DNA of 64,000 nt, from positions 1 through 64,000 of the forward strand of contig NZ_JACEMT010000040.1 of the NCBI RefSeq assembly GCF_013868415.1. Reading direction: 5' to 3'. The notes under the pieces were generated by a model, which saw only the letters and a list, made by a program, of their open reading frames with translations, searched no databases and had not been told where the DNA came from. Position 1 is the stretch's first letter; each line of letters starts with the position of its first letter. Below, piece by piece: positions 1 through 64,000 of the stretch. Both the position numbers and the translations under genes were made by a program. This stretch comes from Marinobacterium marinum (lineage in GTDB: Bacteria > Pseudomonadota > Gammaproteobacteria > Pseudomonadales > Balneatricaceae).

Positions 1-177
1 CCAATCATCGAGCTGCTGCATGAAGGCCCTCAATGGCCGTTGAGGGTGGGTCCCAATTTACCCGGAAAACGCAGAGAATTATCCATACAAGTCAAAGCAC
101 TCGGACTTGGTAAAGCTGTCACCTTTTTTGTTCCAAAAAAGCCGCCAACTTCACCAAGCCGGTGTTTGAGGCGTTAG
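1..177 (+). CDS. 3' end of an unrecognised cassette-type gene (partial)
   Basis: The reading frame is open from the first base to a TAG at 175-177 and gives 58 residues, ending in a basic tail (CLRR). The stop codon lies inside the GTTAGCC recombination core, a common arrangement for integron cassette genes. The visible part matches no family I recognise; it does not resemble the C-terminus of a tyrosine recombinase. The left part is outside the window. It could be a real cassette gene or chance coding up to the recombination site. Confidence 0.4.
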   Translation, partial: PIIELLHEGPQWPLRVGPNLPGKRRELSIQVKALGLGKAVTFFVPKKPPTSPSRCLRR

Positions 178-179
178 CC
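137..179 (+). other. Integron recombination core GTTAGCC (attC or attI, incomplete)
   Basis: GTTAGCC at 173-179 matches the GTTRRRY core seen at the ends of the other attC sites here. The sequence before it contains CCAAC and a short CACC/GGTG inverted repeat, but no convincing paired R''/L'' box, so the site is shorter than the five clear attC sites. It may be a degenerate attC or the attI site. It marks the left boundary of the cassette carrying the gene at 203. Confidence 0.45.
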
Positions 180-202
180 GCATTCAGAGTTAAAGGAGAA
201 TA

Positions 203-1105
203 ATGAATACTGTTGATGCATTTGGAATAAAAGAGCAAATGTTCGAAGATATGCTTCATGATTACGATGAGGCGAAGCAGTGGTTGGAAGAATTAGGTAT
301 TAAAATAGAGGCAGGCAGGTTTCAGTCATATAAAAAATTAATTGCCCAAAGTCTAAAGAGGGGAAAATTCAATTCTCCTGATATAAACGATTCTGACGCC
401 CTTTGGGCTGTTGCTGAACTTCATGATTTGCTTGAAATATCTAAATATTTGCATGGTGTCGACCATGAGGATATTAAAAATACTCTAAACTGGCTTAAAA
501 AGGGACCGCCTTTGCTATCGGGAGAACCGAATGATGGCGGCGGAATCCATGGAAGAAACTTTACGTTTGAGCTTTATGCATCTTCCAGGTTCTTAAGAGC
601 TGGCTTGGATGTAAGTTATCAATCCGATGCTGATTTGAATATCTTCATAGCTAACACACTACTTCATGTAGAGTGCAAAAGAGCTGTAACTGAAAATAAC
701 TTAGAAGGCCTTATTGAAAAAGCAATTGAACAAATTGATAGATCATGTGAGGAAAACGACACTGACCGCGGGTTAATAGCCTTATCACTCAGTAAACTGT
801 TCTGGATGATTCAAGTAGATATGAATCAAGGCAATGTCGCTGATGAGAAAGAACTTCAATCTTTGCTACATCCCGTGTCAGAAAAAATAGCGATGGCAAT
901 AAGAGCGCAATACGCAACTAAATCAGACAATGTTATTGGAGTGATTTTTCATTATAAAATGCCTTTTTATAGGCGTTCAAATGGATTTCCAGCGTTTATT
1001 AATAGGTTTTCATTTGTATCATTTTCCGATCCAGGTACTACCAATAAGGCGATTTCGGATGAATTATCGAATTGCCTTAAGCAGTCCGTATACAGTAGCG
1101 GCTAA
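203..1105 (+). CDS. Cassette-encoded PD-(D/E)XK nuclease-like protein
   Basis: A 300-residue soluble protein preceded by a good ribosome binding site (AAAGGAG, 6 bases before the ATG). The middle part has the spacing of a restriction-endonuclease fold: Glu123 in a helix (FELYASSRF), Asp144 (DADL), then Glu157-x-Lys159 in a strand (HVECKR). These would be the metal-binding residues of a PD-(D/E)XK nuclease. The N-terminal 110 residues are charged and helical and match nothing I know. The stop codon lies in the R'' box of the attC site. A DNA-cutting or defence role is inferred from the motif only; no partner methylase or ATPase is encoded in the same cassette. Confidence 0.65.
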   Translation: MNTVDAFGIKEQMFEDMLHDYDEAKQWLEELGIKIEAGRFQSYKKLIAQSLKRGKFNSPDINDSDALWAVAELHDLLEISKYLHGVDHEDIKNTLNWLKKGPPLLSGEPNDGGGIHGRNFTFELYASSRFLRAGLDVSYQSDADLNIFIANTLLHVECKRAVTENNLEGLIEKAIEQIDRSCEENDTDRGLIALSLSKLFWMIQVDMNQGNVADEKELQSLLHPVSEKIAMAIRAQYATKSDNVIGVIFHYKMPFYRRSNGFPAFINRFSFVSFSDPGTTNKAISDELSNCLKQSVYSSG

Positions 1106-1183
1106 CAAGGCGGTGTTGTCGCCTTCGGCTGGGACTGCCATTCCGCTGGCGCTTCATGTCAGCCCCAAACCGCGACGTTAGCC
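1100..1183 (+). other. attC site 1
   Basis: An 84-bp imperfect palindrome that begins with GGCTAAC (1100-1106) and ends with GTTAGCC (1177-1183). The inner arms are GC-rich (GGGACTG / CAGCCCC). It follows the nuclease-like cassette gene and overlaps its stop codon. The recombination point would be after the G at 1177. Confidence 0.85.
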
Positions 1184-1218
1184 TCTTTTAGAAGTGGTCT
1201 TGAATACAAGGAATAGTC

Positions 1219-2895
1219 ATGAGTCAAATCCAGAAACTAAATATTAATCTTGAAGGAATTGGTGGCGTGCTCAAAAGTCGTCGGTTTCGTGTTCCAGCAT
1301 ATCAGCGTTCATATGCTTGGGAGGTTGATCATGTCGAAGCTCTTCTAAACGACATTAAAGAGGCAATTGATAACAAAGAGCGTGAATACTTTCTTGGGTC
1401 AGTAGTGGTTACTAGTGCTGACAATGGAAGATATGAGGTGGTGGATGGGCAGCAGAGACTCACTACAATAAGCTTGGTTATCGCGGCAATAAAAGAAATT
1501 TTTCAACGTGATGAAGATCATGAAGTAGTTGTGTCGGTAAAGTCTGATTTTCTTGCCAACACGGACAGAAGAACAAAGGAACGAGAGCCCAAGCTAATTC
1601 TTAATGAGGTAGATAACGAAATTTATCAAGATCTAATTGAGAGCTTTGGTGACGTAGACGAAAAGAAGGTGCGTCGGCAATCACACAAGCGATTGTTATC
1701 AGCGGCTAAGCATTGTGAAAAATATCTAACTGATCTCTGCATTATGTCTAAAGACTCAGAGGAGGAGCTGCACTCATGGCTTGATTATATAGAAACAAGC
1801 CTAAAAGTCATTGTTGTAACGGCTCCCGATGATAGTAACGCATTTGTAATATTTGAAACTCTCAATGACAGGGGCTTAGAGCTTGCTATTTCAGATCTCG
1901 TAAAGAATTACTTATTCCATAAATCTGGCGAGAAGATTGAAGAAACTAAAAATCGCTGGCTATCAATGGTCTCGACTTTGGAAAGTGCATCAGACGACCC
2001 GTTAACGGTTACATATATCAGGCACTTTACCATGGCTAGATATGGGCTGGTACGGGAAAAGGATCTGTTTTCCCTCCTAAAAACAAAGATCACTAGTAAA
2101 AGAGGCTCTTTAAAGTTTTCAACAGAACTAGCTGATACAGTAAGAATTTATACGGCACTATTAAATACGGATCACGAATACTGGAACGATTTCAGTAACG
2201 ATGTGGCATATTCAGTATCTACTTTCAACCTCCTTGGTATGACTCAGATAAGGCCTTTATTGTTGGCATTGCTTGATAAGTTTCCTGCAAAAAAAGTATC
2301 TGAGGCGTTTAAAAAGTTAGTATCGGCGGCCGTCAGGTACCAGATGGTTGGTGGTGTCGGTGGTGGTACTCTCGAAAGGGTTTATGCTGATACGGCAAAA
2401 GCTGTCACAGAAGAAAGAATAAAAACACCTAGCGATGTTATTCAGGCTTTTAAGAGTGTACCAAGTGATTCGGCATTCTTATCAGCTTTTTCCATTGCTT
2501 CGATCTCCAAGCAAAAGATTGCTAGGTATTACCTACGTGAGCTTGAAATTGCACAAGCTGGTTCGAATGCGGAAACCATACCTAACTATGACACTAACAG
2601 TGTTAACCTGGAGCACGTATTACCATTAACGCCTGATCCTATTTGGGAGAATGCCTTTACTCAAGATGAAATGCGATCTTATCAAAGGCGTATTGGAAAC
2701 CTGGCAATAATGGCCTCAAAGCTTAATAGCACTATTGGTAATGGTTGCTTTGAAGATAAAAAAGAACACTACACAGATTCAACTTTCAAATTCACTAAAA
2801 TGATTTCAGCCAATAATGGTTGGAATAAGGATGCCATCGATAGTCGTCAAAGACAGATGGCCGAAGTAGCAGTTAAGCATTGGAGTTTAGGCTAA
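1219..2895 (+). CDS. GmrSD-like DUF262/DUF1524 protein (type IV restriction family), cassette-borne
   Basis: A 558-residue protein with the two-part layout of the GmrSD family in one chain. The N-terminal DUF262 (ParB/Srx-like fold, GmrS type) shows PAYQRSYAW at 26-34 and VDGQQRLTT at 75-83, a motif linked to nucleotide-dependent action. The C-terminal DUF1524 is an HNH-type nuclease, with NLEHVLP at 463-469 (catalytic His466) and RIGNL near 491. GmrSD enzymes cut DNA carrying modified cytosines, so anti-phage restriction is the likely role; the actual substrate cannot be read from sequence. AT-rich, unlike the backbone after 6.7 kb. The stop codon lies in the following attC. Confidence 0.85.
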   Translation: MSQIQKLNINLEGIGGVLKSRRFRVPAYQRSYAWEVDHVEALLNDIKEAIDNKEREYFLGSVVVTSADNGRYEVVDGQQRLTTISLVIAAIKEIFQRDEDHEVVVSVKSDFLANTDRRTKEREPKLILNEVDNEIYQDLIESFGDVDEKKVRRQSHKRLLSAAKHCEKYLTDLCIMSKDSEEELHSWLDYIETSLKVIVVTAPDDSNAFVIFETLNDRGLELAISDLVKNYLFHKSGEKIEETKNRWLSMVSTLESASDDPLTVTYIRHFTMARYGLVREKDLFSLLKTKITSKRGSLKFSTELADTVRIYTALLNTDHEYWNDFSNDVAYSVSTFNLLGMTQIRPLLLALLDKFPAKKVSEAFKKLVSAAVRYQMVGGVGGGTLERVYADTAKAVTEERIKTPSDVIQAFKSVPSDSAFLSAFSIASISKQKIARYYLRELEIAQAGSNAETIPNYDTNSVNLEHVLPLTPDPIWENAFTQDEMRSYQRRIGNLAIMASKLNSTIGNGCFEDKKEHYTDSTFKFTKMISANNGWNKDAIDSRQRQMAEVAVKHWSLG

Positions 2896-2979
2896 CAAAT
2901 GCATGTTGGGCACCCACTGCGTGGGCTGGGACCTTCGTTCCGCTGCGCTTCACTGCGGCCCCAAATGCGGGCGTTATAT
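2890..2979 (+). other. attC site 2
   Basis: A 90-bp imperfect palindrome from GGCTAAC (2890-2896) to GTTATAT (2973-2979), with inner GC-rich arms (GGGCACCCACTG and GCGGCCCC areas). It closes the DUF262/DUF1524 cassette. Confidence 0.85.
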
Positions 2980-2997
2980 TTCAAGAAAGTGTGTGCC

Positions 2998-3477
2998 ATG
3001 GAATACGAAGGCTATTTAACAAAACAAGAAGTATTGGAGAGAATTGAAAATGCATTTCCGTTCGTGGAAAGGCCATCGGAAGATGACCTTTATGTATATG
3101 ACGAGTCCGATAGAATGCGGAAAATCATAAGTTCTGGTATATCTAAATTTCGAGAGCCGGAACTTCCTTATGAAGGCGTAATAGTTTTGTACGATGAATT
3201 TTCTACTATAAGCCAGAAAGCCGTCAGTTGGCTACTTCCGTCAATGCTAAGAATTATAATAAAAGAACGAGATCTTTCTGAAAATCTTCATTGGTTTCTG
3301 CCGTCATACTTTGAACACTTGGATTTAAATAGCCCTGATTCAGCATATAATTTTTCCTGGCTATCTCGGCAGCAGTTGTCTGCATTAAATTGCCTATTTG
3401 AGTACATGTCCGAAAAATACGATGAGTCAACTGGCTATGCACAAGAGAAATTACGAGAGATTGAGCAAAAAATATAA
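2998..3477 (+). CDS. Unrecognised cassette protein, 159 residues
   Basis: The first ATG after attC 2, at 2998, was chosen because the frame upstream of it runs back through the attC site. The product is acidic and probably soluble and globular. The segment IENAFPFVERPSEDD near the N-terminus followed by a helical C-terminus is somewhat like small DUF6714-type proteins, but I am not sure of that. No catalytic motif or membrane segment is visible. The stop codon overlaps the next attC. Confidence 0.7.
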   Translation: MEYEGYLTKQEVLERIENAFPFVERPSEDDLYVYDESDRMRKIISSGISKFREPELPYEGVIVLYDEFSTISQKAVSWLLPSMLRIIIKERDLSENLHWFLPSYFEHLDLNSPDSAYNFSWLSRQQLSALNCLFEYMSEKYDESTGYAQEKLREIEQKI

Positions 3478-3557
3478 CAAGGCGTTCAAAATCAGTCGCT
3501 GCGCTCCTTGGGACCTCAAAAGCTACGCTTTTTCGGCCCTTTAACGCGGCGTTATAT
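3472..3557 (+). other. attC site 3
   Basis: An 86-bp site from ATATAAC (3472-3478) to GTTATAT (3551-3557). Its inner part (GGGACCTCAAAAGCTACGC onward) is nearly identical to attC 5, so these two cassettes carry the same attC subtype. Confidence 0.85.
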
Positions 3558-3580
3558 GAAAATACTCCAAGGACGTAAGT

Positions 3581-4630
3581 ATGTCAGATGATTATCAATT
3601 GGTCGTTTCTGGCGATGATCAGGAATCACTTGTTCAAATCCCAATAAAGAAGAAAGACTTTGGTGATTTTGTCACGAACCTTCTTGGCCAGCCAGAAACA
3701 ATGGAATGGTCTAGAAATGGTACATTTGATATCAGGTTTGATTGGTTAATACACCTTCATCACCTGCTGGATCAAAGGATTACTCAGCAAAATCACTCAT
3801 CTCTTGTTGATTTTTCAGCAGTAATTAAATATGAAAAAGGTCCAGAAAGAAGGCTTAATAATATTGATAGCTTTATTCACTTTAACGAGGCCAAAAAGGA
3901 ACTGACAAAAAGTGTAAAGCTAACTTGGACATACCTTGTATCCTTTCCTAAAAAGCACGCACCTGAAAAACAAGAAATTTCCGTACAGTTTTCAACGGAT
4001 AGTACAGTAAGAGTAATGATGGGAACTGCCCGCGTCACAAGAGAGGAGACTGAAGGCCGGGGAGATGTTCATTGCTCCATTTCATATACAGAAAGAACTT
4101 GGGGTGATGACATAGAATCAATCCTTGAAAAGGAGATTGATTCTATTATCGAAAAACCCAAATGGTACAGAAAAGTTGCTGACTTTTCGCTCTTAATGCT
4201 ATTTATGGGATTTTTTATATCAGGGTTAGTACTTCCTGATTATATTGAGCAAACTATTCAGGAAAATAATATTGCAGCAATATTCGCAGGTTCAATACCA
4301 GAGGGGGCAGGTATCGAGTCACTTCAAGATTCAGAAAAGCTCAATCTTATCGTTAAGATACTAGATCCAAATAGTAAAGTTCATAGCGTTGAAGTTTGGT
4401 TCAGGATAGTTTCATTTTTAGGAGGTATTGCATTAGCGGCTCTTACTATGGCTATAATGATGATTGAGAAGCCTTCATTTGTTGTGATTACCAGTTCGGA
4501 TGAAGAGAGACGGCAAAAGATAAGAAAGGGAAAAACTAAGAAAATAGTAGCTAGAGTTGTATCGTTTGCATTAGCAATTTCAGCAGGTGTCGCTGGTAAT
4601 TACCTCTATTACTATTTATCAATACAATAA
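3581..4630 (+). CDS. Unrecognised cassette membrane protein with three C-terminal helices
   Basis: A 349-residue protein. Residues 1-200 are soluble and mixed in charge and precede a membrane part: helix 1 about 208-228, a loop of about 45 residues, helix 2 about 273-294, a basic loop (RRQKIRKGKTKK) and helix 3 about 322-344. The basic loop suggests that this side and the N-terminal domain face the cytoplasm. No known family was recognised. A large soluble domain anchored by a small membrane region is a layout seen in some phage-defence effectors, but this is only a comparison. The stop codon falls just before attC 4. Confidence 0.7.
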   Translation: MSDDYQLVVSGDDQESLVQIPIKKKDFGDFVTNLLGQPETMEWSRNGTFDIRFDWLIHLHHLLDQRITQQNHSSLVDFSAVIKYEKGPERRLNNIDSFIHFNEAKKELTKSVKLTWTYLVSFPKKHAPEKQEISVQFSTDSTVRVMMGTARVTREETEGRGDVHCSISYTERTWGDDIESILEKEIDSIIEKPKWYRKVADFSLLMLFMGFFISGLVLPDYIEQTIQENNIAAIFAGSIPEGAGIESLQDSEKLNLIVKILDPNSKVHSVEVWFRIVSFLGGIALAALTMAIMMIEKPSFVVITSSDEERRQKIRKGKTKKIVARVVSFALAISAGVAGNYLYYYLSIQ

Positions 4631-4632
4631 AT

Positions 4633-4725
4633 ATATAACAAGGCAATGAAATTCGTTCCGGCCCCTTGTGCCTCCACCGGACCCAAAAAGCTACGCTTTT
4701 CGGTCCGTTTATTGCGGCGTTATAC
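4633..4725 (+). other. attC site 4
   Basis: A 93-bp palindromic site from ATATAAC (4633-4639) to GTTATAC (4719-4725). It shares the AAAAGCTACGCTTTT inner segment with attC 3 and 5 but has a different loop (CCTTGTGCCTCCACC), so it is a related subtype. Confidence 0.85.
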
Positions 4726-4730
4726 GTAAT

Positions 4731-5018
4731 ATGGCATCAAGGAAGACAGAGCTAGAAAAGGCCGCAGGAAAGCTGATCTTAGCCATTCAAAAGGAATGGG
4801 GTAATGAGCTTGGTGAATCTGTTGCTGAAGTAAGCGAAGATGTTATGAACAAAGGGCATGAACTACTTCTGGCGTCAAAGCAAAGGGAAGTACATTGTGT
4901 TCTAGGCGGACTTAACGTGACCCAATACTTGGGGGAGCTTTGGGTTTCAAGGCATCCCGAGGTAAAGAAGTTTATAGTTCAATTTGAAAGGGAACTTGAG
5001 GAAAATGAAAGCGTATAA
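4731..5018 (+). CDS. Small unrecognised cassette protein, 95 residues
   Basis: The ATG at 4731, six bases after the attC core, was chosen; an earlier start would lie inside attC 4. The product is charged and mostly helical (MASRKTELEKAAGKL at the start), with no signal peptide or membrane segment and no clear family. The leader before the ATG is too short for a strong ribosome binding site, so translation may depend on readthrough from upstream or on the attC itself. The stop codon overlaps attC 5. Confidence 0.6.
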   Translation: MASRKTELEKAAGKLILAIQKEWGNELGESVAEVSEDVMNKGHELLLASKQREVHCVLGGLNVTQYLGELWVSRHPEVKKFIVQFERELEENESV

Positions 5019-5098
5019 CAAAGCATTCAAAATCGTTCGCTTCGCTCTCTGGGACCTCAAAAGCTACGCTTTTTCGGCCCTTTAATGCGGCGTTATAA
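5013..5098 (+). other. attC site 5 (last clear attC)
   Basis: An 86-bp site from GTATAAC (5013-5019) to GTTATAA (5092-5098), closely matching attC 3. No further site of this type was found to the right, so this is the last recognisable cassette boundary. Confidence 0.85.
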
Positions 5099-5119
5099 CT
5101 TAAGAGTAAGGATGCTGAG

Positions 5120-5476
5120 ATGAACTACGATTGGCGCTGCCAAGCGTGTGATAGCACAGTAAAAGCAGGGAATGATAAGTGCACAACATGTGCTTGTCCC
5201 GCTTCATGTAATAGTCGAGAACTTCAAAAGTTTAAAGAGGCCTACCTAAACTCCGAATCGTATCGCGATCAGTCTGAATACAGATGCTTTAAGTGCGATC
5301 ATCATCTATATGAGCGCGGTGGATTTAGAGCTTCGGGTGATGGTATTTCAGAGGTTTTCGATGTGGCAACCGAAGGGTTTGTTTACATAGCGTGTAAGAA
5401 ATGCGGATATACTGAAATCTATAAAAAGGACCTTAGTAGCCTATCAATGATTGCTGATTTTTTGATTGGTGAATGA
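5120..5476 (+). CDS. Double zinc-ribbon protein, unknown role
   Basis: A 118-residue protein with two sets of paired cysteines: Cys7/Cys10 with Cys21/Cys24, and Cys56/Cys59 with Cys92/Cys95. This is the pattern of two zinc ribbons or rubredoxin-like knuckles. The second includes YIACKKCGYTEIY, a form common in small nucleic-acid or protein-binding zinc ribbons. It directly follows attC 5 with the spacing of a cassette gene but has no attC behind it. Function unknown. Confidence 0.7.
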   Translation: MNYDWRCQACDSTVKAGNDKCTTCACPASCNSRELQKFKEAYLNSESYRDQSEYRCFKCDHHLYERGGFRASGDGISEVFDVATEGFVYIACKKCGYTEIYKKDLSSLSMIADFLIGE

Positions 5477-5556
5477 GTTATAAAAGTAAAGGTAACCAAC
5501 CGCTAAAACAGGTCCCTTAGCCAAACATTATTAATATAAATATTTAGGTAATAAAA

Positions 5557-5979
5557 ATGATTCAAGATGACCGTAAAGATAAAAAGTCGAGAGATCCGTT
5601 AAAGGTTTTTATCGGTTTGATTTTTATATTAATATCAACTGTAATTGCCAGTTGGTTAGTTGATGCTTTTTTGATGCTATGGGAATCGCCTGATGAACTT
5701 GTTTTAGTTGAAAAAATGTCGTCTTTTATGGCGTATCAAGTACCGATTGAAATGGCAGCGGATAATAGTCAATTATTCAGTGGTATTTTATATGGTTCGG
5801 GTGTTTTTTTATCTATTGTTATTCTTACGGGAGTGGGTTATTTCTTTCAATTTTTTATAACGGTAGCGCTACGTCTAATGTTTCCTGATTTCATGCCTCC
5901 TTTTAGAGAATTTAATAGGGAGTTAGAAGCATTAAAGCGGCAAATAGGTTTTAATAAGCATGAAAACGGCAAAGACTGA
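5557..5979 (+). CDS. Small membrane protein, two helices
   Basis: A 140-residue, AT-rich gene. After a charged start (MIQDDRKDKKSRDP) come a hydrophobic helix at about 17-42 and a second at about 73-105, then a charged, possibly coiled-coil tail (REFNRELEALKRQIG). No family was recognised. It lies in the AT-rich tail of the accessory region without attC sites. Confidence 0.6.
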   Translation: MIQDDRKDKKSRDPLKVFIGLIFILISTVIASWLVDAFLMLWESPDELVLVEKMSSFMAYQVPIEMAADNSQLFSGILYGSGVFLSIVILTGVGYFFQFFITVALRLMFPDFMPPFREFNRELEALKRQIGFNKHENGKD

Positions 5980-6082
5980 GTCAGTGAAAATATATAAGAC
6001 TTCTCGGTTTAAATAGATAATAGTATTTTAATTGGCGGCATGTACAACACGTTTTCATCATTCATAATGAAAGGAGAAGTAA

Positions 6083-6499
6083 ATGTTAACGCCCGTAATA
6101 CAGGAAGAAGAAACGGGGTGCGGAATTGCATCTGTTGCAAATATATTGGGAAAGACCTACTCGGAAATGAAAAATATAGCAAATGCTATGGATATCTATG
6201 CCGAGGATAAATCGCTTTGGTCTGATACTCAATATGTAAGGAGAATGTTATTGCAAGCAGGTGTCGAGACATCTTTAGATGAAATTCCATTTGAGTCATG
6301 GAATACATTACCCGATTTGGCACTGCTCTCTATCAAACATCATTGGGAAAATGGTCATAATTTCTGGCACTGGGTTGTTTTCATGCGTGTGGAAGGCCAA
6401 GGATTTGTTTTGGACTCGGCGAGTTATCTACCATCAAATATTCGGACTGATTTTTCTGAAATGCAGCCGAAGTGGTTCATTGAAGTAAAAAAGGTATAG
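6083..6499 (+). CDS. C39-like (papain-fold) cysteine protease domain protein
   Basis: A 138-residue protein with the marks of the peptidase C39-like fold: Gln7 (oxyanion hole) and Cys13 in TGCGIAS, a helical segment, then His96 in FWHWVVF and Asp111 in VLDSA. Together these give the Cys-His-Asp set in the correct order. There is no signal peptide or ABC-transporter part, so this is a free-standing domain, as in the bacteriocin-like or toxin-like C39 group; its substrate is unknown. A ribosome binding site (AAAGGAG) precedes the ATG. It is the last AT-rich gene before the backbone. Confidence 0.75.
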   Translation: MLTPVIQEEETGCGIASVANILGKTYSEMKNIANAMDIYAEDKSLWSDTQYVRRMLLQAGVETSLDEIPFESWNTLPDLALLSIKHHWENGHNFWHWVVFMRVEGQGFVLDSASYLPSNIRTDFSEMQPKWFIEVKKV

Positions 6500-6750
6500 C
6501 CCTGGTGTTGAATGAACGTCTATTGGTTGCTGGGATGCAGTGGCTACGGCGAGTCTGTTCAGGGTACGGTACAACCAACTGACAAATGCAGCGCCAGTTC
6601 GTATGATGTAGCGGCTTGGACGGGGTGCCCGGCTTGGTTTGCACGGGCCGTTGGCGGTCATGTCTGCGCCGCTCCTGAGCCGATAAGGCGGTATGGGGTG
6701 CCGGTTGTTTGAAGGAGTTTAAATGTCATGTCTGAAAATGGAGTCTCTTG

Positions 6751-7599
6751 ATGGAAGACACGGTTAAACAGGAGCTGATACAGTTTCAGGAAGTCTACAC
6801 AATGGTCGTAGAGTTCTTCGTTAACTACAGTTTCCAGATTCTGGGTGCCCTGATCATCCTGTTGCTGGGGCTGTGGGTGGCTGCGAAGGTTTCCAAATGG
6901 TCTTTGGCGCTGATGCAGCGGCACAATTTGGATATTACGCTAAGCCGCTTTATTGCCAGCTGTGTCAGGATTTTGGTGATCGCCATGGTTGCGATTGTCG
7001 CACTGGGCAAAGTGGGGATTAGTGTGACTCCGCTGATTGCCATGATAGGTGCGGTTGGTCTGGGTGCTGGTCTGGCCATTCAGGGGCTTCTGTCCAACTA
7101 TAGTGCAGGCTTGACGATTGTTTTGACGCGCCCCTATGTGGTGGGCGATACCATCCAGGTTCAAGGTGTCAGTGGTCAGGTGAAGGAAGTGCATCTGTCA
7201 CATACGCTGTTAACGAATGAGGATGGGGTTGATATCTCTATTCCGAACAAGCATGTGGTAGGCGAAATTATTCATAACTCGCATGCTTATACGCTGGCAG
7301 AGGTGTCGATTGATATTGCATACAGTGCCAGCCCTGAGCAGGCATGTGAGCGGTTGAAATCTGCCTTGGTCGCCTTTGGTGATGAAGTTTGCCAGGAACC
7401 GGCGGCACAGGTGGGTATTGAAGGTTTCGGTGAAAATGGGATTACGCTGGGTGTACGCATCTGGCTGCCGACGGAGCGCTATTATGACCTGCTGTACCGT
7501 ATCAATATGGCGCTGTTCAATGAGCTGAAAGACGCCGGCATCGAAATTCCGTTCCCGCAGCGTGAGGTGCGCCTGCTGAATACGCCGCCTGCCGCCTGA
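6751..7599 (+). CDS. mscS: Small-conductance mechanosensitive channel MscS
   Basis: A channel of the inner membrane that opens under membrane tension and releases solutes on osmotic downshock. The product is 282 residues, close to E. coli MscS (286). It has three N-terminal helices (about 26-48, 66-88, 92-125). The pore helix is rich in Gly and Ala (GAVGLGAGLAIQGLLSNYSAG) and is followed by the beta domain (PYVVGDTIQV) and the alpha-beta vestibule. The ATG at 6751 was preferred over a TTG one codon earlier because GGAG lies 7 bases before it. First gene of the GC-rich backbone. Confidence 0.95.
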   Translation: MEDTVKQELIQFQEVYTMVVEFFVNYSFQILGALIILLLGLWVAAKVSKWSLALMQRHNLDITLSRFIASCVRILVIAMVAIVALGKVGISVTPLIAMIGAVGLGAGLAIQGLLSNYSAGLTIVLTRPYVVGDTIQVQGVSGQVKEVHLSHTLLTNEDGVDISIPNKHVVGEIIHNSHAYTLAEVSIDIAYSASPEQACERLKSALVAFGDEVCQEPAAQVGIEGFGENGITLGVRIWLPTERYYDLLYRINMALFNELKDAGIEIPFPQREVRLLNTPPAA

Positions 7600-7652
7600 G
7601 CTGGAGCCCCGAGGCAGGATTCGGGGCTTGCCGAATGACAGGATGCGTCCGC

Positions 7653-7697
7653 AGAAAAAAGCTGCAGGCGCACCCTGTCCGAGGTCAGCTTTTTTCT
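7653..7697. terminator. Bidirectional terminator of mscS and minCDE, overlapping the minE stop
   Basis: A perfect 12-bp inverted repeat (AGAAAAAAGCTG at 7653-7664, CAGCTTTTTTCT at 7686-7697) with T-rich arms in both directions. The inner sequence can also pair (CAGG/CCTG). The right arm contains the last codons and stop of minE, so the min operon ends inside its own terminator stem. Confidence 0.8.
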
Positions 7698-7933
7698 GGC
7701 AGGGTGACGTTCAGTTCCAGAATGGAGCAGTCTTCGTCCAGATTGATCTGTATGTCGTTGGTCGATACATCGACATACTTGGCAATGACGGCCAGAATTT
7801 CCTGCTGCATTTGGGGCAGGTAGTCGGGTTGGGTGCGCTGAGAGCGCTCGTAGGCAACCAGGACTTGCAGGCGCTCCTTGGCGACGCTGGCCGATGTCTG
7901 CTTCTTCGATCGAAAATAACTCAAAATACCCAT
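7685..7933 (-). CDS. minE: Cell division topological specificity factor MinE
   Basis: MinE stimulates the MinD ATPase and makes the MinCD inhibitor oscillate, which keeps the division site at mid-cell. The 82 residues follow the family pattern: a short amphipathic start (MGILSYF), the anti-MinCD segment with [14 protein letters not shown], and the C-terminal dimer domain ending [12 protein letters not shown]. Its ATG overlaps the minD stop codon by one base (TAATG), so translation is coupled to minD. Confidence 0.98.
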
Positions 7934-8745
7934 TAGCTCTTCCGTCCAAATACCCGGCTCAGGAAGCCCTTTCGTTCCGCATTGAGAAAGCGGTGTTCGC
8001 GATCTTCGCCCAGGAAGCGGGCAATGGCGTCGTCATAAGCCTGGCCGGCATCGCTGTCGGCGTCCATAATCACCGGAACGCCCTGGTTGGATGCCTTGAG
8101 GACTGCTTCGGATTCGGGGATGACGCCAAGCAGAGGGATCGCGAGAATTTCTTTGACATCCTCTACCCCCAGCATTTCACCTGCTTCTACGCGTCCGGGG
8201 TTGTAGCGGGTCAGCAGCAGGTGCTCCTTGACGGTTTCGCCCTGCTCAGCCTTGCGCGATTTGCTTTGCAATACGCCGAGAATGCGGTCGGAGTCGCGTA
8301 CCGAGCTGACTTCAGGATTGGTAACGACGATGGCTGTGTCAGCGAAGTACAGTGCCAGTTGAGCACCTTTCTCGATACCGGCGGGCGAGTCGCAAACAAT
8401 GTAGTCAAAGCTTTCGGCCAGCTCGTTCAATACGGCTTCGACACCGTCAATGCTCAGGGCATCCTTGTCGCGTGTTTGTGAGGCGGGCAGGATGTAGAGG
8501 TTTTCGGTGCGCTTGTCGCGAATCAGGGCCTGGTTCAAGGTCGCTTCTTTGTTGATGACATTAACAAAGTCATAAACCACACGGCGTTCGCAGCCCATGA
8601 TCAGGTCCAGATTACGCAGGCCAACGTCGAAATCAATCAGGACGGTTTTGAACCCTTTCAGGGCCAGGCCTGTGCCGATTGCGGCGCTACTGGTTGTTTT
8701 GCCGACGCCCCCTTTACCGGAAGTGACAACGATTATTTCAGCCAT
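7933..8745 (-). CDS. minD: Septum site-determining ATPase MinD
   Basis: A membrane-associated ATPase of the ParA/MinD family that recruits MinC to the membrane and drives polar oscillation with MinE. The 270 residues contain the deviant Walker A (GKGGVGKTT, 10-18), DSPAG in switch II and a basic amphipathic C-terminal membrane-targeting helix (GFLSRVFGR). It sits between minC (34-bp gap) and minE (one-base overlap) in a standard minCDE operon. Confidence 0.98.
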
Positions 8746-8779
8746 GCATCTGTATCCATCAATCTGTAGAAGCGGTTAA

Positions 8780-9535
8780 TTAAAGTGAAACTGTATCCAG
8801 TCGCGAGCCGCGTAGCAATGCCTGTATGGGCTGTTGCCAGCATTCCGTATGTAAGTCTTCGCTGGTTTTGAAGTAGCCCGCGATGGAGATGAGTTCTGCT
8901 TCCATCGACTGGCAAAAAATACGGGCGTCAGTATTGCCGTTCACGCCAGCCATGGCGCGTCCGCGCAGGGGGGCATAGACGTGGATGTGTCCATCGGCCA
9001 TGATCTCTGCACCGGCACTGACCGGAGCCAGAATGATCAGGTCTGTGTCTCGAGCATAGATTTGTTGACCCGAACGCACAGGGGTCGTGACCACTTTGGC
9101 GGCAGGGGGCGGTGACACGGCGGGTGGTGCTTCGGCCTGTGCCTGTTTCGGAGTTTCGTCATCATTGCTGTGGGAGGCACGGCGCTGGTGGCTGAAATCG
9201 GCCAGCTGGAGCGCCGTGCAGAGTTCGGCCGAGCTATCGGGGTTGGTCTTGAGGCCAACGGGCACCAGCGAGAGTTCACGGCAGAGGCTGATCAGGGTTT
9301 TCAGTGTGGCAACATCGGGCGCCGTTTCCTGTTGCTGGCAGTTCAGAATCACGGGCATGTTGTTAAACAGCATGGGTACCTTGGCCGCATGAGCAGCCAG
9401 CTGCGGTTTCAGCAGTTCGGTATCGCTGGTGGTAAGAATCAATTCGTTGAGAGAGGCGCGGGCGCTTTTGAACTGAAAGCAGCGGGGTTCGGATTCCTGA
9501 TTCACAGCAGAGGCCATAGGGGTCATATTGCTCAC
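8780..9535 (-). CDS. minC: Septum site-determining inhibitor MinC
   Basis: MinC blocks FtsZ ring formation away from mid-cell. The 251-residue protein has the usual two domains: an N-terminal FtsZ-binding domain (about 15-115), a Pro/Ala-rich linker (about 128-150), and a C-terminal beta-helix domain containing VRSGQQIYA, then GAEIMADGHIHVYAPLRGRAMAG, which forms the dimer and binds MinD. First gene of the min operon; the promoter should lie in the 160-bp gap shared with the divergent glutaredoxin gene. Confidence 0.97.
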   Translation of the reverse strand: MSNMTPMASAVNQESEPRCFQFKSARASLNELILTTSDTELLKPQLAAHAAKVPMLFNNMPVILNCQQQETAPDVATLKTLISLCRELSLVPVGLKTNPDSSAELCTALQLADFSHQRRASHSNDDETPKQAQAEAPPAVSPPPAAKVVTTPVRSGQQIYARDTDLIILAPVSAGAEIMADGHIHVYAPLRGRAMAGVNGNTDARIFCQSMEAELISIAGYFKTSEDLHTECWQQPIQALLRGSRLDTVSL

Positions 9536-9695
9536 GGAGAAGTCCTTGTTGTTGAACTTCCTGAAAATGTTTTGGGGCTAACCTTATCATGGAACGATGG
9601 GAGGCCGACAGGCATCACTGGGAGCCGTTCGGTTTTTTGATCCCGGTCATTGTAGTACACTGCGCCATCTTTCTTGAACAGGAGCTGAAGTCACC

Positions 9696-10067
9696 ATGAA
9701 AGCTGTTCGCTGGGTGCTGGGTTTAATCGTGATGGGGTTGCATTATCTGACGTTGCCGCGTCGTGGCAAGCGTTCGCCGCAGGCGCAACAGCAGGTGGAA
9801 GAGGCGTTGACCGGTTACGCCCTGTATCAGCTGCCGACCTGTCCCTTTTGTGTCAAAGTGCGTCGGGCGATGCGCCGTTTGAATTTGCCGCTTGAAGTGC
9901 GTGATGTCAAAGCCGATGAGCGGCACCGCCAGGACCTGATCAATGGTGGCGGCAAGATGAAAGTGCCTTGCCTGCGTATTGATCACGCGGACGGGCACAG
10001 TGAGTGGATGTATGAATCCAGTGATATTGTGGCGTATTTGGAAGGGCGCTTCCCGGTTGATAAGTAA
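9696..10067 (+). CDS. Membrane-anchored glutaredoxin-like protein
   Basis: A 123-residue thioredoxin-fold protein. An N-terminal hydrophobic segment (about 5-20) probably anchors it. A glutaredoxin domain follows with the active site Cys49-Pro-Phe-Cys52, the cis-Pro loop (MKVPCL) and a C-terminal SSDIVAYLE helix. It should carry out dithiol exchange, perhaps with glutathione; the substrate is unknown. It is divergent from minC. Confidence 0.9.
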   Translation: MKAVRWVLGLIVMGLHYLTLPRRGKRSPQAQQQVEEALTGYALYQLPTCPFCVKVRRAMRRLNLPLEVRDVKADERHRQDLINGGGKMKVPCLRIDHADGHSEWMYESSDIVAYLEGRFPVDK

Positions 10068-10165
10068 CACCAATATACCAAATAGTTATTAATAATATAT
10101 TTTTATTACCATTAAAGTGGCTATAGTGTGTCAGTATCAAGCTGTACTGCACTGGAGCCACGACG

Positions 10166-11566
10166 ATGGATTACCTGCCGCTTTTTTTCGATCTTAAAAA
10201 ACGCTCTGTTCTGCTGGTGGGCGGTGGTGACGTGGCCTTGCGCAAGGCTCGTCTTCTGCAGCGTGCCGGTGCTCATATTACATTGGTTGCTCACTGTGTC
10301 CTGCCAGAGCTGCAGGAACTGCTGGCTCTGAACGAGGGGCAGGTCATTATTGGCGAGTACCACCCCAAGCTGCTGGACGACAAGGTACTGGTACTGGCTG
10401 CGACGGATGATGCGCAACTCCATGCCCGTATTCACTATGATGCGGTGGCACGGAATGTCCCGGTCAACGTGGTCGATAATCCTGAGCTGTGCACATTTGT
10501 CTTTCCGGCGATTGTTGATCGCTCCCCGATCATGATTGGCATCAGTTCCGGTGGGCAGTCGCCGGTACTGGCTCGCTTGTTGAGAGCCAAGCTGGAAACG
10601 CTGATTCCGTTTGGTTACAGCCGTTTGGGCCAGTTGGCCGGCCGCTTCCGTGACAAGGTAAAGGCGCGCTTCGGAACCCTGAGTGAGCGCCGAGTGTTTT
10701 GGGAGTCGGTGTTGCAGGGGCAGGTTGCCGAGCGGGTGCTGGCCGGGCGGGAAGGCGAGGCCGAGGCTCTGCTTGAACAGCAGTTGGAGGCCGGGGGTAC
10801 GTCGACCGGGGTGGGCGAGGTCTATCTGGTCGGGGCGGGTCCTGGCGACCCGGAGCTATTGACGTTCAAAGCGCTGCGTTTGATGCAGCAGGCTGATGTG
10901 GTGCTCTATGATCGTCTGGTGTCCGAGCAGGTGCTGGATTTGTGTCGACGGGATGCGGATTTGATCTATGTTGGCAAGCAGCGGGACCATCATGCAGTGC
11001 CTCAAGAGGGTATCAATCAGATGTTGATTGATCTGGCGCGCCAGGGGAAACGCGTGGTGCGTCTGAAAGGCGGTGATCCGTTTATTTTCGGCCGAGGGGG
11101 CGAGGAGTTGGCCGAGCTGAAGCAGGCCGGTATTCCGTTTCAGGTCGTGCCGGGGATTACGGCGGCAAGCGCCTGTTCGACCTATGCCGGTATTCCCCTG
11201 ACCCACCGGGACTATGCCCAGTCAGTTAAATTTGTGACCGGACAGCTGAAGAACCGGGCAACGGAACTCAATTATGCCGAGCTGATCCAGCCCAATCAGA
11301 CCATTGTGTTTTACATGGGGCTGCATACCCTGCATCTGCTGTGCAAGGGATTGATCATGCATGGCAAGCCGGCGGATACTCCGGCCGCGATCATCTCGCG
11401 AGGAACGGCTGCGGACCAGCAGGTGCTGGTGGGAACGCTGGCGACGCTGCCTGCTTTGCAAGAAAAGGCAGAGTTGCCGGCACCGGCCCTGATCGTGGTT
11501 GGCGAGGTGGTTGAGTTGCAGTCCAGGCTGTCCTGGTTTGGAGAGGCGCGCTCAGAGGGGGAGTGA
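10166..11566 (+). CDS. cysG: Siroheme synthase CysG (trifunctional)
   Basis: CysG converts uroporphyrinogen III to siroheme, the cofactor of assimilatory sulfite and nitrite reductases. The 466-residue protein joins an N-terminal dehydrogenase/ferrochelatase module (1-about 205; NAD-binding GGGDVALRKARLL near 17) with a C-terminal SAM-dependent uroporphyrinogen methyltransferase (about 216-460; VGAGPGDPELLT, GGDPFIFGRG, VVPGITAAS). It converges with nhaD across only 23 bp. Confidence 0.97.
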   Translation: MDYLPLFFDLKKRSVLLVGGGDVALRKARLLQRAGAHITLVAHCVLPELQELLALNEGQVIIGEYHPKLLDDKVLVLAATDDAQLHARIHYDAVARNVPVNVVDNPELCTFVFPAIVDRSPIMIGISSGGQSPVLARLLRAKLETLIPFGYSRLGQLAGRFRDKVKARFGTLSERRVFWESVLQGQVAERVLAGREGEAEALLEQQLEAGGTSTGVGEVYLVGAGPGDPELLTFKALRLMQQADVVLYDRLVSEQVLDLCRRDADLIYVGKQRDHHAVPQEGINQMLIDLARQGKRVVRLKGGDPFIFGRGGEELAELKQAGIPFQVVPGITAASACSTYAGIPLTHRDYAQSVKFVTGQLKNRATELNYAELIQPNQTIVFYMGLHTLHLLCKGLIMHGKPADTPAAIISRGTAADQQVLVGTLATLPALQEKAELPAPALIVVGEVVELQSRLSWFGEARSEGE

Positions 11567-11589
11567 GACCCCGTGAGCGCGGGCATGGG

Positions 11590-12831
11590 TCAGTGCAGGG
11601 TATGGCCGACCAGATAGCTGCCGGCAAAGCCGACGCTGTAGGCGATCAGAATGATGCCGGAATAGCGCATGAAGCTGATAAAGGTAATGGCTTCTACCTT
11701 GCTCATGGCAACAATACCGGCCGCCGAGCCGATCACCAGCAGAGAGCCGCCTACGCCAACGGCATAGGTCAGCGTCAGCCAGCTGGCTGCATCCATGCCA
11801 ATATCGGATTTCAGCAGTGCGGCCGTCAAGGGTACGTTATCGACCAGCGATGACAGCAGTCCCATCACGAAGTTGGCTCCGGTCGTGGGCAGCACTTCAT
11901 AGATGTGTACCAGCGAGTCCAGTACACCGATCTCTTTCAGCATGCCGACCAGCAGCAGGATTCCCAGGAAGAACAGCAGAGTGTCGAACTCGATGACGCG
12001 GATGTAATCGAGCAGGTTCTCACGCTTATCATCCTTGTAGCAGATGCGCCCCACCAGGAACATGATCGACAGGCCGAACAGGAAGGTGAGCAGGGGAGGA
12101 ATGGACGCGATCACGTTGAGGACGATGGTGGAAATGATGGTCAGCAAAAAAATCAGCGCGATCATCATGCCAACCTTGTCATCCCGGCGCGGGCTGGGGC
12201 TGATCGTGACCTCGCCCTTGAGGCTCAGCGACAGCATGCCGGCCAGCAGCATGACACTGGCCAGAGCGGGAAGGCTGAGCCAGAGCAGATCATCGATGGC
12301 CACTTTGTCCTGCATGAAGATCATCAATGTCGTGACATCGCCTGTAATCAGGGCGACACCGCCCGAGTTGACGGCAAAGACAACCAGTACGGCAAAGCGT
12401 ACCGTCTTCTTGGCATCCAGTTTCAGTGACAGGACCAGCGCGATCGAGATCAGTGTGGCAGTGATATTGTCGGACAGAGACGAAAAGAAGAAGGCAAAGC
12501 CCGCGACCAGGAACATGAGTTTGCGTTCGCTGAGCTGCTTGGGCAGTACTTTGTAAATCAGTGTCTCGATCAGGCCCTGGTGGTTCAGGAAGGCCACAAA
12601 TGTCATGGCCGCCATGAGGAAGAGCCAGAGGCTGGCGATTTCGAGGATATTTTCGTCCAGCTTTTCCTGAATCCAGTGGCTGTCGGTGCCGGCAGGCGGA
12701 AAGAGAAAAAGCAGTAACCAGGCAAGAGTGCCGAGGAATAGAGTTGTTTTCGCCTTATTGATGTGAATCACATCTTCCAGCACGATCATCAGGAAGGCGA
12801 GTCCTGCGAGCGCGAGTAATAGCGTTTGCAT
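11590..12831 (-). CDS. nhaD: Na+/H+ antiporter NhaD
   Basis: An inner-membrane exchanger that expels Na+ (or Li+) in return for protons; common in marine and alkaliphilic bacteria. The 413 residues form about 11-12 helices. Family marks include the start LALAGLAFLMIVLEDVIHINK, SSLSDNITATL near 118 and SSLVDNVPLTAAL near 320 (the paired Asp-Asn segments of the ion site). No signal peptide. Its neighbours are convergent cysG and a divergent GIY-YIG gene. Confidence 0.92.
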   Translation of the reverse strand: MQTLLLALAGLAFLMIVLEDVIHINKAKTTLFLGTLAWLLLFLFPPAGTDSHWIQEKLDENILEIASLWLFLMAAMTFVAFLNHQGLIETLIYKVLPKQLSERKLMFLVAGFAFFFSSLSDNITATLISIALVLSLKLDAKKTVRFAVLVVFAVNSGGVALITGDVTTLMIFMQDKVAIDDLLWLSLPALASVMLLAGMLSLSLKGEVTISPSPRRDDKVGMMIALIFLLTIISTIVLNVIASIPPLLTFLFGLSIMFLVGRICYKDDKRENLLDYIRVIEFDTLLFFLGILLLVGMLKEIGVLDSLVHIYEVLPTTGANFVMGLLSSLVDNVPLTAALLKSDIGMDAASWLTLTYAVGVGGSLLVIGSAAGIVAMSKVEAITFISFMRYSGIILIAYSVGFAGSYLVGHTLH

Positions 12832-12926
12832 CGGTTTAACCGAGCCCTCAGAATTGTTTGAAAGCGAAATATTACGCCTCTGTTGCCGACAGGGACAGAG
12901 GCCGCGGGAAAGTTGGTACCAAAAGA

Positions 12927-13235
12927 GTGGAAAAGTACTGGTTTGTCTACATGCTCAGATGTGCGGACGGCAGTCTATACACGGGTGTCACTACGGATGC
13001 TCGGCGTCGGGTGGCCGAGCATAATGGTGAAAGCGGAGGCAAAGGGGCGCGCTATACCCGTGCCCGGCGGCCGGTCAGGCTGGTGTGGCAGGAGGGCGGG
13101 CACGATCGCCGCTCGGCTTTGCAGCGGGAGTATGCGTTGAAGCAGTTGCGCAAAATGGAGAAAGAGCAGCTGGTGGCGTGCTATGCGGTGCTGCCGGAAA
13201 GTGCCCCTCCCGAGGAGAGGGGCGGGCGGCGCTAG
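12927..13235 (+). CDS. GIY-YIG nuclease-superfamily protein (UPF0213/YhbQ type)
   Basis: A small protein of about 102 residues with a single GIY-YIG domain: [18 protein letters not shown] at the start (Tyr and the GIY-YIG variant YML/YTG), Arg and His in RRVAEHN, and GARYT. The frame is open back to a TTG at 12858. The GTG at 12927 was chosen because the domain begins right after it, but the start is not certain. Members are thought to act on structured DNA; the cellular role is unclear. Its stop codon overlaps that of convergent purT by 4 bp. Confidence 0.85.
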
Positions 13236-14413
13236 AATTCCACGCGAACGGTATTGGCGCACTGACGTGCCTTGTCGCGGGCCTTCTCGACATCTTCATC
13301 ACGTGCCAGAGCGACGCCCATGCGGCGACGGCCTCGGATTTCCGGCTTGCCGAACAGACGCAGGTCCGTATCGGGGGCGGCCAGTGCCGCCTGCAGGTGG
13401 GCAAAGCTGGCCTGATTGGATTCGCCGGTTGGCAGGATAACGGCCGATGCCGAAGGGCCGTGCTGGCGAATCAGCGGAATGGGCAGATTCAGAATGGCGC
13501 GGGCGTGCAGGGCAAACTCTGACAGGTCCTGAGAAATCAGCGTGACCATGCCGGTGTCGTGAGGACGTGGTGATACCTCACTGAAAATGACCTCATCACC
13601 ACGAATGAACAGCTCGACGCCAAAGATGCCACGGCCGCCCAAGGCGCCAGTGACGCTTGTCGCCATCTCTTCGGCGGCCTGGCGTGCGGCCGGTGTCATC
13701 GCCTGCGGCTGCCAGGATTCGCGATAGTCGCCATCAACCTGGATGTGGCCGATCGGTTCGCAGAAGCTGGTGCCGCCGATATGACGTACGGTCAGCAGAG
13801 TAATTTCGTAATCGAACTCGACAAAGCCTTCGATAATGACGCGACCGCCGCCGGCGCGACCGCCCTCCTGCGCATATTCCCAGGCAGCGTCGATCTGGTC
13901 AGGCTGTTTGATGGTGCTTTGGCCCTTGCCGGATGAACTCATGATCGGTTTGACAACGCAGGGCAGACCGATATCGGCAACGGCCTGTTTGAACTCGTCC
14001 TGAGTGCCGGCAAAGCGGTAGGGCGAGGTTTTCAGTCCCAGTTCTTCAGCGGCAAGGCGGCGAATGCCTTCTCGGTTCATGGTGAGCTGGGTGGCGCGAG
14101 CGGTCGGAATGACGACAAAGCCTTCATCTTCCAGTTCGGCCAGCGTGTCAGTGGCGATCGCTTCGATTTCGGGAACGATGTAATGTGGCTGCTCCTGCTT
14201 GATAACGGCACGCAAGGCGTCGCCATCCAGCATGGAAATAACATGGGAACGGTGAGCAACCTGCATGGCAGGCGAGTTGGCGTAACGGTCGACAACGATA
14301 ACTTCAACGCCCAGGCGCTGGAGTTCGATTACAACTTCTTTACCCAGCTCTCCGCCACCACACATGAGTACGCGGGTTGCGCTGGAGGAAAGGGGGGTGC
14401 CCAGTGTTGTCAT
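13232..14413 (-). CDS. purT: Formate-dependent phosphoribosylglycinamide formyltransferase PurT
   Basis: PurT makes formyl-GAR from GAR, formate and ATP in purine synthesis, the folate-independent alternative to PurN. The 393 residues show the ATP-grasp layout: an N-terminal Rossmann-like part ([13 protein letters not shown]), a central ATP-binding part ([15 protein letters not shown]), and [28 protein letters not shown], the metal and substrate loop. The length matches E. coli PurT (392). Confidence 0.97.
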
Positions 14414-14487
14414 GGCCTGTCAGCTCCAAATTGAAAATGTTTCAGGCATTATAGGGCCGAGCGGGCGGTAAAGGCTATCGGACTGAC

Positions 14488-14590
14488 TATACTGGAGGAA
14501 TCGTTGCTTCTTCGCTCCATGCCGCCAGGCATGGTTTTCAGAGGGGCTTCCGGCCCGGTCAGGCCGCCTCCGAGAGGGGCGGCCTTTTTT
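14488..14590 (+). ncRNA. Candidate small RNA between purT and deaD
   Basis: The 212-bp gap between two minus-strand genes holds plus-strand transcription signals with no gene to serve. TATACT at 14488-14493 could be a -10 box (no good -35). A perfect hairpin CCATGCC-GCCA-GGCATGG lies at 14517-14534, and a strong intrinsic terminator follows at 14562-14590. The transcript would be about 90 nt, starting near 14500. No open frame of use lies in it. It matches no RNA family that I know. Confidence 0.4.
14562..14590 (+). terminator. Plus-strand intrinsic terminator
   Basis: Stem GGCCGCC (14562-14568) / GGCGGCC (14578-14584) followed directly by TTTTTT (14585-14590). The T-run is on the plus strand only, while both flanking genes are on the minus strand, so it should end a separate plus-strand transcript. 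A second hairpin (CGAAACCC/GGGTTTCG, 14591-14610) follows and might serve deaD on the other strand. Confidence 0.7.
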
Positions 14591-14625
14591 CGAAACCCTG
14601 GCGGGTTTCGAGGGCGGGTATCCGA

Positions 14626-16353
14626 TCAGTCGCGGTTGAAGCGACGTGCGGGTGGCTTGCCACGCGGACGGCGCGGAGCGCTGCCGTTGTCCTGCCAGGG
14701 GCGGATATCCAGACGCTGGCCGCAGACGCGAGCGCGTTTCAGGGTTTGCAACTGGTTGGCTTCCAGGCCAGCGGGCAAGTCGATGCAGCTGAACTCGTCG
14801 GCAATGTTGATACGTCCGATCAGGCGGCTTTCGATACCGGCTTCGTTGGCAATGGCTCCCACGATGTTGCCCGGCTTGACGCCATGCAGGTGTCCCACAC
14901 CAATCCAGTAGCGTTCCATGCCGACAGCAACGGGCTCGTTGCGCTGGTTGCGGCGCGGGCGTTCGCCGCGTTCGCCGCGCTCTTGGCGCTCACGCGGAGC
15001 CGGGCGGGTGTTGGGGTCCGGTTCGTTCTCGTTCATCCACAGCGGTTTGTCGCTGTGCATCAGTGCGATGGTGGCGGCGATCAGCTGCTCGTTGCTCAGT
15101 TCTGAATTGGCCTGCAGCTTTTCGATCAGCGGCATGTACTCGTCCAGATTGGCTTTTTCGGCAGCGGCCAGGATTTGGGCCTGCAGGCGTTCGGCGCGAA
15201 GGGTGTTGATTTCCTTGGCGGTCGGCAGTTTCAGGGTTTCCAGCGGCTGGCGCGTGGTGCGCTCGAGCTGTTTGAGCAGACGCTGTTCACGCGGCGCAAC
15301 AAACAGGATGGCATCGCCATTACGACCGGCACGGCCTGTACGGCCGATACGGTGGATATAGGATTCGTTGTCGTACGGAATGTCGTAGTTGATGACGTGG
15401 CTGATACGTTCCACGTCCAGTCCGCGTGCAACCACATCGGTTGCGATTACGACATCCAGTTCGCCTTTCTTCAGCTTGCTGACAATACGCTCGCGCTGGA
15501 CCTGCGCAATGTCGCCGTGCAGGGCTGCGGCAGGGAAACCGGCGCGGGTCAGTTCGTCGGCCAGACTCTCGGTAGAAGTCTTGGTGCGTACGAATACCAG
15601 AGCGGCTTCATGTTCGCGCAATTCGAGAATGCGGGTCAGGGCTTGAGTTTTACTCATTCCACGTACAACCCATACGCGCTGGCGGATGGTACTGGCCGTC
15701 GCGGTTTGTGCCTGAATTTTGATAACAGCCGGGCTTTGCAGGTAGTTATCGGCAATGTGGCGTATCGCCTGGGGCATGGTTGCGGAGAAAAGCGCAATCT
15801 GACGCTGTGAAGGCGTGTGTTGCAGTACCCATTCTACATCGTCGATAAAGCCCATGCGCAGCATTTCGTCGGCTTCGTCCAGCACCAGGGCCTGGAGGCG
15901 ATCCAGCTGCAGGGTGCCGCGGCGGATGTGGTCCATGACGCGGCCCGGAGTGCCGATGATAACTTGAGCACCACGGCGCAGGCCGCGAATCTGGCTGTCA
16001 TAGCCCTGGCCGCCGTAGATGGAGAGGGTGCGCAGGCCCGGCAGGTGCTTGGAATACTTTTCGCAAGCGGTCGCGACCTGGAGTGCCAGTTCACGTGTCG
16101 GCGCTAGGATCAGCAGCTGCGGGTGAGTCGCCGTGGTGTCGATACGCTGCAGCAAGGGCAACGCGAAGGCTGCCGTTTTGCCGGTACCGGTTTGAGCCAT
16201 GCCAAGCAGATCCTGCCCCTCGAGCAGTGGCGGAATACTCCGGGCCTGAATCGGCGAGGGAGTCTCGTAGCCAACGTCGGTCAGTGCGTTAAGAATAGGG
16301 GCGGACAGTCCCAAATCGCCAAAGTTGGCGGGGCTGGTATCAGTGTTGGACAT
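14626..16353 (-). CDS. deaD: DEAD-box RNA helicase DeaD/CsdA type
   Basis: An ATP-dependent RNA helicase that unwinds RNA duplexes in ribosome assembly and cold-adapted mRNA turnover. In 575 residues it has the Q motif (FGDLGLSAPILNALTDVGY), motif I (AQTGTGKTAAF), DEAD in VLDEADEML, SAT, and HRIGRTGRAGR near 340. A charged RGE-rich linker then leads to a DbpA-type RNA-binding domain (RYWIGVGHLHGVKPGNIVG) and a basic tail. A consensus promoter and an 80-nt leader precede it. Confidence 0.93.
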   Translation of the reverse strand: MSNTDTSPANFGDLGLSAPILNALTDVGYETPSPIQARSIPPLLEGQDLLGMAQTGTGKTAAFALPLLQRIDTTATHPQLLILAPTRELALQVATACEKYSKHLPGLRTLSIYGGQGYDSQIRGLRRGAQVIIGTPGRVMDHIRRGTLQLDRLQALVLDEADEMLRMGFIDDVEWVLQHTPSQRQIALFSATMPQAIRHIADNYLQSPAVIKIQAQTATASTIRQRVWVVRGMSKTQALTRILELREHEAALVFVRTKTSTESLADELTRAGFPAAALHGDIAQVQRERIVSKLKKGELDVVIATDVVARGLDVERISHVINYDIPYDNESYIHRIGRTGRAGRNGDAILFVAPREQRLLKQLERTTRQPLETLKLPTAKEINTLRAERLQAQILAAAEKANLDEYMPLIEKLQANSELSNEQLIAATIALMHSDKPLWMNENEPDPNTRPAPRERQERGERGERPRRNQRNEPVAVGMERYWIGVGHLHGVKPGNIVGAIANEAGIESRLIGRINIADEFSCIDLPAGLEANQLQTLKRARVCGQRLDIRPWQDNGSAPRRPRGKPPARRFNRD

Positions 16354-16441
16354 GCTGTGAGCTATACCTGGGTCTTAAGAGGAGGAGAAAGGCTGCAGGC
16401 ACTTTGATCAGGAGCAACACTTTCTAAAAAATAAGGTGGCA

Positions 16442-16470
16442 ATTATACGCGCCTTGGCTGCCGGCGTCCA
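16442..16470 (-). promoter_or_regulatory. Sigma-70 promoter of deaD
   Basis: On the minus strand, -35 TGGACG (16465-16470) and a perfect -10 TATAAT (16442-16447) are spaced by exactly 17 bp. The start of transcription would be near 16435, giving a leader of about 80 nt before deaD. A 9-bp inverted repeat (CGCCTTGGC/GCCAAGGCG) overlaps the spacer and the end of the gene upstream; it may be its terminator or an operator. Confidence 0.75.
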
Positions 16471-16493
16471 CCGAAAGCGCCAAGGCGAGTGTT

Positions 16494-17288
16494 TCATTGC
16501 GTTTGGAGATGGGTGAAATGGTTATAGATGTCGATCAGTTCGTCCTCGCTGAAACGCACAATGACCAGCTGTTGCCCCGGATGGATGACATTGGGGTCCT
16601 GGCCCAGAAGTCCCTGTCGGTAGTTGAATACCCAAGTCTCTTCTACCTTGCGCTTGAGCAGGTGTCCGAGCCAGGAACTGCGCTGATCGTTCAGGGGTTC
16701 GTCAGCATCTTCGGGGATATGGGTGCTCAACAGGCGGTCACGGTTTTCGATACGGATGCCGCGCGTGAAGGTTTCCATTAACCCCCGGTGGATAATACCC
16801 CACAACCCTTGCTGGTCGGATGGCTGTACGGCGTGAACATAGAAGATTTCATCGGAGGCTTGCTCCGGGCTGCTGAGCAATTCCTGCAGGCGTAGCCTGT
16901 CGTGTGTGGATATTGGCGTGGCTGAAGGCCCTTCTGACAGGGTGTTGCTGTTGGTGCTGCCGGGGAGGTTGGCGGCAAAACTGGTGGCGACGTCGGCTTC
17001 GGTTGTGCTCAGCGTGGTGGTGGCGGCTGTTTGCGGTTGTTCCTGAGGCAGCTGTAGCAGTTGGTTGCCGGTGACAAAGTGGTCTGCGGTGGCAATGTCC
17101 AGGGTGTCTTCGGATGCCTGTTGCGTCAGGCTTTTGATATGCTGACGCGCTTGTTGGCGCGTGCTGTCGGAAACCGGGGGCGTGGTCTGGTTTGGCGTGG
17201 CGGGTGAAATGGGCTGCCCGGAGTCGATAAACTGGTAGATGGCAAGGGCGGCGACAACCAGAGTGAGGAGTATGACCAGTCGTTGCAT
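16494..17288 (-). CDS. Anchored periplasmic protein with LysM-like C-terminus, unknown role
   Basis: A 264-residue protein. The N-terminal hydrophobic helix (about 4-19, VILLTLVVAALAIYQF) with no cleavage site suggests a membrane anchor. A low-complexity Thr/Pro/Gln/Ser-rich stretch (about 25-130) follows. The C-terminal half (DEIFYVHAVQPSDQQGLWGIIHRGL, then NVIHPGQQLVIVRF) has the feel of a LysM domain, with a long charged insert. Cell-wall binding is an inference. The stretch just after it carries the deaD promoter. Confidence 0.6.
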   Translation of the reverse strand: MQRLVILLTLVVAALAIYQFIDSGQPISPATPNQTTPPVSDSTRQQARQHIKSLTQQASEDTLDIATADHFVTGNQLLQLPQEQPQTAATTTLSTTEADVATSFAANLPGSTNSNTLSEGPSATPISTHDRLRLQELLSSPEQASDEIFYVHAVQPSDQQGLWGIIHRGLMETFTRGIRIENRDRLLSTHIPEDADEPLNDQRSSWLGHLLKRKVEETWVFNYRQGLLGQDPNVIHPGQQLVIVRFSEDELIDIYNHFTHLQTQ

Positions 17289-17425
17289 AGGGGCTTTCCT
17301 GCATCGTGAGTGATTAAAGACACCATAGATGAGAACTCTGTCGTCGAAAAGCGTTCAATTGAATCAGGCCGCCTGTCAGAATGAAGGCGGAAGGTATGTG
17401 CCCGTGATGTGTATGGGGGAGAGCG

Positions 17426-18010
17426 ATGCGTTCTGAACAAGAAACCGATTTCAATGCCTTGATGCAAGCAGAGGGGGTGAAGCGCAGTGCGCCAGCTGTG
17501 CCGACGGTGGCGTCCGAGTCGCGCCGGCCTTTGAAAGCGGACCCCCGTAAAAGTATTCGACGACGGTTGGCACAAGGCTCGCCCGAAGGCCTTACGCTGA
17601 ATCCGGTCGATTGGCTGCACCCTGCCGATCCGGTCAGCTGGAAGCGTGATGGTGTGCAGGAGGGGGTTTTCCGCAATTTGCGCCTGGGGCGGTATAACGC
17701 GGATGCCAGCCTCAATGTGCAACAGTGTACGTTGGCTGAAGCACGAGATGAGGTCGCAGGTTTTGTGCGGCAAAGTTGCGAGTTTAATATCCGCACGGTG
17801 TTGATTCAGCATGGGCGCAGCAACCGGGCTGACGGGCCGGGTAATCAGTTGAAGACCTATCTGAATGAGTGGCTGCCGCTGCTGGATCAGGTGTTGGCAT
17901 TTCATTCTGCCCAGCTCCACCACGGTGGCGTCGGAGCGATCTATGTCATGTTGCGCAAGAGCGAGCAGGCACGTCAGGACAACTGGGAAAAGCACCAGAA
18001 ACGGCGCTGA
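17426..18010 (+). CDS. smrA: Smr-domain protein SmrA
   Basis: A 194-residue protein with an unstructured start and a C-terminal Smr (MutS2-related) domain, about 95-185. Conserved parts are LNVQQCTLAEARDEVAGF, VLIQHGRS (HGxG-type loop), LKTYLNEWL and FHSAQLHHGGVGAIYVML. Smr domains nick or bind DNA, or cleave RNA at collided ribosomes; for SmrA the in vivo role is not settled. Single gene, divergent from the gene at 16494. Confidence 0.88.
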   Translation: MRSEQETDFNALMQAEGVKRSAPAVPTVASESRRPLKADPRKSIRRRLAQGSPEGLTLNPVDWLHPADPVSWKRDGVQEGVFRNLRLGRYNADASLNVQQCTLAEARDEVAGFVRQSCEFNIRTVLIQHGRSNRADGPGNQLKTYLNEWLPLLDQVLAFHSAQLHHGGVGAIYVMLRKSEQARQDNWEKHQKRR

Positions 18011-18138
18011 TTCCAGCCGGTAAGGCTGTGTGATCTCATCATGACAAGCAGGAGACAGTCAGGCGTATGGCAGATGTATGACAGTAAGGCCGGCGGCTTT
18101 GAGAGCGGCCCTCATTTCGACTTGATACCGACAGATTG

Positions 18139-20232
18139 ATGACGGAGTTGAACGAGCTGCGTCGACAGCTGCAGTTGTCGCACCAGCGTGTGCTGATCTG
18201 GGTGAGTGGTGAGGCTGGCTGGTGTCGTGAGCAGCTGAAAGGCCCCTTGTCGATGTGGCTGCAGGGGCGCGGGGTTTTGGTTGGGCGCGATTCGATTGCG
18301 GGAATACCGGCATTCGAAGCGCGTCAGGTATCGGCATTGCTGGGGCAAACGCTCGATTTTGCCGTTGTTGATGCCTTTGCCGGCTTTAATCCCAATACCT
18401 TCGGTCAGCTCTGTGGGGCTGTTGAGGGGGGTGGGTGCGTGGTCTTGCTGACGCCCTCGCCTGATGAGTGGGTTCGCTACGCGGACCCCGAATACGCTGC
18501 ATTGTGTGTCGAACCTTACCGTCCTGATCAACTGCGCGGTCAATACCTGGCGCATTTGGTGCGCGTCTTGGGCAGTGCCGATGAGCGTGTGTACTGGCCT
18601 CAGGCGGGGGCGCCGGTCCTGCCGTTCCTGCCGGGAGTGGAGGCGGCAGGCGTGGGGGTGCCGCCCTGTCGCAGCCAGGATCAAGTGGCGGCGGTGGAAC
18701 AGGTACTGGAAACGGCTGAAAAAAGGCAAAGCCCGCTGGTGTTGAGTGCAGACCGGGGACGCGGCAAGAGCGCCGCTTTGGGTATTGCGGCCGCTCGTTT
18801 GTTGCAGGCGGGCAAGCGCGTGGTCGTGACGGCTTTCTCTCGAGAGGCGATTGGCTCTCTGCTGGAGCGGGTCGAGGTGCTGGCCCCAGAAGTGGTTGAG
18901 CAGCTGGATTATTACCGACCGGATGAGCTGCTGCAGGCGGATGTCCGAGCCGACCTGCTGCTGGTGGATGAGGCGGCGGCGATACCGACCCCCCTATTGA
19001 GTCGTTTGCTGGAGCGCTACCCTCGTGCGGTATTTGCGACCACCCTGCACGGTTACGAGGGTAATGGTCAGGGATTTGCGCTCAGGTTTCTGCAACAGCT
19101 GCGTAACCGCTACCCCCGTTGTCGGGAGTATCGTTTGTACACGCCCATTCGCTGGTCGGCTCCTGATCCGCTGGAGCGCTTGAGTCATCGGATGTTGCTG
19201 TTGGATGTGGATGTGGGGGATCTGACCGATACGGAGGGCGAGCCGGCAGTCGTGCGCTTGACGCAGGCTGACCTGGCACAGAATACCGAGCAGCTGCGCC
19301 AGTTGTTTGGCCTGTTGGTCCTGGCTCATTACCGGACGACGCCCGGAGATCTGCGCATTCTGCTGGACAGTCCGAACATGCGTGTCTATCAGATTTCGAC
19401 CCGAGGCGTGCCGGTTGCCTGCGCGCTGGTTGCCGAAGAAGGCCCCTTGCCGGTTGAACTGGCGCAGTCGGTTTGGCAGGGGCGGCGGCGCCCGCGCGGC
19501 CATCTGCTGCCTCAAACACTGATTGCTCAGGAAGGCTGGCTGGAAGCCGCGCCCTGGCGGGCATTGCGGATTGTACGGATTGCCGTGCATCCGAGTATGC
19601 GGGAACGAGGGATAGGGCGTCGCGTCCTGCAATCGATTGAGCAAGAGGCCAGGGCCGAGGGGGTCGACTACCTGGGGGCCAGTTTTGCCGCCAGTGAGGC
19701 CTTGCTGGGGTTTTGGCAGCGCAGCGGTTTTTGCCCCGTGCGCTTGGGTGAGCAGCGTGACCCGGTTGCGGGTACTCATGCACTGCTGGTGCTGAAAGCG
19801 CTGACGGCCCGTGTCGAGGACTGGTTGCCGCAGGCGCAATGCTGGTATCGGCGCAGTGTGTTGCAGCGTGTGCCGGGAACGCTTCGGGATCTGGAAGCGG
19901 AGCGTCTGCCAGCCCTTTTGCGGATGACGGTGCGTGAAAGGGTGGTGCCGTTAGCAACGATGCAGCGTCTGCGCGGTTTCAGTGAAGCGCAGCGCAGTCT
20001 GGAAAGCAGCCTGCTGCCCTTGTGCGACTTGATTGAAGCCAGTGTGCAGGATTGGGATGACTGGCAGCTGTCGGTGTCTGATCAGCGCTTGTTGTGCGAC
20101 CGTATTCTGCGCCAGTTGCCGCCGGCTGCGGTAGTGGAGCCGGCGGGCAAAAAGGCACAGCTGGCGCGACTGCGCCTGTTGTGCGGGCTTTTGTTGCTCA
20201 GGCTTTCTGCAAAATCACCATCAATCCCTTGA
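18139..20232 (+). CDS. tmcA: tRNA(Met) cytidine acetyltransferase TmcA
   Basis: TmcA forms N4-acetylcytidine at the wobble base of elongator tRNA-Met, using acetyl-CoA and ATP. The 697-residue protein has an N-terminal DUF1726 part (1-about 150), an ATPase/helicase part with Walker A SADRGRGKSAALG near 200 and Walker B LLLVDEAAAIP, then a GNAT domain (RIVRIAVHPSMRERGIGRRVL near 475-500), and a C-terminal tRNA-binding part. ATG 18139 was preferred to the adjacent TTG; the ribosome binding site is weak. The last 35 bp overlap the convergent methyltransferase gene. Confidence 0.94.
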   Translation: MTELNELRRQLQLSHQRVLIWVSGEAGWCREQLKGPLSMWLQGRGVLVGRDSIAGIPAFEARQVSALLGQTLDFAVVDAFAGFNPNTFGQLCGAVEGGGCVVLLTPSPDEWVRYADPEYAALCVEPYRPDQLRGQYLAHLVRVLGSADERVYWPQAGAPVLPFLPGVEAAGVGVPPCRSQDQVAAVEQVLETAEKRQSPLVLSADRGRGKSAALGIAAARLLQAGKRVVVTAFSREAIGSLLERVEVLAPEVVEQLDYYRPDELLQADVRADLLLVDEAAAIPTPLLSRLLERYPRAVFATTLHGYEGNGQGFALRFLQQLRNRYPRCREYRLYTPIRWSAPDPLERLSHRMLLLDVDVGDLTDTEGEPAVVRLTQADLAQNTEQLRQLFGLLVLAHYRTTPGDLRILLDSPNMRVYQISTRGVPVACALVAEEGPLPVELAQSVWQGRRRPRGHLLPQTLIAQEGWLEAAPWRALRIVRIAVHPSMRERGIGRRVLQSIEQEARAEGVDYLGASFAASEALLGFWQRSGFCPVRLGEQRDPVAGTHALLVLKALTARVEDWLPQAQCWYRRSVLQRVPGTLRDLEAERLPALLRMTVRERVVPLATMQRLRGFSEAQRSLESSLLPLCDLIEASVQDWDDWQLSVSDQRLLCDRILRQLPPAAVVEPAGKKAQLARLRLLCGLLLLRLSAKSPSIP

Positions 20233-21568
20233 TACTGACGCCGTTTTCAAATCGAAGAGGGAAGGGGTTCAGCAACTTGATCGTGAAGTCGTATTGTGCC
20301 GCTAGCCTTTCGATATGTTGCAGGCTGTGGCGGTAGCGCCCCGAAGCATGCAGGCTGATCTCGTCAGGACCTTCGTGCTGCTCGACCGTGAACGCGAACA
20401 GCCCCTGTGGCGCCAGAGCGCCAGGCAGTGCGGCTAGAATCGGCTGCAGATCGCCCGTATAGATCAGGACATCGGTTGCCGTAATCAATTGGGTGGCCGT
20501 CAGAGTGGGCAGGTAGTCCAGCAAAGGACTGCAGCTGAGGGCATCATAGACGTGCTTATCGGCTGCCAGTTGCAGCATGCGGGGCGACAGATCGCAGCCC
20601 TGCAAGTGGCGGATCGGCAGTTGGCTGCGCAGCTCTCGACCACAGAGTCCGGTGCCGCAGCCCAGATCGGCGGCGCTGACAGGGCGATTCGCGGGCATAA
20701 TCCTGGCCAGTTGTCGGCATAGCTCAACGGGTGCGTTGTATCCAAGCTGCTGCTGCAGTCGTGATTCGAACTGATCCGCGTGGGTGTCGTACAGTGTGCG
20801 AACATAATCGGCGGGTGCTGCGGCGGTGCAGTCTCCGCGTATGGCGTCCAGCATGTGCCGTACCCCCGAGTTGTCCGGTGCCGCCAGTGCGGCCGCCTGG
20901 TAAATAGGCGTGGCGGCGACGGCAAACCCCTCCTCGGCGATATAATCCGCCATCCTGATCAGGGTTTGCGGGTCAGAGTCCTTCGAGGTCCAGCGCTCAA
21001 TGACAGTCTGGGCATTCTCTGTCAGGCACAGGTTGAGTGCTCGCTCCGATTCCACCTCTAAAGTGTCAGGTAATGTGGTCAGCAGGTCGAGGGCGGCCTG
21101 ATAGTGCTGCAGGTGGCGTTCGGCGACAGCATGGCAGAGCCGGGCTTCGATCTGCCTGGCCAGGACCGGGTGCGCGTACATGTGATCGCAAATTTCCGGC
21201 CAGCGTTCAAGCTGTTCTAAGGCGCCCAGCAGATTAAGGTGGAAGGCTTGCTCACGTGGCTGTAGCTGAATGGCTGTGCGGCAGGCGTTCACGGCCTGTT
21301 CCTGTTTGCCTCTGGCCTGGAGTACCAGTGCCAGGTTATTGAAGGCCTGGGCCTTGAATGCCGGCGCGGGGTTCAGGCGACTAGCCTTGGTCAGCTCTTT
21401 GGTGGCGGCAAGCTGGTTGCCGTTCTTGAACTGGATCAGCCCGAGCAGGTGGCGAGCGTTGAAGTCATCGGGTCGTTGCGCCAAATGTTGCCGACAGATG
21501 GCGCAGGCAGCTGTGAATGCGCCCTGATTCATCAGCGCAAGCGCTTCATTGAGACTGGGTAATGACAT
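20198..21568 (-). CDS. TPR-repeat protein fused to a SAM methyltransferase
   Basis: A 456-residue protein. Residues 1-about 240 are TPR-type helical hairpins (NARHLLGLIQFKNGNQLAATKELTKA and similar units). The C-terminal part is a class I SAM methyltransferase, with motif I ADLGCGTGLCG near 295, GCDLSPRML and TDVLIYTGDLQPIL. TPR-methyltransferases of this layout are common in proteobacteria; the substrate is not known. Its 3' end overlaps tmcA by 35 bp on the other strand. Confidence 0.88.
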   Translation of the reverse strand: MSLPSLNEALALMNQGAFTAACAICRQHLAQRPDDFNARHLLGLIQFKNGNQLAATKELTKASRLNPAPAFKAQAFNNLALVLQARGKQEQAVNACRTAIQLQPREQAFHLNLLGALEQLERWPEICDHMYAHPVLARQIEARLCHAVAERHLQHYQAALDLLTTLPDTLEVESERALNLCLTENAQTVIERWTSKDSDPQTLIRMADYIAEEGFAVAATPIYQAAALAAPDNSGVRHMLDAIRGDCTAAAPADYVRTLYDTHADQFESRLQQQLGYNAPVELCRQLARIMPANRPVSAADLGCGTGLCGRELRSQLPIRHLQGCDLSPRMLQLAADKHVYDALSCSPLLDYLPTLTATQLITATDVLIYTGDLQPILAALPGALAPQGLFAFTVEQHEGPDEISLHASGRYRHSLQHIERLAAQYDFTIKLLNPFPLRFENGVSIKGLMVILQKA

Positions 21569-21716
21569 GATGAACTCGTTGAAAAAAGTACAAAAGCTGG
21601 AGCGATACTAGACAAGACGGCGCGAAATGCCAATGTCTGCTTGAGAGGGCGGGTGAGGGATGTTGTGCCGGTAACGAGGGCGGGTAACCGAGCGGATGGC
21701 CCGGCTACCCGTGGTA

Positions 21717-23117
21717 TCAGCTGACCTGACGGGTGCTGTCGGCCTGCTTCAGGACTTCCTGCTGTGCAGCCAGGGCTGCCTTGGCATTGGCCTTGAACTG
21801 GGCCGCTTCCAGGTCGTGCTTGTTCAGCAGCTTGTAAAAATCGGTGCGGTTGCGCTGTGCAATGCGGGCGGCGTGGGTGACGTTGCCTTCCGTGATCTGC
21901 AGTACCTTGATCAGATAGCGTCGCTCAAAGTCGGCGCGAGCCTCGTTGAACGACGGAATCACCCGTTCCTGATTGGTCAGTGCCTTGGATACCAGCCCTT
22001 CTGGAATGATCGGAGAGGGGCTGAGCGCCACAACCTGCTCCATCACGTTCTCCAGCTGTCGTACGTTGCCGGGCCAGGCGGCCTGAGCCAGCAGGTGGAG
22101 CGCGCCTGGCGAAATGCCTCGAACCTTGCGATTGTGCTTGCGTGCCGCCTGAGACAGAAAGTGGCGTGCCAGCAGAGGGATGTCCTCCGGACGCTCTCGC
22201 AGTGGCGGCAATTCCAGGTTGACGACATTGAGGCGGTAGTACAGGTCTTCCCTGAATTCCTGACTCAGCATGGCGGACTCAAGGTTGCGGTGAGTCGCTG
22301 AAATGATGCGTACGTCTATCGGCATGCTCTGGGTGGAGCCGACCGGGCGAATGGTACGTTCCTGCAGGGCGCGTAACAGTTTGACCTGGAGGGTGGTTGG
22401 CATATCGCCAATTTCGTCCAGAAACAGTGTGCCGCCCTGGGCCGCGCGAAACAGGCCGTCGTGCTGATTAACGGCACCGGTAAAGGCTCCCTTGGTGTGG
22501 CCGAAGAGTTCGGACTCCAGCAGTTGTTCCGGCAGCGCACCGCAGTTGATGGCGACAAAGGGCTTGTCGCTGCGCGCGCTGGCCTGGTGAATTGCCTTGG
22601 CGACCAGTTCCTTGCCGCTGCCGCTGGGGCCGGTGATCAGGACGCTGACATCCGAGGCGGCTACGCGCTGTGCCTGGTCCAGTACATGCTCCATGCGGTC
22701 GCTGTGACTGATGATACCGGCACGCCAGCTTTGGTCCTGGCTGCGCTGTGAGCTTTTGAGGGCGGCACGGACGGTATCCAGCAGGTGCTGCTTATCGATC
22801 GGTTTGGACAGAAAGCCGAAAACGCCTTTCTGGGTTGCCTCTACCGCTTCAGGGATGGAACCATGCGCGGTAATGATGATGACGGGCAGGTCGGGGCGTT
22901 CCTGCTGAATGCGAGAAAAGAGCGTCAGGCCATCCATGCCATCCATTCTCAGGTCTGTGAGTACCAGGTCAAAGCTGTGTTGGCGAATCAGGCTCAAGGC
23001 CTTTTCTCCGCTTTCGGCACAGCTGATCTCGTAACCGGATGCCTGCAGCCGTAGTTCCAGCAGTCTCAGCAATGCGGTATCGTCATCGACCAGCAGAATA
23101 TTGGGGGTTGACGTCAT
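21717..23117 (-). CDS. glrR: Sigma-54 response regulator GlrR (QseF)
   Basis: The DNA-binding output of the GlrK-GlrR system; in enterobacteria it activates sigma-54 promoters such as that of the sRNA glmY. The 466-residue protein has a receiver (1-120; VDDD, phospho-Asp in VLTDLRMDG), an AAA+ domain with Walker A GPSGSGKELVAKAIH and the sigma-54 contact loop GAFTGA, and a C-terminal Fis-type HTH (NVTHAARIAQRNRTDFYKLL). Third gene of the operon. A close sigma-54 promoter match lies before glrK, which fits self-regulation. Confidence 0.92.
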   Translation of the reverse strand: MTSTPNILLVDDDTALLRLLELRLQASGYEISCAESGEKALSLIRQHSFDLVLTDLRMDGMDGLTLFSRIQQERPDLPVIIITAHGSIPEAVEATQKGVFGFLSKPIDKQHLLDTVRAALKSSQRSQDQSWRAGIISHSDRMEHVLDQAQRVAASDVSVLITGPSGSGKELVAKAIHQASARSDKPFVAINCGALPEQLLESELFGHTKGAFTGAVNQHDGLFRAAQGGTLFLDEIGDMPTTLQVKLLRALQERTIRPVGSTQSMPIDVRIISATHRNLESAMLSQEFREDLYYRLNVVNLELPPLRERPEDIPLLARHFLSQAARKHNRKVRGISPGALHLLAQAAWPGNVRQLENVMEQVVALSPSPIIPEGLVSKALTNQERVIPSFNEARADFERRYLIKVLQITEGNVTHAARIAQRNRTDFYKLLNKHDLEAAQFKANAKAALAAQQEVLKQADSTRQVS

Positions 23118-23120
23118 CTG

Positions 23121-23609
23121 TCAGTGCTCCTCACGCTGTCGCGTTATTTGTCGTTCCAAATCAGTCAGGGCGTCTACCTGACGCTGTAGTTCATCGACCT
23201 GTCGTTCCAGGGTGTACTGCTGGTCCAGCAGGTTCAGCTGCAGCTGCAGCTGGCGGGTGCGCACCTGAACATACTGCCCCGCGCTGCAGGAGGGGCTGAT
23301 CTTGAGTGTGCTCAGGTATTCCAGCGCTCGCTTCAATTGCTCGGGGGATTGCCCGGGCGCACTGAGCAGAAGCGCATGTAATGTGGTTTGCTGTCTCTTT
23401 TCGGCTTCAATAAGAAGCTTGCGCTTCTCATCAAGTGTAGACGAAATGTAACGATGCTCGTAATCAAGCCATTTGATGACCTGCGCATTTTCGTCGGCGC
23501 AGGGGTGAAGCTGTTCTTCGCTATTGTCTGGGGTGTGCGAAACCGGGCGCTCCAGAAGCTGGCAACCCGATAGAAGCATCATCAAGATACAAAATAAAAA
23601 CTGACGCAT
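23121..23609 (-). CDS. QseG/GlrG-like outer-membrane lipoprotein
   Basis: A 162-residue protein with a signal peptide and lipobox LLSGC (Cys16), so likely a lipoprotein. The rest is helical and probably coiled coil (LNLLDQQYTLERQVDELQRQVDALTDLERQITRQREEH). Its place between the kinase and regulator genes (4-bp gap to glrK, 3-bp gap to glrR) fits QseG/YfhG, which interacts with the kinase in enterobacteria; sequence similarity beyond position and layout is limited. Confidence 0.75.
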   Translation of the reverse strand: MRQFLFCILMMLLSGCQLLERPVSHTPDNSEEQLHPCADENAQVIKWLDYEHRYISSTLDEKRKLLIEAEKRQQTTLHALLLSAPGQSPEQLKRALEYLSTLKISPSCSAGQYVQVRTRQLQLQLNLLDQQYTLERQVDELQRQVDALTDLERQITRQREEH

Positions 23610-23613
23610 CGCT

Positions 23614-25032
23614 TCAATGTTCCAGAGATGGTAAAAAAAGGCTGAATGCTACCCAGCCGTCACTGTTCCGGCTGACCAGCAGTTTGGCGTTTAATGCGCT
23701 GCTGGCCTGAGCCGCTATGCTTAATCCGATTCCTGACCCCTTCAGTGGGCCGCGCCGGCGATTCTTGCCCTGATAGAAAGGCTCGAACAACTGGGGGAGA
23801 TCGGCGTCTGGAATCTGAGGGCCCGTATTGGCGACCTCCAGCTCCAGTACCGAACCGGTTTGGGAGGTTGTGATGCAGATGACGCCGCCCTGATTTGAAT
23901 AATGCACGGCATTTGAAATCAGGTTTGTCAGGATGCGCTGCAACATGTGAGAATCAGTAATCCAGCCGTCGATATTATTAAGTTCCAGCTTCAGCTGCAA
24001 TTGTTTTTGCTCTATTTGCAACTTGAACGGTGTAATTATGCGCTCCAATAAAGAAGGTAATGCTACCGTTTCCTTTTGCAGGCGGTGAGGCTGCTGTAAG
24101 CGATTGTAATCCAACAGTTGTTCGATTAACTCCTGCAGGGTAATACTGTTTTGCTGCAGCAGGTGAACGATCTCCTGCTGATTTTGAGTAAGCGGTCCTG
24201 CCAACTCTTCCGATAAAATATCGGCCCCTTCGCGCAAGGTGGTTAATGGCGTTTTTAATTCATGGGAAATATGGCGTAAAAAGCGCGCTTTATCCTCTTC
24301 GAGTCCTGAAAGGCGATCTGCCAGCCAGTTCAGTTGCTCGTTGACCTGAACCAGTTCAAGGGGGCCGGACAAGTAGGGAGACGGCGTACGTTCTCCTTCG
24401 CCCAGAGCTCGAATATGCTTGATCAAGTGTTGCACCGGGCGGTTGATGCGGGCGCTGAAAAACAGAATCAGTATTGTGGAAGCCAAAATCAGAGCGGATG
24501 CCTGCCAGACAGTACGCTGCTGTTCGGCTTTGACTTGTTGCTCAAGTTCAGACAGTCGAGAGTTGAAGGCTTGGTCGGTTGCGTGGATCAGGCTCTGGGT
24601 GGCGGTGATCAATGCGTCCAGGTCGGCAGGTTCAAAGCGAGGAGCCGTGTCCTGGTCCGATTGCAGCTGGATGTTGTCCAGCAGGGTCTTCAGCTTGGCC
24701 GCGCTGTCAGTGAGCCGTGTCGGTAGCTGTAGCTGCTGCAGCAGAGTGCGGTAGTTCTGCAGTTGATGTGTCAGGCGGTCGCGCAGTTCTGATCGTTTGA
24801 CGATCTCATACTGACGGGCCGAGCGGGTGATGTCTTCAGCCAGAGTGCGCAGCTCTTCAGTTTGTTGGCTGCTTTGCAGCATTTCGCGGGCCAGCATGCG
24901 AGCGCGATCAGATTGATCGACCAGGGCGTTGCCTGATTGGAAAATCAGGATGGCAAGTGGGATCGCGGCGAGAAAAAAAGCCAGTAATACCAGTTGCTTG
25001 AGCGAATGAGTGTGCCATTTGAAGCGGATCAT
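23614..25032 (-). CDS. glrK: Sensor histidine kinase GlrK (QseE)
   Basis: An inner-membrane kinase of 472 residues: helix 1 (about 14-31), a helical periplasmic sensor (32-170) and helix 2 (about 175-192). A HAMP-type linker follows, then HisKA with LRHISHELKTPLTTL (phospho-His near 257) and a HATPase with NLISNAVHYS and GSGIGLSIAAQ. First gene of glrK-qseG-glrR. The signal is unknown; cell-envelope or amino-sugar status is suggested from enterobacterial homologues. Confidence 0.92.
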   Translation of the reverse strand: MIRFKWHTHSLKQLVLLAFFLAAIPLAILIFQSGNALVDQSDRARMLAREMLQSSQQTEELRTLAEDITRSARQYEIVKRSELRDRLTHQLQNYRTLLQQLQLPTRLTDSAAKLKTLLDNIQLQSDQDTAPRFEPADLDALITATQSLIHATDQAFNSRLSELEQQVKAEQQRTVWQASALILASTILILFFSARINRPVQHLIKHIRALGEGERTPSPYLSGPLELVQVNEQLNWLADRLSGLEEDKARFLRHISHELKTPLTTLREGADILSEELAGPLTQNQQEIVHLLQQNSITLQELIEQLLDYNRLQQPHRLQKETVALPSLLERIITPFKLQIEQKQLQLKLELNNIDGWITDSHMLQRILTNLISNAVHYSNQGGVICITTSQTGSVLELEVANTGPQIPDADLPQLFEPFYQGKNRRRGPLKGSGIGLSIAAQASSALNAKLLVSRNSDGWVAFSLFLPSLEH

Positions 25033-25492
25033 CAGTTATTTGTCGTGTAACCGAGGTGGTTGCAACGTTCCTATTGTCAAAAATATCCGCCTTGCGGTCT
25101 CGACCCCTGCTTGCTTTGGGAGGCGCGGTGCCTGAGATGAATGCATAGCAAATATTGTGCCTTTTTTGTGAAAGTTCTTTTTTATCAATTAGATAGGTTT
25201 TTTTAAAGAGGGGTAATACGATTCAGTTTATACAAGCTGTAAGTGTTATGGCGACACATTTGTTGTGAAAACTATAAAGTCCTTTAATATCAAAGGGTTG
25301 CAATGTCTCCTTTTGGATACTTTATTGTTGCCTTGGTTGTACAGGTGTGGGGCTTACATAAAAAAGTCGTGCTTTTAATACAGCTGTTGACTCATGCTGG
25401 GGCAGCGTTTTGATTTAACCATCAAGGCGGTAGAATACGGCGCTGAATATTAGACCTCCAAACAGGCGTTCCAAATAGCGGGGTAGGAGTGG
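25033..25492. other. 460-bp intergenic region with AT-rich control DNA
   Basis: Divergent control region between glrK (-) and the lipoprotein gene (+). It holds the sigma-54 promoter at 25147-25162. A perfect TGTC-N10-GACA GlrR site was not found. A GTGT/ACAC inverted repeat (25244-25258) and a possible TAGAAT -10 at 25431 for the plus-strand gene are weak candidates. No open frame of note. Confidence 0.5.
25147..25162 (-). promoter_or_regulatory. Sigma-54 (-24/-12) promoter of the glrK operon
   Basis: The minus strand reads AGGCACAATATTTGCT, which matches GGCAC-N5-TTGC exactly (consensus TGGCAC-N5-TTGC). Transcription would start near 25136, about 104 nt before the glrK start. GlrR in the same operon is a sigma-54 activator, so self-activation is likely. 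Confidence 0.75.
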
Positions 25493-26479
25493 ATGCGGTT
25501 TAAATGGATGCCGGTACTGGGCGTCATTATGCCTTTACTGATGAGCGGCTGTGCACAGCAGTCGGTCAAATCCGGTGCGGCCGGGCAATTGGTACGCGGG
25601 ACTTTAAGCAAGGAAGGAGAGGTTTATCGATTTTCGGCCTGTGGCTCGACGGATGTATTGAATGCCGAGATTGCGTCCGATGTGTTAATACAAGAGCATG
25701 CCGCCCAGAGTTTGGGTGAGGGATGGCCGGTTTATGTAGAGGCCTGGGCGGGTGCGGGAGTGGCACCGCTGGTGCTGGAACAGCCGCTGGTGATCGGAGG
25801 GTCGCTGGCGGCCTGTGAGTACACTCTGCCGGGCATCGAATTGCGGGCAGTGTCTGATGATGGGCGTGTGATTATCGATCTGCGTGATCATCATGTGCGG
25901 GTACAGTACCCGGAGCGACTGTTGCAGTTGGGTTTTGAGCGGCCCGAGGTGGAGCGCAAGGCTCAGAGCCGGCGCTGGCAGCAGGTCATGGTCAGCGGTG
26001 GCGGACATAAGGAACACCAGCTGTCGCTGGAGGTCGAGTCTCGCGCCTGTCGGGGAAAACTGGGGGCCTGGTATGCACTGAGCATGGACGCTGAAGTAAA
26101 CGGTGTTTATGCGCGGGGCTGCGCTCGCTTGGGTGATCTGGAACACTGGCCGCTGCGCAATGCTTATGCAACGCCTGACAGTATCAGCACCCGACGCCTC
26201 AGCTTGACGTTTGAACGCGATGGCCGCTTCCGTTTGGTTGAGGATTATTTGAACAACCAGCCGGTGATGGAGCATTTGGGACGCTGGGAGCGGGTGACGG
26301 CCGCAATGGTCAGGTTGTACCCGGATGAGCAGGGGCAGCCGTCAGTCAGTTTCCGTTTGGGCACGGGAGGAGAGCTGGTGCTGGAGGGATTTCATCCGGC
26401 CTACGGGCGTGCGCTGGAACTGCAGCCAACGGGAGCCATGCTGAGAGTCTCCAGTGGCGAACTGGACTGGTGGCGCTGA
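25493..26479 (+). CDS. Putative lipoprotein, NlpE-like layout
   Basis: A 328-residue protein with a signal peptide and lipobox LMSGC (Cys20). The mature part is beta-rich. The first part contains a Cys pair (ACGSTD, near 49, and LAACEYTL, near 108), a layout also seen in copper-resistance or envelope-stress lipoproteins such as NlpE. The C-terminal segment (LTFERDGRFRLVEDYLNNQPVMEHLGRW) looks like a META/NlpE-type strand repeat. Family placement is tentative. Its promoter lies in the region shared with glrK. Confidence 0.65.
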   Translation: MRFKWMPVLGVIMPLLMSGCAQQSVKSGAAGQLVRGTLSKEGEVYRFSACGSTDVLNAEIASDVLIQEHAAQSLGEGWPVYVEAWAGAGVAPLVLEQPLVIGGSLAACEYTLPGIELRAVSDDGRVIIDLRDHHVRVQYPERLLQLGFERPEVERKAQSRRWQQVMVSGGGHKEHQLSLEVESRACRGKLGAWYALSMDAEVNGVYARGCARLGDLEHWPLRNAYATPDSISTRRLSLTFERDGRFRLVEDYLNNQPVMEHLGRWERVTAAMVRLYPDEQGQPSVSFRLGTGGELVLEGFHPAYGRALELQPTGAMLRVSSGELDWWR

Positions 26480-26491
26480 GCGCTGACGCTC

Positions 26492-26980
26492 CTAGTCGTC
26501 GAGCAGTAAATCCCGTGCCTCGTTAACACGCGCCGCCAGCCAGGCACTGCCCTGGCGATCCGGGTGCAGTTTCTGAATCAGGTGGCGATGGGCGCGAATG
26601 ATCTCCTCCCGGCTGGCGTTGGGCTGCAGGCCCAGAATTTCCAGAGCCTCGCCCCGTGTCATTGTGCCGGTATTTCGAGCGCCGTGTTGTTGATCGGACC
26701 GCTGGTGTCGTTGCTGGCGCGCCTGCCAGGCGCGAGCCAGAGTTGGAAACAGGCGCAGCAACAAGGGCAGCAGCTGTTTCAGGAAGGGCAGGGTCAGTGC
26801 AATCAGGGCGCCCAGCCAGTGCATGCGGCCGGTGATGGCCAGATACAGCAGGCCGAGAGTCATCAGTAGCAGGATGGCTTTCCAGCCTGCGCTGCGGCGC
26901 TGCTGCGGTGGACGTGTTTGCCACCAGTACCAGCTGCCCAGTGCGATGATAGCGAACAGTACCAGTCCAAGAGGGTGCAT
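26492..26980 (-). CDS. Membrane-anchored J-domain protein
   Basis: A 162-residue protein with two or three hydrophobic helices in the first 75 residues and a C-terminal J domain (about 107-162) that contains the HPD motif ([12 protein letters not shown]). It should stimulate a DnaK-type chaperone at the inner membrane face. Similar to the small DjlC/Tim14-type J-proteins, convergent with the lipoprotein gene (12 bp between). Confidence 0.85.
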
Positions 26981-27032
26981 CCGGTTTCCCCATGTATTAT
27001 GACGGACGGGTACTGTACCTTGACTGGCTGAA

Positions 27033-28751
27033 TTAGCCAGTCGAACCGATATAGCGATCGCGCTTGCGGGCTTTCACCTTTTGGGTGTCGACCAGTACCA
27101 GACCGTCGATACAGTAGTTGAAGTCTGCATCAACGCCAAAGTCAAGAAAACTGACCCCGCCCGGCTCGCAGAGTTCACTGTATTGCTTGTACAGTGTCGG
27201 TATGGAGACACCCAGGAAGTCGAGTTGTTCGCGCAGGCGGCTGAAGTCCTCGCGGTAGTCGTCGCCTGTAAACAGCTGTTGAATGGTTGCTTCCGCATCG
27301 CTATCCAGCTGGTAAGGGCTGCGGGAACGCGCCAGCCAGGCGGAATCGGGAAAGTAGTGGCGGTAGAACCAGACCAGTAGATCGCGCGCGCGCTTGGGAT
27401 AGCTGTTACTCAGACTGACCGGGCCGAACATGTATCGGACTTCGGGATGGCGACGCAGGTAGGCACCGATGCCGTACCAGAGATAGTCCAGAGAACGTTT
27501 GCCCCAGTAGCGCGGTTGAACAAAGCTGCGCCCCAGCTCAATGCCCTGCTTGAAGATATCCTGCATCTGTTCGCTGTAATTGAACAGGGATTCGCTGTAC
27601 AGCCTGTACTCGGCGTCCTGCACACGTTGGCAGCCTTCACCGATGCGGTAGGCTCCGGCAATTTCAAGATCTTCCTCGTCCCACAGGATCAGATGGCGGT
27701 AATACTGGTCATAGCGGTCCAGATCGCGCCGTTCGCCGGTGCCCTCGCCAACCGTACGGAAGGCAACCTCACGCAGGCGGCCGATCTCCTGCATGACAAC
27801 GGAATCGGCGTGATAGTCGAACAGGTAGATTTTCTTGCCGTCAGCGGTTTCGCCCAGCAGCTCCGCTCGTTTCAGTTCCTGCTTGAGTGCCTGACGGTCC
27901 TGTGGGTGGGCGATGGTTTTTTCGGTTAAAAACAGCGGAGGCTTGTTACGCGCAATGCGGTACAGGTGCTTTTTGAGCAGCCTGGCCTTGTCACGATTGG
28001 AAACCGGCAGGGCATCCAGCTGGCTGAAAGCGATGGGTTCGCCGATACGCACCGGAAGTGTCACCGAGTGCTTGTTGAACATTTCCCGGGCCAGCATCAG
28101 CGTTGACATGGATTTGTTGATGTACGACAGGCCATAGAACAGGGGGGAGTTTTTGCCACCCAGATAGACCGGCAGGATAGGGGCATTGGCCTTACGGGCA
28201 AAATGGATAAAGCCGCTGTTCCATTTGCCATCCTTGATACCGGTGAAGCCGGCGCGAGATACTTCACCGGCCGGGAAGACGATCACGGCTTCATCGTTTT
28301 GCAGTGCTTCGACAATGCGTGCGATGTTGGCCTTGCGGGTGCTCTTGCCCAGGTTGTCCACGGGCAGAAAGAGGCCCTGCAGGGTGTCAAAATTCATCAA
28401 GACATCGTTGGCGATGATGCGCACATCCCGGCGGACTTCGCCAATCAGCTTGAGCAAGGCCAGTCCGTCAAGTGCGCCCAGAGGGTGGTTGGCAATAATG
28501 ACCACGCGACCGGAGGAGGGGATGTTCATCCGCTCCTTGTGACTGATGGTGTAGCTGAAATTGAAATAGTCCAGCACCTCGTCGACAAATTCGAAACCAC
28601 GGCTGCCCTTGTGCGTATCCAGGAATCGATTGATTTCCTGTTCTCGCACCAGGTGGCGCAGGCAAAAAAGGGTCGAGCGGCGAACCGGGGCGGGTTTGTG
28701 CGCGAAGGCGGGGTATTTGTTAACCAGCACCTGTTCAACATCAATCTGCAT
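27033..28751 (-). CDS. olsF: Bifunctional ornithine lipid acyltransferase OlsF type
   Basis: A 572-residue two-domain acyltransferase. The N-terminal part (about 60-280) is a PlsC-type O-acyltransferase with [12 protein letters not shown] near 90 and [11 protein letters not shown]. The C-terminal part (about 310-560) is a GNAT-like acyl-ACP N-acyltransferase ([31 protein letters not shown]). This order is that of OlsF, which makes ornithine lipids, phosphate-free membrane lipids, in two steps. Specificity for ornithine (versus glutamine or glycine) cannot be read from sequence. Confidence 0.8.
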
Positions 28752-28964
28752 GTTCTGTCACCTCTATCAACTGAGATCTACACTATGGCGATCAGGTGAC
28801 ACCGGGGTGACCGCAAGATGACTGCCCTGTTACAGTAGGGGGGCTCTGTCAGCGGCTGGCCGGGCGTGACCGGATGAGTCCGGTTGCGCGAGAGGGCGGC
28901 TGCCGACTTGCTCCCGGGCACGTTTCGTGCGTGAATAGCCGCTCTGTACATACCGTGTAAGCCG

Positions 28965-30059
28965 ATGAAATCAGTAGTTTCTGTCAGTCATAGCCTTCCT
29001 TTGCCTCGCAAAATTATCCATCTGGACTGCGATTGCTTTTTTGCCGCCGTAGAGATGCTGGCGCATCCCGAGTGGCGTGATGTGCCTCTGGCGGTGGGCG
29101 GGGCCGTCGAGCGGCGCGGCGTGATATCAACCTGTAACTATCCCGCACGCACTTTCGGCGTGCATTCGGCCATGTCCAGTGCCCGAGCACTGAAGTTGTG
29201 TCCGCAGCTGAAATTGATATCGGGAAATATGGCGCGTTATCGCGAAGTATCAGAGCAGATTTTTGCCATTTATCGGCGTTTCTCTGATCAGATCGAACCG
29301 GTTTCTCTGGATGAGGCTTATCTGGACGTAACCGGGAGCCGGTTATGCGATGGTAGTGCGACGCGCATTGCCGAAACGATTCGGCAACAGGTGAGGGACG
29401 AAACCGGCATTGTCGTGTCGGCCGGCGTGGCGCAGAACAAATTTCTGGCCAAGGTTGCCAGTGACTGGAATAAGCCGGATGGACTCTGTGTGATCACGCC
29501 CGAGCAGCAAGGCGAGTTCGTGGCACAGCTGGATGTGAAAAAGATTCCCGGTGTGGGGCCGCGCACCCAGGAAAAGCTGATGGGGCTGGGGGTCGGGGTA
29601 TGCAGCGAGCTGCAGTCCTTGCCGCTGATTGAGCTGCAAAACCATTTTGGCCGTTTTGGTGAGCGCTTGTGGCAGTTGTCACGGGGAGAGGATGATCGAG
29701 AGGTGCGCACGCACCGTGAGCGCAAGTCGGTCAGTGTCGAGCACACGTTCAGCCAGGACTTGCCGGATTTGGCGGCCTGTCTGGATCAGCTGGAGTCACT
29801 GATGGATGATCTGAATACGCGTTATGAGCGCCATCGTGAAGCGCGGCAGATTTTGGGAGCGGTTGTGAAAATCAAGTTCAACAATTTCTCGCAGACGACC
29901 GCCGAGTGCCGAGCCGAGCAGCCGCACAAGGGCGTGTTTGCATCGCTGATGGAAGAAGCCTGGCTGCGTGGTGCGCGGCCGGTCCGTTTGCTGGGATTGG
30001 GGTATCGGCTGGGGCCTCGGGAGGGGGAAGCGGAAGCCGAGCAGCTTCCGCTGTTCTAA
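28965..30059 (+). CDS. dinB: DNA polymerase IV (Y family) DinB
   Basis: A translesion DNA polymerase, 364 residues (E. coli 351). It has the palm residues in IIHLDCDCFFAAVEM and SLDEAYLDV, the HhH region VKKIPGVGPRTQEKLMGLGV, and the little finger domain with SVEHTFSQDL. It ends in EQLPLF, matching the QLxLF-type beta-clamp binding motif. No LexA box was found in the 213-bp upstream gap. Confidence 0.97.
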   Translation: MKSVVSVSHSLPLPRKIIHLDCDCFFAAVEMLAHPEWRDVPLAVGGAVERRGVISTCNYPARTFGVHSAMSSARALKLCPQLKLISGNMARYREVSEQIFAIYRRFSDQIEPVSLDEAYLDVTGSRLCDGSATRIAETIRQQVRDETGIVVSAGVAQNKFLAKVASDWNKPDGLCVITPEQQGEFVAQLDVKKIPGVGPRTQEKLMGLGVGVCSELQSLPLIELQNHFGRFGERLWQLSRGEDDREVRTHRERKSVSVEHTFSQDLPDLAACLDQLESLMDDLNTRYERHREARQILGAVVKIKFNNFSQTTAECRAEQPHKGVFASLMEEAWLRGARPVRLLGLGYRLGPREGEAEAEQLPLF

Positions 30060-30060
30060 A

Positions 30061-30402
30061 TCAGCCCTTGCGTTCCAGCGGTTGAGCGTCGAACTGAATA
30101 CCGTCCCAGCCGCAGCGGATGAAGTTGCGGATGTTGCCGTGATCGCTGCCGTCCGGCGTGTTCAGTACATCGCGGTAGAAACGGCCAAAACAGGCCAGGG
30201 TTTGAGCCTGGTTCAGCTGCATGAGTCGGCCAAAACCGAAAATTTTACAGGACCCTTCATTCTGGCCTGCATCGTTGCGTAGTTCGTCGTTTGTGAAGGC
30301 GCAGGGAGTGTAGTTGAAGTACTCGCTGATGACGGCCTGAGTATCTTCAAAGTCCAGGCTGTCATCCTGGCCGATACGGGCGGCAAACGCTTCCGGTGTC
30401 AT
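30061..30402 (-). CDS. HopJ-type III effector family protein
   Basis: 113 residues of the HopJ family, marked by EAGQNEGSCK-type sequence (here DAGQNEGSCKIFGFGRL), QTLACFGRFYRDVL and DHGNIRNFIRCGWDGIQF. Despite the name, free-living marine bacteria without type III secretion carry it, so a housekeeping or unknown role is likely. One base separates it from the convergent dinB stop. Confidence 0.9.
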   Translation of the reverse strand: MTPEAFAARIGQDDSLDFEDTQAVISEYFNYTPCAFTNDELRNDAGQNEGSCKIFGFGRLMQLNQAQTLACFGRFYRDVLNTPDGSDHGNIRNFIRCGWDGIQFDAQPLERKG

Positions 30403-30448
30403 GGCAATAATCCTCTATTAACATGGGTGCATCGTTCAAGGCGATGCA

Positions 30449-31426
30449 TTATGCCGTGAGTGGCCGCCATTGCACAGGGCGAACCTCCAGCTGGAGCAGG
30501 CATCGAATCAGTTCCGTTTGTGTGGCGTGGCAGCCCTGGCGCTGACAGCGGTCAATGACGGCACCACTGATTTCGTCCAGCTCCAGCGGGCGGCCCTTCT
30601 CCCGGTCGACCAGCATGGATGTTTTGATGGCGTCAAACTGGCTGATCAGAGCAAACATGTCGTCGATATCCGCTTCGCTCAGGCTCACATCATCTGCGCG
30701 GGCGGCGATGGCCGTTTCTTGCATCATTGCGTAGACGGTGCGGCCCAGAACGGGGTCAGCCGTCAGGCTGCGTGTATCCAGACCGGTCAGGGCGCTGAGC
30801 GGATTGACGCCATTGCTGAGCGGATTGACGCCATTATTGATAAGCAGCTTTTTCCAGAGCTCATAACGGATGTCGGGTGTAATGCGGGCAGGAATGTGTG
30901 CCGCATTGAGGGTCTGGGCCAAAGCCTCCAGAGCAGTATTGGACTCCGCCTGTTGGGGCCAGTGCCCCATGACTATCTGTGCCGGGCCTTTTGCTTCAAT
31001 GTGCCCGGGGGCAATGATGTGTCCGCCAATTCTGACGGCGAGCCCGCCCAGTGTCCTGGCGTTGCCTAACGCGGCTGCAATCATCGGTTCGTTGTCCACA
31101 CCGTTCTGCAGGGAGAGAACCGGTGTCTCGGCTCTGTTCAGCCAGTCTGCCGCCAAGGTCAGCCAGTCTGAAGTTGCGCCGGATTTGAGTGCCAGCATGA
31201 TCAGGTCATACTCGGCGCAGGCATGTTGCTGCATGAGTGGTGTCATGGCTTGGGCATCGACCGCCCGGTTGAAGTGCAAGTCTTCGTGCACGACTTTCAG
31301 GCCGTGGCGCTGCATCCTTTCCAGATGAGCGCCCCGTGCAACAAATGTCACTTGATGCCCCGCTTCAAGCAGGCGTGCGCCATAGTAGCAGCCGATACCG
31401 CCGGCACCGACAATCAGAAATTTCAT
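30449..31426 (-). CDS. panE: 2-dehydropantoate 2-reductase PanE, with an internal tandem duplication
   Basis: NADPH-dependent reduction of ketopantoate to pantoate in coenzyme A synthesis. The 325-residue protein has the N-terminal dinucleotide fold (VGAGGIGCYYGARL) and the C-terminal helical domain. In the conserved segment after the catalytic Lys (KKLLINNGVNPLS) the seven residues NGVNPLS occur twice in a row, coded by a perfect 21-bp tandem repeat. The frame is intact. This segment lines the active site in relatives, so activity may be altered. Confidence 0.88.
   Translation of the reverse strand: MKFLIVGAGGIGCYYGARLLEAGHQVTFVARGAHLERMQRHGLKVVHEDLHFNRAVDAQAMTPLMQQHACAEYDLIMLALKSGATSDWLTLAADWLNRAETPVLSLQNGVDNEPMIAAALGNARTLGGLAVRIGGHIIAPGHIEAKGPAQIVMGHWPQQAESNTALEALAQTLNAAHIPARITPDIRYELWKKLLINNGVNPLSNGVNPLSALTGLDTRSLTADPVLGRTVYAMMQETAIAARADDVSLSEADIDDMFALISQFDAIKTSMLVDREKGRPLELDEISGAVIDRCQRQGCHATQTELIRCLLQLEVRPVQWRPLTA
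30794..30835. repeat. Perfect 21-bp tandem duplication inside panE
   Basis: Two identical 21-bp units, 30794-30814 and 30815-30835, in frame, coding NGVNPLS twice. The two copies show no base difference, so the duplication is recent or is an assembly or culture variant. Confidence 0.9.
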
Positions 31427-31714
31427 CCTTCGTCTCCCTTTAACGGATACTCCGGTTTTACCTCAAAAACCGGCTGGATTAAACCGGATGTAATGGGAAT
31501 ACAGGGCCCCATGGATGCAATGGGTCGTTGTCAGGGGGGCGAAAGGGGGCAGGGAAAGTTGAGTGCTGGACTATAGTGTCAGGACAGCCGTTTTTCTTGT
31601 CCGCACGAAAGCCTTGATGCTTCGTGCTGCGAACGCAATCTCGAATATAACTGTGAGTAGCGGGCTGCCGGCCGTAGCCGGCAGCCATCAGGGCGAACCG
31701 AGAAGTGGCTCGTT

Positions 31715-33760
31715 TTACTTGATGCGCATGCCGGGTTGAGCGCCGTTATGGGGCTCCAGAATCCACAGGTCTTCACCGCCCGGACCAGCAGCCAGTACCA
31801 TGCCTTCAGAAACACCGAACTTCATCTTGCGCGGTGCCAGGTTGGCCACCATGACGGTCAGCTTGCCTTCCAGGTCTTCCGGCTTGTAGGCAGACTTGAT
31901 GCCGGCGAACACGTTGCGCGTCTCGCCACCCAGGTCCAGAGTCAGACGCAGCAGCTTGTCGGCGCCTTCTACGTGTTCAGCCTTGGCGATCTTGGCAACA
32001 CGCAGGTCGACCTTGGCAAAGTCTGGGAATTCGATGGTATCGGCCACCGGTTCCTTGCTCAGTTCGGTGGCTTTGGCAGCGGGCTTGGCGGCAGCGATCT
32101 GAGGCTGAGCCTGCAGACTCTGTCTGGAGTCTTCGATCAGCGCTTCGATCACTTTTTCATCCACGCGCTGCATCAGCGGCTTGAACTTGTTGATCTGCTG
32201 ATCCAGCAGCGGCTGTTCGATTGCATCCCAGGCCAGAGTGTCGATATTGAGGAACTCGCACGCTTTCTCGGCCACTTCCGGCAGTACAGGTGCCAGGTAG
32301 CTGATAATGACGCGGAACAGGTTGATGCCCATGCTGCAACAGGCCTGCACTTCAGCTTCCTTGCCTTCCTGTTTGGCCAGTACCCAGGGTTCGGCAGTGT
32401 CGATGTACTGGTTGGCCTTGTCAGCCAGGTGCATGATTTCGCGCATGGCGCGGCCATATTCACGCTTCTCGTAAGCGTCGGCAATCACGTCTCCCAGGGC
32501 AACGGCTTCCTGATACAACTCTGGGTTAGCCAGGGTAGTGTCCAGCTGACCATCAAACTTCTTCTTGATGAAACCGGCGCAGCGGCTGGCGATGTTGACG
32601 ACCTTGTTGACCAGGTCGGCATTCACGCGCAGGCGGAAGTCGTCCAGGCTCAGGTCGATATCGTCAATGCCTGAGCCCAGCTTGGCGGCGAAGTAGTAAC
32701 GCAGGTACTCCGGCTGCAGGTGCTTCAGGTAAGTCTCGGCCATGATAAAGGTGCCGCGTGACTTGGACATCTTCTGGCCGTTGACGGTCAGGAAACCGTG
32801 GCAGAATACGCCGGTCGGGGTGCGGAAGCCTGCACCCTTCAGTTCGGCCGGCCAGAACAGGGTATGGAAGTAGGCGATATCCTTGCCGATGAAGTGATAC
32901 AGCTCGGTATCGGAACCTTCTTGCCAGTATTCGTCGAAATCAACGCCGTTCTTGTCGCACCAGTTCTTGAAGCTGGCCATGTAGCCGATCGGTGCGTCCA
33001 TCCAGACGTAGAAGTACTTGCCCGGAGCGTCCGGGATTTCGAAGCCCCAGTAGGGTGCATCGCGGGAAATATCCCACTCCTGCAGGCCGGATTCGAACCA
33101 CTCGTTGAGCTTGTGGATCATCTGACTCTGTACGTGTTCATTGACCCAGTTGCGCAGGAATTCCTCGAAATCGCCCAGTTTGAAGAAGAAGTGCTCGGAC
33201 TCTTTTTCAATCGGCGCCGCGCCGGAGATGGCGGAGTAGGCGTTCTTCAGCTCGGTGGGCTGGTAAGTAGCGCCACAGGCTTCACAAGAATCACCGTACT
33301 GGTCCTTGGCGCCGCATTTCGGGCAATCGCCCTTGATGAAGCGGTCCGGCAGGAACATGTTCTTCACCGGATCGTAGGCCTGAGTGATGGTGCGGCGGGT
33401 GATATGTCCGGCGTCACGCAGGCGCTCGTAGATCAGTGTCGAGAAGTGACGGTTTTCTTCCGAGTGGGTGGAATAGTAATTGTCGAAGTTGACCATGAAG
33501 CCGGCGAAGTCGCGCTGGTGCTCAGCGCTGACCTGGTCGATCAGCTCCTGTGGGCTTTTGCCCATCTGGTTGGCCTTGAGCATAATCGGCGTACCGTGGG
33601 CATCGTCGGCACAGACGTAGGTGCAGTCATGACCACGCTGTTTCTGGAAGCGAACCCAGATGTCGGTCTGGATATACTCGACCAGATGGCCCAGATGGAT
33701 GGGGCCATTGGCATAGGGCAGGGCACTGGTGACAAGAATCTTGCGCTTGCTGTCGGACAT
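31715..33760 (-). CDS. metG: Methionyl-tRNA synthetase MetG
   Basis: Charges tRNA-Met, including initiator. The 681 residues are the long, dimeric form: catalytic Rossmann domain with [14 protein letters not shown] (HIGH motif), zinc knuckle [18 protein letters not shown] near 144-161, the KMSKS motif ([11 protein letters not shown]), an anticodon-binding helical domain, and a C-terminal EMAP/Trbp111-type tRNA-binding domain ([20 protein letters not shown]). A 10-bp hairpin without a T-run lies after it at 31663-31686. Confidence 0.98.
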
Positions 33761-33915
33761 CGTTGGCTCTGAGTCGGTTGAAAAATAAAGTGAATCATTC
33801 TACGCCGGATTGAACGCCGAATGAAGGCTGCCGGTGCCTGTGCTAAAATCCGCGGCCCTTGATGTCCATTCCCGTTTGATCCCTGTGATCACCAAAGCAA
33901 GTATAGAGGTAGCCG

Positions 33916-35001
33916 ATGGCCCTTCCCCGTGTGGAGCCGGAACAGTACGACGCCTTGTTGGCGGCTAAAAAAGCCCGTATCGAAGCGCAGTTTGCCGAGT
34001 TTGATCTGCCTGAGGTCGAAATCTTTACATCGCAGCCGGAGCACTATCGTCTGCGCGCCGAGTTTCGTACCTGGCACGAAGGGGATGACCTCTATTACGT
34101 CATGTTTGATGGCGACAAGCGTACGCCGGTCAGGCTGGACAGCTGCCCGATGGTGTCTGAGCGTATCCATGACGTGATGTTCAAACTGCTGGATGTGATC
34201 CGCCCCGACCCCGTGTTGCGCTTTAAGCTGTTCCAGGTGGATTTTCTCAGCACTCTGTCCGGCGAGCTGCTGGTAAGCCTGCTGTACCATCGCCAACTGG
34301 ACGATGAATGGGTCGAGCGGGTCAAGCCGCTGCGTGAGCAGTTCAACATCGATATCATCGGTCGTGCACGCAAGCAGAAGATTCTGCTGGATCGCGACTT
34401 CGTGGTGGAAGAGCTGAACATCAACGGACGGGCCTACCGCTACCAGCAGACCGAGAACGGCTTCACGCAGCCCAACGGACATGTCTGCGAAAAAATGATC
34501 GAGTGGGCGATCGACTCTACTGCCCATGCCGGCGGTGATCTGGTCGAGTTCTACTGCGGTAACGGTAACTTCACTCTGCCGCTGGCGCAGAACTTCCGCC
34601 GTGTGGTGGCCACCGAGATCTCCAAGGTGTCGGTACGCTCTGCGGAATGGAATATCCAGGAGAACGGCATCGACAATATCGACGTGTTGCGCATGCCGTC
34701 GGAAGATCTGTCACTGATCCTCAAGGGCGAAAAGACCAGCCGCAAAGTGCAGGGGCTGGCGCTGGAGGAATGTGACTTTACTACTGTGCTGGTGGATCCG
34801 CCGCGCTGTGGTCTTGATGAGCACACGGTGGCGCAGATCTGCGAATACCCGCACATCCTCTACATCTCCTGTAACCCGGAAACACTGCACGACAATCTCA
34901 AGCAGATCAGCAAAACGCACCGGCTGGAGCGGTTTGCGATTTTTGACCAGTTCCCGTACACCGATCACCTGGAGTGCGGTGTCTATCTGACCCGTCGCTG
35001 A
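33916..35001 (+). CDS. trmA: tRNA (uracil-5-)-methyltransferase TrmA
   Basis: SAM-dependent formation of m5U54 in the T-loop of tRNA. 361 residues (E. coli 366). Shows LVEFYCGNGNFTLPLA (SAM motif I), VDPPRCGLDE and the nucleophile region ILYISCNPETL. Its divergent partner is metG. Confidence 0.97.
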   Translation: MALPRVEPEQYDALLAAKKARIEAQFAEFDLPEVEIFTSQPEHYRLRAEFRTWHEGDDLYYVMFDGDKRTPVRLDSCPMVSERIHDVMFKLLDVIRPDPVLRFKLFQVDFLSTLSGELLVSLLYHRQLDDEWVERVKPLREQFNIDIIGRARKQKILLDRDFVVEELNINGRAYRYQQTENGFTQPNGHVCEKMIEWAIDSTAHAGGDLVEFYCGNGNFTLPLAQNFRRVVATEISKVSVRSAEWNIQENGIDNIDVLRMPSEDLSLILKGEKTSRKVQGLALEECDFTTVLVDPPRCGLDEHTVAQICEYPHILYISCNPETLHDNLKQISKTHRLERFAIFDQFPYTDHLECGVYLTRR

Positions 35002-35027
35002 GCAGGCTGATGATGAAAGGAGGTTCC

Positions 35028-37869
<2,842 letters not shown>

Positions 37870-37916
37870 ATAATGTCTGGGTGAGCGGTGGCGACCGCCC
37901 ATCCGGGGTGCGAGTC

Positions 37917-38546
37917 TTAGCCCTTGAACCCTTTGCCGACCACGTACACTTCACGGGAGCGTGCGCGGGAGGCTTCGGGTTTGCGGATCAGAACAGTATC
38001 GAAATGCTCGCGGACCTGTTTGACGAACGCTTCATAGCCTTCGCCCTGGAAGGCCTTGGCGACAAAACTGCCCTTGGGCTTGAGAACCTGCTGGGCCATA
38101 TCCAGTGCCAGTTCAATCAGATAGATGGAGCCGGCCTGGTCGGCAGCGGCAACCCCACTCAGATTGGGAGCCATATCGGAGATGACGACATCTACCGGGC
38201 GCTCATCAATCACCGTCATGATTTCGTCGAACACACTCTCTTCGGTAAAGTCACCCTGGATGAAGTCCACATCGGGCAGGGCATCCATGGGCAGAATATC
38301 CGATGCGATCACCTTGCCCTTTTCGCCGACCAGTTGCGATGCGATTTGCGACCATCCGCCCGGTGCCGAGCCCAGGTCGATCACCAGCATGCCGGGCCTG
38401 ATCAGTTTGTCCTTCTCGTTGAGCGCCAGCAGTTTGTAGCTGGCGCGGGAACGGTAGCCGTCCTTTTGTGCCTGTTTGACGAAGGGGTCGCTGACGTGCT
38501 CTTTGAGCCAGCGGGCGCTGCTTTTGGAACGGGCCATAGTGTGCAA
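37917..38546 (-). CDS. rlmE: 23S rRNA (U2552) 2'-O-methyltransferase RlmE (FtsJ/RrmJ)
   Basis: Methylates U2552 in the A-loop of 23S rRNA, late in 50S assembly. 209 residues (E. coli 209). SAM motif [13 protein letters not shown], Asp of the KDKE set in [11 protein letters not shown], and [11 protein letters not shown]. Usually next to ftsH and yhbY; here it stands alone, convergent with katG and divergent from a TrmH-type gene. Confidence 0.96.
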
Positions 38547-38666
38547 AAACCATCATTGTGACTGAACAGCCTATTGTACGTGCGGCCATGCCGACACGCC
38601 AAGGCCTGCCTGACTTCCTTTGGGGGCAGGTTTATAATGCCGACCTTGGTAACAGGTGGGACAGGC

Positions 38667-39392
38667 ATGAAACTGGATCTGATCAAAAAGCTGCAGCAGA
38701 AAAAATATCGTAATGAAACCGGGTACTGCCTGGTTGAAGGTGAGCATCTGGTGCTGGAATTACAGAAAGCCGCCGAGCTGCAGCCGGGGTTGCGTGCCGC
38801 CGAGTTATATCTGACAGATCAATACGCGGACTGGTCGACCGACTTCAAAACGCACCCGGTAACCGGCAAGCAGATGAGTGCAATCAGTGCCACCAAAAGC
38901 CCGCAAGGAATTGTAGCAGTGGTGCCGATGGCGGCCATGCGTCCCGTATCGACCGGTGCCAGTGAGGTTGCTGTATACCTGCATGAAATTCAGGACCCCG
39001 GTAACCTGGGTACGATTTTGCGTACTCTGGCCTGGTTTGGCGGTTACCGCTGCTTGCTGAGCCCCGGCAGTGTTGACCCCTTTAACCCCAAAGTCATTCG
39101 CGCCAGTATGGGCGCCATCTTTCACGTACCACTTGAATTGGATGTGGCGCTGGAGTCTCTGGGCGAGCGCTTCGCAAGCATCGGTGCTCTGGATATGCAG
39201 GGGGAGGTACTGGAGTCCGCGTCATTCAGAGCATGCGACTGTTATCTGTTTGGCAATGAGGCCCGCGGGGTACCCCGTGAACGATTGGCATCGCTGAATG
39301 CGCAGGCCTTTACCATACCCGGGACCGGGCTGATCGAGTCCCTGAATCTGGGGACGGCTGTTGGCCTCTGTGTCTATGAGCGCCAGCGCTGA
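38667..39392 (+). CDS. SpoU/TrmH-family RNA 2'-O-methyltransferase
   Basis: A 241-residue SPOUT methyltransferase. The C-terminal knot carries the three family motifs: QDPGNLGTILRTLAWFG, LFGNEARGV and IESLNLGTAVGL. The N-terminal substrate-binding part starts KLQQKKYRNETGYCLVEGEH, as in RlmB/TsnR-like proteins. The start at 38667 was chosen because it fits the family start; the frame is open to 38574. The RNA target cannot be told. Confidence 0.88.
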   Translation: MKLDLIKKLQQKKYRNETGYCLVEGEHLVLELQKAAELQPGLRAAELYLTDQYADWSTDFKTHPVTGKQMSAISATKSPQGIVAVVPMAAMRPVSTGASEVAVYLHEIQDPGNLGTILRTLAWFGGYRCLLSPGSVDPFNPKVIRASMGAIFHVPLELDVALESLGERFASIGALDMQGEVLESASFRACDCYLFGNEARGVPRERLASLNAQAFTIPGTGLIESLNLGTAVGLCVYERQR

Positions 39393-40323
39393 CCCGGACG
39401 AATTCAAACAGCCGGCCATTCGCCATCTGGCATGGCTGTGCCGCGCCCCTCAGTTGTATCGCGGGGCACCGACCTTTGTCCCACGGGACTGGCTGCCGCC
39501 GGATTATCGGCAGCAGCTGCACCACTGGGATCATGCCCCCGAAACCTTGCCTGAGCTGCTGCAGGGGGCGCCTGCCCGCCGTCTGGGGCATTATTTTGAG
39601 CAGTTGTATGCCTGCCTGTTGAGCGACCTGCTGGGCTGGCCGCTGCTGGCTCGGAACCTCCCGATACGTGACAGTTGCCGTACGCTGGGTGAACTGGACT
39701 TTCTGGTGCGCAATCTGCGCCTGAATCGCGTGGAACATCATGAAATCGCGGTCAAGTTTTATCTGGGACACCGGTCGGCCGAGTCCGGCCTGGTGCGCTG
39801 GTACGGTCCCGACAGCCGAGATCGGCTGGATATTAAAACCGAACGGCTGCTGACCCATCAGACTCGGCTGACAGCCTTGCCCGACACTCGAGCCGCCATG
39901 CGAGCGCTTGGTATTCAGACACCTCCAGTGCCTTTCCTGTACATGCCCGGATATCTGTTCCAGCCCCTGCGTGAGGACCTGCCTGTACCCGAACAGGTCG
40001 ATTCTGACTATGCCAGCGGGCGCTGGTGCTACCCCCATGAAGTCGACAGCCTGGAGCCTGAGGGGTGGGTGTCCTTGCACAAACCTCACTGGCTGGGGCC
40101 TTGGTGCCAGACTGTAGCGCCTGAAACCGGTCGGTTGCAGCAGGCAGCTGCCGAAGTGGCAAGCACGGGACGCGCCTGCCTGCTGGGGCGGCTGGTCCGA
40201 GGCATAACGGGGTGGGTGGAAACAGAGCGTCTCTTTATTGTATCGAACGATTGGCCGACAACGCCTTCAAAGGACTCTCGGGGCAGGGTGAAGTCAGCCG
40301 CCTTGATCGAACAGTCACAGTAG
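39376..40323 (+). CDS. DUF1853 family protein
   Basis: A protein of about 315 residues (start at ATG 39376 or TTG 39361), overlapping the end of the methyltransferase gene by 17 bp in another frame. It matches DUF1853: RRLGHYFEQLYACLLSDLLGWPLLARNLPI and GELDFLVRN...EIAVKFYLG, then LVGRLVRGI-type tail (LLGRLVRGITGWVETERLFIVSNDWP). The GELDFL/EIAVKF pair looks like a PD-(D/E)XK core, so a nuclease fold is possible. Function unknown. Confidence 0.82.
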   Translation: MSASADPDEFKQPAIRHLAWLCRAPQLYRGAPTFVPRDWLPPDYRQQLHHWDHAPETLPELLQGAPARRLGHYFEQLYACLLSDLLGWPLLARNLPIRDSCRTLGELDFLVRNLRLNRVEHHEIAVKFYLGHRSAESGLVRWYGPDSRDRLDIKTERLLTHQTRLTALPDTRAAMRALGIQTPPVPFLYMPGYLFQPLREDLPVPEQVDSDYASGRWCYPHEVDSLEPEGWVSLHKPHWLGPWCQTVAPETGRLQQAAAEVASTGRACLLGRLVRGITGWVETERLFIVSNDWPTTPSKDSRGRVKSAALIEQSQ

Positions 40324-40463
40324 GCGTCTATAGTGTACTTGACGGTGCCGTTGCGGCGTTTTGGCGCCAGGTCTGATCGATAGTCGCTGCGAACTGACCA
40401 GAGGTGCCTGGCCGAGATGCCGGCCGGGGTTGAGAAAATGAATTAATAGAACTGCGGTCTAAT

Positions 40464-40489
40464 TTACATTCATACATGTATGCATGTAA
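40464..40489. promoter_or_regulatory. Palindromic operator before the RND genes (TetR/AcrR type)
   Basis: A 26-bp palindrome with arms TTACATTCATACA and TGTATGCATGTAA; 12 of 13 pairs match. It lies 37 bp before the adaptor start. It resembles AcrR-type operators (TACATACA half sites) and shares the ATACAT core with the site at 45694-45719. Confidence 0.8.
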
Positions 40490-40526
40490 GATCGCGGTTT
40501 GCCTTTCAATCATCGGGATTATTGTG

Positions 40527-41690
40527 ATGAAGACACTAGTTACCCAAGGGCGAGTTCTCTTCCTGAGCTGTATGGCGCTGATGCTGACCGCATGTGGCGA
40601 TGAGGCCGATCAGGCTGCTGCGGGAGGCGCGCGTCCATTACCGCCGGTTATGACCGATGTGTCCCGTATCGAGCGCCAGGATATCGCGCTGAACAAAACC
40701 TACTCGTCGTTGCTGCGCAGTGACAACGAGGTCACGCTGGTTGCCCGTGTGACCGGCACGCTGGAAGCGCGCCAGTTCGAGCAGGGCGATCAGGTCACCA
40801 AGGGGCAGGTGCTGTACACCATAGAACCTGAACAGTATCAGGCACAAGTCAAGCAGCGTGAAGCCGACTTGCAGAGTGCCCGAGCCGAACTGGCGCGTGC
40901 CGGTCGTGATGCTGCCCGTTACGAGCAGCTGCTCAAGCGCAGCTCGGTCAGCCGTCAGCAATACGATCAGGCACTGGCCGAACAGCAGGTTGCACGTGCT
41001 CGAGTAGCTCAAGTAGATGCCGCTCTGTCCAGTGCACGTATCGATCTGGGCTATACCCAGGTTGAAGCGCCTGTTGATGGCCGCATCGGTCTAAGCCAGG
41101 TTAATGTGGGTAATCTGGTGAGTCCCGGTACTGAGCTGGTGACGATTACGCCGCTTGACCCGCTGGAAGTGCGTTTCCAGATGCCACAGAAAGATGCGCT
41201 GGAGCTGCGTGATCAGTTGGCCCAGGATGATATCAATCAGATTCACGCCACGCTGGAAGTGATGGGCCGTGAAGGGGTGCCGGCAACACAGCTGAAAGGC
41301 GGACTCGACTTCCTGGGTGTACGTGTTGATACACGCACCAGCACCGTGCAGGCATCGGCCAGCTTTGCCAACCCTGATGCCAAGGTTCTGCCGGGACAGT
41401 TTGCCCGTGTCAGCATCGAAGGCCTGAAGCGCTACGATGTGCTGGCGGTGCCGGAAGTCGCGATTACCCAGGGGCTGATGGGGCCTCAGGTATTTGTGGT
41501 GGATGAGGAAGGCAAAGCTCGCGCTCGCACTGTCGAGCTGGGTGAAGTCGCCGGTGAACTGCAGATTATTTTGAGTGGCCTTGAAGGCGGTGAGACCGTT
41601 GTCAGCGGCGACCCATCAGGTATCAAACCGGGTACGCCGATCAAGCCCAGGACTGAAGCGACTGCGACCGAGCAGGGTAATGACGCATGA
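40527..41690 (+). CDS. RND efflux periplasmic adaptor (MexA/AcrA type)
   Basis: The membrane fusion protein of a tripartite efflux pump. 387 residues from ATG 40527, chosen because it gives a proper signal peptide and lipobox LTAC (Cys24); the frame is open to 40476. Domains in order: lipoyl half (EVTLVARVTGTLEARQFEQGDQVTKGQVLYTIEP), coiled-coil hairpin (about 95-165), second lipoyl half (VDGRIGLSQVNVGNLVSPG), beta-barrel and membrane-proximal part (GLEGGETVVSGD). Overlaps the permease start by 4 bp. Confidence 0.93.
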   Translation: MKTLVTQGRVLFLSCMALMLTACGDEADQAAAGGARPLPPVMTDVSRIERQDIALNKTYSSLLRSDNEVTLVARVTGTLEARQFEQGDQVTKGQVLYTIEPEQYQAQVKQREADLQSARAELARAGRDAARYEQLLKRSSVSRQQYDQALAEQQVARARVAQVDAALSSARIDLGYTQVEAPVDGRIGLSQVNVGNLVSPGTELVTITPLDPLEVRFQMPQKDALELRDQLAQDDINQIHATLEVMGREGVPATQLKGGLDFLGVRVDTRTSTVQASASFANPDAKVLPGQFARVSIEGLKRYDVLAVPEVAITQGLMGPQVFVVDEEGKARARTVELGEVAGELQIILSGLEGGETVVSGDPSGIKPGTPIKPRTEATATEQGNDA

Positions 41691-44600
41691 ATTTCGCCAA
41701 CTTTTTCATTAAGCGACCGATATTCGCCACGGTGCTGGCGATTATCCTGACCTTGATCGGGGTCGTCAGCCTGCGCGTGTTGCCGATTGAGCAGTACCCG
41801 AGCGTGGTGCCGCCCAGTGTCTCCGTGCAGGCAACCTTTCCGGGTGCCAACGCCGAAACGGTCGCTCAGACCGTAGCCGCGCCGTTGGCCGAGGCGATCA
41901 ACGGGGTCGAAGACATGATTTACATGACTTCGACCAGCGCCGATAACGGTCTGATGTCTATGGAGGTGTCATTCAATATCGGCACCGATGGCGACATGAA
42001 CACCGTTAACGTCAACAACCGGGTGCAGAGTGCCCTGTCGCAGCTGCCGGACTCGGTACGGGCACAGGGTGTGAAAGTGGAGCAGCGTTCCAACTCGATC
42101 CTGATGCTGCTGGCGCTGATATCACCGGAAGGTGATTACGACAACGTCTACATGCAGAACTACGCGACCCTGAATATTCTGGACGAACTGCGCCAGATTC
42201 CAGGGGTGGGTGCGGCTGAAGTGCTGGGTGGCGGTGAGTTCGCCATGCGTGTCTGGATGGATCCGGAAAAGCTGGCCCAGTATGATCTGACGCCGACCGA
42301 GGTGGCACGTGCCATTCGGGCACAGAACACCGAAGTGCCGGCGGGTAACCTGGCGGGCACGCCGCAGGGTGAGCCGCGTGCCTACACCTATACCGTAAAT
42401 GCCGGCGGGCGTCTGTCCACGGCGGACGACTTCCGTAGTATCTATCTGCGCACCAATCCGGATGGCTCTGCACTGCTGCTGAGAGATGTGGCGCGTGTAG
42501 AACTGGGTGCTTCCTTCTATGGCGTTGAAGCACGTTTGGACAGTGCCACCATGGCACCCATCGTGATCAACCAGCAGCCGGGTGCCAATGCTCTGGCCAC
42601 CGCAGACGCGGTGAAGGCAAAAATCGATGAATTGTCCGAGCGTTTCCCGCCGGGACTGGAGTACGAAGTCCCGTATGATACGACGCTGTTCATCACGGCT
42701 TCCGTGGACACGGTGATCGCGACTTTCATTGAAGCCTTCCTGATCGTGGGCGTGATTCTGTACGTGTTCTTGCAGAACTGGCGCTTCACCGTCATTGCCA
42801 TGTCCGTGGTCCCCGTTTCTGTAGTGGCGACCTTCGCCGGCTTTTACATGTTCGACTTCTCGTTGAACCTGCTGACGCTGTTCGCGCTGGTACTTTCCAT
42901 CGGTATTGTGGTGGATGACGCCATACTGGTGGTGGAAAACGTTGAGCGTGTACTGGCTGAAGATGACAGTCTCAGTGTGCGCGAAGCGACCGTCATCGCG
43001 ATGAAAGAAGTCGGCGGACCGGTTATCGCCACGTCGTTTATCATGGCGGCGGTGTTCGTGCCGGTTGCCTTCCTTGGCGGCTTTACCGGCCAGATCTATC
43101 AGCAGTTCGCCTTGACCGTAGCCATTTCCGTTGCCTTCTCGGCATTGATGGCCTTGACGTTTACACCGGCCATGTCGGCGGTATTCATCAAGCATCACAA
43201 GCCCGGCGAGCACGAAGGTGCGTTCATGCGTGCGTTCCATGCACCGCTGCGCTGGTTTGATCGCGGTTTCGGTGCGATAACGGCTTTCTATACATGGCTG
43301 GTGGATGTTCTGGTACGTCGCTGGGCACTGGCGCTGCTGCTGACAGCCGGGTTCTGCTACGGCTCCTGGTGGATGTTTGCCAATACGCCGACCACACTGG
43401 TACCGCAGACCGACCAGGGTATCGTATTGGTCAGTGTACAACTGCCGGATGCGGCTTCACTGCATCGAACCAACGATTACATGGATGCGGTCAGCAAGCA
43501 GATTCAGGATATCCCGGGGGTTGCCCACGTAGCGGCTGTTGCCGGTTACGATGTGCTGACCAGTGCGGTTAACAGCGCACGTGGTGTTATGTTCGTGAGC
43601 CTGCGTCCCTGGGAAGAGCGTGATCTCAAGGTGGATCAGTTGATTGGTCAGATCATGCAGATTGGGGCCATGACGCCGGGTGGTAGCGCGATGGCATTTA
43701 ACATGCCGCCGATCATGGGCTTGTCGACAACCGGTGGCTTTACCGGCTACCTGCAGTCCTATGCCGGTGCTTCTCCGGAGGAACTGTACCAGGCATCGGT
43801 CAAGGTGATGCAGGCTGCCGCCCAGCATCCGGCCCTGAACCAGGTGTTTACAACCTTTAACGTGAATGTGCCGTCCTACCGTGCCGATATCGACCGTCAG
43901 AAGGCGTTGAGCTATGGCGTGGCACTGGAAGACCTGAACGCAACCCTGTCCAACACGCTGGGTAACGGATTTGTGAACTACTTCAGTTACCAGAACCGTA
44001 ACTTCCAGGTGTTTCTGCAGAACGAAGACGAATACCGCAAGCAGCCGGATGATTTGAACAACATCTTCGTGCGCAGTGGCAACAATGGCGAACGCATTCC
44101 GATGTCGGAGCTGGTGACGCTGGAGCGTCAGTTGGCACCGGCCGTAGTATCACGCTTTGGCGTCTATCTGGGTGCCCAGTTCCAGGGGGGTCCGGCACCG
44201 GGTTACAGTTCTGGTCAGGCTATTGCCGCTATGAACGAAGTGGTCAAGGAAACTCTGGGTGATAACTGGGGCATGGGTTGGACGGGTACGGCTTATCAGG
44301 AAACCACTGTCGGCAACACGGCGTCTCTGGCGGTGGGCTTCGGCATCCTGATGATGTTCCTGATCCTGGCGGCTCAGTATGAAAGCTGGTCACTGCCGCT
44401 GGCGGTTCTGACAGCGACACCCTTTGCGTTCTTTGGTGCCGTTGGCGGCATCATGATGCGCAGCCTCGAAGTGAGTGTGTATGTCGAAATCGGGGTGCTG
44501 GTGGTGGTCGGTCTGGCGGCCAAGAACGCGATTCTGATCGTCGAGTTTGCCGAGCTTCAGCGTCGCGAACTGGGCAAGACGATTCGTGAAGCGGCCGTGA

Positions 44601-44845
44601 CGGCAGCCGAGTTGCGTTTCCGCCCGATCGTGATGACATCGTTGGCCTTCATCCTGGGTACCTTGCCGCTGGCGCTGGCGACCGGTGCCAGTGACACCAG
44701 CAGCCACCATATCGGGACGGCGGTATCCGTCGGCATGGCGTCGGTAGCGATTATCGGTAGCTGCTTCGTGCCGACTTTCTATGCCATGATCGCGTCGGTA
44801 TCCGAATGGCTGAGCCATAAGCGAGGCGTGAAAGAAGCGCACTGA
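41687..44845 (+). CDS. RND multidrug efflux permease (MexB/AcrB, HAE1 type)
   Basis: A proton-driven inner-membrane pump of 1,052 residues with 12 helices and two large periplasmic loops. It starts FANFFIKRPIFATVLAI. Helix 4 has LVLSIGIVVDDAILVVENVERV, with the paired Asp residues for proton relay, and helix 10 holds the matching Lys in GLAAKNAILIVEFA. The ATG overlaps the adaptor stop, giving coupled translation. No TolC-type outer membrane gene follows, so the pump must use one from elsewhere. Confidence 0.95.
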   Translation: MNFANFFIKRPIFATVLAIILTLIGVVSLRVLPIEQYPSVVPPSVSVQATFPGANAETVAQTVAAPLAEAINGVEDMIYMTSTSADNGLMSMEVSFNIGTDGDMNTVNVNNRVQSALSQLPDSVRAQGVKVEQRSNSILMLLALISPEGDYDNVYMQNYATLNILDELRQIPGVGAAEVLGGGEFAMRVWMDPEKLAQYDLTPTEVARAIRAQNTEVPAGNLAGTPQGEPRAYTYTVNAGGRLSTADDFRSIYLRTNPDGSALLLRDVARVELGASFYGVEARLDSATMAPIVINQQPGANALATADAVKAKIDELSERFPPGLEYEVPYDTTLFITASVDTVIATFIEAFLIVGVILYVFLQNWRFTVIAMSVVPVSVVATFAGFYMFDFSLNLLTLFALVLSIGIVVDDAILVVENVERVLAEDDSLSVREATVIAMKEVGGPVIATSFIMAAVFVPVAFLGGFTGQIYQQFALTVAISVAFSALMALTFTPAMSAVFIKHHKPGEHEGAFMRAFHAPLRWFDRGFGAITAFYTWLVDVLVRRWALALLLTAGFCYGSWWMFANTPTTLVPQTDQGIVLVSVQLPDAASLHRTNDYMDAVSKQIQDIPGVAHVAAVAGYDVLTSAVNSARGVMFVSLRPWEERDLKVDQLIGQIMQIGAMTPGGSAMAFNMPPIMGLSTTGGFTGYLQSYAGASPEELYQASVKVMQAAAQHPALNQVFTTFNVNVPSYRADIDRQKALSYGVALEDLNATLSNTLGNGFVNYFSYQNRNFQVFLQNEDEYRKQPDDLNNIFVRSGNNGERIPMSELVTLERQLAPAVVSRFGVYLGAQFQGGPAPGYSSGQAIAAMNEVVKETLGDNWGMGWTGTAYQETTVGNTASLAVGFGILMMFLILAAQYESWSLPLAVLTATPFAFFGAVGGIMMRSLEVSVYVEIGVLVVVGLAAKNAILIVEFAELQRRELGKTIREAAVTAAELRFRPIVMTSLAFILGTLPLALATGASDTSSHHIGTAVSVGMASVAIIGSCFVPTFYAMIASVSEWLSHKRGVKEAH

Positions 44846-44876
44846 TACTGACGATTCCAACTGCGTTGCAACGAAC

Positions 44877-44906
44877 AAAGGGCCGGTTTTTCAACCGGCC
44901 CTTTTT
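44877..44906. terminator. Terminator after the RND operon (bidirectional)
   Basis: 12-bp inverted repeat AAAGGGCCGGTT / AACCGGCCCTTT with a four-base loop, followed by T on both strands. It ends the efflux operon and may also serve the convergent repressor gene. Confidence 0.9.
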
Positions 44907-45010
44907 GCGTGTGTCGGGCCGGAATCTGTAATACGTGATGGGTACAGCTGGGTGGCGGGTGGGCTTGTTGAAGGGAAAGCGAAAATGAAGAAGGGCAGGA
45001 CCTGGGGAGG

Positions 45011-45622
45011 TCAGGATGGGCGCAGGAGGTTCAGCAGATTTTCAACCATGGTGGTGCCACGTGCCTTGATCGAGTACAGGTCAGGGTGACGGAGCCAAGC
45101 ATAAAACAGGCCTGACAGGGTAGCATGGAACAGGTCGGTAGCCGCTTCCGCACTCAATCCTGACAGTTGCTGACGTTCTTCCGCCAGCTGGAAGTAGCGC
45201 AGCAGAACAGCGTGAGTATCGCCGGAAATTTCTTCCTGCATCGCCTGGGGGTCGATATCGCTGAAGAACTCGCAGCGGTACATCATGATAAAATGTACGC
45301 GCTTGTTACGTGGCTGCTCCAGGCGGGCGAACCCATGTATGCAGGCGCGGCGAATCGCTTCCAGGGGGCAGCGCTCGACCACGTCGTCATCGACTTCATC
45401 AAACAGGTTCTGGAAGGGCATGTGAATGCGCTCCAGCATGGCGCGGAACAGGTCGGCCTTGTTCTTGAAGTGCCAGTATACTGCACCACGTGTCATGCCT
45501 GCATGGCGTGCAATCTGCTCCAGGGAGGTACGGGCAACACCGTGCTCCATGAACATGTCTTCGGCTGCATCGATCAGCGCTTCGCGTGTGGCGGCAGCCT
45601 CAGCCTTGGTGCGTCTTGCCAT
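45011..45622 (-). CDS. TetR-family repressor, AcrR/TtgR type
   Basis: 203 residues. HTH near 25-55 (FMEHGVARTSLEQIARHAGMTRGAVYWHFKNKADLF) is the AcrR/TtgR/MtrR form, and the C-terminal part binds the drug. The gene sits after the pump genes, in the opposite direction, rather than divergent in front of them. Related palindromes before the pump genes (40464) and before this gene (45694) suggest that it represses both. Confidence 0.92.
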   Translation of the reverse strand: MARRTKAEAAATREALIDAAEDMFMEHGVARTSLEQIARHAGMTRGAVYWHFKNKADLFRAMLERIHMPFQNLFDEVDDDVVERCPLEAIRRACIHGFARLEQPRNKRVHFIMMYRCEFFSDIDPQAMQEEISGDTHAVLLRYFQLAEERQQLSGLSAEAATDLFHATLSGLFYAWLRHPDLYSIKARGTTMVENLLNLLRPS

Positions 45623-45693
45623 TCCTTCTCAACCCTGTGAAAACCGGTACAAATAACAGGGTTAGTGTATCCCATTGGTGCGGGAAAAAACAT

Positions 45694-45719
45694 CTATACA
45701 TATTTGTTTGTATGTATAG
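45694..45719. promoter_or_regulatory. Operator between the repressor and PepSY-reductase genes
   Basis: Inverted repeat of 9 bp (CTATACATA / TGTATGTATAG, with CTATACATA pairing to TATGTATAG) around an 8-bp T-rich spacer. It is akin to the site at 40464. It lies in the only gap between the repressor gene (-) and the flavoreductase gene (+), so it could control both. Confidence 0.7.
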
Positions 45720-45838
45720 GAATGGAATGTTGTCTTTACATAAGTTGACATTGTTTAACCCTTGTTTAAGCAAGAGAAGAGTAAGCTGGGAGGTGTCTTA
45801 CCGATAGAAGGCCGATTCAGGCTAAGGATGGTTGCAAC

Positions 45839-48001
45839 ATGAGAGCGTATCTTCTGCAGGTGCATCGCTGGCTGGCGCTGCTGCTGACCCCTGTTTTTCT
45901 TCTAATTACCCTGACCGGCATGGTGCTGGCCTTTAAACCCATCATGGCGGACCTGTCTGCACCGCCGTATGCGGGAGCGGTTGATACCGCTCGACTGACA
46001 TCCATGCTGGAGAGGGTTCCCTCGGCAGAGTCGATCACGGCATTGGAGCGCAGTAGTGTGTCAGGGCAATGGATTGTTCCCGGGGTGGGTGAGTATCGTG
46101 TAGGAGATGCAGTCAGAGTCGGAGATGTGCCGGTTGATGCGAGTGCGGACTTTTTTGCCTGGGTCAAGGACCTGCACAAGCGCCTGCTGCTGGATATGGG
46201 GTGGCTGGTGGAGTGGGTAACCTACGCCATGGTCGCCATCATGGTGGTCGGGGTGCTGTTGGGGTGGCCGAAATTCAGTCGCTCGTTGATTGGCTGGCAC
46301 CAGTGGCTGGGTGCCTGGCTGCTGCCGGTAGCCATTATGTTGCCGTTGACGGGGGTCTTGATGTCGCTGCATATCGGCAGGCCCGATCTGGGGCTGCAAA
46401 AGGGCGTGGGTGCAACACCGCTGGTGCAGGGGATTCAGCAGGCAGCCGACCGTCATGACATCTCGGCCATGACCAGTGCACGTCGCTTCAAGTCGGGTTC
46501 GGTGCTGATTCAAACACCGGACCAGGCATGGGTGGTCAGCGGGACGCAGGTAACGCCGGTGGACTTGGCATCCAACCTGCCGAAGCAGTTGCATGAAGGC
46601 CTTTGGGCCGGTTGGGTATCCGGTGTGTTCAATATCCTGACGGGAGGCCTGGTTGCCGGGCTGACACTGACGGGTGGGTTGAGTTGGTTGCGCCGCCAGC
46701 GTGCCGCCGGAGCCCGCCAGACTCAGGCCGATGCGCAGGTGCTGGTGGTATTTGCCAGTCAAACCGGTACCGGGCAAGGGCTCGCCGCCGCGACCGCCGC
46801 AGCCCTGCAGCGTGCCGGAATAGCGGCGGATCAGGGCGCTATTACGGCGTTTGGCCCGGCCGATTGGCAGCGCTATCGACAGGTGTTGGTCATTGCCTCG
46901 ACAACCGGTGAGGGTGAATTGCCCGATATGGCGCGCAGCTGGGTGAAGCATCTGAAAACGGCGGCTCTGAAGGGGGCCGGCTTCAGCCTGCTGGCGTTGG
47001 GGGATCGTCGCTATGTCAACTTCTGTGCCGGTGGCTGCCAGTTGCGTCAGGCCCTGCTGGAAGCCGGGGCTGTGGAGCAGCTGCCCATGCATGAAGTTGA
47101 TGGTGACCCGGCTGCGGACTGGAATCAGTGGCTGCAAAAACTGTCCGAGCACCACGGCTGGACATTAGCGGCCGAGCGCTTGACGGTACAGCGGCAGAGG
47201 TGCCAGGCACGGTTGGTCGAGCGTGTACGACTGGACTTGCCCATGGATGAGCACAGCCCGCAAAGCTACAGCCTGATTCTGGAAGTACCGGAATCGACAA
47301 CCTTTGCGCCGGGTGATCTGTTTCAGTTTCAGCCGAGGGCCGGTGCCGAGCCGAGAACCTATTCGGTCGGTTCGGCAGCGGATGTGAGTCCGGGTCGTGT
47401 TCGACTGACGGTGGGCCTGCTGAAATATACGGATGACCAAGGGGATGAAGTACTGGGGCTGGGCAGTGGCGAACTCTGCCTGCGCTGGCCGCTGGGAGAA
47501 ACACGGGAGGTGGAACTGGTTGCACACCCGGGTTTCAACCCGCCGGCCAACACTCGGCAACCACTGATCATGGTGGCCACCGGGTGTGGCATAGCGCCCT
47601 TTATCGGCTTCCTTGAAACTCGTGAAGCCGCCGGTGATACGGGGCCTGTCTGGTTACTGTTCGGCAACCGCTATCATGAAGGCGATTACCTGTATCGTGA
47701 ACAAATACAGTCGCTGGCCGAGCGGCAGGTCATCACGGATCTGGATACGGTGTTTTCCAGGGATGGGGGTACTCAGCGATACATCACGGAACGTCTGGAA
47801 CAGGAAGGTGACAAGCTGCTGGACTGGATGGCACAGGGAGCAGTGCTGTACATCTGTGGTCGTGCATCCACCCTGGGCAAGGGGATTGATCGCCTGTTGC
47901 TGAACCTGTTGCAGAAAAGGGGAAAAAGCCTGGATGAGGCGCAGGCTGAACTGGTGCGCTGGGCGGATCAGGGCATGATGCGTCGGGATCTGTTCGACTA
48001 A
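45839..48001 (+). CDS. PepSY-membrane / flavodoxin / ferredoxin-NADP reductase fusion
   Basis: A 720-residue inner-membrane flavoprotein. Residues 1-about 285 are a PepSY-TM domain with four helices (about 11-32, 125-142, 156-176, 266-284) and His residues that may bind heme. A flavodoxin domain (about 300-440; VVFASQTGTGQG, STTGEGELPD) and an FAD/NADPH domain (about 460-720; EPRTYSVGSA, MVATGCGIAPFIGF) follow. Electrons would pass from NADPH via FAD and FMN to the membrane part and the periplasm. Similar proteins occur with siderophore uptake genes; none lies here. Confidence 0.88.
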   Translation: MRAYLLQVHRWLALLLTPVFLLITLTGMVLAFKPIMADLSAPPYAGAVDTARLTSMLERVPSAESITALERSSVSGQWIVPGVGEYRVGDAVRVGDVPVDASADFFAWVKDLHKRLLLDMGWLVEWVTYAMVAIMVVGVLLGWPKFSRSLIGWHQWLGAWLLPVAIMLPLTGVLMSLHIGRPDLGLQKGVGATPLVQGIQQAADRHDISAMTSARRFKSGSVLIQTPDQAWVVSGTQVTPVDLASNLPKQLHEGLWAGWVSGVFNILTGGLVAGLTLTGGLSWLRRQRAAGARQTQADAQVLVVFASQTGTGQGLAAATAAALQRAGIAADQGAITAFGPADWQRYRQVLVIASTTGEGELPDMARSWVKHLKTAALKGAGFSLLALGDRRYVNFCAGGCQLRQALLEAGAVEQLPMHEVDGDPAADWNQWLQKLSEHHGWTLAAERLTVQRQRCQARLVERVRLDLPMDEHSPQSYSLILEVPESTTFAPGDLFQFQPRAGAEPRTYSVGSAADVSPGRVRLTVGLLKYTDDQGDEVLGLGSGELCLRWPLGETREVELVAHPGFNPPANTRQPLIMVATGCGIAPFIGFLETREAAGDTGPVWLLFGNRYHEGDYLYREQIQSLAERQVITDLDTVFSRDGGTQRYITERLEQEGDKLLDWMAQGAVLYICGRASTLGKGIDRLLLNLLQKRGKSLDEAQAELVRWADQGMMRRDLFD

Positions 48002-48006
48002 AATCG

Positions 48007-48042
48007 GCAAACATCGGGGCGTTGGTTCGCTCCGATGTTTGC
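48007..48042 (+). terminator. Terminator after the PepSY-reductase gene
   Basis: A perfect 11-bp stem GCAAACATCGG / CCGATGTTTGC directly after the stop codon, followed by only three T. Probably a rho-independent or stabilising hairpin. Confidence 0.6.
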
Positions 48043-48145
48043 ATTTGGTCAAATATCCTTCACAAATCGATGCCGGACAGCAGCATTTTCGGCGTCAGAT
48101 CTCTAGAATAGTCCGTCAAACGGATTTGAACGTGATCACACAGCC

Positions 48146-48829
48146 ATGTCTCGATATGTATTCTCCCTTGTTCTGGCCGGGCTTCTTGTATCGGCTACCC
48201 AGGCCGAAGCGGGCGTTCGCCGCATTGAGCATCCTGACGGCCGGGTCGAGTACACCAATATTGCACCTGCGCAGAAAGCTCGGGTGGTCAATACGTATTA
48301 CAAATACCGTACAGGGAGCGGTACCCTGTCGTTCAGTGATACAAAACCCAAAGGCGTCAAATACGAAGAGATTCGCTTTGACTGCTTCGCCTGCAAGGTC
48401 CACTCGGGCGTGAACTGGGAAACGACCCCTCTGTTTCAGGAGCGCTACCAACAGGCTATCGACCGTATCGCCGCCAATCACGGGGTGGATAAATCACTGG
48501 TACGGGCGGTCATTCATGCCGAATCGGCGTTCAATCCTCAGGCCAGGTCTCGCGTGGGAGCACAGGGGCTGATGCAGCTGATGCCGCAGACAGCAGCCGA
48601 GCTGGGAGTCGGTAATGCATTTGACCCTGAACAGAATATCGATGGGGGAGTGCGTTATCTGGCGATGTTGCTGGATCGCTATAATAAGGATGTGCGTCTG
48701 GCCACGGCGGCCTACAATGCAGGACCTGGAGCTGTTGCCAAGTATGATGGCGTACCGCCCTATGCGGAAACCCAGGCTTATGTGAAGCGGATCGCGATTT
48801 TGCAACGGCGTTATCAGGCGCTGGACTAA
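48146..48829 (+). CDS. Lytic transglycosylase (SLT domain)
   Basis: A 227-residue exported enzyme that cleaves murein between MurNAc and GlcNAc. It has a signal peptide (about 1-22, ending TQAEA), a short strand-rich part with DGRVEYTN (DUF4124-like), then an SLT domain (about 100-220): AVIHAESAFNPQARSRVGAQGLMQLMP with the catalytic Glu, and AAYNAGPGAVAKYDGVPPYAET. Single gene with no outer-membrane lipobox. Confidence 0.92.
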   Translation: MSRYVFSLVLAGLLVSATQAEAGVRRIEHPDGRVEYTNIAPAQKARVVNTYYKYRTGSGTLSFSDTKPKGVKYEEIRFDCFACKVHSGVNWETTPLFQERYQQAIDRIAANHGVDKSLVRAVIHAESAFNPQARSRVGAQGLMQLMPQTAAELGVGNAFDPEQNIDGGVRYLAMLLDRYNKDVRLATAAYNAGPGAVAKYDGVPPYAETQAYVKRIAILQRRYQALD

Positions 48830-48857
48830 AAACGTCCGGCGGGGTCGCCGGACGTTT
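48830..48857. terminator. Terminator between the transglycosylase and symporter operons
   Basis: Stem AAACGTCCGGC / GCCGGACGTTT, loop of six, starting in the stop codon of the transglycosylase gene. The T-run is longer on the minus strand (TTTTT), so it serves mainly the symporter operon. Confidence 0.85.
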
Positions 48858-48885
48858 GGTGTGAAAAGGCGTATTCAGGCGCTGA

Positions 48886-49020
48886 TCAAATCAGGTCCTT
48901 ACCCGCCTTGCGAGCCTTGTTAATGTCCCGGATGACAGCCCGGCAGATCACCGTCAGCACACCCAGTGTCAAAGCAGGCCAAATCAGAATATAGGCGGCA
49001 TATGCCCAGGTGCTTGTCAT
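48886..49020 (-). CDS. Small membrane protein, putative symporter partner (44 residues)
   Basis: A 44-residue peptide with one hydrophobic helix (about 5-27, starting TWAYAAYILIWPALTLG) and a basic cytoplasmic tail (RDINKARKAGKDLI). Its ATG overlaps the symporter stop (ATGA), with GGAGGGA 6 bases ahead, so translation is coupled. Similar tiny proteins accompany sodium:solute symporters in related marine bacteria and are called small transporter subunits; a direct role is unproven. Confidence 0.8.
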   Translation of the reverse strand: MTSTWAYAAYILIWPALTLGVLTVICRAVIRDINKARKAGKDLI

Positions 49021-50693
49021 TTCGCTCCCTCCGGAATCAGGGCAGAGTCGTCTGCCGGTTCTGCGTCATCATAATTGCCGACCCGCTGCTTGATCAGATC
49101 GAAATCGAAGCGCTCCTGGCTGAACAGCGTGATCAGCGTACATACAATGGCGCTGGCGCCATAAGCGGTCAGTGATGCGACCAGCACCATGTAGTCGCGC
49201 AGGAAACCGGTGGCGAACAGGAGCATGACGACCAGTGTCAGCGCACCGGCGATCAGGCCGGTGATACGGCCGAAGAAACCGAAGGCCATCAGCCCGATGA
49301 CGACAGCACCGCCGACCGAGGCCAGTAGCTCGAAGATCAGCACGGTGATACCGGTCATCTCCAGCAGCTCAAATCGAGCAATGCAGAACAGAGCCATGGC
49401 GACGACAACCGACCAGGTGAACGCCGCATTGGTGACGCGATCCCAGTAACAGCTGACAATGACCGGGAACACGATGGCTCCCCAAAGGGCTCCGACAAAC
49501 ACCAGCATTACCAGAATATCCAGCGAGAAGCTGGCAAATACCAGTCCTGCTGCCGTGGCAACAATCATGGTGATGCGTCCGACCAGCAGCATGGTGGTCG
49601 GGTTGGGGTTGTCTCGGGCGATATTCTTGCCATAGACATCAGCCATCATGATGGTTGACAGGGCCGACAGGTCCGAGTCCGCCGTGGATGACAGCGAGCC
49701 GATCACCAGAATAAAAAACAGAGCCACAAACACTGGTGACAGGTAGGTTGATACCATCTGCGGAATCAGGTTATTGAGGTTGCCGTTGATCGGTTCGATG
49801 CCCACCGACAGGGCGATCAGACCAATCATGCCGAGACCGATCACGATGGCCCCATATCCCAGAGTAGCGGTGACAAAAGTTGATTTGATGTTGTCTTCAC
49901 GAACGGCAAACAGACGCTGAGAAATAGTCTGGTTACCGATGGCATAGGCCAGTACCGCCACAAAGAAAGGTGCGCCTTGGTTGAGAATGGCGTCCATCGA
50001 AAAGAGGTCGGCCTGTTCCCGGGTCATCCGGCTCAGGCCTGCAACCATGATTTCAGGGCCGCCGGCTGCAAATAAAACCGCCGGAATGATAATGATCGCG
50101 ATCGCCATCAGAGCGACCAGTTGAGCAAAGTCGGTAAAGACCGAAGCCCTGAACCCGGAGGTCAGGGTATAGGCGAGGACACCGACGCCCGCCACAATGA
50201 CGCCGGTTTGAAACGACAGGGGCGACAGGACCGACACCAGTGCACCGGCTGCAGTAAAGTTAACCATCAGGCTGATAATGCTGCCCAGAATGTTGGACCC
50301 GGCCAGGATCAACTGGCTGGATGTGCCGTGGCGGGCGTGTATCAGCTCCCCCAGGGTGTGGCCGTTCGGGGCCAGTTGGCGGAAACGGCGGCCAAAGGGG
50401 TAGATGAACAGAATCATCAGGGCGCCCCAAAGGCCGTAGTGAATCGGGCCGGAGACCCCGTAGGTGTAACCGGAAGTGGCAGCGGCATAAAAGGAGGCCG
50501 CCCAGATCCAGGTGGCCGTCATGCTGGCAGCCCCCATGCCGAAGCCGACATGATGGCCGGCCACCATAAAACCGGTGGTATCTTCTTTTTCTTTGCGGAT
50601 TAAAAGGGTTAGCAGGTAGGTACCGCCATAGAAGGCGGCCAGCAGCAACAATACGGTGGTTGCTGAAAATTGAGTAAATTCGATCTCGTTCAA
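49017..50693 (-). CDS. Sodium:solute symporter (SLC5/SSS family)
   Basis: A 558-residue Na+-coupled transporter with about 13 helices. TTG 50693 was chosen as the start: GAGG lies 7 bases ahead and the protein then begins NEIEFTQFSATTVLLLL. The frame is open to a GTG at 50741. Family marks: GMGAASMTATWIWAASFYAAATSGYTYGVSG (helix 2) and SSTADSDLSALSTIMMADVYGK. The substrate is unknown; the SSS family takes up sugars, amino acids, acids or urea. It has a coupled 44-residue partner. Confidence 0.9.
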   Translation of the reverse strand: MNEIEFTQFSATTVLLLLAAFYGGTYLLTLLIRKEKEDTTGFMVAGHHVGFGMGAASMTATWIWAASFYAAATSGYTYGVSGPIHYGLWGALMILFIYPFGRRFRQLAPNGHTLGELIHARHGTSSQLILAGSNILGSIISLMVNFTAAGALVSVLSPLSFQTGVIVAGVGVLAYTLTSGFRASVFTDFAQLVALMAIAIIIIPAVLFAAGGPEIMVAGLSRMTREQADLFSMDAILNQGAPFFVAVLAYAIGNQTISQRLFAVREDNIKSTFVTATLGYGAIVIGLGMIGLIALSVGIEPINGNLNNLIPQMVSTYLSPVFVALFFILVIGSLSSTADSDLSALSTIMMADVYGKNIARDNPNPTTMLLVGRITMIVATAAGLVFASFSLDILVMLVFVGALWGAIVFPVIVSCYWDRVTNAAFTWSVVVAMALFCIARFELLEMTGITVLIFELLASVGGAVVIGLMAFGFFGRITGLIAGALTLVVMLLFATGFLRDYMVLVASLTAYGASAIVCTLITLFSQERFDFDLIKQRVGNYDDAEPADDSALIPEGAK

Positions 50694-51214
50694 ATCGTGA
50701 CCTCTATTCGAAACGATAGATATCCACCAGCAGGCCGACACCTGGATGTCAGTCGTGCAATCGGAGGAGTGAGGAAGCCCATACCGCCTGTACAGACGGG
50801 TACTGCATTGGCGCAGTTGAGACAGGCCGTTACCCAGTGGTCAGACTTGCTAAGGGAAACTCAGGTGAGGCAAAAGCTCGGTCAGTTGTTTTAATGTCAT
50901 GGCTGTGTTGGTCCTTTTAACCAGAAATCAGGTGGGCCATCGAGATTGGCCTGTCTGCTTGGAGCAGCTTCTGTTATGCGGCCAAATACCGAAAAAAAGG
51001 CCCGAAAATCACGGGTTAATCACCTGACATGGCAGGTGGGGGAGGCCAAGACCATACGCAATTAAAAACGGCGCGTCCAGTTTGTGACCAGCAGGTTACA
51101 ATGCGGTGCGAGTCCCCGGAGTGGTTGAGAACATCGACACGGCACTCTATAGTGCGTGACGCCCGAGAGGGGCTGCGACGCCCTGAATACAGCTATCCAC
51201 CAGGAAGAGTCACC
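50694..51214. other. 521-bp intergenic region between the symporter and sbcD
   Basis: Divergent region. On the minus strand a 16-codon frame (50850-50900, MTLKQLTELLPHLSFP) has a fair Shine-Dalgarno (AAAGGA) and could be a leader peptide. A second frame runs on to a TGA that overlaps the symporter TTG. Two short hairpins lie near sbcD (CCCG/CGGG at about 51000; CACCTG/CAGGTG at about 51020-51038). No known riboswitch or RNA family was recognised. Confidence 0.45.
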
Positions 51215-52522
51215 ATGCCTGACCAGCCATCTCTGTTTGATTCCTCGCCGTGCCCGGATGAGGCTGCCGAGCCGGATAAAGCGCGCGGCCGAGGGCGTTT
51301 GCGGGTACTGCACAGCTCGGACTGGCACCTGGGACGTCTGTTGTATGGGCAGCGCCGTTATGACGAGTTTGAAGCTTTCCTTGACTGGATGCTGGCGCAG
51401 ATTCACGAGCAGCGAATCGATGTGCTGCTGATCGCCGGTGATCTGTTTGATACCACCACCCCGAGTAACCGGGCACAGGGGTTGTATTACCGTTTCCTCA
51501 ATGGTGTTGCGCAGTCTCCTTGTCGGCATGTGGTCATTATCGGTGGCAATCACGACTCGCCCAGCTTCCTGAATGCGCCGGCTCAGCTGCTGAAAGCACT
51601 GGATGTGCATGTCGTGGGATCTGCCTGTGCAGACCCGACCGATGAAGTGGTTGTGTTGCAGGACGCTGCCGGGCAACCGGAAGCGATTGTCTGCGCGGTG
51701 CCCTATCTGCGTGACCGGGATATCCGGCAGGTCGAGGCGGGTGAAAGCCTGGAGGACAAGGACCGTAAGCGTGTAGCCGGTATCCGTGAGCACTACGCCG
51801 AAGTCTGTCGGGCGGCCGAGCGCATGCGGGCAGGTCGGGATCTGCCCCTGGTCGGGATGGGGCACCTGTTTGCTGCTGGAGGCAAAACCCAGGATGGTGA
51901 CGGTGTGCGCGACCTGTACGTCGGTTCTCTGGCCATGGTGGGGGCGGATGCCTTTCCAGAATCGCTGGACTATGTAGCGCTGGGACACCTGCATGTCCCT
52001 CAGACCGTAGCGGGGCGGGAACATATCCGATACAGCGGTTCGCCGTTACCCATGGGGTTTGGGGAAGCCAGGCAGCAAAAGAGCGTGTGCTTAATCGAGT
52101 TTCAGGGACGAGACGCGGATGTGCAGTTGTTGCCGGTTCCCTGTTTTCAGCGGCTGGAGCGTCTCAAGGGAGGGCAGGCCGACTTGATGGCCGAGCTGGA
52201 GCGTCTGGTGGCGGAAGACGAGCCCATCTGGCTGGAAATAATCTACGAGGGAGAGCAGATCGCGGCTGATTTGCGCCAGTGGCTGGAGCAGCAAGTTGAA
52301 GAAACCCGGTTGACCTTGCTGCGGGTGCGCAATAATCGAGTGGTTGAACGCGCCCTGTCGCGTGCAGATGCAACCGAGACACTGGACGATCTGCAGCCTC
52401 ACGAGGTATTTGAACGGGCACTGGTGGCGCACCAGGTCCCGGATGAGCAACAGGCTGAACTGAAACAGCTGTTCAGTCGCCTGTTGCAGCAGATGGACGA
52501 GCAGGACCACCGTGCCGAATAG
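51215..52522 (+). CDS. sbcD: Exonuclease subunit SbcD (Mre11 type)
   Basis: The nuclease of the SbcCD complex, which cleaves hairpins and protein-blocked DNA ends. 435 residues; ATG 51215 has AGGAAG ahead, and the frame runs further upstream without family likeness. Metal-binding motifs: HSSDWHLGR near 32, AGDLFD and GGNHDSPS, and a C-terminal cap domain. The first about 28 residues are an extra, Pro-rich tail. The partner sbcC lies 1 kb on, beyond an inverted gene. Confidence 0.95.
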   Translation: MPDQPSLFDSSPCPDEAAEPDKARGRGRLRVLHSSDWHLGRLLYGQRRYDEFEAFLDWMLAQIHEQRIDVLLIAGDLFDTTTPSNRAQGLYYRFLNGVAQSPCRHVVIIGGNHDSPSFLNAPAQLLKALDVHVVGSACADPTDEVVVLQDAAGQPEAIVCAVPYLRDRDIRQVEAGESLEDKDRKRVAGIREHYAEVCRAAERMRAGRDLPLVGMGHLFAAGGKTQDGDGVRDLYVGSLAMVGADAFPESLDYVALGHLHVPQTVAGREHIRYSGSPLPMGFGEARQQKSVCLIEFQGRDADVQLLPVPCFQRLERLKGGQADLMAELERLVAEDEPIWLEIIYEGEQIAADLRQWLEQQVEETRLTLLRVRNNRVVERALSRADATETLDDLQPHEVFERALVAHQVPDEQQAELKQLFSRLLQQMDEQDHRAE

Positions 52523-52524
52523 CC

Positions 52525-53469
52525 TCAGGGCAGCTCGATACCGGCCTTGATCAGTCTCTGGCGGCTGCGGCGTTCACGCTGGAACAGGTACAGCCCGGAC
52601 CCCAGAATGATGGCAGTACCCAGCCAGGTGAGTGCGTCGGGGTAGTCGCCAAACAGGATATAGCCCAGGGCGGTCGCACTGATGATCTCCAGATATTGAA
52701 AAGGTGCCAGCAGACTGGCCGGTGCCCGCTTGAAAGCCGCATTGATCAGCCCGAACGCCAGGGCCGACAGGACACCCATCAGTAACAACAGGGGCCATTG
52801 AGCGATGATGTTGGGACGCCATTCAAGCTGAGCAATGCCGAGCGGGTCGCCGAACAGCATGGCCAAAGCCAGCAACAGGCAGGCAAACACACCGCTCCAG
52901 AACTGTGATGCCAGCCCGGTGATCTTGCCGGATAAATGTCGCAATGTGGCCATGTGGGCGGCATAGAAGGTTGCGGCCAGCAGCGGCAGTACGGTAACCC
53001 AGCCATAGGCTTCCCAGTTGGGGCGAATGACGATCAAAGCTCCCAGCAGGCCGACAAACACTGCGCCATATTGATGGCGACCCACCCGTTCTCCCAGAAA
53101 CCAGGCTGACATCAGCAACAGTATCAATGGCTCGACGAAGAAAATGGCGATGTTGTTGGCCAGCGGCAAGTAAGTCAGGCCCCAGAACAGAAAGGTAACC
53201 GCCGCAGCGATCCAGAGGCCCGACAGCATGAGCTGCCCCAGCACCGGGCGGATGGCCAGCCCGGTGCTGTCGCGCATCATGAACCCTGCCAGCAGCAGAG
53301 TCTGCATGGCAAAGCGCAAGCAGCCTATTTGTGCCGGTGACAGCGCCGGCGCCAACAGTTTGGCGATGGCATCCATGCCCGGAATCAGTAACATGGCCAG
53401 GGTAATGATGCCCATGCTTTTTTCAGTGGGCGACAAAGCGTGGGTGTGTTGACGCAGCCGTTGCAGCAT
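52525..53469 (-). CDS. EamA/DMT-family transporter, ten helices
   Basis: A 314-residue inner-membrane transporter with two EamA repeats (about 25-155 and 165-300), ten helices in all. The start at 53469 has GAGGAAG 3-4 bases ahead. Segments FWGLTYLPLANNIAIFFVEPLILLLMSAWFLGERV and PFQYLEIISATALGYILFGDYP are typical of the S-adenosylmethionine/RhaT-like DMT group. Substrate unknown. It is placed between sbcD and sbcC on the other strand, splitting the usual operon. Confidence 0.9.
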   Translation of the reverse strand: MLQRLRQHTHALSPTEKSMGIITLAMLLIPGMDAIAKLLAPALSPAQIGCLRFAMQTLLLAGFMMRDSTGLAIRPVLGQLMLSGLWIAAAVTFLFWGLTYLPLANNIAIFFVEPLILLLMSAWFLGERVGRHQYGAVFVGLLGALIVIRPNWEAYGWVTVLPLLAATFYAAHMATLRHLSGKITGLASQFWSGVFACLLLALAMLFGDPLGIAQLEWRPNIIAQWPLLLLMGVLSALAFGLINAAFKRAPASLLAPFQYLEIISATALGYILFGDYPDALTWLGTAIILGSGLYLFQRERRSRQRLIKAGIELP

Positions 53470-53539
53470 ACTTCCTCGCGGATAACGATCAGAAAACCGA
53501 ATATAGTAACACCAACCGACTGCAATCAAACGGGCCCTC

Positions 53540-56500
53540 ATGCGTATACTCCAGATCCGCTTCAAGAACCTGAATTCTCTGGCCGGAGAATGGCACATCG
53601 ACCTGACCGATCCGGCCTATGCCGCCGACGGTATTTTTGCCATTACCGGCCCGACCGGGGCCGGTAAGTCGACCCTGCTGGATGCCATTTGTCTGGCGTT
53701 GTATGGCCGTACGCCCAGGCAAAATCGGGTCAATGCCAGCCTGAATGAGGTCATGTCGCGTCAGACGGGCGAATGTTTTGCCGAGGTGATCTTCGAAACC
53801 GCACAGGGGCGCTGGTGCAGTCACTGGAGTCAGCATCGCAGCCGTAAAAAAGCCGATGGGGCACTGCAGCCTCCCAAACATGAAATATCGGATGCGAGCA
53901 ACGGCAAGGTGCTGGGCACCCGGCTCAAGGATGTGGCCGACACCATCGAACGGTTGACCGGCATGGACTTTGATCGTTTTACCCGTTCCATGCTGCTGGC
54001 CCAGGGTGGTTTTGCCGCTTTCCTTCAGGCGGACCCGGATGAGCGGGCACCGCTTCTGGAGCAGATTACCGGCACATCCATCTACTCGGATATCTCCATT
54101 GCCGTGCATCAGCGCCGTGGCGAGGAAAAGCAGAAGCTGGAGCACCTGAAAGCGGCCCAGTCCGGACTGCAGTTGCTTGATGAAGAGGAAGAAGCCACGT
54201 TGAGCCGCGAGTTGGCCAGCGTTGACGAGCAGGTGCAGCAGCAGCAGCGGCAGGTCGAGTATCAGCAGGGACTGCTCCACTGGCGTCAGCAACTGGACAA
54301 GGAAAGTGAACAGTTGAAGCGGTTGCAGCAGGATCAGCAGCAACTGGAAGGTGAACAGCAGGCTTTTGCCCCCCGGCAGCAGGCGCTGGAACAGGCACAG
54401 AAAGCGGAAGCCTTGCGCCCGGAATATGCGCCGCTATGCCAGCGCAGACGTGATCTGGAGGTCGCCAAATCTGACGTGGCGCGCCTGCAGAGCGAGTTGC
54501 CACAACTGAAGCAGGCACATCGTCAGACCAGCCTGCAGCTGAGTCAGGCGCAGCAGCATCAGCTGCAGGCCATTACCGAATATGAGCACCAGCAACCCTT
54601 GCTCGGGCAGCTGCGTGAGCAGGACTATGGCATCAGCCTTAAACACGGTGAACTGCAGCGACTCAAGGCCAGCCTGCCAGCCGAATTACGGCAGGGCCCG
54701 GCGCCGGACCCTGCCGTATTGCAGGCTGCGATGCGGACAACGGAGCTGGCACTGAGTGAAGCGTTGAGCGAGGGCAACCGGGCCGAGCTGAAGCAGCAGC
54801 AAGAGCAGGTGCGCCAAAGAGGGGAGTGTTTGGGCGAGCTGCGCGGGCTGGTCCGCCAGTCGAATGAGCTGCGACTGGAGCACCGAGCGCTGACCGAAGC
54901 GCGGGCCGAGCTGGAGCGACAACAGGGTCCGCTGCAGGATCAGGCCGAGCAATCGGGTAAGCAGATTGAAGCGCTGCAGCGTGAGCAAAAAGACCTGCAG
55001 ACACTGCAGCGGCTGGCAGAGCGCATTGCTGATCTGGAGCAGCAGCGCCATGAACTGGAGCCCGGCAAGCCTTGCCCGTTGTGCGGCTCCGAGCAACACC
55101 CCTGGCGTAGCGAGCATCCCCCTGAACTCAGCGAGGAACGAGCACGCTTGCAGCGGGTTGAGCAGCAGTTGCATGAGCTGCTGGCCAGCGGGCGGCAGTT
55201 GGATATTCGGCTGGCGGAATTGACCACACAAGTACGCAGTCAGCAGCAGCATGAGCGGGTCCTCCAGAACAAGTTGGAGGCTTTGCAGGGCCCGATTAGC
55301 CAGTGTCTGGAGCTGTTGGGCTGGCTCCAGTGCCCAGACGCGGAGGCACTGGAGCAGGCTTACCGAGAAACCGGGGAGCAGTGGAAGCAACTGAAACAGC
55401 GGCTGGATCAAATTGACCTGCTGGAATCCGAACAGAAACAGCAACAGTTGGAGCACCAGCGTCAGCAGCAGCGTGCGGCGGTCGATGCCAGTGAGGCCGA
55501 GCTGGCGGGGCTACAGCAGCAGCGCATGCAGTTGTCGCCTGAACCGGATACCAAGGCCTGGGAGGAGCGTCTGAAAAACGCTGTCGAGCATGCGCGCAAG
55601 GCACTGGAGCAGGCACAGACTGAGGCGCGTACAAGTGAGCATGAGCTGACGTCCCGCCAACAGAAGATCAATGACAGCGGTGAGACTATCGAGCGCTTAC
55701 AGGCTGAAACCGAGCAGATGCAAAATGCCTTTCAGCAGGCGTTGGCCCAGAGCCGCTTTGCGGATGAAGCCGAGTTGCAAGCCGCATTACTGCCTCAGGA
55801 GGTAGTGCGGCAGCTGAAGCAGAAAGCCGATGCCCTGCACGCCAGAGCAGCCGAGTTGAAGGTTCTGCGAGAACGGTGTGAGCAGGCGCTGACGGCTCTG
55901 CGGCAACAGGCGTTGAGTGAAGCAAACGCAGAGCAACTGCATGCGGTGTTACTGCATCTCAGGAGTCGGCATGAGCAGCTGCTGGAGCAACGTGGCAGTC
56001 TGCAGCGGGCGTTGAATGACAACCGTACGAAAAAAGAACAGTTTGGGCAGCAGCAACGGGCGATCGACGCTCAGCAGCGTGAATGGAGCCGCTGGGGGCA
56101 GTTGCATGAGCTGATCGGATCGGCGGATGGCAAAAAGTTTCGTAATTTTGCCCAGGGGCTGACGTTCGAACTGATGGTGGGGCAGGCTAACCGGCAGCTG
56201 CAGAAAATGTCCGACCGCTACCTGTTGGCCCGAGATGTGGAGCAGCCGTTGGAGCTGAACGTCATCGACAATTACCAAGCAGGGGAAACCCGTTCCACCA
56301 AAAACCTGTCAGGCGGGGAAAGCTTTCTGATCAGTCTGGCGCTGGCGCTGGGGTTGTCGGGTATGTCCAGCCGCAATGTGCGGGTGGACTCCCTGTTCCT
56401 GGATGAAGGCTTTGGCACCTTGGACGAAGAAGCGCTGGAAACAGCGTTGGACACCTTGTCCGGGCTGCAGCAGGAGGGCAAATTGATCGGCGTGATTTCG

Positions 56501-56611
56501 CACGTGCAGGCGTTGAAGGACCGCATCGGTACCCGTATCGAGGTGCAGCCGGTCAGTGGTGGCCGCAGCCGAATCACGGGCCCCGGATGCCTGGCCGTAA
56601 CCACCGCGTGA
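53540..56611 (+). CDS. sbcC: Exonuclease subunit SbcC (Rad50 type)
   Basis: The SMC-like ATPase of SbcCD. 1,023 residues: N-terminal Walker A (GPTGAGKSTLLDAI near 38), very long Gln/Glu-rich coiled coils (about 200-490 and 530-840) around the zinc hook CPLCG near 514, and the C-terminal part with NLSGGESFLISLALAL (signature) and LFLDEGFGTLD (Walker B). It is preceded by its own start region and not fused with sbcD. Confidence 0.95.
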   Translation: MRILQIRFKNLNSLAGEWHIDLTDPAYAADGIFAITGPTGAGKSTLLDAICLALYGRTPRQNRVNASLNEVMSRQTGECFAEVIFETAQGRWCSHWSQHRSRKKADGALQPPKHEISDASNGKVLGTRLKDVADTIERLTGMDFDRFTRSMLLAQGGFAAFLQADPDERAPLLEQITGTSIYSDISIAVHQRRGEEKQKLEHLKAAQSGLQLLDEEEEATLSRELASVDEQVQQQQRQVEYQQGLLHWRQQLDKESEQLKRLQQDQQQLEGEQQAFAPRQQALEQAQKAEALRPEYAPLCQRRRDLEVAKSDVARLQSELPQLKQAHRQTSLQLSQAQQHQLQAITEYEHQQPLLGQLREQDYGISLKHGELQRLKASLPAELRQGPAPDPAVLQAAMRTTELALSEALSEGNRAELKQQQEQVRQRGECLGELRGLVRQSNELRLEHRALTEARAELERQQGPLQDQAEQSGKQIEALQREQKDLQTLQRLAERIADLEQQRHELEPGKPCPLCGSEQHPWRSEHPPELSEERARLQRVEQQLHELLASGRQLDIRLAELTTQVRSQQQHERVLQNKLEALQGPISQCLELLGWLQCPDAEALEQAYRETGEQWKQLKQRLDQIDLLESEQKQQQLEHQRQQQRAAVDASEAELAGLQQQRMQLSPEPDTKAWEERLKNAVEHARKALEQAQTEARTSEHELTSRQQKINDSGETIERLQAETEQMQNAFQQALAQSRFADEAELQAALLPQEVVRQLKQKADALHARAAELKVLRERCEQALTALRQQALSEANAEQLHAVLLHLRSRHEQLLEQRGSLQRALNDNRTKKEQFGQQQRAIDAQQREWSRWGQLHELIGSADGKKFRNFAQGLTFELMVGQANRQLQKMSDRYLLARDVEQPLELNVIDNYQAGETRSTKNLSGGESFLISLALALGLSGMSSRNVRVDSLFLDEGFGTLDEEALETALDTLSGLQQEGKLIGVISHVQALKDRIGTRIEVQPVSGGRSRITGPGCLAVTTA

Positions 56612-56707
56612 TGGGCGCTGCTCGCATCCCGAAAGCTTGAGCCTTTGGTGGAGTGGACTTGTCGGCGGGCTTCTCTATGCTGAGAGGTGTACTCGACAGG
56701 GAGAGGG

Positions 56708-57808
56708 ATGATGCGAACGGTTTGGCGTGAACTTTTTGCAGCAGAGGGCGCCGATGTCGGCAGGGTATTACAGCCGCTGGAGCAGGCATTGGGGCCTGCC
56801 GATCAGCCGCTGCCAGCGTTGAGGGCCCGTCAGCCGGAGCTTGCACGGCAACTGTTGCAGTTGCAGTTGCCGGCCTGGCAGGTATGTGAACTGATCAGTG
56901 ATCACAACGATCAGATCTATCGCCGAGCTATTGATACGGCGCTGACCGGCATGCGCGAGCAGGGGTGGGGCGAGCCCCCGGTCGGGTTTTGTGTGCTGGT
57001 TATGGGGTCGGGGGGACGACATGAAAGTCTGCTGCATCCGGATCAGGACAACGCCCTGATTCTGGATGATTACCTGCCTGAGCGTCATACCGAGATTGAC
57101 AGCTGGTTTCTGACTCTGGCCGAGCGCTTTACGGCGCAGTTGGATGATGCCGGTATTCCGTTTTGTCGGGGGGACGTGATGGCCTCGCGACCGCTTTGGC
57201 GGAAACCGATCAGCGAATGGCGTGAGCAAATGCGGCTGTGGATGGGCAAGCGCCGAGTCAAATGGGTGCAGATCTGCAATATCCTGTTTGATTTTGCGCC
57301 TGTTTATGGTGATGTGCGGCTGGCCGAGCAATTGCGCGCCGCAATCGTGGCTCAACTCCCCGACGCAGGTCTTTTCCTGCATGAAATGGGCGAACTGTTC
57401 GATGAAGCGCCGGTCGCGCTGGATCGCTTTGATCGCCTGCAGGGCGATGGACGGGAGGCCCCTCACCCGGATGCCATCAATATCAAGCGTCAGGGGTTGC
57501 TGCCGCTGACGGCTGCGCTGCGTCTGCTGACGCTGAAAAAAAGCGGGGTCCAGGTGGCGTCGCGGGCGCGTCTTGACGAACTGCGGCAGCGGGGTGTGAT
57601 CAGCCATGATATGGCCTGGCGACTGACATGTGCCTTCGAGCACCTGATGGCACTCTTGCTGCAGGCTCAGTTGGTTGAACAGGGAGCCGGACGTGTGCCT
57701 GATAACTGGCTGGATTTGAGAACGCTATGTGATGCCGAATTGCGGTTGTTGCAATGGGACCTGCAGCAGGTACGCGCGTTTCAGCGTCATGTCAGGCACT
57801 TGAAATAG
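56708..57808 (+). CDS. DUF294 nucleotidyltransferase-like protein
   Basis: 366 residues (ATG 56708, GGGAGAGG ahead). The middle part carries the GlnD-type nucleotidyltransferase signature VLVMGSGGRHESLLHPDQDNALILDD: Gly-Ser near 100 and the metal residues Asp112 and Asp114. The C-terminal DUF294_C helical domain follows. Many relatives have an N-terminal cyclic-nucleotide and CBS pair; here only about 90 residues of a helical part stand before the transferase. The gene converges on a signalling operon with which DUF294 genes are often associated. Confidence 0.85.
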   Translation: MMRTVWRELFAAEGADVGRVLQPLEQALGPADQPLPALRARQPELARQLLQLQLPAWQVCELISDHNDQIYRRAIDTALTGMREQGWGEPPVGFCVLVMGSGGRHESLLHPDQDNALILDDYLPERHTEIDSWFLTLAERFTAQLDDAGIPFCRGDVMASRPLWRKPISEWREQMRLWMGKRRVKWVQICNILFDFAPVYGDVRLAEQLRAAIVAQLPDAGLFLHEMGELFDEAPVALDRFDRLQGDGREAPHPDAINIKRQGLLPLTAALRLLTLKKSGVQVASRARLDELRQRGVISHDMAWRLTCAFEHLMALLLQAQLVEQGAGRVPDNWLDLRTLCDAELRLLQWDLQQVRAFQRHVRHLK

Positions 57809-57834
57809 GCGGGAACACGGATGTAGATGCGGCT

Positions 57835-57853
57835 TGTAATGAGAATTCATTTC
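57835..57853. promoter_or_regulatory. Likely Fur box before bfd
   Basis: The AT-rich region before bfd contains TGTAATGAGAATTCATTTC, which agrees with the 19-bp Fur consensus at about 12 positions, and an overlapping ATTCATTT repeat. BFD genes are classic iron-repressed genes, which supports this. Confidence 0.6.
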
Positions 57854-57907
57854 ATTTATATTGTTTTTGATTGATATTTATTCTCATATTCAGGGTGATG
57901 GGCCGCG

Positions 57908-58120
57908 ATGATAGTCTGCATCTGCAAGCGTGTCAGTGATCGTGAAATCAGGCGTCTGGTTGATGAAGGTGCCACGTCGCTTGCGGATATTCGCAAGGAA
58001 ACGGAGTTGGGCACTCAGTGTGGCAAATGCGCCTGTGAAGCCCGCCGAATCGTGCGTGAGCTGAACGACCACCAGGGGCCGCTGGCCGGGCTGGTCAATC
58101 TGGCCTACGAACTGAGCTGA
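57908..58120 (+). CDS. bfd: Bacterioferritin-associated ferredoxin BFD
   Basis: A 70-residue [2Fe-2S] protein that reduces the iron in bacterioferritin so that it can be released. The four ligands are in CICKRV (Cys4, Cys6) and TQCGKCACE (Cys38, Cys41), the BFD pattern. A likely Fur box lies ahead. No bacterioferritin gene is nearby. The end overlaps the kinase gene on the other strand by 16 bp. Confidence 0.93.
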   Translation: MIVCICKRVSDREIRRLVDEGATSLADIRKETELGTQCGKCACEARRIVRELNDHQGPLAGLVNLAYELS

Positions 58121-60867
58121 TCAACCGCCTTGTCCTGCTGTTCGTCCCGTGCCACGGGTAACTCCAGCGCCAGGCAGGCCCCTGCCAAATGTTGTGGCTC
58201 ATCGACCCAGAGCCGTCCTCCCAAGTGATTGATAATTCCTCGGCTGATCGGTAATCCGAGGCCTGTGCCGCGTGGTCGGTTGTGACTGCCCGAGTCAGCC
58301 TGCTGTTCGGTTTGATGGAACTTCTCAAATACCTTTTCACGTTCCTGCGCCAGAATGCCGGGGCCGTTGTCCTCCACGTTGACGCGAAAACGCCGCTTGC
58401 CGGGCTGCAGTGACAGCAGTACTTCGGGCTGATCGGCATTGGCAAACTTGCTGGCATTATCGAGCAGATTAATCAGCACCTGAAGCAGCCGGTCCGGGTC
58501 GGCCATCAGGGGGCAAGGGGTATCGGGCAACTGCAGGGTGAAGGTGATGGCACGTTGCTGAAACAGTTGGGTGACGCCGTCGACGGCCTGTCGGCACAGC
58601 TCGGTCAGGTCACAGGGCTGCGGGTGCAGCGTCATGCGTCCGGACTCCAGCCGTGCCAGATCCAGGATTTCCTCGATCAAACGGGACAGGCGTTCGCTTT
58701 CGCGTACGATAATCTGGAGGAAATGCTGCTGTTGATCGGCGGGCATCTCATCGGCATCGCTCAGGATCTCGGCGAAGGCTCGAATGGAGGTTAAGGGGGT
58801 GCGCAACTCGTGACTGACCATGGCGACAAACTCGTCCTTCAAGCGGTCCAGCTCCAGCAGGCGCTCGTTGGCACTGCGTAATTCGTGCCCGATACGTTCC
58901 AGTTCGGCCGATTTTTGCTCCAGACGACGGTTGTATTCCAGTGTCTGTGAGGTGGTATCGAGAATGCTCAGGATGGATGCCAGATCCAGTGCCTCGCCAC
59001 GGACCACCGAGTTGATCAGGATGCGCGCCGTGGCACTGCCCAGCGCACCGGTCAATTCCTGTTGCGCCTTGGCGATCAATGCCGGAGGGGCCGGGCTGTC
59101 GTCATCGAGTGCCGGTGTTTGGCCGTCGAACAGGCGCAGGGTTGCACTGCGGCCCAGGTAACGACTCAACAGGCCGAAGAGCTCATAGCGGTTGGCCTGG
59201 CCCTGCCAGATGGCGGCCTGTTCGGCTTCCGGGCGCAGGGCATTAGTGAACAGGGCCGCCTGGGTCTGCTCCAAATGGCTCTGACGACTGAAAAGGGACA
59301 CGCCCACCAGCAGGCTGATGTTGGCCAGCATGCTCCAGAACAGCGAGTGGGTATAGATATCCCAGTTTTCCAGTCCAAAAAGAGCATAGGGGCGCAGCAG
59401 GGACCAGCCAAAGGGGCCATGCTCGATAAAGTCGGTACTCATCCAGCCGGATAGCGCAAACCCCGGAATCAGCAATGTCCAGGCCCAGACCAGGATGCCG
59501 GCCAATAAACCGGCTGCCGCGCCGTTGCGACTGGCGCCACGCCAGTAAAGCCCCAGCAGCAGTGAGGGTGCAAACTGTGCCGCCGCCGCAAAGGAGACCA
59601 GACCGATGGTGACCAGGCTGTAGGCCTCACCGATCAGAGCATGATAAAGATACCCCAAAATCAGAATCAGAATGATGGCAATGCGCCGAATGCCCAGCAG
59701 CCAGCCGGACAGGTCTCGGGAACGGTCCAGGTGTAATCGACGCCAGCGCAACAGCAAGGGCATGACCAACTGGTTGCTGACCATGGTGGAGAGGGCGATG
59801 GTTTCGACAATCATCATGCTGGTGGCCGCCGACAGGCCGCCAATGAAAACCAGCAGCGGCAGCCATTGCAGTCCGGCTGACAGCGGCAGGGTCAGCACGA
59901 AGTTATCGGGTTCGCCGGTTCCGCTGCCGGCCAGTCCGGCCAGCGCGATGGGAATCACGAACAGATTGATCAGCAGCAGGTAAAGCGGGAACAGCCAGCA
60001 GGCGCGGCGCAGGTGGTGTTCGTTAACATTTTCCACCACCAGTACCTGGAACTGTCGCGGCAGGGTGATAAATGCCAGTGTGGCCAGAATCAGCGTTCCA
60101 AACCAGCCCAGAGGGCCGCCGGGGATCTGGTCCAGGCCAAAGTGCAGGCCCGCGTCCGGCAGGATGCTGCCGGCTCGCTCCAGCAGCGCACCGGGACCGG
60201 GGTACAGGATAAAGCAGGCAAAAATGCCGACGGCAATAAACGCACACAGCTTTACCAGCGATTCGAACGCGATGGCCGTGACCATGCCTTCATGCCGCTC
60301 ACTGGCGTCCAGATGGCGGGTACCGAACAGAATGATGAATACCGCCAGTACCAGTGCCACCCAAAAGGCCTTGTCGTCCCAGAATGCACTTAATGAAAGC
60401 GCGGGAGGACGCTGGTTGGGGTATTCCGTCAGGATGCCGTAGCTGACGGTAATGGCTTTCAGCTGCAGGGCGATATAGGGCATGATCGCAACGACGGCGA
60501 TCAGCGCGACCAGCATGCCCAGACCGCCACTCTTGCCATAGCGGGCACTGATAAAGTCGGCAATGGATGTAATGCGCTGTGACTGGGCGATACGAATCAT
60601 TTTGCGCAGGACCAGCCAGCCGCACAGCATGGCCAGAGTGGGGCCCAAATAGATCAACAGAAAACTGAGGCCCGTGGTGGCCGCTCGGCCCACGCTGCCG
60701 TAAAAGGTCCAGGCCGTGCAATATACGGCGATTGACAGTGCGTAAATGGTAGGCGAGTTGACCACCGAACGCCCCTGTTCGGCACGGCGATCGCCCCAGG
60801 CAGCAATAATAAACAACAGGGCCAGATAGCTGAACGCGACGACCAGAACCACCAGGTTAGTCAGCAT
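58105..60867 (-). CDS. SLC5-type sensor histidine kinase (CbrA/CrbS/MxtR type)
   Basis: A 920-residue kinase whose sensor is a whole sodium:solute symporter domain (about 1-525, 13 helices). A STAC-like linker (about 557-620) and coiled coil (645-675) follow, then HisKA (FVAMVSHELRTPLTSI, His686) and a complete HATPase (N-box LINLLDNASKF, G1 DNGPG 833-837, G2 GTGLGL 867). There is no receiver at the C-terminus, unlike CrbS. Relatives sense carbon or acetate status. Last gene of a coupled four-gene operon; it overlaps the 65-residue gene by 11 bp. Confidence 0.92.
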   Translation of the reverse strand: MLTNLVVLVVAFSYLALLFIIAAWGDRRAEQGRSVVNSPTIYALSIAVYCTAWTFYGSVGRAATTGLSFLLIYLGPTLAMLCGWLVLRKMIRIAQSQRITSIADFISARYGKSGGLGMLVALIAVVAIMPYIALQLKAITVSYGILTEYPNQRPPALSLSAFWDDKAFWVALVLAVFIILFGTRHLDASERHEGMVTAIAFESLVKLCAFIAVGIFACFILYPGPGALLERAGSILPDAGLHFGLDQIPGGPLGWFGTLILATLAFITLPRQFQVLVVENVNEHHLRRACWLFPLYLLLINLFVIPIALAGLAGSGTGEPDNFVLTLPLSAGLQWLPLLVFIGGLSAATSMMIVETIALSTMVSNQLVMPLLLRWRRLHLDRSRDLSGWLLGIRRIAIILILILGYLYHALIGEAYSLVTIGLVSFAAAAQFAPSLLLGLYWRGASRNGAAAGLLAGILVWAWTLLIPGFALSGWMSTDFIEHGPFGWSLLRPYALFGLENWDIYTHSLFWSMLANISLLVGVSLFSRQSHLEQTQAALFTNALRPEAEQAAIWQGQANRYELFGLLSRYLGRSATLRLFDGQTPALDDDSPAPPALIAKAQQELTGALGSATARILINSVVRGEALDLASILSILDTTSQTLEYNRRLEQKSAELERIGHELRSANERLLELDRLKDEFVAMVSHELRTPLTSIRAFAEILSDADEMPADQQQHFLQIIVRESERLSRLIEEILDLARLESGRMTLHPQPCDLTELCRQAVDGVTQLFQQRAITFTLQLPDTPCPLMADPDRLLQVLINLLDNASKFANADQPEVLLSLQPGKRRFRVNVEDNGPGILAQEREKVFEKFHQTEQQADSGSHNRPRGTGLGLPISRGIINHLGGRLWVDEPQHLAGACLALELPVARDEQQDKAVDQLSS

Positions 60868-61054
60868 CGGAACGCTCCAGAATCAGAGCCGCCAGCATGA
60901 TCAGAGCGGCCCAGACAAGGTAGATGACGACCGGCAGGGTAGAAAAATTCCAGGCGGCAGGGCGGTCAAACAACAACAGCAAAGGGGGCGAAAACAGCAC
61001 CAGTGCCAGCACTGTCAGTGCGATCAGCCGTCCGCTCAGCGCCTGCTTCATCAT
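60857..61054 (-). CDS. Small membrane protein between exonuclease and kinase genes
   Basis: A 65-residue protein with two helices (about 9-29 and 40-60; LIALTVLALVLFSPPLLLLF and VVIYLVWAALIMLAALIL). It overlaps the exonuclease gene by 4 bp and the kinase gene by 11 bp. It may be the small partner of the symporter-like sensor, as the 44-residue protein at 48886 may be for its symporter. Its sequence matches no family I can name. Confidence 0.8.
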   Translation of the reverse strand: MMKQALSGRLIALTVLALVLFSPPLLLLFDRPAAWNFSTLPVVIYLVWAALIMLAALILERSDAD

Positions 61055-63090
61055 TGTGGCGTTCTCTTTTCAATCTGGGCTTGCAGCGCCAGAGCATCCT
61101 GCAGGGTGCGTACCCCTCGATTGGCCAGCCGGGGCAGCAGAACCAGCAGCAGTTCGGCGGTGACGCGGGCATCGCCCAGTGCCGTATGGCGCGTGCCGGG
61201 CGGGAACCTGAGTTCGAAGCGCTCGGCCAGCGCATCCAGTCCATGGCCTTCCAGCTCCGGGTCCAGAGCCCGTGACAGCAGCAGGGTGTCCAGTACGGGC
61301 ATGGTGAACTGGCTCTGCTCACCGGTTTCCGCAAGCTGCAGGGCCAAGCGGTCAAAGGCGGCATTGTGCGCGACCAAAATGCCATTGCCCACATACTGGC
61401 GGAAACGTGGCAAGACCACTTCAATGGGCGGAGACTGAGCCACGTCGGCATCGGTTAATCCGTGGATTGCCGTACTGTCGGACGGGATGGGACGCTGCGG
61501 ATTGACGCGTTGATCGAAGGTATCATCCGCCAGCAGGCGGTCATTCATGATGCGGCAGGCGGCGAGGCTGATAATGCGATCACCACGGCGCAGGTCAAGA
61601 CCGGTGGTTTCCGTGTCGAAAACCACCATTTCCAGCTGTTGCAGCGGCACATTGGCCAGATTGCGGCTGGGAGCCGGCAGATCGGCGATACTGAAATCAT
61701 GAAATTCGGGGCGCGGCTCAAGCCTTGGCAGCGGCTGAACTCCCCGCTGTGAAGCCGGCAGCGGCAGGCGCAGGCGAGCAGGCTGGCCAGACGCCGACGG
61801 CGGCAATGACCACAGGTCAGCGCCATGCTGCTCCAGCACATCCTCAATGCGGGGGGAGAGGGGTTCGTCAAACAGCGGCAAGGCACGCCACTGCTGCAGT
61901 TGCTGCTCGCTTACCGGATCTCCGCTCCAGCCGAGGTCGAGGTAAACACGGCGATTGCCCAACAGGACTTCCAGCTCGATTTCGGAGACCGGTTGCAACT
62001 CGTTCAGGCGCTGAATCAAGAGCTGCAGCAGAGCCAGCAAGGCCGGGCCGTCTACCCGCATCCATACGGGAATGCCGACCGGTGTCAGGCGAATATGTTG
62101 CAGGTTCAGCTGGGCCTTAAGTGCACTGCACAGGTCGTTGGACCAGGTTTCTTCCAGCAGGGACTGACTGAGCTGGTGCGCTTCGACCAACCGCGTCAGC
62201 TGCTCCACTTCTACAGCCAGTGCCTGGCTCTCCTGCTCGACAGCGTGTTCCAGCCGCTGCTTAAGGTCGGGGTTGTCGGTGACCTGAAGCAGTGCTTCGG
62301 TGGCACTGTTCAGGCTGCCGCAGTGCCCCCTCAGTCGAGGCAGCAGTTGTGCCAGGGTACGGCGCCAGCGCTGGTCGTGTTCAAGTGCGGCCGTCGTGTC
62401 TTGCAAGGTCACCAGCACCCCGCCATGCGCTGCGCCCAAGTGGCGCAGCTGGCACCTGAGCCAGTGTTGTTTGCCCGGCAGCAGCAGCTGCTGTGGCGCA
62501 CCGTTAGCGGACAGGTGCTGAAAAGCATCAAGCAAGCCGGGATGAGGCAGAAGTTGAGACAGCGGGCGGCCCAGTCCCAATGCCGGTTGTTCCCTGAACA
62601 TGTTAGCGGCTGCCGGATTAAACAGCAGAATGCGCTGGTGTCGGTCACAAATCAGCAGGGGGACATCCAAGACCTGCAGCAAGGCTTCCAGCTCTTGCCG
62701 GATGCGGTCAGCCTTGCGGGCACCTTGCGCCTGCGCGGCGGAAATCTGCATGCGGTCCTGGCGCCAGCCATCACGGATATGGTCGAGATCCGGCTGCAGG
62801 GCATGAAGCCAGCCATCAAGGGGGTAGTCACCCTGTGCATCTGGGCTGGCCACCAGGCGTGCCAGCAACACCTGAAATTGCCGAAGAGGCCGGAACAGGC
62901 GTCGTTCCAGCATCCAGCCGACGCTTGCACACAACAGCGCAGGAGCCAGACCCAGTACCCAGAGCAGAGGGCGGATATCAGCGCTTGGCTGCCACTGGCT
63001 TTCAAGCCAGAGCAGCATGACCAGACCGAACATCAGGCTGAGACCGGTCAAAAGCAGCCATAGCCCCAGCAGATTCTGACGAGAGGGCAT
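61051..63090 (-). CDS. Membrane PAS / degenerate kinase-like / DEDDh exonuclease fusion
   Basis: 679 residues from ATG 63090 (GGAGG ahead). Order: two membrane helices (8-29, 40-60); a linker; PAS-like domain (about 136-232, LLICDRHQRILLFNPAAANMF); a region laid out like a histidine kinase core (about 240-446) but lacking the phospho-His (LPRLRGHCGSL in place of SHELRTPL) and most ATP-binding residues; and a DnaQ-type exonuclease (about 485-655) with all DEDDh residues: Asp492/Glu494 (FDTETTGLD), Asp580 (HNAAFD), His635 and Asp640 (HTALGD). The fusion implies a nuclease whose activity or location is controlled by a sensor. Coupled to its neighbours. Confidence 0.9.
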   Translation of the reverse strand: MPSRQNLLGLWLLLTGLSLMFGLVMLLWLESQWQPSADIRPLLWVLGLAPALLCASVGWMLERRLFRPLRQFQVLLARLVASPDAQGDYPLDGWLHALQPDLDHIRDGWRQDRMQISAAQAQGARKADRIRQELEALLQVLDVPLLICDRHQRILLFNPAAANMFREQPALGLGRPLSQLLPHPGLLDAFQHLSANGAPQQLLLPGKQHWLRCQLRHLGAAHGGVLVTLQDTTAALEHDQRWRRTLAQLLPRLRGHCGSLNSATEALLQVTDNPDLKQRLEHAVEQESQALAVEVEQLTRLVEAHQLSQSLLEETWSNDLCSALKAQLNLQHIRLTPVGIPVWMRVDGPALLALLQLLIQRLNELQPVSEIELEVLLGNRRVYLDLGWSGDPVSEQQLQQWRALPLFDEPLSPRIEDVLEQHGADLWSLPPSASGQPARLRLPLPASQRGVQPLPRLEPRPEFHDFSIADLPAPSRNLANVPLQQLEMVVFDTETTGLDLRRGDRIISLAACRIMNDRLLADDTFDQRVNPQRPIPSDSTAIHGLTDADVAQSPPIEVVLPRFRQYVGNGILVAHNAAFDRLALQLAETGEQSQFTMPVLDTLLLSRALDPELEGHGLDALAERFELRFPPGTRHTALGDARVTAELLLVLLPRLANRGVRTLQDALALQAQIEKRTPQ

Positions 63091-63094
63091 GGCG

Positions 63095-63475
63095 TTAACC
63101 TCCCTGTTGCTGATTCGCCAGGAGCGCCTGCACGCGGGTGACCAGCTCACGGGTGGAAAAGGGCTTGGTGACATAGTCGTTGGCACCCAGTGCCAGTCCC
63201 TTTTCCTTCTCGACCTCGCGCCCGTGAGCGGTCAACATCATGACCGGCAGCTGACGTGTCGACTCGGTACTCCGCAGGCGTTCCAGCAGATCGAAGCCGC
63301 TCATGCCCGGCAGGCTGATATCCAGCAGCAACAGGTCGGGGCAGTGCTCATCTATCTGTACCAGCGCCTGTTCTGCATCCGCCGCCGTTGTCACGTTGAA
63401 CCCCGCCTGCTGCATCAGAAATTCCAGCGACAGCAGAATGTTGGGTTCGTCATCCACTACCAGTACGTGGGGCAT
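63095..63475 (-). CDS. Single-domain response regulator
   Basis: A 126-residue lone receiver with VDDEPN, the phospho-Asp in [13 protein letters not shown] (near 52), Thr in MMLTAHG and Lys in DYVTKPFS. There is no output domain, so it must act by protein contact. First gene of the operon with the PAS-exonuclease (4 bp ahead), the 65-residue protein and the kinase, which should phosphorylate it. Confidence 0.93.
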
Positions 63476-63619
63476 AGGTATCTCCGGGTTCCGTCCAGAT
63501 ATCTTATTGTTTGAGTCTAGTGTGCCCCAGACGAAAGGGAAACGGCAGACCTGACCACAGGACTTTGGTGGTAGGTGAAGGCATAATGTGGCGTTTTTGC
63601 GTCAGCAGAGGGGGAAGTC

Positions 63620-64000
63620 ATGTCGTTGCCGGGTAAAGAGATCTATCGTGGCCATGATCAGTTCGGTAGCGTGAGGGTGCTCGATGACGGCGACAAACGC
63701 TATCTGGCCTTCGGCGATCAGGACGAACAAAGCTGCTGCCTTAAGCATGAACCCTTGATCCCCGAGCATGAATACGTACGTGTGATGCTGCTGGCTTTGC
63801 TATTTGTTGAGCCGCGACAGGTCATCAGCCTGGGCTTGGGGGCCGGTGCGCTGAATACGTGTTTGCATGGCCGCTTTCCCGGATTGAAGCAACAGATTGC
63901 GGAATTGCGCCCGGAAGTCGTCGAGGTTGCCCAGCGTTTCTTTCAGCTGCCCCGTGGCAAGCGTATCCAGGTGCATACCACGGATGCCCTCAACTTTTTG
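63620..64000 (+). CDS. Spermidine synthase-like protein (partial, 5' part)
   Basis: 127 codons from ATG 63620 (GGGGGAAG ahead) to the window edge, without a stop. SAM/dcSAM-binding motif VISLGLGAGALNTCLHGRFPG and ELRPEVVEVAQRFF fit the spermidine synthase (SpeE)-like fold; the N-terminal part GSVRVLDDGDKRYLAFGDQDEQSC fits as well. These marine SpeE-like proteins lack proof of polyamine synthesis. The 3' end lies outside. Confidence 0.8.
   Translation, partial: MSLPGKEIYRGHDQFGSVRVLDDGDKRYLAFGDQDEQSCCLKHEPLIPEHEYVRVMLLALLFVEPRQVISLGLGAGALNTCLHGRFPGLKQQIAELRPEVVEVAQRFFQLPRGKRIQVHTTDALNFL

Follow-up and report, generated by a model that had tools for sequence, protein, structure and literature searches.

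A protein of Marinobacterium marinum joins a membrane-anchored sensor part, made up of a PAS domain and a pseudo-histidine-kinase core, to a predicted DEDDh 3′-5′ exonuclease with an intact catalytic set. The parts are known ones (a pseudokinase, a DEDDh nuclease, and an SSF two-component system), and we could not find their combination described; among the matches listed from the open-access literature, there was no description of a sensor/exonuclease fusion and no named DUF294/exonuclease system. Here, we describe the fusion, its recurrence in Pseudomonadota, and the gene cassette around it, and we report a widespread pairing of DUF294 nucleotidyltransferases with DEDDh exonucleases that is new here. 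We propose, tentatively and at somewhat less than even confidence, that the fusion is a DivL-like pseudokinase that would read the phosphorylation of a receiver and gate a nuclease that acts jointly with DUF294 in carbon-source control.

Results

The window, meaning the whole stretch of DNA that was analyzed, comprises 64,000 nucleotides (positions 1 to 64,000, forward strand) of contig NZ_JACEMT010000040.1 from assembly GCF_013868415.1. The fusion gene lies at 61051 to 63090 on the minus strand, which is open there for 679 codons plus a stop; the plus strand has stops in the same interval. The open reading frame, Pfam, hydropathy, a structure model, and an alignment together give the layout of the 679-residue protein: a transmembrane hairpin at about residues 6 to 61, a PAS domain at 140 to 234 (Pfam PAS_4, E = 5.8e-10; 62389 to 62673, minus strand, from residue numbers), a pseudo-histidine-kinase core at about 236 to 446, a linker at 450 to 473, and a DEDDh exonuclease domain at about 484 to 668 (as aligned; 61087 to 61641, minus strand). 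Two N-terminal hydropathy peaks, in 19-residue windows starting at residues 6 to 13 and 39 to 43, bear out the membrane tether that an initial annotation of this DNA had proposed. Since the loop between the two helices is short, the hairpin is probably more an anchor than a periplasmic sensor.

The linker was modeled at low confidence (pLDDT < 50), and the full-length model has a pTM of 0.50, so the model gives no support to a rigid gate. Within the linker is an RPEFxDF stretch (residues 460 to 466; 61693 to 61713) in which D465 and F466 are kept in all 60 aligned rows and R460 in 59 of them, and this conservation makes it a candidate switch element.

The fusion is present at near full length in all eight genomes of the same genus and in 13 of 38 relatives, and Pseudomonadota of other families and classes carry it too; named matches include species of Marinobacterium, Nitrincola, and Marinospirillum. 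A profile of the sensor part was strongly matched by at least 14 genomes out of 293 in the order (E ≤ 2e-163), at least 17 out of 369 in the class (E ≤ 1e-30), and at least 39 out of 398 in the phylum (≥196 bits), all of which are lower bounds, with only the best few candidates per genome scored and with overlap among the three samples. Some match at E = 1e-10 was found in 134 of the 398 phylum genomes. Those below 196 bits were taken as ordinary PAS kinases or split matches, apart from the ones that were read: L159 to L162, which are fused to an exonuclease, and L165, which is an ordinary kinase.

Wherever strong matches were read, the sensor and exonuclease parts stood in one frame (29 of 29 and 19 of 19 loci, the 29 including the window's own locus and several that repeat genomes of the 38-relative search). 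These loci and the eight genus genomes rule out a local frameshift or a chance fusion. The initial annotation had named as grounds for doubt that the two parts might be found mostly as separate genes, and among the strong matches read they are not: the exceptions are one unfused exonuclease (L189) and one broken gene (L048, from a Nitrincola MAG), whose frame is split into three pieces, possibly through an assembly fault, and which was left out of the alignments. One alignment (A1) has 23 rows, from which L005, L006, L007, and L013 were excluded as copies of L034, L035, L036, and L047.

The core reads as a histidine kinase that has lost its chemistry. With Pfam at E = 1, the fusion protein had neither a HisKA nor a HATPase_c match, and HisKA was matched by 4 of the 34 members of the fusion family alignment (best, 1.6e-5). 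No His occupies the phospho-His position in any of the 60 aligned rows; position 251 holds P in 24, E in 22, D in 4, R in 2, and T in 2, with single V, L, M, Q, and G residues and one gap. The Leu and Arg of the H box are largely retained, and the acid beside the absent His is not kept. There is no conserved Asn of an N box in residues 354 to 367, no position there having Asn in more than 3 of the 60 rows. An alignment to VicK, judged by eye, indicates that the G2 glycines are absent and one G1 glycine is retained. The dead kinase core that had been suspected in the protein is thus upheld by the missing phospho-His and ATP-site boxes, and from these residues we infer that the core is kinase inactive.

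Structure prediction supports the same identification. A model of residues 232 to 452 (61735 to 62397, minus strand; built from a 38-row alignment) has a mean pLDDT of 91.7 and confirms, at the level of a predicted structure, a histidine-kinase fold with a DHp-like hairpin and a CA-like alpha/beta fold. Comparison of the predicted core with histidine kinases had been suggested in the initial annotation as a check that could overturn its reading, and kinase folds are what it matched: the best 50 of 324 PDB chains (E ≤ 0.001) are titled histidine kinases, histidine-kinase complexes, or the hybrid regulator LvrB, the best E value is 6.7e-12, and chains of the Caulobacter pseudokinase DivL rank second and fourth. 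TM-scores of these matches are about 0.36 to 0.52, low values that probably reflect a different hinge between the two subdomains. A sequence profile of the PAS domain and core found a VicK-like kinase (E = 1.1e-13) and NifL (9qq6 chain A, from an entry titled as a NifL-NifA complex; E = 4.3e-9) among PDB sequences.

The C-terminal domain matches the Pfam RNase_T exonuclease family at residues 489 to 648 (E = 1.6e-30), and every one of the 60 rows retains D492, E494, D580, H635, and D640, so the intact DEDDh site first noticed in the single sequence holds for the family. Among the best 25 of 31 NCBIfam models, matches cover the exonuclease part only and all fall below the cut-off except the broad TIGR00573. 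Against PDB sequences, an exonuclease profile found the PolC exonuclease (E = 3.3e-40) and epsilon (E = 2.9e-28), with which the domain shares its fold and the same catalytic residues. PolC and DnaQ epsilon exonucleases serve replication, whereas the exonuclease of the fusion is carried by a membrane pseudokinase. In a tree from a short search, with long branches flagged and group labels by our own placing, 45 fused exonuclease domains group together with a support of 82, and the four dnaQ rows, whose identity as epsilon subunits was separately borne out, fall outside this cluster. L176, labeled PRK09145-like, is nearer PRK09146. Nested in the fused clade is an unfused exonuclease that adjoins DUF294 (L189:8948-9559, plus strand).

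The closest relatives of known structure, the proofreading domains of PolC and epsilon, would suit a plain DNA exonuclease of the repair or editing type, for which the kinase-like part would be a dimer and membrane scaffold with no signaling. SbcC also occurs in the neighborhood of 3 of 25 loci (L034, L037, and L115). We consider this explanation quite unlikely: the remaining 22 loci showed no SbcC, the sensor part is retained over large divergence in the 60-row alignment, and the fusion has recurrent receiver and SSF kinase partners.

These partners form a cassette that runs on the minus strand in the order receiver, fusion, 65-residue open reading frame (ORF), and SSF kinase, with the DUF294 gene beyond them on the other strand. 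The single-domain receiver (63095 to 63475, minus strand; 126 residues, by Pfam) has D9, D52, T82, and K104 and is intact without an output domain. The fusion ATG at 63090 sits 4 nucleotides past the receiver stop codon, and a GGAGG stretch, seen by eye, lies within the final receiver codons before that ATG. The small ORF (60857 to 61054, minus strand; 65 residues with two helices, from frame reading) has an ATG that overlaps the fusion stop and a 3′ end that overlaps the start of the SSF kinase, and it has no Pfam match. Of 18 loci scanned with a hydrophobic-frame filter, 16 have what by eye is a similar small ORF, which was not seen in L117 and L164. The likeness to cbrX of Pseudomonas putida, which overlaps the cbrA start and is translationally coupled to cbrA according to the available portion of PMC6591292, is by position only. 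The SSF (SLC5)-type histidine kinase (58105 to 60867, minus strand; 920 residues) has SSF, HisKA, and HATPase_c matches and looks intact and active; Pfam gave it no PAS, receiver, or STAC match, and Pfam may hold no STAC model. The nucleotidyltransferase (56687 to 57808, plus strand; 373 residues) has DUF294 and DUF294_C by Pfam, a GSGGR...DQD motif by eye, and no CBS match. A promoter and terminator scan found nothing above shuffles.

We compared 42 fusion loci, the window's own included, which were chosen by us from the matches rather than at random and include contig edges; the fused loci L034, L037, and L119 and the ordinary kinase L165 stand outside this set. In 31 of the 42, the gene immediately upstream on the fusion's strand encodes a receiver, and in 26 of these the gap is 10 nucleotides or less, overlaps counted. 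L123 and L163, where the receiver frame overlaps a probably miscalled fusion start, are not among the 31. An SSF kinase is present in 26 of the 42 loci and in several stands ahead of the receiver (for example, L125, L128, and L152), and there are loci with neither receiver nor SSF kinase (L159 to L162). DUF294 is present in 33 of the 42, and two of the nine loci without it are near a contig end. D9, D52, and K104 never vary among the 35 receiver rows compared (34 distinct, with the window's receiver entered twice), which come from frames of less than 200 residues scoring above 85; one of them, from L187, is not beside a fusion, and the longer receiver-match frames of L121 (272 residues) and L153 (266 residues) are outside the 35. 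The directly upstream position bears out the initial annotation in its choice of the receiver as likely partner; it had missed the SSF histidine kinase, DUF294, and the widespread DEDDh/DUF294 pairing. At three loci, a protein of roughly 170 residues, probably a membrane protein, lies between DUF294 and the receiver/fusion, or beside symporters (L158:7593-8120, L159:8042-8575, and L172:13688-14194); neither Pfam nor NCBIfam gave a match for the copies in L159 and L172.

Gene adjacency together with the kinase fold could mean that the main role of the fusion is to tune the SSF kinase or the receiver, as a phosphatase or a sink, and that its nuclease is incidental. HisKA-type phosphatase chemistry depends on the H-box His and the adjacent acid and is unlikely here, because neither is kept. 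With the nuclease residues kept in every row as well, this possibility seems to us highly improbable.

DUF294 genes lie beside exonuclease genes well beyond the fusion. Among 58 DUF294 matches in the 38 relatives, 51 are within 6.5 kb of an exonuclease match; reading of the remaining 7 found an adjacent exonuclease for 6 and none for 1 (L184), making 57 of 58 paired. Across 43 genomes of the class, 41 of 54 DUF294 genes are within 8 kb of an exonuclease, 34 of these within 1.5 kb, where the 54 are strong matches that exclude weak ones (E = 2.4e-11 or worse, GlnD-like by length) and the three of the window genome. Arithmetic from about three exonuclease matches per genome of about 3 Mb gives a chance pairing of roughly 1 in the 54. 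No exonuclease occurs within 8 kb of the other 13, some of which are in genomes with a fusion elsewhere (G374, G380, G399, and G412), and the 10 inspected (L191 to L199; G354:C52, G410:C265, and G412:C1:1024695 were omitted) had none.

The window genome itself has three DUF294/exonuclease pairs, namely the fusion cassette, L171, where a PRK09146-type exonuclease and DUF294 adjoin a BCCT transporter gene (L171:8658-12992), and L172, where the pair adjoins VC_2705-type symporters and an SSF-type kinase. The DUF294 frame beside the fusion is short (374 to 411 residues) in 11 of 12 relatives, and the other 46 DUF294 frames have 589 residues or more. Given this short frame and the lack of a CBS match in the window's protein, the nuclease rather than the transferase seems to carry the sensing parts in these relatives; the arrangement is not general, because more distant fused loci also have long DUF294 frames. 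Exonuclease, CBS, and DUF294 also occur in one chain (L188:7825-9924, minus strand, with domains by Pfam, and L187:8177-10270, plus strand), with nuclease residues that by eye are kept in L188 and degenerate in L187. Across Pseudomonadota, the putative writer/eraser pair takes three forms: two separate genes, an eraser that carries a pseudokinase, and one chain containing both.

The regular DUF294 neighborhood and the one-chain proteins would be left unexplained if the fusion were a tethered RNA nuclease that trims selected carbon-metabolism mRNAs independently of DUF294, its location and activity set by the pseudokinase. A PRK09145-type paralogue in the window genome does match an exoribonuclease model, below the cut-off (E = 8.7e-5), and we regard this RNA-directed alternative as unlikely. 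The pairing and the membrane tether would also fit a small-nucleotide system, in which a messenger (an oligonucleotide or a modified nucleotide) would be made by DUF294 and destroyed by the DEDDh domain. None of the 20 PDB sequences matched by the exonuclease profile at E = 0.001 bears the name oligoribonuclease, which speaks against such a system and, with PolC and epsilon as nearest matches, weakens the earlier suggestion of pGpG as a substrate. DUF294_C is grouped with GlnD/GlnE, and no known messenger synthase, in the available text of PMC3710099, and a messenger system of this kind is in our view improbable.

Discussion

By sequence, the fusion has the kinase-dead core and the PAS input of a DivL-like pseudokinase, and its single-domain receiver is a likely ligand. 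DivL is not known to have a nuclease and carries Tyr at the phospho-His place. The available text of PMC4211667 describes the core of this Caulobacter pseudo-histidine kinase as reading the receiver DivK~P. That the fusion likewise reads a receiver is proposed from adjacency and the conserved receiver. NifL resembles the fusion, by sequence profile, in its PAS domain and kinase-like core; it is not known to have a nuclease, and its output is protein binding to NifA.

The mechanism that we favor would begin when the SSF-type histidine kinase senses a solute (a small organic acid seems likely) and phosphorylates the single-domain receiver. The phosphorylated receiver would dock on the fusion at its kinase-like core, which would serve as an input module as in DivL, and docking, together with the PAS domain and the membrane helices, would alter access to the tethered exonuclease or its dimer arrangement. 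We propose receiver docking and nuclease gating because the kinase and receiver look intact, the receiver has no output domain, the core offers a docking surface and is expected not to phosphorylate, and DivL provides a precedent. The nuclease would then take nucleotides off the same target as DUF294, perhaps an RNA 3′ end or a nucleotidylated protein, a shared substrate being favored because of the DUF294 pairing, and carbon-source uptake or use would be adjusted. A more specific version, which we think rather unlikely, is reversible nucleotidylation under two-component control, where DUF294 would add a nucleotide or short tail to a target linked to carbon transport, the DEDDh domain would remove it, and the phosphorylated receiver would decide between them. 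In the portion of PMC5715377 available, the CBS/nucleotidyltransferase protein Pflu5625 of Pseudomonas fluorescens is predicted to act through protein nucleotidylation.

The same 33 of 42 fusion loci have an exonuclease gene adjoining a DUF294/CBS gene, the arrangement of PP_0353/PP_0354 in P. putida, in which we take PP_0353 to be a free-standing exonuclease and PP_0354 presumably carries DUF294. According to the available parts of PMC9927547, the exonuclease PP_0353 is in an operon with PP_0354, there called a CBS-domain protein, and both are MxtR/ErdR targets; the pp_0353 mutant is impaired on pyruvate and not on acetate, and mRNA decay is offered as speculation. The likeness extends to an RNase_T-family exonuclease with a CBS-domain operon, a system with an SSS-type sensor kinase, and a tie to carboxylate use, which for the fusion is a proposed role. 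Unlike the fusion, PP_0353 is a transcription target of MxtR/ErdR with no single-domain receiver as neighbor, and those parts of the paper mention no sensor part. Deletion of pp_0354, the CBS partner, gave no pyruvate defect (PMC9927547), which counts against a strict dependence between DUF294 and the nuclease there. The available text of PMC9765439 reports that the Pseudomonas aeruginosa cluster PA3232-PA3235 is raised on propionate.

CrbS/CrbR, CbrA/CbrB, and RpuS/RpuR resemble the cassette in having a symporter domain joined to a histidine kinase, which here adjoins the fusion. They differ, as far as the available accounts describe them, in that the cassette receiver has no DNA-binding domain and the cassette kinase has no PAS or receiver match; the excerpt of PMC9100948 describes LuxR-type regulators with SLC5-type kinases in Sinorhizobium fredii.

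If a pseudo-histidine kinase does act through a nuclease here, that would be an unusual two-component output. The DUF294/DEDDh pairing offers a concrete handle on two families without an assigned function, and it makes testable the idea that the PP_0353 pyruvate phenotype reflects nucleotide-based writer/eraser control of carbon use. For Marinobacterium and the other bacteria that carry them, the fusion and its cassette may link carbon uptake to a nucleotide-based reaction.
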